The notes beneath the pieces are model-generated. The model was not told the DNA's origin, made no database searches, and was given only the letters and a program-made list of their open reading frames with translations. A program made the position numbers and the translations under genes. A stretch of DNA of 35,289 nt from Acidimicrobiales bacterium (GTDB lineage Bacteria > Actinomycetota > Acidimicrobiia > Acidimicrobiales > RAAP-2): positions 1 through 35,289 of the forward strand of contig JANWIR010000039.1 of the NCBI GenBank assembly GCA_025449805.1, read 5' to 3'. Each line of letters opens with the position of its first letter. Positions within the stretch are counted from its first letter, which is position 1. This document shows positions 1 through 35,289 of this stretch, one piece after another.

Positions 1-564
1 AACGTCGGTCTGCAGTTACTCGAGAACGCCCTCGTCACCGGCGTGGGCCTCTTCACGTTCATCGTCATGTTCGCGCATATTTCGGGCAGTCATTTCAATC
101 CCGTGGTCTCGCTAGCGCGTCTCGCGTTGGGTGAAGGTTCGTGGCGCGAGGTCATGTTCTACCTGCCGGCGCAGGTGATTGGTTGCGTCGCGGGTGCCGT
201 GACGGCGAACTACCTCTTCGCGGTGCCCCAGGAACTCTCCACCCGCGTGCGTCAGAGTGGGCCGCACTTCGTGGCGGAGGTCATCGCGACCGCGGGTCTG
301 TTGATGGTGATTCAACTCATGCACCGCGGTGCGCACCAGCACGTCATTCCGGCGGCCGTCGCCGCGTACATCACCGGGGCCTACTTCTTCACCTCGTCGA
401 CGAGCTTTGCGAACCCCGCTATTACGGTCGGTCGCATCTTTACGAACTCCTTTGCTGGTATCGCGCCCGGCTCGGCGCCGAGCTTCGTCCTCGCCCAACT
501 CGTGGGCCTCGTGGTGGGCGTCGTCGTGATTCGTTTTCTGACGGCGACCCGGGTGGCGCGATGA
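1..564 (+). CDS. MIP-family aquaporin/glycerol channel, 5' end missing
   Basis: Membrane channel of the major intrinsic protein family; the frame is open from base 1, so the start lies outside the window and 187 residues are visible. Both half-helix motifs are present: an NPV variant in 'HFNPVVSLARL' and a standard NPA in 'FANPAITVGRIF', separated by hydrophobic stretches as in an aquaporin. The stop overlaps the ATG of the arsenate reductase by 4 bases (ATGA), so the two are translationally coupled. In Sinorhizobium meliloti an aquaglyceroporin (AqpS) works with ArsC by letting arsenite leave the cell; the same role is inferred here from the neighbour. A general water or glycerol channel remains possible. 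The NPV variant in the first motif is typical of glyceroporin-like or arsenic-linked members and may widen selectivity, but this cannot be shown from sequence alone. Confidence 0.88.
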   Translation, partial: NVGLQLLENALVTGVGLFTFIVMFAHISGSHFNPVVSLARLALGEGSWREVMFYLPAQVIGCVAGAVTANYLFAVPQELSTRVRQSGPHFVAEVIATAGLLMVIQLMHRGAHQHVIPAAVAAYITGAYFFTSSTSFANPAITVGRIFTNSFAGIAPGSAPSFVLAQLVGLVVGVVVIRFLTATRVAR

Positions 565-974
565 GTCAACCCACTGTTCTCTTTTTGTGCGTCCACAACG
601 CGGGACGTTCCCAGATGGCGGCGGCCTTCGCTCGTCAGATCGCCGATGGTCGCGTGCGTGTGCTCTCCGCTGGATCGGACCCCAGTGAGACGCTCAACCC
701 AGCGGTCGTCGCCGCCATGGCGGAGGTGGGGCTCGATATCTCGAATGAGTCGCCGCAAGTATTGACGAACGAAATGGCACTCGAGGCCGACGTCGTCATC
801 ACCATGGGCTGTGGCGACGCGTGCCCCGTCTACCCCGGCAAGCGTTACGTCGACTGGGCGTTGAGCGACCCGGCGGGACGCGACCTCGCGTTTGTGCGCG
901 GTGTTCGCGACGAGATTCGTGGTCGGGTGCAAGAACTGCTCGACACACTCATTGACGGAGGACGTCCCGACTGA
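561..974 (+). CDS. arsC: Arsenate reductase, low-molecular-weight phosphatase type
   Basis: Cytoplasmic enzyme of 137 residues reducing arsenate to arsenite. The phosphatase P-loop CX5R is at Cys10-Arg16 ('CVHNAGRS') and the Asp-Pro of the general-acid loop is in 'LSDPAG' near residue 103. Two further cysteines, Cys84 and Cys88 ('MGCGDACP'), lie in the segment that carries the redox cysteines of this family. The sequence style matches actinobacterial arsenate-mycothiol transferase or thioredoxin-linked ArsC; which thiol it uses is not decided by sequence. The ATG at 561 is chosen because it overlaps the aquaporin stop and begins exactly at the usual family N-terminus; an in-frame extension further upstream would run through the aquaporin. 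A protein tyrosine phosphatase is the less likely alternative, because the MGCG and CP motifs favour ArsC. Confidence 0.92.
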   Translation: MSQPTVLFLCVHNAGRSQMAAAFARQIADGRVRVLSAGSDPSETLNPAVVAAMAEVGLDISNESPQVLTNEMALEADVVITMGCGDACPVYPGKRYVDWALSDPAGRDLAFVRGVRDEIRGRVQELLDTLIDGGRPD

Positions 975-999
975 CCCCCCGGGTGTGTCCCAAAGGTGT

Positions 1000-1023
1000 C
1001 GCGACGTTCGCGGCAACGTCGCG
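1000..1023. terminator. Hairpin between convergent genes
   Basis: A perfect 9-base stem (CGCGACGTT paired with AACGTCGCG) with a 6-base loop fills the short gap between arsC and the convergent S66 peptidase gene. It has no long T-run on either side, as is common in GC-rich actinobacteria. It probably ends transcription from both directions. Confidence 0.6.
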
Positions 1024-2067
1024 TTAGTAGTTGCTCCATATTTTTTGCGCAATTGGGTCGACGGTCATTGACCCGCCATAGGGAATGACAATCTGCGGGT
1101 CGGTATGGCCAAAGTCGGGACCGTAGACCACGACGGCGTGCGGTGCGTACGTGTCACACGCCGCGAATAGCACGTCGCGTTGATCACGGCGGAAACCTTC
1201 GCGCTGCTCGACACTCAAGGGTCGCTCCGGCGACCACGCCTTGGCTTTCGCCATAACGATCGCGGCGAATCGTTCGAGGAGGCCTCGTTCGCCCATATTG
1301 CGCAGCATGCGAGCGACCTCATGAGCGGCGGGCATCTCCTCAGAGGTTTCGAGGAGTAACACGGCTCCGGTAAAGTCGCGATTCTCACCGATCCATCGAT
1401 TAGTGGCCAAGTTCCAGTGCAGAATTTCGAGGTTGCCACCCCACGTGATGCCGGTTACCGCGTGATCGCCTTGCCAGGACCAGCCACTGTCGAGAAAGGT
1501 CGTAAGCGGTTGGTCCAAGGTCGTGGGATCTTCCCAGCGACATTGCAAGTCGGTGAAACGAACCTGGGGAAGAATTTCGTAGGGCCCGTCGTCGAAGAGC
1601 GCGTGACGCAATGATTCAAGGTGCGCGTCGTGCGGTCCACCGGGTCGTGCCAGATGCACCAACGTCGAGCCCCCGTGGTAACTCGACACGCCGTGACGCC
1701 AGAGCCACAGCAGCAGGTTCGTGTTATCGCTGTAGCCAAAAAATGCGGGGGGATCATCGCGGAGCAACGACGCGTTGAGGTGGGGCAAGACGGTGATCTG
1801 GTCACTACCACCCAACGTCGCCATGATGGCGCGAATGGACGAGTCGGCGAAGGCAGCGTTGAGGTCGTGCGCTCGTGCTGCGGCGCTGGCGCCCGGTTGA
1901 CGGGTCGTCGGAAATTCCACGAGCTCGAGATCGAAGGCCGTGGCGAGCGCGGCGACGCCGCGATTGTGAACCACCGGGAAAAGTCCCGCGACGCCCGACG
2001 AGGGCGACATAATCGCCACGCGGTCCCCGGGGCGGAGTTTTCGAGGTCGTCGCAGTTGCGGTTGCAC
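1024..2067 (-). CDS. LD-carboxypeptidase / MccF-like S66 peptidase
   Basis: Serine peptidase of family S66, which includes murein LD-carboxypeptidase LdcA (trims the terminal D-Ala of peptidoglycan tetrapeptide) and the microcin C7 self-immunity protein MccF. With the start at 2067 the protein has 347 residues, a normal family length. The Ser-Glu-His triad is recognisable as Ser113 in 'GYSDNT', Glu214 in 'GGNLEIL' and His321 in 'FGHTDPQ'. The open frame continues upstream to 2178, but that extension overlaps the divergent kinase gene and adds no family-like sequence. The GTG at 2067 gives the typical N-terminus ending in 'LRPGDRV' and has TAGGTT 7 bases upstream, so leaderless translation is inferred. 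The sequence is closer to MccF-like members than to LdcA in the 'GYSDNT' segment. Cell-wall recycling or detoxification of peptide-nucleotide antibiotics are both possible. Confidence 0.88.
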   Translation of the reverse strand: MQPQLRRPRKLRPGDRVAIMSPSSGVAGLFPVVHNRGVAALATAFDLELVEFPTTRQPGASAAARAHDLNAAFADSSIRAIMATLGGSDQITVLPHLNASLLRDDPPAFFGYSDNTNLLLWLWRHGVSSYHGGSTLVHLARPGGPHDAHLESLRHALFDDGPYEILPQVRFTDLQCRWEDPTTLDQPLTTFLDSGWSWQGDHAVTGITWGGNLEILHWNLATNRWIGENRDFTGAVLLLETSEEMPAAHEVARMLRNMGERGLLERFAAIVMAKAKAWSPERPLSVEQREGFRRDQRDVLFAACDTYAPHAVVVYGPDFGHTDPQIVIPYGGSMTVDPIAQKIWSNY

Positions 2068-2074
2068 GTACGTC

Positions 2075-2080
2075 AACCTA
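2075..2080 (-). promoter_or_regulatory. -10 hexamer TAGGTT of the S66 peptidase gene
   Basis: TAGGTT lies 7 bases before the GTG at 2067. No Shine-Dalgarno sequence is present, so the transcript should begin at or next to the start codon. It is back to back with the promoter at 2094-2099. Confidence 0.6.
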
Positions 2081-2093
2081 GCGAGTGACTTAC

Positions 2094-2099
2094 TACGAT
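2094..2099 (+). promoter_or_regulatory. -10 hexamer TACGAT of the kinase gene
   Basis: TACGAT ends 6 bases before the GTG at 2106. This spacing favours 2106 over the in-frame GTG at 2085, which would lie upstream of the hexamer. Confidence 0.6.
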
Positions 2100-2105
2100 T
2101 CGCTC

Positions 2106-2708
2106 GTGGCCCACCGACTGCACCCGTTCGTCGCTCGTCGGATCGCAATTGTGGGTGCGTCGGGATCGGGCAAGTCACGTCTGGCGCGGCGTGTGGGTGC
2201 CCTGGGAAATATGCCGGTACTCGAACTCGACGCGCTTTATCATCAAGCGAATTGGACAGCGCTCGACGACGAAGAGTTTCGCTCGCGCGTCGACGCCTTC
2301 GTCGCGGGTCCGGCGTGGGTCTGTGAGGGCAACTACAGGGTCGTGCAAGATCTCATTTGGTCACGTGTCGAACTCATTATCTTTCTTGACTTCTCGCGAG
2401 CCCGCGTGATGGGGCGCTTGCTGCGCCGAACGCTTTGGCGGGTGGCCGTTCGGCGGCGACTGTGGAACGACAATCGTGAGCAGTGGCGAAATCTACTTTC
2501 TCGAAATTCTGAACGCAACATACTTTTGTGGTCGTGGCGCACGCACGGGCGCCGCCGACGTGAAGTGCCGCCAACGGTGAGAGCTCTGGCACCGCACGCC
2601 GCGTTTGAGCACGTGCGTACGAACCGTCAATGCCGCGCTCTGTATCGCCGAATGGTCGCCGGTTACGCCAGGGGACCGTTGCCGCGATCTTCGAGCTCCC
2701 ACGCGTGA
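2106..2708 (+). CDS. P-loop kinase related to adenylate kinase / FlaR
   Basis: Small nucleoside-triphosphate-binding protein of 200 residues. The Walker A loop 'GASGSGKS' spans residues 17-24, followed by the 'LELDALYH' and 'WVCEGNYR' segments typical of the topology-modulation (FlaR-like) and adenylate-kinase-like group, and a 'IIFLDF' strand in the Walker B position. The second half is very rich in arginine, as in this family. The physiological substrate is unknown; members are annotated as DNA topology modulation proteins or putative kinases with little biochemical support. The start at 2106 is chosen from the leaderless promoter spacing. Its last 46 bases overlap the end of the convergent DinB-like gene. 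Confidence 0.78.
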   Translation: MAHRLHPFVARRIAIVGASGSGKSRLARRVGALGNMPVLELDALYHQANWTALDDEEFRSRVDAFVAGPAWVCEGNYRVVQDLIWSRVELIIFLDFSRARVMGRLLRRTLWRVAVRRRLWNDNREQWRNLLSRNSERNILLWSWRTHGRRRREVPPTVRALAPHAAFEHVRTNRQCRALYRRMVAGYARGPLPRSSSSHA

Positions 2709-3274
2709 TCGAGCACGTGCCAGGCGACGCGCCGCACGCCGTACGACGTGGGCCAGCGCGCGTCGGTGCGTGGTGAGCGAAGCACCGCACTGAGCGTGGC
2801 CCGCTGCGCGGGCCAGGGTGTTCGCGGGGGTACGGGGGCGCCGAGGCGACTGGCGTAGGCGCGCTCGGCGTTGCGAACGTGATCCATCATCTTCAGTCGG
2901 TCGCGACCACCCCCGCGCGGACCTTTACGCAGAATGTCGGGCGCCGCCGCGGCCGCGCGATCAAAGTAGGCCCAACAGTCTTCAAGAATCGTCGTTAGAC
3001 GTTCTCGTTCGCGACGCGTCAGTGGCTTGCTATCCCAGGGGCCGATGATCGCCGGAGCGCCAAAGTCGGTGGTCCCATCACCCGCGACCTCGCCAACAAC
3101 TCGAAGTTCGTCGTCCGGGCCCTCGCGTTGGAGAACGTTTCGGTAACGTTCGAGCGAGGTGCTTAACGCCTCGAGAGCGTCGTCGGGCGTCTTGCCCGCG
3201 CGACACCATCCGGGCCAATCGAGCGCGACGGCAAATGTCTTGTAACGAGCAACTTCGAGCGCGATTCGATTCAC
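2663..3274 (-). CDS. DinB-like four-helix protein
   Basis: About 203 residues. The C-terminal two thirds ('MMDHVRNAERAYASRLG' and 'VRRVAWHVLDHAWELEDR') show spaced histidines and the helical style of the DinB/YfiT metal-binding fold, seen in thiol-dependent transferases such as mycothiol-dependent enzymes. The N-terminal 45 residues ('TFAVALDWPGWCRAGKTPDDAL') resemble the short HicB-like strand-and-helix unit; I believe this arrangement is usual for one actinobacterial DinB-like subgroup, so it need not be a new fusion. The frame is open to 3451, but the GTG at 3274 matches the expected N-terminus. A CAGTTT hexamer lies 11 bases before it, suggesting a leader of only a few bases. Substrate unknown. 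Confidence 0.75.
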   Translation of the reverse strand: MNRIALEVARYKTFAVALDWPGWCRAGKTPDDALEALSTSLERYRNVLQREGPDDELRVVGEVAGDGTTDFGAPAIIGPWDSKPLTRRERERLTTILEDCWAYFDRAAAAAPDILRKGPRGGGRDRLKMMDHVRNAERAYASRLGAPVPPRTPWPAQRATLSAVLRSPRTDARWPTSYGVRRVAWHVLDHAWELEDRGNGPLA

Positions 3275-3382
3275 GAGGTCACCGCAAACTGACGACGACG
3301 TGCGCGAACCAGTGCGGTCGTGACGAAGTGCTCGGCGGGTAGCCAGTTCACGTTTTGACTCTAGTGACGCCGTGTGGATTGG

Positions 3383-3388
3383 TAGGGT
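3383..3388 (+). promoter_or_regulatory. -10 hexamer TAGGGT, leaderless
   Basis: TAGGGT is followed by 6 bases and then the ATG of the methyltransferase at 3395. There is no ribosome binding site. The 120-base gap from 3275 also serves the divergent DinB-like gene. Confidence 0.6.
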
Positions 3389-3394
3389 CAAACG

Positions 3395-4201
3395 ATGTCG
3401 AGCAATGATCGCTACACCCACGGGCATCACGAATCGGTGTTGCGCTCGCACCGATGGCGAACGGTAGAGAACTCCGCGACGTACCTCTTACCGCACCTGC
3501 GTGAGGATCAGGCGTTGCTCGACGTGGGGTGCGGGCCGGGCACGATTTCCGCCGATTTTGCGCGTCGGCTCTCACGGGGCCGCGTTCTCGCGATTGACAA
3601 CGCCGCCACCATCGTCGAGCAGGCCTCGAACGATCCCGACTTCGCGGACCTCACCAACCTGACCTTCGAGGTTCGCGACGTTTACGACACCGGTCTCGAC
3701 GACGACACCTTTGACGTGGTCCACGCGCACCAGGTGCTCCAGCACGTCACCGATCCGGTCGCGGCGCTCCGCGAAATGCGTCGCGTCGTTAAGCCTGACG
3801 GCATCGTCGCGGTACGCGACACGGACTTCGGCGCCTTTACCTGGTACCCCGAGGACGAACGACTGACGCGCTGGTTGGCGATCTACCACGAGATGACCCG
3901 TCGCAACCGGGCCCAGGCCGACGCGGGCCGTCGGCTTAAGGCGTGGGCACACGATGCTGGCTTTCGCGACCTCGAGGTTTCGTCGTCGAACTGGACCTTT
4001 GAACAGCCCGAGGAGCGACAGTGGTGGGGTGGCCTGTGGGCCGATCGGGTCGTCGAGAGTCGATTCGCGGAGCAGGCGCTCGAGTACGGACTCGCGACCC
4101 GTGACGAACTGACGTCGTTTGCGGACGCCTTTCGCGCGTGGGTGCGCGAGCCAGAAGGCGTCTTTTTCGTACTGCACGGTGAGGTCATCGCTCGCCACTA
4201 G
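3395..4201 (+). CDS. Class I SAM-dependent methyltransferase
   Basis: Soluble methyltransferase of 268 residues. Motif I is 'LLDVGCGPG' around residues 41-49, the acidic end of strand beta2 is 'VLAIDNA', and the motif IV region is 'FDVVHAHQVLQHV'. These are hallmarks of the UbiE/Methyltransf_11 group, with a following 'EMRRVVKPDGIV' segment. The C-terminal part is rich in tryptophan and may form the substrate cap. The acceptor (small molecule, quinone or lipid) cannot be deduced. It stands 27 bases upstream of the pirin gene, but that gene has its own promoter hexamer, so a strict operon is not required. Confidence 0.85.
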   Translation: MSSNDRYTHGHHESVLRSHRWRTVENSATYLLPHLREDQALLDVGCGPGTISADFARRLSRGRVLAIDNAATIVEQASNDPDFADLTNLTFEVRDVYDTGLDDDTFDVVHAHQVLQHVTDPVAALREMRRVVKPDGIVAVRDTDFGAFTWYPEDERLTRWLAIYHEMTRRNRAQADAGRRLKAWAHDAGFRDLEVSSSNWTFEQPEERQWWGGLWADRVVESRFAEQALEYGLATRDELTSFADAFRAWVREPEGVFFVLHGEVIARH

Positions 4202-4216
4202 CGCGCGATCACCTGT

Positions 4217-4222
4217 CAGACT
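4217..4222 (+). promoter_or_regulatory. -10-like hexamer CAGACT, leaderless
   Basis: CAGACT ends 6 bases before the GTG of the pirin gene. The identical hexamer at the same distance precedes the gene starting at 24823 on the minus strand, which supports CAnnnT as a functional variant here. Confidence 0.45.
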
Positions 4223-4228
4223 GAGCGG

Positions 4229-5116
4229 GTGAGCACCTCGGAGGCGCAGATCATCACCGCGAGTCACGCGCGCGTGGCCGCGCTCGACGTGCGTCGAACG
4301 CTACCCACGCGGACGCGCCGCAGCATCGGCGCGTGGTGTTTCGCTGATCACCTCGGTCCCGTCTCGCTCGCCCCCGGTGAGAGCGCCGACGTCGCGCCGC
4401 ATCCCCACATTGGACTGCAGACCGTGACCTGGCTCTTTGACGGTGCGTTCCTCCACCGCGATTCATTGGGCTCTGAGCAGCTGATTCGTCCGGGACAGCT
4501 CAACCTCATGAGTGCCGGCAATGGCGTCGTCCACGCCGAAGAGGACCCCGGTCAGCCCGACGGTCGCCTGCACGGCATTCAACTGTGGGTGGCCCAGCCG
4601 GAGCAGACGCGCTGGGGGCCGTCGGCCTTTGAGCACCTCGCCGACGTGCCCCAGTGCGAACTGAACGCGGGCGTCGCGACCGTACTCCTTGGTTCATTGG
4701 AGAACACCGCGTCGCCAGCCCGGCGCGACAGCGATCTGATGGGCGCCGAGCTGCAACTACGTGCTGGCACCTCGCTTCTTCGGGCGGATCCGCGTTACGA
4801 GTACGGGGTCATCGCGATTACGGGCGCTACCGACGTGGCGGGCGTTACTCTCACGCCAGGGTCGATGGCCTACCTCGCGCCGGGGCGTGAGGCGTTAGCG
4901 TTGGCGACCAGTGAGACGTCCACGGTGATGCTGATTGGTGGCGTACCGCTCGAGACGCCACTCGTGATGTGGTGGAATTTCGTCGCGCGCACTCGCGAAG
5001 AGATCGTCGACGCGTACCGCGCGTGGGCGTCGCGAGACGAACGTTTCGCGCGCGTCGCGTCGAGATTCGCGCCCATTGCCGTCGACCCACCGGCCTGGCT
5101 GGCGCGCGAATCGTAG
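4229..5116 (+). CDS. Pirin family protein
   Basis: Bicupin of 295 residues. The first cupin holds the pirin signature 'PHPHIGLQTVTW' followed by 'DSLGSEQLIRPGQLNLM' and 'GNGVVHAEED'; the two His of HPH plus the later His and Glu are the metal ligands in human pirin. The second cupin (from about residue 165) is weaker and lacks a clear second set, as usual. Bacterial pirins include quercetinase-like dioxygenases (YhhW) and regulators that bind other enzymes; which applies here is not visible. The GTG start is set by the promoter hexamer six bases upstream. Confidence 0.9.
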   Translation: MSTSEAQIITASHARVAALDVRRTLPTRTRRSIGAWCFADHLGPVSLAPGESADVAPHPHIGLQTVTWLFDGAFLHRDSLGSEQLIRPGQLNLMSAGNGVVHAEEDPGQPDGRLHGIQLWVAQPEQTRWGPSAFEHLADVPQCELNAGVATVLLGSLENTASPARRDSDLMGAELQLRAGTSLLRADPRYEYGVIAITGATDVAGVTLTPGSMAYLAPGREALALATSETSTVMLIGGVPLETPLVMWWNFVARTREEIVDAYRAWASRDERFARVASRFAPIAVDPPAWLARES

Positions 5117-5134
5117 GCTCCGTCGGCCTCGACC

Positions 5135-5140
5135 TATGAT
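5135..5140 (+). promoter_or_regulatory. -10 hexamer TATGAT for homospermidine synthase
   Basis: A near-consensus TATGAT lies about 42 bases before the TTG start. This gives a leader of roughly 35 bases, enough to contain the Shine-Dalgarno sequence at 5171. No convincing -35 element is seen. Confidence 0.5.
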
Positions 5141-5170
5141 GTGGCCTCGCGTTCGCGTGTCGAGCGCTAA

Positions 5171-5175
5171 AGGAG
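5171..5175 (+). promoter_or_regulatory. Shine-Dalgarno AGGAG deciding a TTG start
   Basis: AGGAG is 6 bases before the TTG at 5182. It supports this rare start codon, since the protein begins exactly where the family N-terminus and the dinucleotide fold are expected. Confidence 0.75.
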
Positions 5176-5181
5176 ATCTAA

Positions 5182-6636
5182 TTGGCTGAGTTCACGGCGC
5201 CGTCAAGAATTTTGTTGCTCGGGTGTGGTTCGGTGGCGCAGTGCCTCCTGCCGCTACTGATCGACCACTTCGAGTTTGACCCTCGCATCGTCACCATTCT
5301 CGAAAGCCGTGACCATCGTGAGCGGGTCGGTGATTTGCTGCAACGAGGTGTGCAGTACGTGCGACACGAAATCACACCCGAAAATCTGGCCGAGACGCTC
5401 AGTACCTACCTTGGCAACGGCGACCTGCTGATCGATCTGGCGTGGAACATCGATCTGGGCGAACTCTTGGAATGGTGCCGTGATCACAATGTGCGCTACC
5501 TGAACACTTCGGTGGAAGTGTGGGATCCCTACGTCGATCCGGCGCTCACCTCACCACAGGAGCGCACGCTCTACTGGCGCCACATGGCGCTTCGCCGTCA
5601 ACTGGCCTCGTGGGGTGATAACGCGGGTCCCTCCGCCGTCGTTGAACACGGCGCGAACCCCGGCCTCGTCAGTCACTTTACGAAGCAGGCGCTGGTCGAG
5701 ATTGCCCAACGGGTACTCCACGATGATCTGGGTGGAGCGCGCACCTCGGCGCTGGAGGAGGCCCTGGCGGACGAACGTTTCGCGGACCTCGCGCACGCCC
5801 TGGACGTAAAGGTCATTCACGTCTCCGAACGCGACACGCAGATTACGAACGTCCCCAAGCAGGTCGGGGAGTTTGTGAACACCTGGAGCGTGGACGGGTT
5901 CTACGAAGAAGGCGTCGCGCCCGCGGAGATGGGGTGGGGCACGCACGAACGCGAGCTGCCCGCGCTGGCCCGCGAGCACGAGGGTGACGGTCCACGCAAT
6001 CAGATCTGTCTCGCGCAGATGGCGCACAAGACGCTCGTTCGCTCGCGCGTGCCCTCGAGTGAGATCATCGGCATGGTCATCCGTCACGGTGAAGCCTTCA
6101 CTATTAGTGACCACCTCACGGTGTGGGAGGGAGACCGGGCGATTTACCGACCGACCGTGCACTACGCCTACTGCCCGAGTGACCCCGCGTGGGCCAGCTT
6201 CGTCGAGCTCGAGGGCGCGCAGTATCGCTACCCCGAGAATCAGCGAATCTTGAACGACGACATCGTGTCGGGCCGCGATGAACTCGGGGTTCTGGTCATG
6301 GGCCACCCGTACAAATCGTGGTGGACCGGCATGTTGACCACTATTGACGAGGCGCGTCGCGTCGCGCCGCACCAGAGCGCCACCACGGTCCAGGTCGCGG
6401 CGTCGATTTTGGGCGCCATCGATTGGATGCTGCGCCGTCCCCGCGAAGGGGTGCGCGTGCCCGACGAGCTGCCGTGGCGCGACGTCATCGCGGTGGCGAC
6501 GCCCTACGTGGGTACTACGTGGTCGGGTCCGCTCGATTGGGACCCGCTCTCGACACGCGCCGACTGGTTCGATCGTTGGTCGGGTCGACGACTTGACCCC
6601 GACGACCCCTGGCAGTTCCAAAACTTCCTGGCCTAA
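5182..6636 (+). CDS. hss: Homospermidine synthase
   Basis: NAD-dependent enzyme (EC 2.5.1.44) making homospermidine from two putrescines, or from putrescine and spermidine. It has 484 residues, matching bacterial Hss. The Rossmann loop is 'LLGCGSVAQ' at residues 12-20, and family blocks include 'VRYLNTSVEVWDPY', 'VEHGANPGLVSHF', 'YAYCPSDPA' and 'GHPYKSWWTG'. The fold is related to saccharopine dehydrogenase, which is the main alternative name, but the NTSVE and HGANPG blocks are specific to homospermidine synthase. No ornithine or arginine decarboxylase is in the window, so putrescine must come from elsewhere. The gene is set apart from its neighbours by using a normal leader with a Shine-Dalgarno sequence. 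Confidence 0.9.
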   Translation: MAEFTAPSRILLLGCGSVAQCLLPLLIDHFEFDPRIVTILESRDHRERVGDLLQRGVQYVRHEITPENLAETLSTYLGNGDLLIDLAWNIDLGELLEWCRDHNVRYLNTSVEVWDPYVDPALTSPQERTLYWRHMALRRQLASWGDNAGPSAVVEHGANPGLVSHFTKQALVEIAQRVLHDDLGGARTSALEEALADERFADLAHALDVKVIHVSERDTQITNVPKQVGEFVNTWSVDGFYEEGVAPAEMGWGTHERELPALAREHEGDGPRNQICLAQMAHKTLVRSRVPSSEIIGMVIRHGEAFTISDHLTVWEGDRAIYRPTVHYAYCPSDPAWASFVELEGAQYRYPENQRILNDDIVSGRDELGVLVMGHPYKSWWTGMLTTIDEARRVAPHQSATTVQVAASILGAIDWMLRRPREGVRVPDELPWRDVIAVATPYVGTTWSGPLDWDPLSTRADWFDRWSGRRLDPDDPWQFQNFLA

Positions 6637-6689
6637 AGGCGCCGCGCGTGCGTGGTTGCGCTGGTAGAACGGACTGCGTCAAATCTTCG

Positions 6690-6695
6690 AAGGAG
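6690..6695 (+). promoter_or_regulatory. Shine-Dalgarno AAGGAG
   Basis: AAGGAG stands 5 bases before the ATG at 6701, so this gene has a normal leader unlike most neighbours. Confidence 0.7.
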
Positions 6696-6700
6696 ATGCC

Positions 6701-7447
6701 ATGAGCACGCCCACCGTCCTCGGTCACGCCGGTTCTCTCACGTGGCTCGGCCACGCCAGTGTTTTGTACGTCTCGGAGGCAGGTACGCGCGTACTCTTTG
6801 ACCCCTGGCTGGAGAACCCCAAGCTCACCACTGGCGTTGACGCGCTGGGTGCCCTCGACGCCATTGCCGTCACCCACGGTCATTTCGATCACATGGCGTC
6901 CGTGGGCGCCGTCGCCCAGGCGACGGGCGCGCCGGTTATCTGCGTGCCGGAGATGGCGGCGTACTTCGCGACCCAAGGCGTTTCGAATCTCAGCGAGATG
7001 AACAAGGGTGGCACGACGCACGTGAAGGAGCTGGCGATCACGATGGTGAGCGCGGATCACTCTTGTGGCGTCGGCGTCGGCGAGGGTTTCGCCAACGTCT
7101 ACGGTGGCAATCCCGTGGGATTTATCGTGACGCCACCGGCCGGTCAGGGACGCGCGTTTTACGTCTCGGGTGACACCAACGTTTTTGGGGACATGGCGCT
7201 TATTGGCGAGCTCTACGCACCCGAGATCGCGTTGATCCCGATCGATGGTCACTACAACATGGGGCCTCGTGAGGCGGCGCACGCGCTGAAGTTGCTCGGC
7301 GTTGCTCGCGTTGCGCCAATTCACTACGGCACGTTCCCGCTGCTCGCGGGTACGCCCGACCAGTTGCGCGTCGCGCTTACGGCCAGTGGCGCTGACGTTG
7401 ACGTTGTCGCCTTTGCGCCGGGAGACTCCGTTTCCTTAGTGAAGTAG
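6701..7447 (+). CDS. UPF0173 metal-dependent hydrolase (metallo-beta-lactamase fold)
   Basis: About 248 residues of the UlaG-like branch of the metallo-beta-lactamase superfamily. The metal motif 'THGHFDHM' covers residues 58-65; further ligands are suggested by 'SADHSCG', 'YVSGDTNVF' and the final 'PIHYGTFP'. The N-terminal 'LTWLGHAS' strand is also characteristic. UPF0173 proteins are usually assigned only as hydrolases; no substrate is known for this one. It is followed 30 bases later by the transporter gene, which carries its own -10 hexamer. Confidence 0.9.
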   Translation: MSTPTVLGHAGSLTWLGHASVLYVSEAGTRVLFDPWLENPKLTTGVDALGALDAIAVTHGHFDHMASVGAVAQATGAPVICVPEMAAYFATQGVSNLSEMNKGGTTHVKELAITMVSADHSCGVGVGEGFANVYGGNPVGFIVTPPAGQGRAFYVSGDTNVFGDMALIGELYAPEIALIPIDGHYNMGPREAAHALKLLGVARVAPIHYGTFPLLAGTPDQLRVALTASGADVDVVAFAPGDSVSLVK

Positions 7448-7465
7448 AGCCTTCGCCGCCGCGCG

Positions 7466-7471
7466 TAAGTT
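7466..7471 (+). promoter_or_regulatory. -10 hexamer TAAGTT, leaderless
   Basis: TAAGTT is followed by 6 bases and the GTG of the transporter at 7478. Confidence 0.55.
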
Positions 7472-7477
7472 AGCGAA

Positions 7478-8524
7478 GTGCACCTCCTCGTCACGTCGAT
7501 CAGCGCGACGTGGCAACCGTTCGTTCTCGTCGCGGGACTCTTGTTGATTGGTCACTGCGCGTCACGTGACGGTCTCTTCGAAGCGCTGGGTCGACTGAGC
7601 ACTCGGGTCCCCGGGCGTGGCGTCGCCCTCTTTGTCGTCATGATGTTGCTGGTCGCCGCGGTGAGTGCCGTGTTGAACCTCGACTCGGCCATCGTTTTTA
7701 TGACACCAGTGGCGTTGCACGCGGCGCGCGCGAAAGGTGCCGACGAGAAGGCGTTCGTCTACGGCACGGTGCTGATGTCGAACTCCGGATCGTTACTGCT
7801 CATCGGCTCCAATCTCACCAACATCTTGGTGATTGGGAACACGACCACCTCGCCCGCGCACTACAGCGCGCGGATGTTCTTGCCGTGGTGCGTCGCCGTC
7901 GCCGTCGTTATCGGCGTGGTGTTGTGGTGGCGCTGGCGTGCTCTGCGGTCTGCACTGGTGTCGACGAATGGCGCGCCGAGCACGTTGCACCTTGGCGCGG
8001 GGGTAATGGCCACGCTGATCGCGGTGGTCGCGATGTTGTTCGTCCGTCACCCGGCGTTGCTGGTCATCATCGTGGGCGTGTTGGCCGAAGGGGTCATGTT
8101 CGTGCGCGACCGTGACCTGCGCGCGCGGTCAATTCTGGAGATTCTCAATCCCGTGACGTTGTCGGTGTTGTTTGCCGTGGCGGTGGGCGTCGGTGTACTC
8201 GCGCGCCGCTGGGAGGCGCCCGCGCGTTTCATGGCGCACGCCAACGTCGTGACGACGTCCGTGGTGGCCACCGTGAGCGCGCTCACGCTCAATAATCTGC
8301 CGGCCGCGTCGTTGTTCGCGGCGCACGCCGTGGCGCATCCCTACGCGATGCTGTTGGGACTCGACGTCGGACCGAGTTGCCTGGTTACCGGGGCGTTATC
8401 GTCGTTGCTTTGGCGTCGAATCGGGCGCCGCGAGGGGGCGACAATCTCACTTCGCACGTTCTCCACGTTGGGCGTCGCCGTGACGCTCGCCACGGTGGTG
8501 CTGGCGCTACCGCTCGTCGGTTAA
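7478..8524 (+). CDS. ArsB/NhaD-type ion transporter family membrane protein
   Basis: Integral membrane protein of 348 residues with about nine to ten hydrophobic segments. The block 'VLNLDSAIVFMTPVAL' followed by 'SNSGSLLLIGSNLTNILVIG' is the repeated hairpin pattern of the ArsB/NhaD ion transporter superfamily, and the second half has the matching 'LTLNNLPAASLFA' segment. ArsB and NhaD proteins are usually above 400 residues, so this is a short member; the N-terminus starts directly at a helix resembling the second or third helix of longer relatives. Export of arsenite or another anion, or Na+/H+ exchange, are all possible. Its closeness to arsC is suggestive but 6.5 kb apart. The GTG start is supported by the promoter hexamer. 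Confidence 0.78.
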   Translation: MHLLVTSISATWQPFVLVAGLLLIGHCASRDGLFEALGRLSTRVPGRGVALFVVMMLLVAAVSAVLNLDSAIVFMTPVALHAARAKGADEKAFVYGTVLMSNSGSLLLIGSNLTNILVIGNTTTSPAHYSARMFLPWCVAVAVVIGVVLWWRWRALRSALVSTNGAPSTLHLGAGVMATLIAVVAMLFVRHPALLVIIVGVLAEGVMFVRDRDLRARSILEILNPVTLSVLFAVAVGVGVLARRWEAPARFMAHANVVTTSVVATVSALTLNNLPAASLFAAHAVAHPYAMLLGLDVGPSCLVTGALSSLLWRRIGRREGATISLRTFSTLGVAVTLATVVLALPLVG

Positions 8525-8562
8525 ACGGTCCTCGCCGGCGCCACGCGGGCCGTACTTCTTCG

Positions 8563-8568
8563 TAGGCT
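8563..8568 (+). promoter_or_regulatory. -10 hexamer TAGGCT deciding a start codon
   Basis: Two GTG codons lie in tandem at 8572 and 8575. TAGGCT is 6 bases before the second and only 3 before the first, so 8575 is the likely initiation codon of a leaderless mRNA. Confidence 0.55.
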
Positions 8569-8574
8569 GAGGTG

Positions 8575-9180
8575 GTGTCGGACATGTTTTGGAATGACGT
8601 GTACCTCGCGAAGTCGCCGAGTGAGCGGTCGTGGACACAGGCGTGGCCCCTCGACGTCGAGGTCATCGAGAGCTTGGTGCCCGACCACGACGCAGCAATT
8701 ATTGACGTGGGCGCGGGCGCCTCTGAACTGTTGGCCGCGCTCATTGCGCGCGGCTACACCAATCTGACCGCCCTCGACATCTCGGCGGTGGCTTTGGATG
8801 AGGCCCGACGCCGGGTGGGTCCCCACGCGCCCGTGGCGTGGATTGTGGGCGACGTGACCACGTTCGAGGCCGAAGATTCGTTCGCGCTGTGGCGCGATCG
8901 GGCGACGTTTCATTTCCTCGTCACGTCCGAACAACAGCGTCGCTACTTGAACGTCATTCGGCGGGCGATTCGACGCGACGGGTATCTTCTCCTCGCGACG
9001 TTCGCCCCCGACGGGCCCAGCACGTGTTCGGGGCTACCCGTGCAGCGCTGGAGCACTGAGGAGATGGTCGCCTTCGTGGGCGACGATTTTCGCTTGGAAC
9101 GCGAGCAACCTCGCACGCACGTCACGCCGTGGGGTGTCGAACAGTCTTTTAATTCGTGGGTCTTTCGGCGGAATCTGTAG
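8575..9180 (+). CDS. SAM-dependent methyltransferase, class I
   Basis: Protein of 201 residues beginning MSDMFWNDVY. Motif I is 'IIDVGAGASELL' near residue 42, followed by 'LTALDISAVALDEARRRVG' in the cofactor-binding position and 'DRATFHFLV' near motif IV. The N-terminal 'FWNDVYLAKSPSERSWTQ' block resembles TPMT-like and tellurite-resistance TehB-like small methyltransferases, often annotated only as class I methyltransferases. Substrate unknown. The last 32 bases overlap the end of the convergent phosphatase gene. Confidence 0.83.
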   Translation: MSDMFWNDVYLAKSPSERSWTQAWPLDVEVIESLVPDHDAAIIDVGAGASELLAALIARGYTNLTALDISAVALDEARRRVGPHAPVAWIVGDVTTFEAEDSFALWRDRATFHFLVTSEQQRRYLNVIRRAIRRDGYLLLATFAPDGPSTCSGLPVQRWSTEEMVAFVGDDFRLEREQPRTHVTPWGVEQSFNSWVFRRNL

Positions 9181-9748
9181 GGAACGGCACGCGCCAAAGG
9201 GAACAGTTCTCGACCTCGCCCCAGTGTGTGCCTTGCAGCGAACGGTTCGCCGCGGCCGCGAGCAGGGCCCGGATCGTGCCACCGTGGGTGACCACGAGCA
9301 GGCGTTCCTGACTCCATTCACGCGCCGCGAGGGCGAAGAACGCCGCCGCACGGGCCGTCAGTGCGTGAAGGGTCTCGCCGCCGTCGGGCGCACAGTCGAC
9401 GTCGACGACGACGTCGCCCACGATGCCGGTCACCTCGGCAACGAGGGCCGAACGGGGCCCTCCTTCAAGAATCCCAAAGCTTCGTTCGCGCACGAGTGGG
9501 CTCGTCAAGACGGGCCGCGCGAGTTCGTGCGCCACAATGCCGGCACTCTCCTGGGCTCGATGAAGATCGCTCGCGATTATCATCGTGACGCCCTCACTTT
9601 TCAAGGAACGCGCGACGGTTGCGACGTGCGCGCGACCTTCGGGCGTGAGGCGCGACTGATCTTCGTGACCTTGAACCAATGAGGCGCGATTCCAATCCGT
9701 TTCGCCGTGGCGCATGAAGATGATTTCGGCGACGGGAGGTGCGGACAC
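9149..9748 (-). CDS. Histidine phosphatase family protein
   Basis: Phosphoglycerate-mutase-like phosphatase of 199 residues. The phosphohistidine motif 'RHGETDWN' is at residues 13-20, with 'IASDLHRAQESAGIV' and 'VVTHGGTIRALL' supplying the other conserved Arg and His. The frame extends to 9787, but the GTG at 9748 puts the RHG motif near the N-terminus as usual, and TAACCT lies 7 bases upstream. Roles in the family include alpha-ribazole phosphatase, phosphoglycerate mutase and acid phosphatase; there is no cobalamin gene nearby to support CobC, so only the family name is given. Confidence 0.88.
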   Translation of the reverse strand: MSAPPVAEIIFMRHGETDWNRASLVQGHEDQSRLTPEGRAHVATVARSLKSEGVTMIIASDLHRAQESAGIVAHELARPVLTSPLVRERSFGILEGGPRSALVAEVTGIVGDVVVDVDCAPDGGETLHALTARAAAFFALAAREWSQERLLVVTHGGTIRALLAAAANRSLQGTHWGEVENCSLWRVPFPTDSAERPTN

Positions 9749-9755
9749 GGCGCAA

Positions 9756-9761
9756 AGGTTA
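9756..9761 (-). promoter_or_regulatory. -10 hexamer TAACCT, leaderless
   Basis: TAACCT is 7 bases before the GTG at 9748 on the minus strand. The 170-base gap 9749-9918 is the AT-richest intergenic stretch nearby and separates this gene from the divergent comA-like gene; I see no further gene in it. Confidence 0.5.
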
Positions 9762-9906
9762 CTGAAGGCGTCGTCGCGAGAAAGCAATTCTCATAGATTT
9801 CCAAAGAAGTGCGAGAGGCCTTGGCGCGCTTGAAAATTTTCACTCATTCGTTCTCTCGCGACTGATCAGACGGTCTTTTGCCGAAATGGAGGAACGGGCA
9901 CTTCAC

Positions 9907-9912
9907 TAGCAT
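9907..9912 (+). promoter_or_regulatory. -10 hexamer TAGCAT, leaderless
   Basis: TAGCAT is followed by 6 bases and the ATG of the comA-like gene. The identical hexamer and spacing precede pheA at 20261. Confidence 0.6.
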
Positions 9913-9918
9913 TTTCTT

Positions 9919-10695
9919 ATGTCGCTCTTACTGCCGGATCGTCAGTCAAAGCCGCGCTCCTCGGGCCTCACGATGGTCATCGATAACGGTCTCTCACTTG
10001 GTCGCTTCACTGACGTGGTGGAAAGTCACGGTGACTTGGTTGACTTCATTAAGTTCGGCTGGGGCACCTCAGTGGTGACACCAAACTTCTCGCGCAAGCT
10101 TGACGTCGTGAAATCGGCGGGCGTGAAGTTCTACCTCGGCGGGACGCTCTTCGAGAAATACCTCCACCAGGACCGCTTCGACGACTTTCGCGTGCTGTGC
10201 GCGGGCTACGGCGCGGAGTACGTCGAAGTCTCCAACGGCACGATCGATCTCACGGATGCCGAGAAGGTTGATTTCGTCAAGCGCCTCTCCGATGATTTCT
10301 TGGTCATTTCCGAAGTTGGATCTAAGGACCAAGAACGTTCGGAGAACATGGCACCGAATCGCTGGGTGGAGTACATCCGGGCCGACCTCGGAGCCGGCGC
10401 CGTGCTCGTCACGCTCGAGACCCGAGAGAGCGGACGCGGGGGCATCTGTCGGCCCAACGGTGAACTTCGCTACGGCCTCGTCGAGGAGATTCTGACGTCC
10501 GACGTGGAGCCCCAGTCACTCTTGTTTGAGGCGCCCTCCACTGAACTACAGAACTACTTTGTTCGTCGACTCGGCCCCCAGGTGAACTTGGGCAATATCG
10601 CGATGGAGGACATCGTGGGGCTCGAGACCATTCGACTCGGACTGCGCAGCGAAACGCTGCTCGCGTTCGAGGCGGGCGTACCAGAGTTCATTTGA
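9919..10695 (+). CDS. comA: Phosphosulfolactate synthase (ComA family)
   Basis: Predicted TIM-barrel enzyme of 258 residues joining sulfite to phosphoenolpyruvate to give (R)-2-phospho-3-sulfolactate (EC 4.4.1.19). Family blocks include 'TMVIDNG' (18-24), 'VDFIKFGWGTS', 'KFYLGGTLFE', 'YVEVSNGTIDL' (101-111), 'ISEVGSKD' (130-137) and 'LFEAPSTELQ' (202-211). In methanogens this is the first step of coenzyme M synthesis; Bacillus YitD and the plant heat-stress protein HSA32 are homologues outside methanogens, and for HSA32 the enzymatic role is unclear. No ComB, ComC or ComDE homologue is visible, so a full coenzyme M pathway is not supported here. It leads a tight same-strand run with a VOC protein and an acyl-CoA-ligase-like enzyme, which suggests a dedicated pathway. 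Confidence 0.88.
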   Translation: MSLLLPDRQSKPRSSGLTMVIDNGLSLGRFTDVVESHGDLVDFIKFGWGTSVVTPNFSRKLDVVKSAGVKFYLGGTLFEKYLHQDRFDDFRVLCAGYGAEYVEVSNGTIDLTDAEKVDFVKRLSDDFLVISEVGSKDQERSENMAPNRWVEYIRADLGAGAVLVTLETRESGRGGICRPNGELRYGLVEEILTSDVEPQSLLFEAPSTELQNYFVRRLGPQVNLGNIAMEDIVGLETIRLGLRSETLLAFEAGVPEFI

Positions 10696-10702
10696 GTTCG
10701 CC

Positions 10703-11116
10703 GTGCGAGATACCCGAGACGTCTTCCACCTAGCTATTCCCGCCTACGACCTCGATGAGGCGTTGCACTTCTACGTGAACCAGTTGGGTTGCAAGTTGGC
10801 GCGGCGTTACGACGACCGCATCACCCTTGATTTCTTTGGTGACCAACTGGTCTGTCACCTCACGCCGGCACCCGGCGTACGCACGCCGCTCGAGGAGCTG
10901 CCAATGTACCCGCGACACTTCGGCGTGACCTTTCGCGAGCGAGCCGACTTTGACCAGCTCTACGACCTATGTCGTCAGCGTGGGCTGACGTTCTACAGCG
11001 ACGTGCGGCTGCGCTTCGAGGGTCGCGTCGAGGTGCACTCGACGTTCGTGTTGTGTGATCCGTCGGACAACCTCTTGGAGTTCAAGCACTATCCCGATCA
11101 CCGGATGATGTACTAA
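10703..11116 (+). CDS. VOC-fold protein (glyoxalase/extradiol dioxygenase-like)
   Basis: Small cytoplasmic protein of 137 residues with the paired beta-alpha-beta units of the vicinal oxygen chelate superfamily. 'DVFHLAIPAYDLDEALHFY' supplies the first His ligand, and the C-terminal 'DPSDNLLEFKHY' block supplies the usual Glu ligand. It resembles the predicted extradiol-dioxygenase-like family COG3565, whose reaction is unknown. The GTG start lies 7 bases after the comA stop with no ribosome binding site, so it is expected to be read from the comA transcript. A lyase, isomerase or dioxygenase role is possible. Confidence 0.8.
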   Translation: MRDTRDVFHLAIPAYDLDEALHFYVNQLGCKLARRYDDRITLDFFGDQLVCHLTPAPGVRTPLEELPMYPRHFGVTFRERADFDQLYDLCRQRGLTFYSDVRLRFEGRVEVHSTFVLCDPSDNLLEFKHYPDHRMMY

Positions 11117-11124
11117 ATCCCGCA

Positions 11125-12648
11125 ATGGCCGACGCCGACGATCCCTCCCTCGACGCACGCCTCAGTGCTTTGCTCAAAAGGCACGGCGACGCGTTGGAGA
11201 CGACCTTCGTACTCGACGCGCGCGAAACGGCGCAGCTGCGTTACGGCGATCTCGGCGGTGTCATCGCGTCACGACGCGCGCAGTTGACGGCCTGGGGGAT
11301 CGGTCCCGGCAGTCGCGTCGGGCTGCTCTTCGCCTCGCCCGTCTCCTTCGTGGGGTGGTTCCTCGCGGGCCTGCACGCGGGGGTGTGGGTGGCTCCGCTC
11401 GACCCGACGAACGCCAGGAACGCGCCCGAAGCGACCGACCACCGCGCCCACGCGTTGACGCTGAGCGCGATCGTGAGTGATCTGGCAGGGCCGTCGGTCA
11501 CCACGACGCGATGGTTCGTTGCACCAGTCGTCGATGAGCCCGGTGCTCCCGTGGCGGAGGTCGCGGGCGGTGGCGTGCTGCTCGCGTCCTCGGGTTCGAC
11601 CGGGACACCCAAGGTGATGGCCCTCGCCAAAGAGCAGCTGTTGACCAACGCGAGACTGATTGCGGAAAATCACCAGCTCACGGCGCAGGACCGGGGTTTC
11701 AACGCGCTGCCCTGGTGGCACGTCAACGCGGAGGTGGTGGGTGTCCTCGCCACGCTGTACGCCGGCGCCACGCTGATCGTCGCTGAGCGATTTCACCGGA
11801 CGAATTTCTGGCAGGCGGCCGGTGACCACGGGGTGACCTGGATCAACGCCGTGCCCGCCATGATCGCTCGGCTCTTGCCGCTGCGCGAGGGGGAGCGCGT
11901 CCCGGAGGGCCTGCGTTTCGTGCGCTCGGCCTCCGCGCCGTTGGCGCCGAATCTGTTGCGGGCCTTCGAGGCCGCGACGGGGGTCGAGGTCATTGAGTCC
12001 TACGGCATGACCGAGGCGGCGAGCCAGATCTGCGCGAATCCGGTGGGCGGTGCGCGAACAATCGGCTCGGTGGGGCGCCCTATCGGGGTTGAGGTGCGCG
12101 TGGTGCGCCCGAGCGCTGCTCTCGCGAGCCCGTCGGAGCGCGCCGACGTCGGACTGGTCGAGATTAAGGGCCCCACCGTGATCACCAGTTACGAGAGTCC
12201 CGGTTACGACGACCGCTTCGACGACGAGGGATGGCTGCGGACGGGTGACGTGGGTTATTTCGACGACGACGGGTTTCTTTATTTGGTTGGGCGAAGCGAT
12301 GACGTGATTAACCGAGGAGGGGAGAAGGTCTATCCCCAAGAGATCGAGAACGTTTTGATTGGTGTCGAGGGGTTAGAGCGTGTGGTGGTCATCGGCGAAG
12401 CCGACGACGTATTCGGACAGGTGCCGGTCGCGTACCTGGAAGTTCAGGCGGAAATACGGCGCGACGATCTGGAACTCGACGTCGTACTGAGTTCGGTACG
12501 TAGCGCATTGACGACACAATTGACGAAGCCGTACCGCCCCGCGACGCTGAAAGTGGTGGACGAGATCCCGACCGCCTCGACGGGCAAGGTTCGCAAGGGG
12601 CTCGTGCGCAGTGGCGACGTTCACGTGGTGCGCGTTGAGCACCTCTAA
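11125..12648 (+). CDS. AMP-dependent acyl-CoA synthetase, oxalyl-CoA synthetase-like
   Basis: Adenylate-forming ligase of 507 residues. The P-loop 'SSGSTGTPK' is near residues 155-163, the A5 motif 'YGMTEA' at 293-298, the hinge region 'GWLRTGDVGYFDDDG' at 369-383, and the catalytic lysine is probably Lys488 in 'PTASTGKVRK'. The block 'FVRSASAPLAP' followed by 'YGMTEAASQ' is most like the oxalyl-CoA synthetase AAE3/Pcs60 branch, which would activate a small dicarboxylate-like acid. The ATG lies 8 bases after the VOC stop, with no Shine-Dalgarno sequence. Because the upstream gene is predicted to make a sulfolactate phosphate, a sulfonated C3 acid is an attractive but unproven substrate. Fatty or aryl acids cannot be excluded. 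Confidence 0.88.
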   Translation: MADADDPSLDARLSALLKRHGDALETTFVLDARETAQLRYGDLGGVIASRRAQLTAWGIGPGSRVGLLFASPVSFVGWFLAGLHAGVWVAPLDPTNARNAPEATDHRAHALTLSAIVSDLAGPSVTTTRWFVAPVVDEPGAPVAEVAGGGVLLASSGSTGTPKVMALAKEQLLTNARLIAENHQLTAQDRGFNALPWWHVNAEVVGVLATLYAGATLIVAERFHRTNFWQAAGDHGVTWINAVPAMIARLLPLREGERVPEGLRFVRSASAPLAPNLLRAFEAATGVEVIESYGMTEAASQICANPVGGARTIGSVGRPIGVEVRVVRPSAALASPSERADVGLVEIKGPTVITSYESPGYDDRFDDEGWLRTGDVGYFDDDGFLYLVGRSDDVINRGGEKVYPQEIENVLIGVEGLERVVVIGEADDVFGQVPVAYLEVQAEIRRDDLELDVVLSSVRSALTTQLTKPYRPATLKVVDEIPTASTGKVRKGLVRSGDVHVVRVEHL

Positions 12649-12681
12649 GAGCGTCAACTAACCGCGGTCGCTAGGAACGAC

Positions 12682-13923
12682 ATGAGTGCAGACCCAGCGA
12701 TGACGTCGAGTGGCACGCGCAAGCGACTCGAACACGTTGACGCGATGCGTCCCATAAAGCAGACCGCGGTCATCGCCACGCACGCGCTGATCTTTTTCGC
12801 GCCCCTCTCAACGTCCTTCGCGGCGGGCGCCCTACTGACGCTCACGCACTTCTCACGCGAAGCCTTCTTGTTCGTGTCCGCGTGCATGCTCGCCTACAGC
12901 TACCGCACGCACGCGTCGGTCAAGATCGCGCCGTACTGGCGGCGGCGGTTTATCTCGGTCGGAGTTCCGTACCTCGTGTGGACGTTGGTGTACTTGCCCA
13001 TCTCGGTCATGGTGCCGACGAGTCGCTTTCCCTACGAACGGGTGCCGTGGGGGACGGTCTTCTCGCTCCACGGACTCCATGACCTGCTCTTCGCGATCAC
13101 GACGGGGTACTACCACCTGTACTTCCTCCTGGTCCTCTTGGAGTTCTACGTCATCTTTCCGCTGGTCTTCACACTGCTGCGCCGCCATCCGTCGTCTCAC
13201 CTTCTCGTCATGGTGTTCGCGCTGCTCTGGCAGATTTTCTGGGATTACCTCGTGCGGCACGGGCACCCTTCATTCGTGCTGTCGGGCAAAATCGAGACCC
13301 GACTGGTCTTCTCGTATCCCTTGTACTTACTGGGCGGCGTGGTCGCGGCCTTTCACCTCGACGCCCTGCACGATTGGCTACGACGACACGTGCGCACCGT
13401 CGTTGTGGGTACCGTCGCCAGTGCGGTCGTGCCGCTGCTCATTGACGCGTTTCATCGTCGACTGCACGTGCCGCCGTACCTCGTGCCGGGTGGTAATCCC
13501 TTTTCGCCCCTCGTGATCCCCTACGACGTGGGCGCTATTTTTTGCGTCTACTTATTTGGCGTTTATTTAGTGAGTCCTCGTCGCTCGTCGCGCACGCGCG
13601 CTATTACGCAGTCGGGTTCGGACGCGGCCTACGGGATCTACTTGTCGCAGATCGTGTGGATCGTGTTCTTGCACCGCTGGGCCCACGCCTGGGGCATCTC
13701 GCGCCACGTACCCTGGCCGGTGCTGTTGCTCGTCGTCGTCGTCGTTGCCTACCTGGCGGGATTTCTCTTCAGCGCCCTCGTCGCGCGTACGCCGCTGGCG
13801 CGCGCCGTCGTGGGGCGCTCGCGGGTGCCGTGGTCAACGTTGCTCCCGCACCTTCGTTCGTACGTCGTGCCGGTGCGTCGCGACGAGCACGGCGCCGGTC
13901 CGATGGACCTCAGCGACGCCTAG
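12682..13923 (+). CDS. Acyltransferase family 3 membrane protein
   Basis: Multispanning protein of 413 residues with around ten hydrophobic segments. The N-terminal 'HVDAMRPIKQTAVIATH' block holds the first conserved positions of the acyltransferase_3 (OafA/YrhL/Abi-like) family; the catalytic-type His is in 'ATHALIFF'. The later 'YGIYLSQIVWI' segment is the equivalent of the family's C-terminal 'GiYLlH' motif. Members O-acetylate surface sugars, antibiotics or lipids. It lies 33 bases after the ligase gene; an AGGA stretch a few bases upstream could serve as a weak ribosome binding site. Joint function with the ligase is possible but only inferred from position. Confidence 0.83.
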   Translation: MSADPAMTSSGTRKRLEHVDAMRPIKQTAVIATHALIFFAPLSTSFAAGALLTLTHFSREAFLFVSACMLAYSYRTHASVKIAPYWRRRFISVGVPYLVWTLVYLPISVMVPTSRFPYERVPWGTVFSLHGLHDLLFAITTGYYHLYFLLVLLEFYVIFPLVFTLLRRHPSSHLLVMVFALLWQIFWDYLVRHGHPSFVLSGKIETRLVFSYPLYLLGGVVAAFHLDALHDWLRRHVRTVVVGTVASAVVPLLIDAFHRRLHVPPYLVPGGNPFSPLVIPYDVGAIFCVYLFGVYLVSPRRSSRTRAITQSGSDAAYGIYLSQIVWIVFLHRWAHAWGISRHVPWPVLLLVVVVVAYLAGFLFSALVARTPLARAVVGRSRVPWSTLLPHLRSYVVPVRRDEHGAGPMDLSDA

Positions 13924-13952
13924 AGCCGGGCGGTTTCAGATTGAGGAATCAC

Positions 13953-13958
13953 TACGAT
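13953..13958 (+). promoter_or_regulatory. -10 hexamer TACGAT of the CLC gene
   Basis: TACGAT lies 26 bases before the GTG at 13985. This gives a leader of about 20 bases that can hold the AGGGG at 13976-13980. Confidence 0.45.
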
Positions 13959-13984
13959 GACGGTGACCGTAGGCGAGGGGTGAC

Positions 13985-15373
13985 GTGCGAAAGCGAGACA
14001 GCGCCAGCGAGCGCCAGCGAGTGCCGCAACCACTGATCAAGCATCGCGTCGCGTCGGGTCGCGGCGCCATGGAGCAACCGAACGTCACGCACGACGGGGA
14101 AGCTCGCTTGACGCCCAAGTTCTGGTTCGCGGTTCTCGTGGTGGGCGTCGTCACCGGCCTTTTGGGCGACCTCTTGATGTGGACGCTTCGACTCGTTGAA
14201 GGCTGGGCGTATCACTATCACGGTGGCAGTTACCAAAATGCCGTGGCCGCGGTGTCGGGACTACATCGGGTACTGATGTTGCTCATCGCCGGGATCATCG
14301 GCGCGCTGGCTTGGTACCTCATTCGCCGCATCTTTGCTGGTGAGCATTCGGAGATCGACGACGCCCTCTGGCGCGGCGACGGCGAACTTTCCTGGCGTCG
14401 GAGCTTCTTGACCTCGGTCATGTCCGAGGTCGTGATTGGCCTCGGCGCGTCGATCGGTCGCGAGGCCGCCCCGAAGCTCATGGGCGGCGCGTCGGGAAGC
14501 GTGCTGTCGGGTTGGCTCTCCTTGAGCCTCGCGCAACGTCGCTTGCTCGTGGCCTGCGGTGGTGGCGCGGGCCTGGCCGCGGTCTACAACGTTCCCTTAG
14601 GGGGCGCCGTCTTCACGGCGGAGGTGCTCTACGGAAACTTCGCACTGCCGGTGGTGTTGCCGGCCCTCGCGACCTCGGCGATTGCCACCCTGGTCGCGCG
14701 GCTCTATCTACCCAGCACGGCAACGTACGCCAATATTCCCGCGTACCACTTCAGCGCGTCACTCATGACGTGGTCGGTACTCGCCGGTGTCGTGATCGGT
14801 GCGCTCGCGGTGGGCTACGTGCGACTCATTGGCTGGGTGTCGTACCACCGCGCGTCGGGCACGAACCTCCTGTGGGCAATGCCCCTCGCCTTCGTCGTGG
14901 TGGGCGTGGCGGGGATCTGGTACCCACAACTCTTTGGCAACGGCCTCGACATGGCCCACCAGTCGTTCTTAGGGATTGGCGCGCTGGGTCTCGTCGCCGC
15001 GCTGTTCGTCCTTAAGCCTCTCGCCACCGCGCTCATCCTCGGGAGTGGCGCCTCTGGCGGACTCTTTACGCCCATCCTCGCCACGGGCGCCGCGCTCGGC
15101 GCGCTGCTCGGCGCGCTCTGGCTCGATCTCTGGCCCGGCGCACCGTTGGGGGCCTTCGCGCTGGTGGGCGCCGCCGCGCTCATTGGCGCGTCGATGCAGG
15201 CGCCGCTCGCGGGTCTGGTCCTCGTGATGGAACTCACGCACGGTGGGTTTTCGATCGCGATTCCGATGTTCGTCGCGACCGTCATCGCCACACTCATCGT
15301 GCGTCAGGTCGACGGCTACTCCATCTACTCCGCCCGCTTACCGCGTGACGAGCGTCCCGTGGCGCGCCAGTAG
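13985..15373 (+). CDS. CLC-family chloride channel or antiporter
   Basis: Integral membrane protein of 462 residues. Landmarks are the gating-glutamate block 'GASIGREAAPKL' (GREGP replaced by GREAA), 'AAVYNVPLGGAVFTAEVLYG', and the C-terminal 'GSGASGGLFTP' signature followed by 'AALIGASMQAPLAGLVLVMEL'. The position equivalent to Glu203 of E. coli ClC, the internal proton glutamate, appears to be Val in 'TAEV', as in CLC channels. The first 28 residues are polar and partly encoded by a 10-base tandem repeat; the in-frame ATG at 14070 would give a more conventional N-terminus. The GTG at 13985 is kept because of the AGGGG upstream. No C-terminal CBS domains are present. Confidence 0.88.
   Translation: MRKRDSASERQRVPQPLIKHRVASGRGAMEQPNVTHDGEARLTPKFWFAVLVVGVVTGLLGDLLMWTLRLVEGWAYHYHGGSYQNAVAAVSGLHRVLMLLIAGIIGALAWYLIRRIFAGEHSEIDDALWRGDGELSWRRSFLTSVMSEVVIGLGASIGREAAPKLMGGASGSVLSGWLSLSLAQRRLLVACGGGAGLAAVYNVPLGGAVFTAEVLYGNFALPVVLPALATSAIATLVARLYLPSTATYANIPAYHFSASLMTWSVLAGVVIGALAVGYVRLIGWVSYHRASGTNLLWAMPLAFVVVGVAGIWYPQLFGNGLDMAHQSFLGIGALGLVAALFVLKPLATALILGSGASGGLFTPILATGAALGALLGALWLDLWPGAPLGAFALVGAAALIGASMQAPLAGLVLVMELTHGGFSIAIPMFVATVIATLIVRQVDGYSIYSARLPRDERPVARQ
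14001..14020 (+). repeat. Tandem 10-base repeat near the CLC start
   Basis: GCGCCAGCGA occurs twice head to tail. The unit is not a multiple of three, so loss or gain of one copy would shift the frame between the GTG at 13985 and the ATG at 14070. Confidence 0.7.
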
Positions 15374-15389
15374 CGTCCCGTGGCGATGG

Positions 15390-15395
15390 CAACAT
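15390..15395 (+). promoter_or_regulatory. -10-like hexamer CAACAT
   Basis: CAACAT ends 6 bases before the ATG at 15402, at the leaderless spacing. The intervening AGGGAG could alternatively act as a very close ribosome binding site. Confidence 0.35.
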
Positions 15396-15401
15396 AGGGA
15401 G

Positions 15402-15902
15402 ATGACGAACGTACCTTTCGAGGTTCGCGCCGCGCACCCGCGTGACTGGCGCAAACTGCGCGAGTTGCGCCTCGAGGCGCTGCTCGACACGCCCGAAGCC
15501 TTCGGATCAACCTACGAGGAGTCGGTGCGTCGCACGCGTCGACAGTGGAGGACGATGGCGCGCGACTTCAATTACTTCGTGGCACACGACGACGGTACGT
15601 TCCTAGGAATGGCCTCGGGTGGTTATCACGATGACGTGCCGGACACCGCGTGGCTGTACGGGATGTACGTCACGCCCGAGGCGCGCGGCACGCGCGTCGC
15701 CAGTGAACTTGTGGACGCCGTCGCTTCCTGGGCGCGGGGGCGTGGCTACAGCGCGCTCTACCTCCACGTCAGTGCCGACGTGGCGCGCGCGCGGCGCTTC
15801 TATCAACGCGTCGGATTTGTCGAGACGGGTGAGCAGCACGCCATGTCGCGCGATCCCGCCTTGACCCTCGTGACGATGCGACGAGGTCTCGACAATGTCT
15901 GA
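15402..15902 (+). CDS. GNAT family N-acetyltransferase
   Basis: Protein of 166 residues with a full GNAT fold. The N-terminal 'VRAAHPRDWRKLRELRLEALLDTPEAFGSTYEE' pattern is typical of RimI/PhiN-like acetyltransferases, the acetyl-CoA loop is 'VTPEARGTRVASEL', and the C-terminal 'LHVSADVARARRFYQRVGFVE' is motif B. The substrate is unknown. The open frame extends upstream into the CLC gene, but the ATG at 15402 gives the expected N-terminus. It overlaps the next acetyltransferase gene by 8 bases, so the two form a translationally coupled pair. Confidence 0.88.
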   Translation: MTNVPFEVRAAHPRDWRKLRELRLEALLDTPEAFGSTYEESVRRTRRQWRTMARDFNYFVAHDDGTFLGMASGGYHDDVPDTAWLYGMYVTPEARGTRVASELVDAVASWARGRGYSALYLHVSADVARARRFYQRVGFVETGEQHAMSRDPALTLVTMRRGLDNV

Positions 15903-16371
15903 GCCCGTGTTACGAATGGTCGAGGCATCGCGACTGCACGACTTGCGCCGACGCGTGCTGCGCAACGGCGACTGGTCAGCCAAGGTGGCGAACGCCCGCG
16001 ATGATGACCCCACCACGTTGCACGTCGCGATGGTGCTCGACGACGAAGTCCTCGCGAGTGCGTCGTACTTTCTCGAGCCGTCGCCCGACGTAGCGGTGGA
16101 CGGCGCCTATCAAGTTCGTTACGTCGCGACGGACCCCGCTTGGCAGGGCCGAGGTCTGGGTGCGCGCGTACTCGCGGCCGGCGAGGACGAGCTTCGTCGT
16201 CGAGGCGCCCTTCTCGTGTGGGCCAACGCGCGCGACAGCGCCCTGGATTTCTATCGTCACCGTGGCTGGACGGTGGTGGCGAATTCGGCCCACGTCAGTA
16301 CTGAGACGCAGTTGCCTCATCACCGCATTATTAAGGAACTGCGCGACGCGACCCCGACGACCGGCGCCTAA
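15895..16371 (+). CDS. GNAT family N-acetyltransferase
   Basis: Protein of 158 residues starting at an ATG that overlaps the previous gene's stop by 8 bases. The acetyl-CoA loop is a clear 'WQGRGLGARVL', and 'NARDSALDFYRHRGW' is the motif B region. It is a different subfamily from the upstream acetyltransferase, with little shared sequence, so it is not a simple recent duplication. Substrate unknown; it is likely co-translated with its neighbour. Confidence 0.87.
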   Translation: MSEPVLRMVEASRLHDLRRRVLRNGDWSAKVANARDDDPTTLHVAMVLDDEVLASASYFLEPSPDVAVDGAYQVRYVATDPAWQGRGLGARVLAAGEDELRRRGALLVWANARDSALDFYRHRGWTVVANSAHVSTETQLPHHRIIKELRDATPTTGA

Positions 16372-16375
16372 AAAC

Positions 16376-16381
16376 TAGTTT
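16376..16381 (+). promoter_or_regulatory. -10 hexamer TAGTTT deciding a start codon
   Basis: TAGTTT is 6 bases before the ATG at 16388 and only 3 before the adjacent GTG at 16385. The ATG is therefore preferred. Confidence 0.55.
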
Positions 16382-16387
16382 TAAGTG

Positions 16388-17413
16388 ATGCGTAAATTCT
16401 GGGTCGCCGCGCTCGCGGTCGTAGTCGTCGGCGCCGGCGCGGTCGTGGGCGTGTTGACGCGTCACCGCGGATCGAGTGGACCGGCCGCGACGACAACCTC
16501 AACGAGCGCGACGGCCGTTACGAACGCGCCGCTGACGGGGCTGCCCGACCCGAGCGGACTTTCGCGGACGCGTCCAGCGCTGACCGTCAAGATTGAGAAC
16601 ACGCCCGACGCGTTACCGCAGTGGGGCGTCGACGGCGCGGACGTGGTCTACGAAGAGATCGTCAACGGCGGCATCACTCGACTCGCGGCGGTCTTCAACT
16701 CCCAAGCCCCGGCGAAGATCGGGCCGGTTCGTTCGGTGCGACCCACCGACACGCAGGTGGTCTGGCCACTGGGCGGTCTCTTCGCGTACTCGGGCGGCGC
16801 CGCCTACGCGGTCGCGTCAATCGCCACCGCGCCGGTGAAGCTCATTGACGAGTCCTCGGCCGGTGCCGCTATGTTTCGCGATCCAAATCGCGTCGCGCCA
16901 CACAATCTCTACGCGATCGGGTCGAAACTCTTCGCCTTCGGGGGATCGCCGGTGCCGCCGCCCGCACTGTTTGGCTACCGTGGCGCGACGTCGAGTGGGT
17001 CATCGACGAGTGGCCCCAAGGTGCGTTCGTTCGTGGTGACTTTTCCGAGCATTTACTCCGTGACCTGGACGTGGAACGCGACCACCGACTCGTGGGACCG
17101 CACACTCTTCGGTCAGCCCGACGTGACGGGCACCGGCGTGCGCGAATCACCGAAGAACGTCGTGGTGATGTACGTGAACTACGTCAACGGCATCGGGACA
17201 ATGGCGTCGTACGCGAACCTCCAGGGTTCGGGCACGGTGGACGTGTTCACGAACGGGCGCGAGATTGCGGGCACGTGGTCGCGCGGCGCCTCAAAGTCCG
17301 ACGTCGTAACCTACCGGGACGCGAAGGGTCAGCCGATTCTCGTAACCCCCGGTCAAACGTGGGTTGAGCTCGTGAACGTCGGGGCGCCGCTCAGTGTGAC
17401 GACGACGAAGTAA
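16388..17413 (+). CDS. DUF3048 secreted or membrane-anchored protein
   Basis: Protein of 341 residues with an N-terminal hydrophobic helix (about residues 5-23), a short Thr/Ser-rich spacer and then the DUF3048 region. Family blocks are 'PLTGLPDP', 'RPALTVKIENTPDALPQWG', 'ADVVYEEIVNGGITRLAAVF' and 'KIGPVRSVRPTD'; the C-terminal part 'GQTWVELV' is the second conserved unit. Bacillus YerB, a lipoprotein, belongs to this family. No lipobox cysteine is present here, so anchoring is by the uncleaved helix or the protein is released. The function of DUF3048 is not known; an extracytoplasmic role is inferred. The 3' end overlaps the convergent SRPBCC gene by 23 bases. Confidence 0.87.
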   Translation: MRKFWVAALAVVVVGAGAVVGVLTRHRGSSGPAATTTSTSATAVTNAPLTGLPDPSGLSRTRPALTVKIENTPDALPQWGVDGADVVYEEIVNGGITRLAAVFNSQAPAKIGPVRSVRPTDTQVVWPLGGLFAYSGGAAYAVASIATAPVKLIDESSAGAAMFRDPNRVAPHNLYAIGSKLFAFGGSPVPPPALFGYRGATSSGSSTSGPKVRSFVVTFPSIYSVTWTWNATTDSWDRTLFGQPDVTGTGVRESPKNVVVMYVNYVNGIGTMASYANLQGSGTVDVFTNGREIAGTWSRGASKSDVVTYRDAKGQPILVTPGQTWVELVNVGAPLSVTTTK

Positions 17414-17834
17414 CCGCGCGCTCGAGGCGCTCGAGCGTTGCTTCCATGTTGTGGCGATTGCGCTCGGGCCACCGCAACGGTTCAATCAGGAAGCCCCAAG
17501 GCTTGGCGTAGTCGAAGGACTCCGTCACCCGGGTGCCGCCCTCGACCTCGTCAAGGTCGTAGCGCCAGGTGAACTGCGCGAAGTGGTGCCAGGCAATGCA
17601 GCGGTCCTCCTCGAAGGCCACCACTTTGTTCGTCACGCGGTAGGGCACCTTGTCCTTCATCCCCATCGAGAACGTGGCGCCGAGGTACAACCGCGGGGGC
17701 GCGTCGCGAACTTGCTGTAGCGTCGCGGAGCCGTCGAAGCGCGCGTGCGCGCGTGCGTCGGCCAGGAGCGCGAAAATGGCGTGGGCCGACGCGGGGATGG
17801 TGCGCGTGGCCGAAACTTTACGAACCGGACTCAT
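17391..17834 (-). CDS. SRPBCC family protein
   Basis: Protein of 147 residues with the START/polyketide-cyclase-like helix-grip fold: an N-terminal 'VSATRTIPASAHAIFALLADARAHARFDG' block, a central beta region, and a long C-terminal helix 'NRHNMEATLERLERAV'. Such proteins bind or transport hydrophobic ligands or act as cyclases; no specific role can be read here. The ATG at 17834 is preceded by TAGGCT with a 6-base gap. It is divergent from the alpha/beta hydrolase gene and shares an overlapping promoter with it. Confidence 0.85.
   Translation of the reverse strand: MSPVRKVSATRTIPASAHAIFALLADARAHARFDGSATLQQVRDAPPRLYLGATFSMGMKDKVPYRVTNKVVAFEEDRCIAWHHFAQFTWRYDLDEVEGGTRVTESFDYAKPWGFLIEPLRWPERNRHNMEATLERLERAVTSSSSH
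17419..17437 (+). terminator. Hairpin just after the DUF3048 stop
   Basis: CGCTCGAG and CTCGAGCG form a perfect 8-base stem with a 3-base loop, starting 6 bases after the TAA of the DUF3048 gene. It lies within the 3' coding part of the convergent SRPBCC gene. It is a possible terminator; codon constraint may also explain it. Confidence 0.4.
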
Positions 17835-17840
17835 TGACTC

Positions 17841-17850
17841 AGCCTAGGGT
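17841..17850. promoter_or_regulatory. Overlapping divergent -10 elements
   Basis: On the minus strand TAGGCT (17841-17846) sits 6 bases before the SRPBCC ATG. On the plus strand TAGGGT (17845-17850) overlaps it by two bases and points to the hydrolase gene, giving a leader of about 20 bases. The two hexamers share one TA step. Confidence 0.5.
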
Positions 17851-17861
17851 GGGTCGAAAAC

Positions 17862-17867
17862 GAAGGA
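17862..17867 (+). promoter_or_regulatory. Shine-Dalgarno GAAGGA
   Basis: GAAGGA lies 8 bases before the ATG at 17876. It decides the start within a longer open frame that runs back to 17753. Confidence 0.65.
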
Positions 17868-17875
17868 ACGCGGCC

Positions 17876-18772
17876 ATGAACCAGCATCAGGTACCCACGT
17901 CGGACGGACGCGCGTTGGAGGTGGCGAGCCTCGGCGACCCTCAAGGAGCGACGATCGTCTTTCATCACGGCACCCCCGGCTGCGTGGACACGATGGCGTT
18001 ACTGGCGCCGTTAGCCGACCACGGCGAGTTCTTTTTGGTGAGCGTCTCGCGCCCGGGGTACGCGGGCTCGACGCGTCGACCTGGTCGCCGCGTCGCTGAC
18101 GTCGTTGAGGACACCACCACGGCGCTCGACGCCCTCGGGCGCGGTACGTACCTCAGCGTGGGCTGGTCCGGTGGTGGTCCCCACGCGCTGGCCTGTGGGG
18201 CGCTGGACGCGCCCCGGTGTCGAGGCGTGTGGGCGCTCGCGAGCGTGGCGCCGGCCGACGTGGATTTCGACTGGACCGAGGGCATGGGCCCGGAGAACGT
18301 CGCGGAGTTCGAGTTGGCGCGGGCCGGTGGTGAGGCGTACGAAGCGGCGATTCGCGCGACGGCCGCGTCGTTCCTCGCCGCCGACGCTGAGAACATCATT
18401 GAACTCTTTGGCGGACTCCTGTCCGACGTCGACCAGCGTTCGTTGGCGTCGTGGGATCGGCGCAACGCCTTCGCGCATTCGTGTCGCGCCGCGTTCGCGC
18501 GAGGCCACGAGGGCTACCTCGACGACGACCACGCCTTCATGGGACCGTGGGGATTCAGCGCCGATGCGGTCGCGGTGCCGACCGAGGTTTGGTACGCCAA
18601 GGACGATCTCATGGTGCCGGCGTCACACGGCGCCTGGCTCTGCGCGAATCTCCCGGCGTCGCGGGAGCGTTACTTTCGCGACGACGGTCACGTGTCGTTG
18701 ATCCTCGATCACCTCGAGGAGCTCGGCCAATCGTGGCGCTCCTTCCTCGACGCCACGTCCGCCCCGGCGTGA
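17876..18772 (+). CDS. Alpha/beta hydrolase
   Basis: Protein of 298 residues. The oxyanion 'HHGTPG' block is at about 30-35 and the nucleophile elbow 'GWSGGG' puts Ser98 as catalytic serine. 'YAKDDLMVP' supplies the acidic residue and 'DDGHVSLI' the histidine near the C-terminus. This complete triad and the order fit the alpha/beta hydrolase-1 family, close to proline iminopeptidase-like or haloalkane-dehalogenase-like members. Substrate cannot be read. The ATG at 17876 is set by the upstream GAAGGA; upstream open-frame sequence overlaps the divergent SRPBCC gene. Confidence 0.88.
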   Translation: MNQHQVPTSDGRALEVASLGDPQGATIVFHHGTPGCVDTMALLAPLADHGEFFLVSVSRPGYAGSTRRPGRRVADVVEDTTTALDALGRGTYLSVGWSGGGPHALACGALDAPRCRGVWALASVAPADVDFDWTEGMGPENVAEFELARAGGEAYEAAIRATAASFLAADAENIIELFGGLLSDVDQRSLASWDRRNAFAHSCRAAFARGHEGYLDDDHAFMGPWGFSADAVAVPTEVWYAKDDLMVPASHGAWLCANLPASRERYFRDDGHVSLILDHLEELGQSWRSFLDATSAPA

Positions 18773-18774
18773 CC

Positions 18775-18792
18775 CGTCGTTGCGCAACGGCG
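18775..18792. terminator. Palindrome between convergent genes
   Basis: CGTCGTTGC followed directly by GCAACGGCG can fold into a stem with one G-U pair. It fills the 25-base gap between the hydrolase and the convergent decarboxylase and could stop transcription both ways. There is no T-run. Confidence 0.4.
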
Positions 18793-18797
18793 CGGTG

Positions 18798-20168
18798 CTA
18801 GTCGCGCATGGAGTCCAGGATCTGGTGGACCATTTCTTCGGTGGTGTTGGGGTGCAAGAACGCGAGTCGGGCCACCGTTTCGCCCTCCCACTTCGTCGGG
18901 GTGACGAAGGCAATCTGTTCGCGCAGCAGCCACCGACTCCACTCGTTGTAGCGCTCGGGGTCCCACCCGAGGCGTCGAAAGAGCACGACCGACAGACTCG
19001 ACGGTCGAACCAGCTCTAGGTGTTCCGCCTCGTTGATGAAGCCTTGGGTGAGGTCGGCGAGCGTGATCGCGCGTTCGACCGCCTCTTCGTAGGCCGCCAC
19101 GCCATTCGTGGCGAGTGAGAACCAAAAGGGCAGGCCGCGCGCCCGTCGCGAGAGATGGATGCCAAAGTCCGACGGGTTCCAGTCGAGGTGGTCGTCGTCG
19201 CCCTCGTGTAACACGTCGAGGTAGCTCGCCTGCTGGGCGAGGACCTTGCGGGCGAGCTTTGGTTCGCGGTAGAGCAGCGCGCAGCAGTCGAGCGGCGCGA
19301 AGAGCCACTTGTGGGGATCAACGATGAAGCTGTCGGCGTGGCGTAGCCCGGCGAGCAGTTCTCGGTGCGACGGCGAAAAAATGGCGGCCCCGCCGTAGGC
19401 ACCGTCAACGTGGAACCAGAGATCGTGTTCGCGCGCGAACGATCCCAAACCTTCGAGGTCATCGACGATGCCGGCGTTGGTGGTGCCGGCCGTCGCCACG
19501 ACGCCCACGACGGTCTCGGGGTGTGGGTCGCGCGCGAGCGCGGCTTCGAGCGCCGCTCGGGTAAAGCGGTGATCGTCGGTCTCGACGATGAGTGCCTCGA
19601 CGTCCAAAACGTGCAGGGCCTTACCGATGCTCGAGTGCGAGTCCGCGGAGATGGCGAAACGCACCTGGCGCGGATCGATGTTGGGGTGCTTGGCCCGTCC
19701 GACGTCGCGCGCGACGGTCAGGCTCGAGAGATTGCCAATGGAGCCGCCCGACACGAAGGCGCCGCCCGCGCCGTCGGGCAGGCCGGCGCGCGCGGCGAGG
19801 AACTCGAGGGCCTGATTTTCGGCCACGACCACCCCGCTCGATTCGAGCCAGCTGGTGCCGTTCAGGCCCGAACAGGCCACCACCATGTCAAAGAGCAATG
19901 AGTTCTTCGTGGGCGCGTTGGGGATGAAGGCGAGAAAGCCGGGTGAGTCGATGGACACGACCGCCGGGGCCAACGTCGAGCGAAAGATCTCCAACACGCG
20001 CGCGGGGTCTTCACCGAACTCCGAGATGAGACCCTCGAGGGCCGCGGGGTGGATGTCGAGTGAACTGCCAAAGTCCAGCGGAACCGGGTCCATCGCGAGT
20101 CGGTCTCGGCAGTACGCAAAAACGGCCTCACCCAACACTTCGTCGTAATCAAACATACGGTGCCTCAT
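18798..20168 (-). CDS. Group II pyridoxal-phosphate decarboxylase
   Basis: Protein of 456 residues in the aromatic-L-amino-acid/glutamate decarboxylase family (fold type I). The cofactor lysine is Lys287 in 'DPHKWLF'; His178 in 'SADSHSSIGKA' stacks on the ring and Asp255 in 'HVDGAYGG' binds its nitrogen. The N-terminal 'FLAFIPNAPT' block is near the substrate pocket. The length and 'DPHKWL' context suggest an amine-producing enzyme such as a tyrosine, DOPA, tryptophan or 2,4-diaminobutyrate decarboxylase, but the substrate is not decided. It is divergent from prephenate dehydratase, so aromatic metabolism is a possible link. The ATG at 20168 has AAAGGG 6 bases upstream; the ATG at 20156 is an alternative. 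Confidence 0.87.
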   Translation of the reverse strand: MRHRMFDYDEVLGEAVFAYCRDRLAMDPVPLDFGSSLDIHPAALEGLISEFGEDPARVLEIFRSTLAPAVVSIDSPGFLAFIPNAPTKNSLLFDMVVACSGLNGTSWLESSGVVVAENQALEFLAARAGLPDGAGGAFVSGGSIGNLSSLTVARDVGRAKHPNIDPRQVRFAISADSHSSIGKALHVLDVEALIVETDDHRFTRAALEAALARDPHPETVVGVVATAGTTNAGIVDDLEGLGSFAREHDLWFHVDGAYGGAAIFSPSHRELLAGLRHADSFIVDPHKWLFAPLDCCALLYREPKLARKVLAQQASYLDVLHEGDDDHLDWNPSDFGIHLSRRARGLPFWFSLATNGVAAYEEAVERAITLADLTQGFINEAEHLELVRPSSLSVVLFRRLGWDPERYNEWSRWLLREQIAFVTPTKWEGETVARLAFLHPNTTEEMVHQILDSMRD

Positions 20169-20174
20169 TGCACG

Positions 20175-20180
20175 CCCTTT
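20175..20180 (-). promoter_or_regulatory. Shine-Dalgarno AAAGGG
   Basis: AAAGGG precedes the decarboxylase ATG by 6 bases and supports the start at 20168. Confidence 0.6.
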
Positions 20181-20198
20181 CGAAAATCACCCCTCGCC

Positions 20199-20204
20199 AT
20201 CGTA
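20199..20204 (-). promoter_or_regulatory. -10 hexamer TACGAT of the decarboxylase
   Basis: TACGAT on the minus strand lies about 30 bases before the ATG at 20168, giving a leader of about 24 bases that contains the AAAGGG. Confidence 0.45.
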
Positions 20205-20248
20205 CGCAACGCGCGCCGTCGCCCCGGGGTCGTGGCAAAGGGGCGAAG

Positions 20249-20254
20249 TAGCAT
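20249..20254 (+). promoter_or_regulatory. -10 hexamer TAGCAT, leaderless
   Basis: TAGCAT is followed by 6 bases and the ATG of pheA. Confidence 0.6.
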
Positions 20255-20260
20255 CCTCCA

Positions 20261-21178
20261 ATGGCGAAAAAGCGTGTTGGCTACCTGGGTCCGGAGGGCA
20301 GCTTCTCGCACGAGGCGGTGCGCACCCTCGACGGCGTGGAGCCGGTGGGCCGCCCCTCGCTGGGTGATCTCCTCAGTGAGGTCGCGAGCGGCGAACTCGA
20401 TCAAGCGCTCGTTCCGCTCGAAAATGCGCTCGAAGGCACCGTGTCGGCCACCATCGACGGCCTCGTCTTTGACCACGAACTGGTCATCGTTCGTGAGATC
20501 GTGCTACCCATTCACCTCCATCTCCTCGCGCGTCCGGGCGTGACGATTACCGACGTGACGTCGATTCGTAGCTACGTGCACGCGCTGGCGCAAGTGCGCA
20601 CGCTGCTGCGTCGACTCGGCGTCAACGCCGAACAGACGACGTCGACCTCGCAGGCGGCGCGCGACGTCGCCGAGTCCGCCGAGCCTTGGGCGGCAATCGG
20701 TTCGCGACTGGCCGGGGAACTCTTCGGTCTCGTGGTCCTCGAAGAGGACGTGGAGGATCACCCCGAGAACGCCACGCGTTTCGTCGTGGTCGGACGCGGG
20801 GAGGTCGCGGCGCCGACCGGACACGATCGCACGTCCATCGTCTGTTTTCAAGACGCTGACCGACCGGGCTCGCTGTACGGCATCTTGGGACGCTTTGCGG
20901 CGCGCGACATCAACCTCACCAAACTCGAGAGCCGTCCCACCAAGCGCGGTCTTGGGGAGTACTGCTTCGTCATTGAGTTTGAGGGCCACGTCGCCGACGA
21001 CGTCGTCGCCGATTGCCTGGTGGACCTCCAGGCTCACCTGGCCAGAGTGAAGTTTCTCGGTTCCTACCCGGTGGTGGGGGCGGGCGCCGTCGATCGACGC
21101 GCCGAGGTTGCCGACGCGCGCGCGAGCGCGGCGTCGTGGATGGGTGAGATTCGCGCGAGGATTAGCCGCGACGCTTAA
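20261..21178 (+). CDS. pheA: Prephenate dehydratase
   Basis: Monofunctional prephenate dehydratase of 305 residues, converting prephenate to phenylpyruvate in phenylalanine synthesis. The catalytic domain begins 'VGYLGPEGSFSHEA' and ends with the 'NATRFVVVG' motif, where Thr172 is the catalytic threonine. The C-terminal ACT domain starts near residue 190 and has the 'DRPGSLYGILGRFA' and 'LTKLESRPTK' motifs that bind phenylalanine for feedback inhibition. No chorismate mutase domain is fused. It is divergent from a decarboxylase that may act on aromatic amino acids. Confidence 0.95.
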   Translation: MAKKRVGYLGPEGSFSHEAVRTLDGVEPVGRPSLGDLLSEVASGELDQALVPLENALEGTVSATIDGLVFDHELVIVREIVLPIHLHLLARPGVTITDVTSIRSYVHALAQVRTLLRRLGVNAEQTTSTSQAARDVAESAEPWAAIGSRLAGELFGLVVLEEDVEDHPENATRFVVVGRGEVAAPTGHDRTSIVCFQDADRPGSLYGILGRFAARDINLTKLESRPTKRGLGEYCFVIEFEGHVADDVVADCLVDLQAHLARVKFLGSYPVVGAGAVDRRAEVADARASAASWMGEIRARISRDA

Positions 21179-21180
21179 GT

Positions 21181-21204
21181 GACGCGGGCCCGGGGGCCCG
21201 CGTC
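21181..21204. terminator. Strong GC-rich hairpin
   Basis: A perfect 11-base inverted repeat (GACGCGGGCCC and its complement, two bases apart) lies between the pheA stop and the convergent tRNA-Ser 3' end. It should act as terminator for both. No T-run follows on either strand. Confidence 0.7.
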
Positions 21205-21205
21205 G

Positions 21206-21293
21206 TGGCGGAGGGAGTGGGATTTGAACCCACGGTGGGCAAGCCCACGCCGGTTTTCAAGACCGGTACATTCGGCCGCTCTGTCATCCCTCC
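21206..21293 (-). tRNA. tRNA-Ser(UGA)
   Basis: Read on the minus strand this folds as a class II tRNA of 88 bases: acceptor GGAGGGA pairs with TCCCTCC, the anticodon loop CTTGAAA carries TGA, a long variable arm follows, and the T loop is GGTTCAAATC. The CCA end is encoded. It decodes UCA and related serine codons. Confidence 0.95.
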
Positions 21294-21300
21294 GGGCGCA

Positions 21301-21306
21301 ATCTTA
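21301..21306 (-). promoter_or_regulatory. -10 hexamer TAAGAT of tRNA-Ser
   Basis: TAAGAT lies 7 bases before the first tRNA base. This is the same geometry as at the leaderless genes, consistent with transcription starting at or near the mature 5' end. Confidence 0.55.
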
Positions 21307-21331
21307 CCGGAGACGTCTGACGCCCTTTAAT

Positions 21332-21356
21332 CCGCGCGTCGTCACGCGTCGCGCGG
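21332..21356 (-). terminator. Possible terminator of typA
   Basis: CCGCGCG and CGCGCGG can form a 7-base stem with an 11-base loop downstream of the typA stop on the minus strand, followed by ATTAAA. Confidence 0.35.
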
Positions 21357-21375
21357 AGGGGACCGCGTCGGCGAA

Positions 21376-23193
21376 CTAGCCCTTCTTGCGAGCTCGAGCG
21401 CGCGCGGCCTGTTCGAGGATGACCTTACGCAGTCGCACGGACTTGGGCGTGACCTCGACGGCTTCGTCCTCGGCGATGAACTCGAGCGCTTGCTCGAGGG
21501 AGAAAATGGTCGGCGGGGCGATCTTCTCGGTGTTGTCACTGCCCGACGCGCGCATGTTCGTGAGCTTCTTTTCTTTGGTGGGGTTGACGTTCATCTCTTC
21601 GGTGCGCGCGTTCTCGCCCACGATCATGCCTTCGTAGACCTCAACGCCGGGTCCCACGAACAAGACGCCGCGCATCTCGAGGTCGAGCAGTGCGTTGCCC
21701 GTCGTGTAGCCACGACGGTCAGCGACGAGGACGCCCTTTTGACGGAGACGAATGTCACCAAACCACGGGGCGAAGCCGTCCGAGGTGGAGTGCATCATGC
21801 CCGCGCCGCGGGTCTCGGTCATGAACTCGGTGCGAATACCCACCAGGCCGCGCGCGGGAATGCGCCACTCGAGGCGCACCCAGCCGGTGCCGTGATTCAC
21901 GAGGTCGATCATGGTGCCCTTGCGCGTCGCGAGCAGCGTCGTGATGGCCCCCACGAACTCCTCGGGCGCGTCGATCGTGACGTGCTCCATTGGCTCGTGC
22001 AGCTTGCCGTCGATTGTCTTGGTCACGACCTGCGGCTTACCCACGGTCAGCTCAAAACCCTCGCGACGCATCGTTTCGATGAGGACCGCGAGTTGCAGTT
22101 CACCGCGACCCTGAACCTCCCAGGCGTCGGGTCGATCGGTCGGCAGCACGCGCAGTGACACGTTGCCCACGAGTTCGCGGTCGAGACGGTCCTTGACCAT
22201 GCGCGCGGTGAGGAGCTTGCCTTCCGTACCGGCCAGGGGCGACGTGTTGATACCGAGAGTCATGGAGAGACTGGGCTCGTCGACGTGCAGCGGCTCGAGC
22301 GCGATGGGGTTGTCCGCGTCGGCCAGGGTCTCGCCAATCGTGATGTCCTCGAAACCGGCGACCGCCACGATGTCGCCCGGTCCAGCGCTCTGGGCGGGCA
22401 CGCGCTCGAGCGCCTCGGTGATGAACATCTCCGTGATGCGCGCGTGCTCGATGGTGCCGTCCAAGCGACACCACGCGACGCGCTGACCACGTTCGAGGTT
22501 GCCGTTGATGACGCGACACAGCGCTAATCGACCGAGGTACGGCGACGCGTCGAGGTTGCAGACCAACGCCTGCAGGCCGTGGCCCTCGTCGTACTCGGGG
22601 GCGGGTACGTACTCCGCGATCGTTTCGAAGAGCGAGTCGAGGTTTTCGGTGACGACCTCGGGGTCCTTCGACGCCCAGCCCTGACGGGCGCTCGCGTAGA
22701 GAATGGGAAAGGAGATCTGCTCTTCGTCCGCGTCGAGGTCGAGGAAGAGATTCTCCACTTCGGTCACCACGTCACTGACGCGCGCGTCGGGGCGATCGAC
22801 CTTATTAATCACGAGCACGACGGGTAGACGTGCCTCGAGAGTCTTGCGTAGGACGAAACGGGTCTGGGGCAAGGGGCCCTCGGCCGCGTCGACCAGCAAG
22901 ATCACGGCGTCGACTATGGCCAGCCCTCGCTCGACCTCGCCGCCGAAATCGGCGTGTCCCGGGGTGTCAATGATGTTGATCGTCAGGTCGTGCCACTTGA
23001 CGGCGGTGTTCTTCGCGAGGATGGTGATGCCCTTTTCGCGCTCGAGATCGCCCGAGTCCATGACCCGGTCGGTGAGCTCTTCGTGCGCGGTAAAGGAGTC
23101 GGTTTGGCGCAACATCTTGTCGACCAGGGTGGTTTTTCCGTGGTCCACGTGGGCGATGATGGCAATATTTCGGAGGTTGGAACGTAGCGACAT
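21376..23193 (-). CDS. typA: Translational GTPase TypA/BipA
   Basis: Ribosome-associated GTPase of 605 residues, the normal length. G1 is 'AHVDHGKT' at residues 14-21, G3 'DTPGH', G4 'NKVD' and G5 'SAR'; the 'DSGDLEREKGITI' switch I block is typical. The C-terminal BipA-specific part includes 'TRGAGMMHS' and 'NPTKEKKLTNMR'. TypA/BipA helps ribosome assembly and stress growth. The minus-strand TAGCGT at 23203-23208 lies 9 bases before the ATG, so the leader may be about two bases. Elongation factor G and LepA are excluded by these blocks. Confidence 0.96.
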   Translation of the reverse strand: MSLRSNLRNIAIIAHVDHGKTTLVDKMLRQTDSFTAHEELTDRVMDSGDLEREKGITILAKNTAVKWHDLTINIIDTPGHADFGGEVERGLAIVDAVILLVDAAEGPLPQTRFVLRKTLEARLPVVLVINKVDRPDARVSDVVTEVENLFLDLDADEEQISFPILYASARQGWASKDPEVVTENLDSLFETIAEYVPAPEYDEGHGLQALVCNLDASPYLGRLALCRVINGNLERGQRVAWCRLDGTIEHARITEMFITEALERVPAQSAGPGDIVAVAGFEDITIGETLADADNPIALEPLHVDEPSLSMTLGINTSPLAGTEGKLLTARMVKDRLDRELVGNVSLRVLPTDRPDAWEVQGRGELQLAVLIETMRREGFELTVGKPQVVTKTIDGKLHEPMEHVTIDAPEEFVGAITTLLATRKGTMIDLVNHGTGWVRLEWRIPARGLVGIRTEFMTETRGAGMMHSTSDGFAPWFGDIRLRQKGVLVADRRGYTTGNALLDLEMRGVLFVGPGVEVYEGMIVGENARTEEMNVNPTKEKKLTNMRASGSDNTEKIAPPTIFSLEQALEFIAEDEAVEVTPKSVRLRKVILEQAARARARKKG

Positions 23194-23202
23194 GACTGAA
23201 CC

Positions 23203-23208
23203 ACGCTA
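23203..23208 (-). promoter_or_regulatory. -10 hexamer TAGCGT of typA
   Basis: TAGCGT is 9 bases before the ATG, slightly further than at the leaderless genes. Confidence 0.4.
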
Positions 23209-23231
23209 GTAGGCGTGGGGCCTTGAAGAAT

Positions 23232-24035
23232 CTAGGCCGCGCTCGCCAGACGGTACCGCCCCCAGGCCACGGCCGTGCGCACGAGGTCGCGCGCCCCCGC
23301 GCGCAGGTTTTCCATCGCCCCTTCCACGCACAACAGGACGCCAGCTTCGGGCCAAAGACCCACGAAACGACTGCTGGGACACCCCTCGGGATCGCTCAAG
23401 GCGTCGATCGTGAGGTCCGCGCGTAGGCCCGGGCCCGCGCTTTTGCCCGGCGCCCCCGCGCGCACGCGCACCACGACGCGACCGTGAGGCCCCTCAACGA
23501 CGAGGTCGCGCCGTGCGCGCAGCGACGTGCGGGCGTGCTCAACGTCGTAGTGGGCGTCGGCGACGGCGACGGACCAGGAATGAGCGAGGCCGGACGCCGC
23601 CTCGGTCAGTTGCGCGGCCCAGGAGGCCGCCTCGGCCCGCACGATCGCGCGCGCCTCGGGGGAGAGTTGGGCGAGGTAGCTCGCGAGTGACCCGGCGCGC
23701 ACGTAGCCCGCGGCGGCGCGCACGATGAGCTCGTCGACCTCGTGGTTCACCGCTTCGAGCACGTTGAGGTCGTGGGCGCGCGCGCGTCGCAACGCGGCGT
23801 TCGCCAGGGCGCGTCGGGTCATGACCGGGGACCAGGCAAAGCCGTCGTGGGGCCGTCCGCCGTGTTCGACCATCCACGCGTCAATAGCCCGGTGGTGATT
23901 CGTCGGCACCGCGCGAAATCGCGCCGAGAGTGAACGACGGTGATCGTCGTTGAGCGACGCGCTCGACACGGGCGCCCCCGCGACGAGCTCGTCGAGGGCG
24001 CCCGGTGTGCAGCGTCGGTGCGTGAGCGTCGTCAC
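23232..24035 (-). CDS. Unrecognised protein, coupled to upstream PD-(D/E)XK-like gene
   Basis: Protein of 267 residues that I do not recognise. The N-terminal half is polar and helical, rich in Ala and Arg. From about residue 155 there is a beta-rich part, 'RRDLVVEGPHGRVVVRVRAG' and 'LRADLTIDAL', then a final helix 'ARDLVRTAVAWGRYRLA'. This could be a divergent PD-(D/E)XK-like core like that of its partner, but clear nuclease motifs are missing. The frame is open to 24119; the GTG at 24035 is chosen because it overlaps the stop of the upstream gene by 4 bases (GTGA). No signal peptide or membrane helix is visible. Confidence 0.65.
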   Translation of the reverse strand: MTTLTHRRCTPGALDELVAGAPVSSASLNDDHRRSLSARFRAVPTNHHRAIDAWMVEHGGRPHDGFAWSPVMTRRALANAALRRARAHDLNVLEAVNHEVDELIVRAAAGYVRAGSLASYLAQLSPEARAIVRAEAASWAAQLTEAASGLAHSWSVAVADAHYDVEHARTSLRARRDLVVEGPHGRVVVRVRAGAPGKSAGPGLRADLTIDALSDPEGCPSSRFVGLWPEAGVLLCVEGAMENLRAGARDLVRTAVAWGRYRLASAA

Positions 24036-24823
24036 GAGCGCGCCCCTACCCGACGAACGACCTCGAGGAGTTCGTCGAGTGCTTGATGAAGGAGTACGGC
24101 GTCGACGTCGTGACTCCACAGCTCGCCGGTCGCTGTTGAGAAGGCCGACGTGCGCAGGGGCGTCGTCGAGGTGCGCAGTGTCTGGACCAGCGCGTGGTAG
24201 CGCGTTACGCGTTCGATGTTCGCGTCCAGGGGGGCGGTCGTGACGTCGAGCAAGACGACGGAGGCGTGGGGCGTCGCCGTGGAGCCGACCATGAGATCAA
24301 CGACGTCACGAAGAATCAGGTTGCCACCGGCCAATCGTTGCGAGGCCCGCACGCCCGTGCGTGGTAACCACCGACCGCCGACGGGTCCAAACGCGCCCGC
24401 GAGCGTGCGCGCGTGCGCGTCGACGGCACTCGCGAGGCGCGCGCGCTCGTCGGCGTCGAGGGCGTCCACGTAGTTCACGAGATCGTTGGACCCCACCTCG
24501 CAGCGCCACGCGTTGAGTGCGGACTCGAAGGGACGCTCCAGGTCGGCGCCGACGCACAGTAAGCGAAGTGTTTGGTTCACTAAGACCCCACGCGCCTGCG
24601 CGAGCGGTTGGGCGAGTTCGACCGCGCTCACCGAACGCAGTGACGACGCGCGAACGACCAGCGGTGTTGCGAGGACCACGTCACCCCAGAGCGCGAAGAG
24701 CTCGTCTTCGAGGTGCGCGCGCAGACCGGGGGCGGTCGTGAGATCACGCGCGGGTCGCCGCGCGGGGTCGCCGCGCAGGCTGTCGAGTAGTCCCAACGGA
24801 GGCGTGTCGAGGAGAGAAGTCAT
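24032..24823 (-). CDS. PD-(D/E)XK-like protein, probably degenerate
   Basis: Protein of 263 residues. From residue 164 the pattern 'LAGGNLILRDVVDLMVG' followed by 'ASVVLLDVTTAP' and 'ERVTRYHALVQTLR' follows the layout of RecB-type PD-(D/E)XK nucleases: Asp176 and Asp193 fall at the two acidic positions, and the lysine of DxK is replaced by Thr195. Loss of the lysine would make it inactive or non-canonical. The N-terminal 150 residues are helical and unassigned. The start is supported by CAGACT 6 bases upstream. The gene leads a two-gene unit with the coupled gene behind it. This assignment is by pattern only and needs structure comparison. Confidence 0.6.
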   Translation of the reverse strand: MTSLLDTPPLGLLDSLRGDPARRPARDLTTAPGLRAHLEDELFALWGDVVLATPLVVRASSLRSVSAVELAQPLAQARGVLVNQTLRLLCVGADLERPFESALNAWRCEVGSNDLVNYVDALDADERARLASAVDAHARTLAGAFGPVGGRWLPRTGVRASQRLAGGNLILRDVVDLMVGSTATPHASVVLLDVTTAPLDANIERVTRYHALVQTLRTSTTPLRTSAFSTATGELWSHDVDAVLLHQALDELLEVVRRVGARS

Positions 24824-24829
24824 GCCACG

Positions 24830-24835
24830 AGTCTG
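24830..24835 (-). promoter_or_regulatory. -10-like hexamer CAGACT, leaderless
   Basis: CAGACT is 6 bases before the ATG at 24823 on the minus strand, the same element as at the pirin gene. Confidence 0.45.
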
Positions 24836-24856
24836 CGCGTGGGCTGTGACACGACC

Positions 24857-24862
24857 TAGTCT
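24857..24862 (+). promoter_or_regulatory. -10 hexamer TAGTCT for a short gene
   Basis: TAGTCT is followed by 6 bases and a GTG at 24869, which opens a 37-codon frame. The same hexamer is used on the minus strand at 25230-25235. Confidence 0.5.
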
Positions 24863-24868
24863 GACGGG

Positions 24869-24982
24869 GTGTTCGCCGCCGTCTTTGGAGTGTTCGTCGT
24901 GGCGCTCGTGGTCCTGGTGGTGCTCACCGTGCGCTGGGCAATACTGCGCGATCGCGCTCGCCGACGCGAGCAGTCGGACTAA
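24869..24982 (+). CDS. Short single-pass membrane protein
   Basis: A 37-residue frame (GTG start, TAA stop) with an unbroken hydrophobic stretch from residue 2 to about 20, then a basic tail containing 'RDRARRREQ'. The composition is that of a small transmembrane protein with its positively charged end in the cytoplasm. It is not an obvious shadow: the gap between the two minus-strand neighbours is otherwise empty, and a TAGTCT hexamer stands at the leaderless distance from the start. The stop abuts the stop of the convergent coiled-coil gene. No homologue is recognised and function is unknown. Confidence 0.55.
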   Translation: MFAAVFGVFVVALVVLVVLTVRWAILRDRARRREQSD

Positions 24983-25222
24983 CTACGACGCGTTGCCGTC
25001 GAGGCGGTGTTGCAGTTCGCTCACGGTACGGTCGAGGTCCGCGATCGCGCGCTCGAGCACCGAGAGACGGGCATTCATCGCCTGATCGACGCGCTCGTCA
25101 ACGCGCTTGTCGACTTGATCGCGAAGCTTGCCGTCGAGCGTGTCGACGAGTGGTTGGGTCAACTGACGAAAGCGACTCTTGAGGTCTTGGGACTTGTTGG
25201 TTGGCTCGTCGGCGTCGCTCAT
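24983..25222 (-). CDS. Small coiled-coil protein
   Basis: Protein of 79 residues, highly charged, with a predicted continuous helix: 'LDGKLRDQVDKRVDERVDQAM' and 'LERAIADLDRTVSEL' show heptad spacing of Leu, Val and Ile. No catalytic motif. It may dimerise or act as a scaffold. The ATG at 25222 is chosen within a longer open frame because TAGTCT lies 7 bases upstream; the longer frame is a shadow of the secreted protein gene. The stop is adjacent to that of the short convergent membrane gene. Confidence 0.65.
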   Translation of the reverse strand: MSDADEPTNKSQDLKSRFRQLTQPLVDTLDGKLRDQVDKRVDERVDQAMNARLSVLERAIADLDRTVSELQHRLDGNAS

Positions 25223-25229
25223 AGTCCTA

Positions 25230-25235
25230 AGACTA
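25230..25235 (-). promoter_or_regulatory. -10 hexamer TAGTCT that contains a stop codon
   Basis: TAGTCT is 7 bases before the ATG at 25222. Its first three bases are also the TAG stop of the upstream secreted-protein gene. Confidence 0.5.
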
Positions 25236-27446
25236 GGGCGCGCAGTAGACCCCGTAGTTGAACTGCAAGGTGTTGAACTGTCCGGACCACGGCGGGTTCG
25301 CGAGGGTCTGTTCCTCCTTGGCGAGCGTTGACTTTGGCGTGCACTGGGCGCCAAAGGCGATGAAACCGCGTACGTTCGAGCCGCTCGCGCCGGGCACCGG
25401 AATCGGGCCGCCGCCGGAGAACGCCACGGCCATGAACACCGGCAGCGGCGAGGTCGACAGCTGGTAGTTGCGGTACTCGGACTGGCTCGCGTAGACGCCG
25501 GCGTTGAGTGAGGGATCGACCGACGCGAGGCCGCTGGCCCAGCCCCGCAACATGGCGGCCCAGTAGGCGGCGTACTGGGCCAACGTCGCGTTCGTCGCAC
25601 CACCGGGCACGTCGAGGCGCGAGTGGTTGTCGGGGTAGCCCTCGGGGTCGAAAATGACCCAGTCGGGTTTGAGGCCAACGCCGAGTCCGCGGTAGGCGTC
25701 GATCTGCGTGGCGACCCACGCGCCCGCGCTGAAGCCGTGTTGAAAGTACGTCGCGGCCGTTTGCGTTTCGTTCGCGAGCGGGCCGCTGACGGTCCAAAAC
25801 GACAGCCAGGTGACGCGCCGGTGTGCGTTGTAGATCGACTGGCCCAAGAGATAGTCCGGCGAGTTCGCCACGCCGCCCGACGAGGTGAACCCGACCCACG
25901 GGGCACTCTTCGTGCCGAGGCCCCCGGTTTCCGAGATGATTGGCCAGCCGTCTTGAATGGACTGGGACCACGTCGCGCTGGGAATCGCGTACACGCCTAC
26001 GCCCTGGGGCGGCGGCGACGAGACGCCCGCGGCGTAGAGCGTCAGTGCGCCGTTCACGGTGAGTCCGGTGACGACGCTACTGACGGTTCGTGCGTTCGAT
26101 CCCGCGGTCACCGACACGTCCGCCGACGCCCACGTCGACGTCCCGATCGTGTTGGTCAGTACGAAAAGGTCGCCCCAGTTCGCCGCTTGGCCCGCCACGC
26201 TTAATTGATTACCCGCCACGTTGAGCGCGAGCGTGCCGGCCAGCGGTGGCGCGCCCGCGGCGAGCGGCGTGACGGCCGTCGCGTTCCACGTGGTCGCGCT
26301 GGTCGGCAGGCTCGGCGTGACCACGCTGTTCGCCGGTGGCTGCGTCGTCGTTGTACTCGTACTGGTACTCGTCGAGGTCGCGGTGGTGGGCGCGGGCGAG
26401 GTGACGAGGTTGCTCAAGTTCGTGGTGTAGAGCTCGACCGTACCGGCACTGGAGAGGGCGGCAACGTCGGCGACACTCGTCGAGTGCGCCACGCTTAACG
26501 TGCCGCTGACGCGGGGCGAGCCCGTCGCGCCCGTGATGTTCTGGGTACCCCAGGTGGCGAACGAGCTACCGGTGTTGACGTAGTCCACGAGACTGCCGTT
26601 CGTGAGCGTCGTCACGATCCCCGCGACCAGGCCCGGCAGGACCACCGGGTCGCTGGCAAAATCGGTGGAGGACGTCGCGACGGTCGTGGTCGTCGTTCCG
26701 CCACCGGGCGTCGTCGTGGTACTCGATGGCCCGGTCGTCGTGGTGGTGGGTGCGCTGACCCGGGCGCCCGGGGCGGTGATGGTGTGTTGTACGCCGGCGT
26801 AAATCGGCAGGGGGTCGAGGTTGTTCCACGTCAGGCGCAGTACCTCGATGGCGTTACTCGACGTGCGAAAGGCCACGGTGGCGGTGGAGGCGGCGACCTG
26901 GATGCTGGGCAGTCCGTTGGCCGCGACGACGCCCGTGAGTTCGGTCAGGTCAGTGTGGACGAAGGGCCGCCACGGCGTGCCGCGATGGAGCTGAGCCCAC
27001 CACGGCGGGAAGATTTCGTTCGGGGAGACCAGGATGACGTGACCGGCTTGATCGACGTAGAGCAGATCCGCGTTGCCGTAGGGGTCGAAGAACGCAATGG
27101 GATCGGCCGCGGGCGCCGGTACGTCGTTCGACGCGGTGACGTTGCTCCAGTGCACGGTGTTGTCGTTGGCCAGCGTGACCTCGATGAGGTCACCGGAGGT
27201 GTCACGGTAGGCAATGACGCCGCCGTTCGCGTTGGTGGCGCCGTGGGGACCACCGACCATCGTGGTGTGATTTAAATGACTCTGCAGCGACACCGCGTTC
27301 CAGGGCAACGGTCCAACGCCGGTGTCAACGAACTGATACAGCGGTAAGCCCGACGAACTCGGCGAGGTTGCACCGTTCGTGCTTGACGACCACAGGGTGC
27401 AACTGGCCACCATGACCAAGAGCACCGCTAGTCGACGTCGTATCAC
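25233..27446 (-). CDS. Secreted protein with Thr-rich linkers and TIM-barrel-like C-terminal region
   Basis: Protein of 737 residues with a signal sequence; 'VASC' at residues 13-16 fits a lipobox, so it may be a lipoprotein. Residues about 35-230 and 260-350 have short repeated beta-type units such as 'GNADLLYVDQAGHVILVS' and 'GTVELYTTNLSNLV', which resemble a beta-propeller. Two Thr/Ser/Pro-rich linkers (about 232-260 and 351-375) separate regions. The final 250 residues include 'WPIISETGG', 'KPDWVIFDPEGYPDN', 'NAGVYASQSEYRNY' and 'FMAVAFSGG', consistent with a glycoside-hydrolase-like TIM barrel similar to DUF1906 or GH25-type proteins. Function is not established; cell-surface binding or hydrolysis is inferred. 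It has AGGGG 6 bases before the GTG start. Confidence 0.75.
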   Translation of the reverse strand: MIRRRLAVLLVMVASCTLWSSSTNGATSPSSSGLPLYQFVDTGVGPLPWNAVSLQSHLNHTTMVGGPHGATNANGGVIAYRDTSGDLIEVTLANDNTVHWSNVTASNDVPAPAADPIAFFDPYGNADLLYVDQAGHVILVSPNEIFPPWWAQLHRGTPWRPFVHTDLTELTGVVAANGLPSIQVAASTATVAFRTSSNAIEVLRLTWNNLDPLPIYAGVQHTITAPGARVSAPTTTTTGPSSTTTTPGGGTTTTTVATSSTDFASDPVVLPGLVAGIVTTLTNGSLVDYVNTGSSFATWGTQNITGATGSPRVSGTLSVAHSTSVADVAALSSAGTVELYTTNLSNLVTSPAPTTATSTSTSTSTTTTQPPANSVVTPSLPTSATTWNATAVTPLAAGAPPLAGTLALNVAGNQLSVAGQAANWGDLFVLTNTIGTSTWASADVSVTAGSNARTVSSVVTGLTVNGALTLYAAGVSSPPPQGVGVYAIPSATWSQSIQDGWPIISETGGLGTKSAPWVGFTSSGGVANSPDYLLGQSIYNAHRRVTWLSFWTVSGPLANETQTAATYFQHGFSAGAWVATQIDAYRGLGVGLKPDWVIFDPEGYPDNHSRLDVPGGATNATLAQYAAYWAAMLRGWASGLASVDPSLNAGVYASQSEYRNYQLSTSPLPVFMAVAFSGGGPIPVPGASGSNVRGFIAFGAQCTPKSTLAKEEQTLANPPWSGQFNTLQFNYGVYCAP

Positions 27447-27498
27447 TCAAGTCCCCTAGAAGGTGCACACCGTCCGCACGGGGACCAGCACCACTCCA

Positions 27499-27504
27499 AG
27501 TTTA
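27499..27504 (-). promoter_or_regulatory. -10 hexamer TAAACT of the secreted-protein gene
   Basis: TAAACT on the minus strand lies about 52 bases before the GTG at 27446, leaving a leader that includes the AGGGG at 27453-27457. Confidence 0.4.
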
Positions 27505-27550
27505 GGGCGCCACCCTTGCGAGCGGGGGTGCCCCCCGACGGCGTCGACTA

Positions 27551-29899
27551 CTACGATTTCGTGACAACTCGTTTGGCCGCACTCGCCGGTGAAACGCCCG
27601 CCGCGTTCAGCGCGCGCACGCGCACCAAGTACGCGTGATGCTTCAGGAGATTGCGCACGCTCACCGACGACGCGGTGAACGTTACCCACGTCACGCCGCC
27701 GTTGAGGGAGTACTGATAGCGCGTCGCGACCGCATCACCGCTCGATGGCGGCTGAATACGCAGCACGAAGCCGCCCGAGGTCGCCGTGATCGCCGTGACG
27801 CGAGGGACGGGCGGGTTCGCCGGGTTCGCGACGAAGTCAACGGTCACTTGATGGATCACCGCACCGTGATAGCTCAAGGTCACGTGCACCGGACCGGCCG
27901 CGGACGAGGCGATCGTCGCGGTGACGACGCCGCGCGCGTCGGTGGTGACGGCGTAGGTCGCGTGGCCGGGCTCCTGACGACTGGTGGCGTCACCGTCAAT
28001 CGTTAACTCGCCGTTCGACGAGGTCGCGTCGATCTTCACCGTCTGGTTCGCCAGGGCGGCGCCGTTCGCGTTTCGCAAGGTGGCGCTCACGGTGAACGGT
28101 CCCGAATCCACCGCCGGCGAGAGCGTGGTGGTCGTGAAACTACTCATCGACGAATCGACGTTGACGTTGGGACACAACCCATTGATGAAGGCAGCCCCGT
28201 TGGGACTACCGAGGCCCGAGGCCATGTCGTAACCCGGACCCGCGCTGTAGCCCCCGGCACCAAACACGTCGTTGCTCCCCGACGTCACGTCCACAAAATC
28301 ACTCGAGGGCATCTGGTAGAGCTGGGGATTTAAGAAGCCCAGTCGTCCGACGTTGCACGCTTGGGTCGCGACGGCGACGAGCGCGCTGACGATGGGCGAG
28401 CCAATCGAGGTTCCGCCGATCGCGAACCAGTCGGGCGCCGAGCAGTTTCCGCTGCTGGGGTAGTACTGAATGAAGCCCGTAGAGGGATCGCCCATCACCG
28501 AAAGGTCGGGCACCATGCGCGTCGTGACGTTGGCGGTGGAACCCGAGGTGATCTGCCAACTCGGGCGTGACCAGAGCACGGACACGCCGCCCCCGCCGCC
28601 CGCCGCGCCGCCGCAGGTACTCCCCGAGCCCGACTGATTCCAGACCGACTGGTTGAGGGGCGAAATGCTCGTCACCGCGAGACCCCCGACGCCCGTGACG
28701 AAGGGTTGGGACGCGGGATCGTCCACGGCCAGTGTGGTGGAACTACTCGACGCGCCTTGACAGTCCGACGACCCGCTGTCGCCAGCCGAGGCGAGCACAC
28801 TTTGACCCTGGGCGGCCATCTGTTGAAAGATGACCTGTTCACCCGTCGCGTCGCCGTTGGGGTCGGTCTCACAGGTTCCCCACGAGACCGAGAGCACGTT
28901 GGCCGTGTTGTCGTCGGCGACACGCGCGTACACGTCGAGCGGTCCCGCGTTGTTGTTCGGTCCCTGGTAGATCTCGATCTTGGCGCCGGGGGCGAGCACG
29001 CCGACCTCTTCGGTATCCAGGGTGGCTTCGTCACTAAAACCGCTGCCCGGTCCTCCGTCCACGTTGATGACCGAGACGCTGGGCGACACGCCGTAGCAGG
29101 AGAAGTACGTGTTCACGTCACTCGGGTTGTAGAGACCTAACTCGTAGATACCAATGGTCTGACCAACGCCCGTGTTGCCGGCGGCCCACGCTTGATCGAG
29201 TCCGTAGAGCTTGGCCTGTTGTTGGGCGGTGTAGCCGTAGAGCTGATTCGGACCGTTGGTGGTGGCGTCACCGGCCGACGGGCAGGTCGTGGGGCCGTGG
29301 GGCGCGCTCGAGGTCAACTGTCGACTCAGGTGCGGCGCGGCCACGCCCGGTGTCGAAAGGCCGACCACGGCGGCGATGTCGGGGGCGAGGGATGAGGGCA
29401 CGCTGGCCGCGCGCGCGAACTGGGCCACGACGACGCCGCCGGGCGTGCGGATATTTTCCACGGACGTCGCGAAGGCCCGCGCCACGTCGCCGTCGCGGCC
29501 GCGCAGCGACACCAGCGTGCGGGCCGTGTTGACCGCCGTGACGCGTACGCCGTAGCTCGCGAAGTAGGTACGCACCGCCTTCAGGCTCGACGCCGGTGCA
29601 CCGAAACGTTGGGCGAAGGTCTGGGGCGTGAGGAAGTGGTGGAAGTTCGCCGAACTGGGGTTGTACAGCGACGCGAGGAACACGGTGAGTGCACGTTGGT
29701 CGGGCTGACGCAGGACCACGTCGAAGTGGGTTGCGCCGCCGGGCGCGACAATCTGCTCGCCGTGGGACAACGTGCTCGCGCTCGCGACGACGACGCGCGG
29801 CGTCGCCGACAAGGCGCTCGTGACGGGGAACGCGAGGGCGAGCGTGCTCACGCTCACGACGGCGCACAGCGCTCGCAGGTGACGCGGGGGGCGACGCAT
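27551..29899 (-). CDS. S53 family serine-carboxyl protease (sedolisin) with Ig-like and FN3-like tail
   Basis: Secreted protease of 782 residues. It has a signal peptide (1 to about 31), a propeptide of the Pro-kumamolisin type (about 35-190), and the catalytic domain to about 577. The E-x3-D pair is Glu291/Asp295 in 'SDEATLDTEE', the oxyanion Asp is Asp374 in 'SAGDSGS', and the nucleophile is Ser498 in 'GGTSIGSP'. The calcium-site block 'GYSAGPGYDMASGLGSP' follows. Residues about 590-690 form an Ig-like (Big-type) domain and 698-782 a fibronectin-III-like domain, which may bind surfaces. Sedolisins are acid-active peptidases, so an acidic habitat would be consistent. The ATG at 29899 has TAGGCT 7 bases upstream. 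Confidence 0.93.
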   Translation of the reverse strand: MRRPPRHLRALCAVVSVSTLALAFPVTSALSATPRVVVASASTLSHGEQIVAPGGATHFDVVLRQPDQRALTVFLASLYNPSSANFHHFLTPQTFAQRFGAPASSLKAVRTYFASYGVRVTAVNTARTLVSLRGRDGDVARAFATSVENIRTPGGVVVAQFARAASVPSSLAPDIAAVVGLSTPGVAAPHLSRQLTSSAPHGPTTCPSAGDATTNGPNQLYGYTAQQQAKLYGLDQAWAAGNTGVGQTIGIYELGLYNPSDVNTYFSCYGVSPSVSVINVDGGPGSGFSDEATLDTEEVGVLAPGAKIEIYQGPNNNAGPLDVYARVADDNTANVLSVSWGTCETDPNGDATGEQVIFQQMAAQGQSVLASAGDSGSSDCQGASSSSTTLAVDDPASQPFVTGVGGLAVTSISPLNQSVWNQSGSGSTCGGAAGGGGGVSVLWSRPSWQITSGSTANVTTRMVPDLSVMGDPSTGFIQYYPSSGNCSAPDWFAIGGTSIGSPIVSALVAVATQACNVGRLGFLNPQLYQMPSSDFVDVTSGSNDVFGAGGYSAGPGYDMASGLGSPNGAAFINGLCPNVNVDSSMSSFTTTTLSPAVDSGPFTVSATLRNANGAALANQTVKIDATSSNGELTIDGDATSRQEPGHATYAVTTDARGVVTATIASSAAGPVHVTLSYHGAVIHQVTVDFVANPANPPVPRVTAITATSGGFVLRIQPPSSGDAVATRYQYSLNGGVTWVTFTASSVSVRNLLKHHAYLVRVRALNAAGVSPASAAKRVVTKS

Positions 29900-29906
29900 G
29901 CCCCTC

Positions 29907-29912
29907 AGCCTA
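29907..29912 (-). promoter_or_regulatory. -10 hexamer TAGGCT, leaderless
   Basis: TAGGCT is 7 bases before the ATG of the S53 protease gene. The same hexamer serves the genes at 8575 and 17834. Confidence 0.6.
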
Positions 29913-29951
29913 TGAAGTGAACGCGGAACGCAGTCCTCGCCTCAAGAATTC

Positions 29952-30470
29952 TTAGGATTGGGTCGCGGGGTTGGCGCGCGGGCCCGTGGCCGCGTAGCGC
30001 GCCGAGAGGTCGGCGCACTCGAGGCAGATCGATTCGGGAATCAGGCCCACGCGCATCAGTCCCGAGAAGATGGCGCAACCAAGGCAAAAGCCGAGGAATC
30101 CTTCGAGCGACGCCGCCGCGATGAGCGGCAGCAGTACCCAACGGGCGTCGAGCCACCCGACGCTGAGCCACAGGACGAGCGCGGTGCCCGAGAAGGCGAG
30201 GCCAATGGTCTGGGCGAAGCGCTTCGGTGGTCCGGCGACGAATTTCTGCCAACGCACCAGTCGCGGGGCCGCGACGTGCACGGCGAAGCGACCGAGCGGC
30301 GAGATCTTCGGACCGGCCGCGACGCGCGCCGCGAAGCCGTAGGTGAGGGGGATAAGGAGCCACGCCCAGCCCGTGAGGAACGTCACGACGGACAACGTGA
30401 CGACGCCGAGGGCGACGCTGCGCGCGGCCGCGTCGTCAACGGGATTGGGAAAGGAGAAGAAGCGCTTCAC
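29952..30470 (-). CDS. DUF4395 membrane protein
   Basis: Membrane protein of 172 residues with about four hydrophobic segments. The N-terminal 'FSFPNPVDDAAARSVALGVV' and the 'FCLGCAIFSGLMRVGLIPESICLECADL' region, with cysteine pairs CLGC and CLEC, are characteristic of DUF4395. In many actinobacteria such genes sit beside a thioredoxin- or rhodanese-type protein, so a redox or sulfur role has been suggested; no such gene is adjacent here, but a sulfite-exporter-like gene is next upstream on the same strand. Start GTG at 30470 follows TAGACT by 7 bases. Confidence 0.83.
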   Translation of the reverse strand: MKRFFSFPNPVDDAAARSVALGVVTLSVVTFLTGWAWLLIPLTYGFAARVAAGPKISPLGRFAVHVAAPRLVRWQKFVAGPPKRFAQTIGLAFSGTALVLWLSVGWLDARWVLLPLIAAASLEGFLGFCLGCAIFSGLMRVGLIPESICLECADLSARYAATGPRANPATQS

Positions 30471-30477
30471 CGCACAA

Positions 30478-30483
30478 AGTCTA
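30478..30483 (-). promoter_or_regulatory. -10 hexamer TAGACT, leaderless
   Basis: TAGACT is 7 bases before the GTG of the DUF4395 gene. Confidence 0.55.
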
Positions 30484-30509
30484 GTGAAATAGTGATGAAT
30501 TGCGACCGA

Positions 30510-31277
30510 CTAAATCGCGAGGCGTAGCGTCGTGGCGACGCCGAGGGTAATCACGAGCGCGCGGACCCACGCCGCCGAAAGTCGCTTGACGACCCACGCG
30601 CCCAGCCACCCACCCACCAAGGTGCCGGCCACGAGCATGAGGACCGCCTGGACGGCTAATTGTCCGTGAATGAGGTACACCGCGGCGGCGACGGTCGTAA
30701 TGAGAAGCGAGACGGCACTGCGCAGAGCTTGGAGTTCGTGCACGTCGTAGGGCAAGGTCAACGCCGTGAGCGCGAGCAGCAAGATACCCAGTCCGGCCCC
30801 GAAGTAACCGCCGTAGAGCGAAATCGCGAACACGCCCGCGACGAGCGCCCGTCGCCGTGCCGGGTGCTGGTGGTCGACGTGGGCGAGACGACGCGTGATC
30901 GACGGGGCCAGCGCGAAGAGCAGTGTTCCGGCGCCGATGAGCCACGGAACAATGAGGCGAAATGTGCCCGGTGCGCCGGCGAGGAGCAACGCGCAACCGC
31001 TGAGCGTACCCACGACGGTCGCTGGGGCGAGAGCGCGTAGTAGCGGCCAGTGCGCGCGCAACTCGTGGCGGTACACGCGAATCGACGCGAAGAAACTCGG
31101 TCCTACCCCGACCGTGGTGGACATGTTGGCCTGCAGTGCGGGAACGCCGAGGGCGAGGAGGGTCGGGAACGTGATGAAGGTTCCGCCACCGGCGACCGCG
31201 TTCGCGACACCCGCGCCCACGCCGGCGGCGAAGAAAATCAGGAGTCGCCAGGGCTGTGCAAGGGCGACCGCGAGCAT
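30510..31277 (-). CDS. TauE/SafE family permease
   Basis: Membrane protein of 255 residues with about eight hydrophobic segments. The 'GVANAVAGGGTFITFPTLLALGVPALQANMSTT' start and the internal repeat 'GGYFGAGLGILLLALTALTL' are typical of the TauE/SafE (formerly DUF81) sulfite and organosulfur exporters. Substrate is not proven; sulfite, sulfoacetate or taurine export are known roles in the family. Together with the comA-like gene elsewhere in the window it hints at organosulfur use. Start ATG at 31277 follows TAGAGT by 7 bases. Confidence 0.88.
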   Translation of the reverse strand: MLAVALAQPWRLLIFFAAGVGAGVANAVAGGGTFITFPTLLALGVPALQANMSTTVGVGPSFFASIRVYRHELRAHWPLLRALAPATVVGTLSGCALLLAGAPGTFRLIVPWLIGAGTLLFALAPSITRRLAHVDHQHPARRRALVAGVFAISLYGGYFGAGLGILLLALTALTLPYDVHELQALRSAVSLLITTVAAAVYLIHGQLAVQAVLMLVAGTLVGGWLGAWVVKRLSAAWVRALVITLGVATTLRLAI

Positions 31278-31284
31278 TGTTACT

Positions 31285-31290
31285 ACTCTA
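31285..31290 (-). promoter_or_regulatory. -10 hexamer TAGAGT, leaderless
   Basis: TAGAGT is 7 bases before the ATG of the permease gene on the minus strand. Confidence 0.5.
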
Positions 31291-31351
31291 CGTACGATGC
31301 GATTTCTAACCCGTGGACGACCTCATCCCCCCGCGAGTACGAGACGTCTTC

Positions 31352-31357
31352 TACCGT
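31352..31357 (+). promoter_or_regulatory. -10 hexamer TACCGT deciding the NUDIX start
   Basis: TACCGT is 7 bases before the GTG at 31365. The open frame extends upstream to 31050, but that part is antisense to the TauE/SafE permease gene. Confidence 0.5.
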
Positions 31358-31364
31358 TGGCGTC

Positions 31365-31862
31365 GTGTACCTCGTGAGTGGCGAACTCGTTGTCCCTCGC
31401 GACGCCCCCGACGGTCTGATTCGCGCTGCGGGCGGTGTCGTGCTTCGCTACGACCATCATGATCGCGTCGAGATCGCGTGCATCTACCGCGAAGCTCGCG
31501 GTGACTGGACGTTCCCCAAGGGCAAACTCGACGACGGCGAAACCTTTGAAGAGGCGGCGATACGCGAAGTCTTCGAAGAGACGGGCATGCACTGTGAGAT
31601 CGTGCGCTTCGTGGGGGCGACGAACTACACGCACCGCAAGGGCCGGCCGAAAATCGTGGCGTACTACCTCATGACCGTGCGTGAGGGTGAGTTCGCGCCC
31701 AATGACGAGGTTGATGAACTGGTCTGGGTTCCCCTCGCGGAGGTTCGTGGCAACCTCACGTGGGAGCGTGACCAAGAGCTATTCGACATCGTGACTCAAT
31801 TACCCGAACTACGCGCGCGCGCCTCCTACGCAGCGCCCGCGCAGGGCGCGCCTACGGCTTAA
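31365..31862 (+). CDS. NUDIX hydrolase
   Basis: Protein of 165 residues. The NUDIX box is complete: 'GKLDDGETFEEAAI' followed by 'REVFEETGM', with the REVxEE core that binds metal. The N-terminal 'AAGGVVLRY' strand and 'WTFPKGKL' are close to the NUDIX domain of mycobacterial MutT1-type enzymes, which act on diadenosine polyphosphates or oxidised nucleotides; no phosphoglycerate-mutase-like second domain is fused here. The exact substrate is unknown. The GTG at 31365 is set by the promoter hexamer. Confidence 0.9.
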   Translation: MYLVSGELVVPRDAPDGLIRAAGGVVLRYDHHDRVEIACIYREARGDWTFPKGKLDDGETFEEAAIREVFEETGMHCEIVRFVGATNYTHRKGRPKIVAYYLMTVREGEFAPNDEVDELVWVPLAEVRGNLTWERDQELFDIVTQLPELRARASYAAPAQGAPTA

Positions 31863-31905
31863 GGTGCGCCTAGGGGCCGGTACGGAGGGCGGCGTGGATT
31901 TCCAA

Positions 31906-31911
31906 TAGAAT
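31906..31911 (+). promoter_or_regulatory. -10 hexamer TAGAAT of tRNA-Ser
   Basis: TAGAAT lies 9 bases before the first base of the tRNA. No clear -35 element. Confidence 0.45.
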
Positions 31912-31920
31912 GGTGTGCCT

Positions 31921-32014
31921 GGAGAGGTGGGTGAGTTCGGTTTAAACCACATTCCTGCTAAGAATGCGGCCTGCGAAAGTGGGCCCGAGGGTTCAAATCC
32001 CTCCCTCTCCGCCA
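31921..32014 (+). tRNA. tRNA-Ser(GCU)
   Basis: A class II tRNA of 94 bases: acceptor GGAGAGG pairs with the 3' CCTCTCC, the anticodon loop CTGCTAAG carries GCT, a long variable arm is present, and the T loop is GGTTCAAATC. The CCA end is encoded. It reads AGU and AGC serine codons. Confidence 0.95.
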
Positions 32015-32016
32015 CC

Positions 32017-32043
32017 AACACCGAGCGCGCAGCGCTCGGTGTT
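32017..32043 (+). terminator. Terminator hairpin of tRNA-Ser(GCU)
   Basis: A perfect 12-base stem (AACACCGAGCGC with its complement) and a 3-base loop begin 3 bases after the tRNA. It ends 20 bases before the rimO start. No T-run follows. Confidence 0.75.
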
Positions 32044-32051
32044 GCCACGTA

Positions 32052-32057
32052 GAGGAG
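32052..32057 (+). promoter_or_regulatory. Shine-Dalgarno GAGGAG of rimO
   Basis: GAGGAG stands 6 bases before the GTG at 32064. Confidence 0.7.
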
Positions 32058-32063
32058 TCACGG

Positions 32064-33359
32064 GTGCGGTACTGGATTGAAACCTTGGGGTGCCCCAAGA
32101 ACCACGTCGACTCCGAAAAGCTCGCGGGACTCCTGGTCGCCCAGGGCTACGCGCCCGCGACCGGCGCCGACGACGCCGAACTCGTCGTCGCCAACACCTG
32201 CGCCTTCATTGAAGCGGCGCGCGAAGAGTCCATCGAAACGGTGCTCGACTTGGCGGAGCGAAAGTTGAAGGGCGCGCGGCTCGTCGTGACCGGGTGCATG
32301 GCCGAACGCTACGGCGACGAACTAGCCGAAGCCCTACCCGAGGTCGACCTCGTCGCGGGCTTTAATCAAAGTCTCCTCGCGCCGGCGACGAAGGTGACCT
32401 TACGGGCCAAGACCCCCGCCTTTGATCTTTTGAACCTGCCTCGTCCCAAAGCGAGCGCGCCGTGGGCCTACGTGAAAATTGCGGAAGGCTGCGATCGTCG
32501 CTGCGGCTTTTGCGCCATCCCCACCTTTCGAGGTGACCAGCGATCGCGTTCGACCGACGAGATCGTGTCCGAAGCGCGCGCGTTAGTCGAAGGGGGCGTT
32601 CGAGAGATCGTCTTGATTGCCCAGGACCTCGCGAGTTGGGGACACGACCGCCGGCGCGCCGGACGCGGTGAAGCCCTCGAGGTGCTTGACGCGGGAGGTA
32701 CCCAGCCCCTGATCGAACTGACGCGCGCGCTGACGCGTGAGGTCGATCGCGTGCGTCTCCTCTACCTCTACCCCTCGGGACTCACCCAAGGACTGATCGA
32801 CGCCATCCTCGACACCCAGGTCCCCTACTTCGACCTTTCGCTCCAGCACGCCTCGCGACCACTGCTGCGCGCCATGCGGCGCTGGGGTGACGCGGACCGA
32901 TTTCTCGAGCGCATCGCGGCGATCCGCCAGTCCGCACCCGAGGCGACCTTCCGTTCGTCGTTCATCCTGGGTTACCCCGGCGAGACCGAGGACGACCAGC
33001 GTGAACTCCTGGACTTCCTCGAGGCGGCCCAACTCGATTGGGCGGGCTTCTTTACGTTTTCTTCCGAGGTCGGTACGCCGGCCTACGACGCGACGAATCA
33101 GGTGCCGCACGAATTGGCGCTCGAGCGTTTACGCGAGGTGACCGAACTCCAAGACGCCATCAGCGCGCGCCGTCGCGACGCGCTGGTCGGCTCGACCCAG
33201 ACCCTGCTCGTCGACGCGCCCGGCGTGGCGCGCAGCGTGCGTGAGTGTCCGGAGATCGATGGCGTCGTGCTCGTCGACTCGTCACTTAACGTGGGTTCGA
33301 TGGTGGAGGGACGAATCGTGGCGAGTCGGGGCATGGACCTCGAGGCGGTCGTGGCGTGA
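32064..33359 (+). CDS. rimO: Ribosomal protein S12 methylthiotransferase RimO
   Basis: Radical SAM methylthiotransferase of 431 residues, which adds a methylthio group to an Asp of ribosomal protein S12. The UPF0004 domain holds its cluster cysteines at Cys10, Cys46 and Cys78. The radical SAM CxxxCxxC motif is Cys143-Cys147-Cys150 ('CDRRCGFC'). A TRAM domain follows near residue 370. The first residues 'WIETLGCPKN' and 'NTCAFIEAA' separate RimO from MiaB. It opens a three-gene operon; its stop overlaps the pgsA start by 4 bases. Confidence 0.96.
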   Translation: MRYWIETLGCPKNHVDSEKLAGLLVAQGYAPATGADDAELVVANTCAFIEAAREESIETVLDLAERKLKGARLVVTGCMAERYGDELAEALPEVDLVAGFNQSLLAPATKVTLRAKTPAFDLLNLPRPKASAPWAYVKIAEGCDRRCGFCAIPTFRGDQRSRSTDEIVSEARALVEGGVREIVLIAQDLASWGHDRRRAGRGEALEVLDAGGTQPLIELTRALTREVDRVRLLYLYPSGLTQGLIDAILDTQVPYFDLSLQHASRPLLRAMRRWGDADRFLERIAAIRQSAPEATFRSSFILGYPGETEDDQRELLDFLEAAQLDWAGFFTFSSEVGTPAYDATNQVPHELALERLREVTELQDAISARRRDALVGSTQTLLVDAPGVARSVRECPEIDGVVLVDSSLNVGSMVEGRIVASRGMDLEAVVA

Positions 33360-33928
33360 GCGTGGAGCCGACCTACGGACCTACCGCGCTGATGACGCCG
33401 GCCAATCTCATGACCGCGTTTCGTCTCGTCGTCGCGCCCTTTTTCATCTACCTCATCATTTTCCATCGCATTTCGTGGTGGACGTCGCTGGTCGGTCTGC
33501 TCGCGGCCGCGTCGGACTACTTCGACGGCATCGTCGCGCGTCGCCACGGCACCACGACCTCGGGCGCGTTTCTCGACCCCCTCGCCGACAAGGTCATCGT
33601 GCTGGGTGGTCTCTACGCCATCGTCATCTCGCGCCCCCACGGCGTGAAGACGTTTATCGTGCCGGCAATCATCATCACGATTCGCGAAGTGTGGATGAGC
33701 GTCTATCGATCGCGCGCGGCCAAACGGGGCGTCTCCATTCCCGCGAGTCGACTGGCGAAGTGGAAGACGTTCGTCCAGGACTGGGCCATTGCCCTGTGCG
33801 TGCTGCCCATCGTCGCGCACCACACGTGGATCGCGACGACGACGATTTGGATTGCGGTCGTGATGACGCTCTACACCGGCTGGCGCTACTACGTCGACGG
33901 CAGAGAGATTTTTGCCCGTGCGCGTTGA
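33356..33928 (+). CDS. pgsA: CDP-diacylglycerol-glycerol-3-phosphate 3-phosphatidyltransferase
   Basis: Integral membrane enzyme of 190 residues for phosphatidylglycerol phosphate synthesis. The CDP-alcohol phosphotransferase motif is complete: Asp54, Asp57, Gly58, Ala61, Arg62, Gly70, Asp74 and Asp78 in 'DYFDGIVARRHGTTTSG' and 'FLDPLADK'. About four to five hydrophobic helices follow. The GTG start overlaps the rimO stop (GTGA). The order rimO-pgsA-cinA is common in actinobacteria. A phosphatidylinositol-phosphate synthase is the main alternative, since that sister family shares the same motif, but the gene order favours pgsA. Confidence 0.92.
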   Translation: MSVEPTYGPTALMTPANLMTAFRLVVAPFFIYLIIFHRISWWTSLVGLLAAASDYFDGIVARRHGTTTSGAFLDPLADKVIVLGGLYAIVISRPHGVKTFIVPAIIITIREVWMSVYRSRAAKRGVSIPASRLAKWKTFVQDWAIALCVLPIVAHHTWIATTTIWIAVVMTLYTGWRYYVDGREIFARAR

Positions 33929-35186
33929 GATCGTCGCCGTCGGCACCGAGCTACTCCTCGGTCAAATCCCCGACACCAATTCACAGTGGCTCGGTGAACA
34001 GTTGGCGGCCAATGGACTCTCGTCGCACTTTCACCAACACGTCGGCGACAACCTCGAACGTATCGTCCTCGCCTTTCGTACCGCGCTGGCGCGCGCCGAC
34101 GCGGTCATCGTGTGCGGTGGACTCGGACCAACGCAAGACGACATCACCCGCGCGGCCATCGCTGAGGTGATGAACGTAGCGCTCGTGCGCGACGAGGCCA
34201 TCGTCGAGGTCATTCGCGCGATGTTTAACGCGCGTTCGCGCGCGATGCCCGACAACAATCTCCTGCAGGCGGACGTACCCCAGGGCGCGCGCGTCATCAC
34301 GCAGTCGCGGGGCACGGCACCGGGATTGATCTGTCCCGTAGGGCAAAAGGTCCTGTACGCGGTCCCCGGCGTGCCCTACGAAATGACCGAGATGTTCGAG
34401 CGCGCCATTTTGCCCGACCTGCTCGCGCGGCAGCGTGCCCAAGGTGAGAGCGCGGTCATTAAGAGTCGGGTGCTGCGCACGTGGGGTTCGAGCGAGTCCG
34501 CACTGGCCGAAGCGCTCGCCGATCGCTTCATCGAACTTGAGCAGGGCGGTCGCGTCACCATTGCCTATCTCGCGTCGGGTATTGAAGGCATCAAGGTCCG
34601 ACTGACCGCGCGCGGTGACGACGAGGCGATGGCCCGCGCGCTGCTGGCCGACGAGGAGCACCTGATTCGTGGCTTGATCGCGGAGCGTCTCGGTGACGTG
34701 ATCTTTGGCGTGGACGACGAAACGATGGAAGACGCGATCGCGGGACGTCTGCGCGAGCGCGGACTCACGTTGGCGGTCGCCGAGTCGTTGACGGGCGGAC
34801 TCATCGCGAGTCGACTCGTCAACGTGCCCGGCGCCTCGACGTGGTTTCGAGGGGGCGTCGTGAGTTACGCCAGTGACGTGAAGTACGAAGTGCTCGACGT
34901 TCCCGTCGGACCGGTGGTCTCACCCGAGGCCGCGCAGGCGATGGCGAGCGGCGTGCGGGCGTTGCTGCGCGCCGACGTCGGACTCGCGGTGACCGGCGTG
35001 GCCGGGCCCGACGCGCAAGACGGTCACGACCCGGGCACCGTGTTCGTCGGGCTGGACCTCGAGGGCGAGGTCAGCCACGTGCGGTTGCGTCTGCCGGGCG
35101 ATCGGCCGCGCGTGCGCGCCTACAGCGCGATCAGCGCGCTCGACGCCTTACGTCGGACGATTGACCAACGAGATGGTACGCGCTGA
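33918..35186 (+). CDS. cinA: CinA family protein (competence/damage-inducible)
   Basis: Cytoplasmic protein of 422 residues from the GTG at 33918. The N-terminal domain ('MRVEIVAVGTELLLGQ', 'VCGGLGPTQDD') is MoaB/MogA-like; the C-terminal domain ('LAVAESLTGGLIASRLVNVPGAS', 'GVAGPDAQDG') is the CinA/PncC type, which deamidates nicotinamide mononucleotide. The full-length protein may also act as an ADP-ribose pyrophosphatase. The open frame begins six bases earlier at a TTG, but 33918 gives the standard first residues. It overlaps pgsA by 11 bases, so the two are translationally coupled. recA does not follow directly, as far as the window shows. Confidence 0.94.
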   Translation: MRVEIVAVGTELLLGQIPDTNSQWLGEQLAANGLSSHFHQHVGDNLERIVLAFRTALARADAVIVCGGLGPTQDDITRAAIAEVMNVALVRDEAIVEVIRAMFNARSRAMPDNNLLQADVPQGARVITQSRGTAPGLICPVGQKVLYAVPGVPYEMTEMFERAILPDLLARQRAQGESAVIKSRVLRTWGSSESALAEALADRFIELEQGGRVTIAYLASGIEGIKVRLTARGDDEAMARALLADEEHLIRGLIAERLGDVIFGVDDETMEDAIAGRLRERGLTLAVAESLTGGLIASRLVNVPGASTWFRGGVVSYASDVKYEVLDVPVGPVVSPEAAQAMASGVRALLRADVGLAVTGVAGPDAQDGHDPGTVFVGLDLEGEVSHVRLRLPGDRPRVRAYSAISALDALRRTIDQRDGTR

Positions 35187-35187
35187 C

Positions 35188-35207
35188 CTCTAGTGTCCTC
35201 ACTAGAG
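35188..35207. repeat. Inverted repeat upstream of the last gene
   Basis: CTCTAGTG and CACTAGAG form a perfect 8-base inverted repeat around TCCT, directly after the cinA stop and touching the Shine-Dalgarno region of the next gene. It may be a repressor operator or a short terminator. Confidence 0.6.
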
Positions 35208-35212
35208 AGGAG
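35207..35212 (+). promoter_or_regulatory. Shine-Dalgarno GAGGAG of the last gene
   Basis: GAGGAG stands 5 bases before the ATG at 35218 and overlaps the right end of the inverted repeat. Confidence 0.65.
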
Positions 35213-35217
35213 TCGCT

Positions 35218-35289
35218 ATGAGTGCGTTAGTCGTCGGTGTCGATCCCAAGGTCTACGGGGTCGATGCGCAGCGCCTCGAACGCGTGACC
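35218..35289 (+). CDS. Start of an unrecognised gene, 3' end missing
   Basis: Only the first 24 codons are visible, beginning MSALVVGVDPKVYGVDAQRL. The ATG has GAGGAG 5 bases upstream. The sequence does not match the N-terminus of RecA, which sits near cinA in many actinobacteria. No domain can be assigned. The gene is preceded by the inverted repeat at 35188-35207. Confidence 0.6.
   Translation, partial: MSALVVGVDPKVYGVDAQRLERVT

Follow-up and report, generated by a model that had tools for sequence, protein, structure and literature searches.

The ComA-VOC-LIG-AT3 gene run in the analysed DNA (35,289 nucleotides from an uncultured Acidimicrobiales bacterium, hereafter the window) and a neighbouring histidine phosphatase gene (HisP) have about an even chance of encoding a single route by which a C3 sulfonate is synthesised and attached to the cell envelope. 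The gene set, its linkage, the intact catalytic motifs and the clade of ComA were observed directly. The linkage is strong and one shared pathway is very likely, while the substrates of all steps, the acceptor and what such a pathway does for the cell are our inferences.

Organization of the locus

Inspection of the open reading frames confirmed the four-gene run described in an earlier sequence-only reading of this DNA, with intergenic gaps of 7, 8 and 33 bases (Table 1). HisP, which is oriented divergently from ComA, had been overlooked. The same reading had placed one clear promoter hexamer at the front of the run. A conserved TANNNT element does precede ComA both in the window and in each of the 10 window-type loci compared with it, at a spacing of 6 bases in 10 of the 11 and 7 in one, but a consensus sigma-70 scan upstream of ComA found neither a promoter nor a -35 element. 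The placement of the TANNNT element likely fits a single promoter and a leaderless start of ComA. The flanking ArsB/CitMHS, CLC and GNAT genes recurred only in window-type loci, i.e., as genus-only synteny, and were therefore not counted as members of the unit.

Table 1. Features of the ComA-VOC-LIG-AT3 locus in the window
Feature	Position	Strand	Evidence or remark
HisP, histidine phosphatase, divergent from ComA	9149..9787	-	PF00300 1.4e-39
TAGCAT, -10-like hexamer	9907..9912	+	6 bases before ComA ATG
ComA/YitD-type phosphosulfolactate synthase homologue	9919..10695	+	PF02679 4e-80; 1u83 3.2e-77
VOC protein, FosA-like fold, GTG start	10703..11116	+	PF00903 Glyoxalase 2e-12; marker gene of the cluster
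LIG, AMP-forming acid-CoA ligase	11125..12648	+	PF00501 5.9e-41 and C-terminal domain PF13193; 5ie0 7.8e-57
AT3, acyltransferase-3 membrane protein	12682..13923	+	Acyl_transf_3 PF01757 4.6e-25

Linkage across genomes

A scan seeded with VOC alone yielded 284 relatives, from which 80 loci were kept, and ComA was located directly upstream of VOC in 76 of these. Among the 44 loci with full flanks, LIG occurred in 37, AT3 in 35, HisP in 28 (at most 6 kb from VOC, with four distinct combinations of position and orientation) and SGNH in 15; these are tblastn matches at 1e-8 and not orthology assignments, and the LIG count takes any AMP-ligase match at that threshold, including a weak one in L114. 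The loci are not independent, as the first 38 kept (L076-L113; VOC identity 68-93%) apparently belong to the window's own group. None of 17 control loci carrying other ComA types (15 from the phylum, 2 on plasmids) contained VOC, LIG, AT3 or SGNH. Conservation beyond close relatives, by which the sequence-only reading had proposed to judge the run, was found: gene order and strand vary, whereas membership persists across Actinomycetota and Bacillota. Record titles naming Acidobacteriota, Saccharibacteria and Sulfurimonas also occur among the loci and may be mislabelled bins.

In Bacillota, LIG was detected at E values of 1.2e-73 or better in 12 of 13 genomes, the next matches being 1.7e-48 or weaker. 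Nine of these LIG regions were inspected, all from genomes that carry LIG apart from ComA-VOC, and AT3 was located beside LIG in eight and SGNH in seven of them. Three of the 19 genomes searched for LIG have VOC beside ComA and no LIG match strong enough for an orthologue (L114, Streptomyces physcomitrii, 1.5e-43; L155, 3e-41; L134, none). One of four further genomes of the class with VOC has no such match (G518). Two genomes contain VOC, LIG and AT3 and no ComA match (G348, G349), and the ComA beside VOC in L119 is degraded. The cluster is patchy, VOC being present in 7 of 296 genomes of the class.

ComA and the phosphatase step

ComA of the window scored 269.2 bits against PF02679 (gathering score 25.2) and 221.7 bits against the archaeal ComA equivalog TIGR03849, below the cut-off of 280. 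Lys137 of M. jannaschii ComA is an active-site residue; the aligned K136 of the window protein and 23 other columns, E103, E132 and R169 among them, were identical in all 80 rows of an alignment that included M. jannaschii ComA and YitD. In the tree calculated from 80 rows, window ComA grouped with B. subtilis YitD (98/98) and was separated from the coenzyme M enzymes. Rows with a stop, rows with fewer than 200 aligned residues and near-duplicates (cluster rows L017-L028, L056, L057, L059 and, of L076-L099, every row except six) had been dropped from this tree. The YitD-side clade also contains solo ComA copies (L022, L027, L028, L058, L060).

HisP was assigned to histidine phosphatase branch 1 by the PF00300 profile and the catalytic set RHG, E101 and H168, which is kept in at least 95% of 42 HisP rows. 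Histidine phosphatases are common, with three in the window genome, and HisP lies away from VOC in 16 of the 44 full-flank loci, including those of Bacillota, Nocardia, Streptomyces and Actinomycetospora. It was also found in 2 of the 17 control loci, both from one family (L065, L069). In two loci, L134 and L136, ComB (PF04029; 2.3e-35 and 3e-36) is located directly upstream of ComA-VOC, at the place where HisP sits in other loci. Because of this shared position, HisP is a likely substitute for ComB as phosphosulfolactate phosphatase; the adjoining ComB also speaks for phosphosulfolactate as the product of ComA and for a subsequent phosphatase step.

VOC, LIG and AT3

VOC shares 66% identity with the crystallised A. 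acidocaldarius protein 3rri, the next solved relatives being FosA, FosB and FosX. Its predicted model (pLDDT 93.7) retrieved 3rri with Z 22.1 and rmsd 1.5 over 132 aligned residues, placing the protein in the VOC superfamily fold; the structure search yielded this fold alone, and no reaction. H9, H72 and E126, which we take to correspond to the FosA metal site, and several Arg/Lys residues were invariant in 45 rows. A role as fosfomycin-resistance enzyme was rejected, as the score against the FosA model NF000221 was 16.3, with a cut-off of 250.

LIG has both domains of an AMP-forming acid-CoA ligase together with the P-loop and the catalytic lysine, and its P-loop, YGMTE, D375, R390 and K488 are kept in at least 95% of 59 rows. 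Oxalate-CoA ligases (5ie0) are its best solved relatives, so the earlier assignment to the AAE3/oxalyl-CoA branch stands in the sense of nearest solved relative. Oxalate, succinylbenzoate and malonate ligases were among the best solved matches, and this proximity to ligases of small polar acids was counted in favour of activation of a sulfonated acid. None of the 25 NCBIfam models listed reached its cut-off. LIG may activate another acid.

AT3 was identified as an acyltransferase-3 protein by PF01757 and an R-X10-H motif in TM1 (R23-X10-H34 in 52 of 53 rows, the remaining row having a gap). The RXXR motif on TM3 is absent, the window protein reading RRRF there; the accessible text of PMC9833829 gives R-X10-H as a motif of this family and describes RXXR as highly but not absolutely conserved. 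Such proteins move acyl groups, succinyl included, onto extracytoplasmic glycans (accessible parts of PMC9558356 and PMC12423673). The Pfam scan of window genes detected no SGNH gene. Two of the four proteins used as SGNH queries were above the PF13472 Pfam cut-off (L149, L144), that of L105 was below it (26.3, cut-off 32.9), and that of L119 lay outside the Pfam scan. A presumed AT3-SGNH fusion in L143 and L144 was dismissed, as two tandem AT3 genes are present instead, with a separate SGNH gene in L144. An MFS transporter adjoins AT3 in L194-L196 (57-61% to that of Alicyclobacillus fastidiosus) and has kin in L119 and L132; since it occurs in only 2 of the 44 full-flank loci, it was omitted from the model.

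Coenzyme M synthesis

In archaea, coenzyme M synthesis begins with ComA. The sequence-only reading had found coenzyme M synthesis unsupported and had noted that later enzymes were missing, which for ComB, ComC and ComE was also true beyond the window: in its genome, which is only 76% complete, neither ComB (PF04029) nor the ComC family (PF02615) gave a match and ComE (TIGR03846, a TPP-enzyme profile) did not exceed its cut-off, so that the archaeal route is lacking all three markers tested. Among the genomes searched, ComB matched in 5 of 31 and ComC in 8 of 22 (7 over cut-off), while ComE was over cut-off in none of 22, with weak matches in all of them. With regard to the bacterial Xcb-type route, the Pfam-scanned window genes included no fumarase/argininosuccinate-lyase-like and no ACC-deaminase-like PLP gene. 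On the opposite strand, 5 kb further downstream, lies a PLP decarboxylase that belongs to a different family (PF00282). Coenzyme M synthesis was rejected on the missing markers, the differing operon content and the ComA tree. A non-canonical version of it, to which the ComA homologue opening a run beside 2-hydroxypropyl-CoM lyase in Xanthobacter might point, is extremely unlikely given the same marker results, the absence of Xanthobacter/Nocardioides-type lyase genes among the scanned neighbours and the separation of the clades.

Proposed pathway and alternatives

In the pathway that we propose, ComA would convert PEP and sulfite to (R)-2-phospho-3-sulfolactate, from which HisP, or ComB in a few genomes, would remove the phosphate to give 3-sulfolactate. 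VOC, probably metal-dependent, would act on (phospho)sulfolactate, most likely at C2 by epimerase or lyase chemistry; this is the weakest step. LIG would use ATP to convert the carboxylate to a CoA thioester, and AT3 at the membrane, together with SGNH where present, would use the thioester to form an ester with a hydroxyl group on a glycan or glycolipid outside the cytoplasm. The chain from ComA to the acyltransferase suggested by the sequence-only reading is coherent, since the gene set persists across phyla and LIG of Bacillota mostly sits with AT3 and SGNH, but that scheme lacked SGNH as the partner of AT3 and a phosphatase, whether HisP or, in L134 and L136, ComB.

In B. subtilis spores, 3-sulfolactate serves as a solute or store. 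The same use of free 3-sulfolactate or a derivative, with LIG-AT3 as a neighbouring envelope acylation sharing only location or regulation, would agree with the YitD clade of ComA, with the several Bacillota in which ComA-VOC is separate from LIG-AT3-SGNH and with the three genomes having ComA-VOC without an orthologue-strength LIG. We consider it unlikely, as many lineages have LIG and AT3 linked to ComA-VOC, in varied orders, both genes are absent near other ComA types, and LIG is kept in all but one of the 13 Bacillota genomes. It is quite unlikely that sulfolactate is instead part of the acceptor and that LIG-AT3 add an ordinary acyl group (fatty, branched or succinyl), giving a secreted or membrane sulfonolipid. 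Fatty-acid-CoA ligase models do also match LIG, but its best solved matches are the oxalate, succinylbenzoate and malonate ligases, and AT3 acceptors are extracytoplasmic, whereas a ComA sulfonate would arise in the cytoplasm; on the other hand, AT3 proteins such as CarE add isovaleryl groups (accessible part of PMC9558356).

The TIGR03849 score below cut-off could indicate that ComA catalyses another reaction, HSA32-like or with another nucleophile, and that its product is no sulfonate. The invariance of K136 and the 23 further columns from M. jannaschii ComA to YitD and the pairing of ComB with the same type of ComA-VOC in two loci render this very unlikely.

Possible significance

Returning to the envelope pathway, we tentatively suggest, at somewhat below even chances, that sulfolactylation is a widespread and undescribed surface modification in which 3-sulfolactate is passed via sulfolactyl-CoA to envelope glycans, conferring a negative charge that resists protonation. 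The term 'sulfolactyl' was not found in the literature searched. Going by record titles, many carriers come from acid habitats or have names that refer to them (Alicyclobacillus, Pseudonocardia acidicola, Acidimicrobiaceae from bog and palsa); the suggested habitat link, drawn from names and sample labels, would fit, as acid strips the charge from carboxylate and phosphate but not from sulfonate. The cluster occurs in genera with cultured members (Alicyclobacillus, Pseudonocardia, Actinomycetospora, Nocardia albiluteola), cultured carriers including Alicyclobacillus fastidiosus and Pseudonocardia acidicola. If true, the proposal would provide a purpose for the many bacterial ComA homologues that do not belong to coenzyme M synthesis and a context for 3rri, which was crystallised without an assigned function. 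It would also extend the acyl groups known for AT3 proteins by a sulfonated one and point to a new reservoir of sulfonate in nature.

Relation to known systems

A close parallel is Bacillus sulfolactate synthesis, in which YitD is ComA and YitC is ComB: YitD (structure 1u83) falls into the clade of window ComA, and in L134 and L136 ComB directly precedes ComA. In contrast to the Bacillus route, VOC, LIG, AT3 and often SGNH are added here, and many actinobacterial loci have HisP where ComB would be expected. The coenzyme M operons of Xanthobacter autotrophicus Py2 and Nocardioides sp. JS614 likewise begin with a ComA homologue, but there it belongs to different clades and the genes behind it are of the argininosuccinate-lyase, the fumarate- or adenylosuccinate-lyase and the PLP type; VOC, LIG, AT3 and SGNH are absent. 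FosA, FosB and FosX are the closest characterised folds to VOC after 3rri (Z 12.3-14.4), but identity is at most 24% and the gene context differs. The oxalate-CoA ligase AAE3 is the best solved match of LIG, in which the AMP-ligase motifs are intact; oxalate specificity of LIG itself is putative. OafB, ExoH and OpgC, which carry out PF01757-type O-acylation with or without SGNH partners, have the R-X10-H motif as in AT3, and the donors known for such systems include the anionic succinyl group (accessible parts of PMC9833829 and PMC9558356). AT3 differs from these proteins in the missing RXXR motif and in its linkage to genes predicted to make and activate a sulfonated acid.

Conservation of the gene cluster

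The window corresponds to contig 39 in a draft genome (1.36 Mb, 98 contigs, 76% complete). An ORF check reproduced the positions first claimed for the four genes and their gaps of 7, 8 and 33 bases, and Pfam searches bore out the families: a phosphosulfolactate synthase homologue (ComA), a VOC protein, an AMP-forming acid-CoA ligase (LIG) and an acyltransferase-3 protein (AT3). Of the promoter hexamer that the sequence-only reading had placed before ComA, a TANNNT motif is indeed present, ending 6 bases before the ComA start. It occurs at the same place in all ten other compared loci of the window's close group (spacing 7 in one), although their upstream DNA mostly differs; however, a simple sigma-70 scan reported no site upstream of ComA. 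Elsewhere the window encodes a TauE/SafE family protein and one with a pro-kumamolisin activation domain (see table). Kumamolisin-type proteases are acid-active, and the latter protein would fit an acid habitat, an idea drawn solely from the carriers' names and sample labels.

An order-level survey covered 41 genomes: that of the window, 24 others from the genus and 16 from other families of the order. ComA was found in 12, every one of the window's genus, and the trait is therefore patchy. Where present, the ComA-VOC-LIG-AT3 run was mostly retained, even with different genes on both flanks; another family has the order LIG-AT3-ComA-VOC. Five ComA copies belonging to the same clade stand alone, with no VOC, LIG or AT3 nearby (the genus loci L022, L027 and L028, as well as L058 and L060); four of the five occur in genomes that also carry the full run.

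To avoid choosing neighbours via ComA, named genomes were searched with a VOC-only protein alignment, yielding 284 relatives. In the best 80 of these, ComA lay immediately 5' of VOC in 76; counting only the 76 loci whose sequence upstream of VOC reaches 900 bases or more, this was so in 73, the exceptions being L119, L135 and L146. No ComA match was found in the genomes of L135 and L146, and only a distant one (38% identity) in that of L119, from A. suci, where the MFS protein in the retained run might be an uptake route for the sulfonate. Where both flanks reached 5 kb or more (44 loci), ComA was present in 42, LIG in 37, AT3 in 35, a histidine phosphatase (HisP) in 28 and an SGNH hydrolase (SGNH) in 15. 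In 17 control loci, 15 from the phylum with other types of ComA and two on plasmids with the coenzyme M type, VOC, LIG, AT3 and SGNH were absent and HisP occurred in two. Since the first 38 loci of the VOC set resemble the window's own group, the counts overstate independence, and the variety of gene orders is the better argument. Named carriers include Alicyclobacillus, Streptomyces physcomitrii, Trebonia kvetii, Pseudonocardia, Frankia, Nocardia albiluteola and Actinomycetospora.

Many Bacillota loci carry ComA-VOC without the remaining cluster genes. A ligase search of 19 genomes, 13 of them Bacillota, identified LIG at E 1.2e-73 or better in 12 of the 13 (second matches 1.7e-48 or weaker), already close to VOC in three (L119, L132, L149). 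In the remaining nine regions, LIG is accompanied by an adjacent AT3 in eight and by SGNH in seven; in the one without AT3, L188, the contig starts at LIG. Overall, 16 of the 19 genomes had a LIG of that strength, which was absent in those of L114 (Streptomyces physcomitrii), L155 and L134. Among four further genomes of the class with VOC, three had LIG at 1e-50 or better and one (G518) had none. Therefore, two modules, one for synthesis (ComA, VOC and the phosphatase) and one for activation and transfer (LIG, AT3 and SGNH), tend to co-occur, although not in every genome.

Coordinates of features in the window and in compared loci
Locus	Position (strand)	Feature
Window	9149-9787	HisP, divergent from ComA; RHG, E101 and H168 intact
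Window	27551-29899 (-)	Pro-kumamolisin activation, Big_1 and fn3 domains
Window	30510-31277 (-)	TauE/SafE membrane protein (PF01925, 'sulfite exporter'), about 17 kb from cluster
L119	~5900-6000	Degraded remnant of VOC-linked ComA; VOC and LIG-MFS-AT3-SGNH run retained
L063	5508-10472	Example of second recurring ComA neighbourhood in phylum (L061-L068)
L143	8005-10466	Two tandem AT3 genes in cluster
L144	8164-10598	Two tandem AT3 genes in cluster
L189	11555-12694 (-)	Ldh_2 (PF02615, ComC sulfolactate dehydrogenase family)
L191	11415-12497 (-)	Ldh_2 (PF02615)

In two related Alicyclobacillus genomes, the Ldh_2 genes sit next to SGNH genes belonging to the LIG-AT3 cluster. In the L061-L068 neighbourhood, ComA occurs with a regulator that by eye looks LysR-like, a NadB/fumarate-reductase-like flavoprotein and a long protein without a Pfam family; several of these loci lie near genes that by eye resemble sugar biosynthesis, and the neighbourhood is possibly another sulfonate route.

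A proposed pathway

In a tree of 80 ComA rows, the VOC-linked enzymes, the five solo copies and Bacillus subtilis YitD (structure 1u83) formed one group (98/98). Methanocaldococcus jannaschii ComA, together with the Xanthobacter enzyme, fell outside it, as did the Nocardioides type. K136 and 23 more columns were identical in all 80 rows, and the window ComA did not reach the archaeal equivalog model. YitD makes phosphosulfolactate for spore sulfolactate. On the simplest reading, the ComA product is phosphosulfolactate and HisP takes off its phosphate. The known phosphatase, ComB (PF04029), is missing from the window, as noted earlier, and was not found in the window genome. HisP recurs in four arrangements: upstream and divergent, downstream and convergent, upstream in the same direction, or after VOC in the same direction. 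In L134 and L136, ComB (2.3e-35 and 3e-36) is the gene immediately 5' of ComA-VOC; it occurs in five of 31 cluster-bearing genomes, including that of L136 (G341). Against a HisP role, however, 16 of the 44 full-flank loci lack a HisP match, including the Bacillota, Nocardia, Streptomyces and Actinomycetospora loci, and the HisP family (PF00300) is represented by three genes in the window genome.

The VOC protein is strikingly conserved, 44 positions being invariant across 45 rows drawn mainly from Actinomycetota and Bacillota. Its predicted model (pLDDT 93.7) best fitted 3rri (A. acidocaldarius, 66% identity), followed by FosA, FosB and FosX. As these are enzymes for a C3 phosphonate, the likeness suggests a small anionic C3 substrate, though not which reaction is catalysed. 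LIG carries the motifs of AMP ligases; among solved structures, its closest relatives are ligases for oxalate, succinylbenzoate and malonate. AT3 shows R-X10-H in 52 of 53 rows and no RXXR; such proteins are described as modifying extracytoplasmic glycans, succinyl being among the known groups (PMC9558356, PMC12423673, PMC9833829).

The genes are linked and their motifs intact. The best explanation is one pathway in which ComA, HisP or ComB, VOC, LIG and AT3, with SGNH where present, would act in turn to fix a C3 sulfonate to the envelope; we infer its substrates at every step, the VOC step being the least certain.

Comparison with known systems

In the open-access papers searched, none was found for 'sulfolactyl', sulfolactoyl, sulpholactyl or 'sulfolactate ester', and among the matches listed for the cluster families taken together no title concerned this cluster. 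The passages on comA in one Alicyclobacillus genome paper name it solely among intermediary carbon metabolism genes (PMC10562698). In Corynebacterium glutamicum, the ComA homologue cg2797, also listed in PMC2807442, is reported to be up 3.2-fold at pH 6 versus pH 7; it adjoins the PrpD-like cg2796, a neighbourhood different from that of the cluster (PMC2627906).
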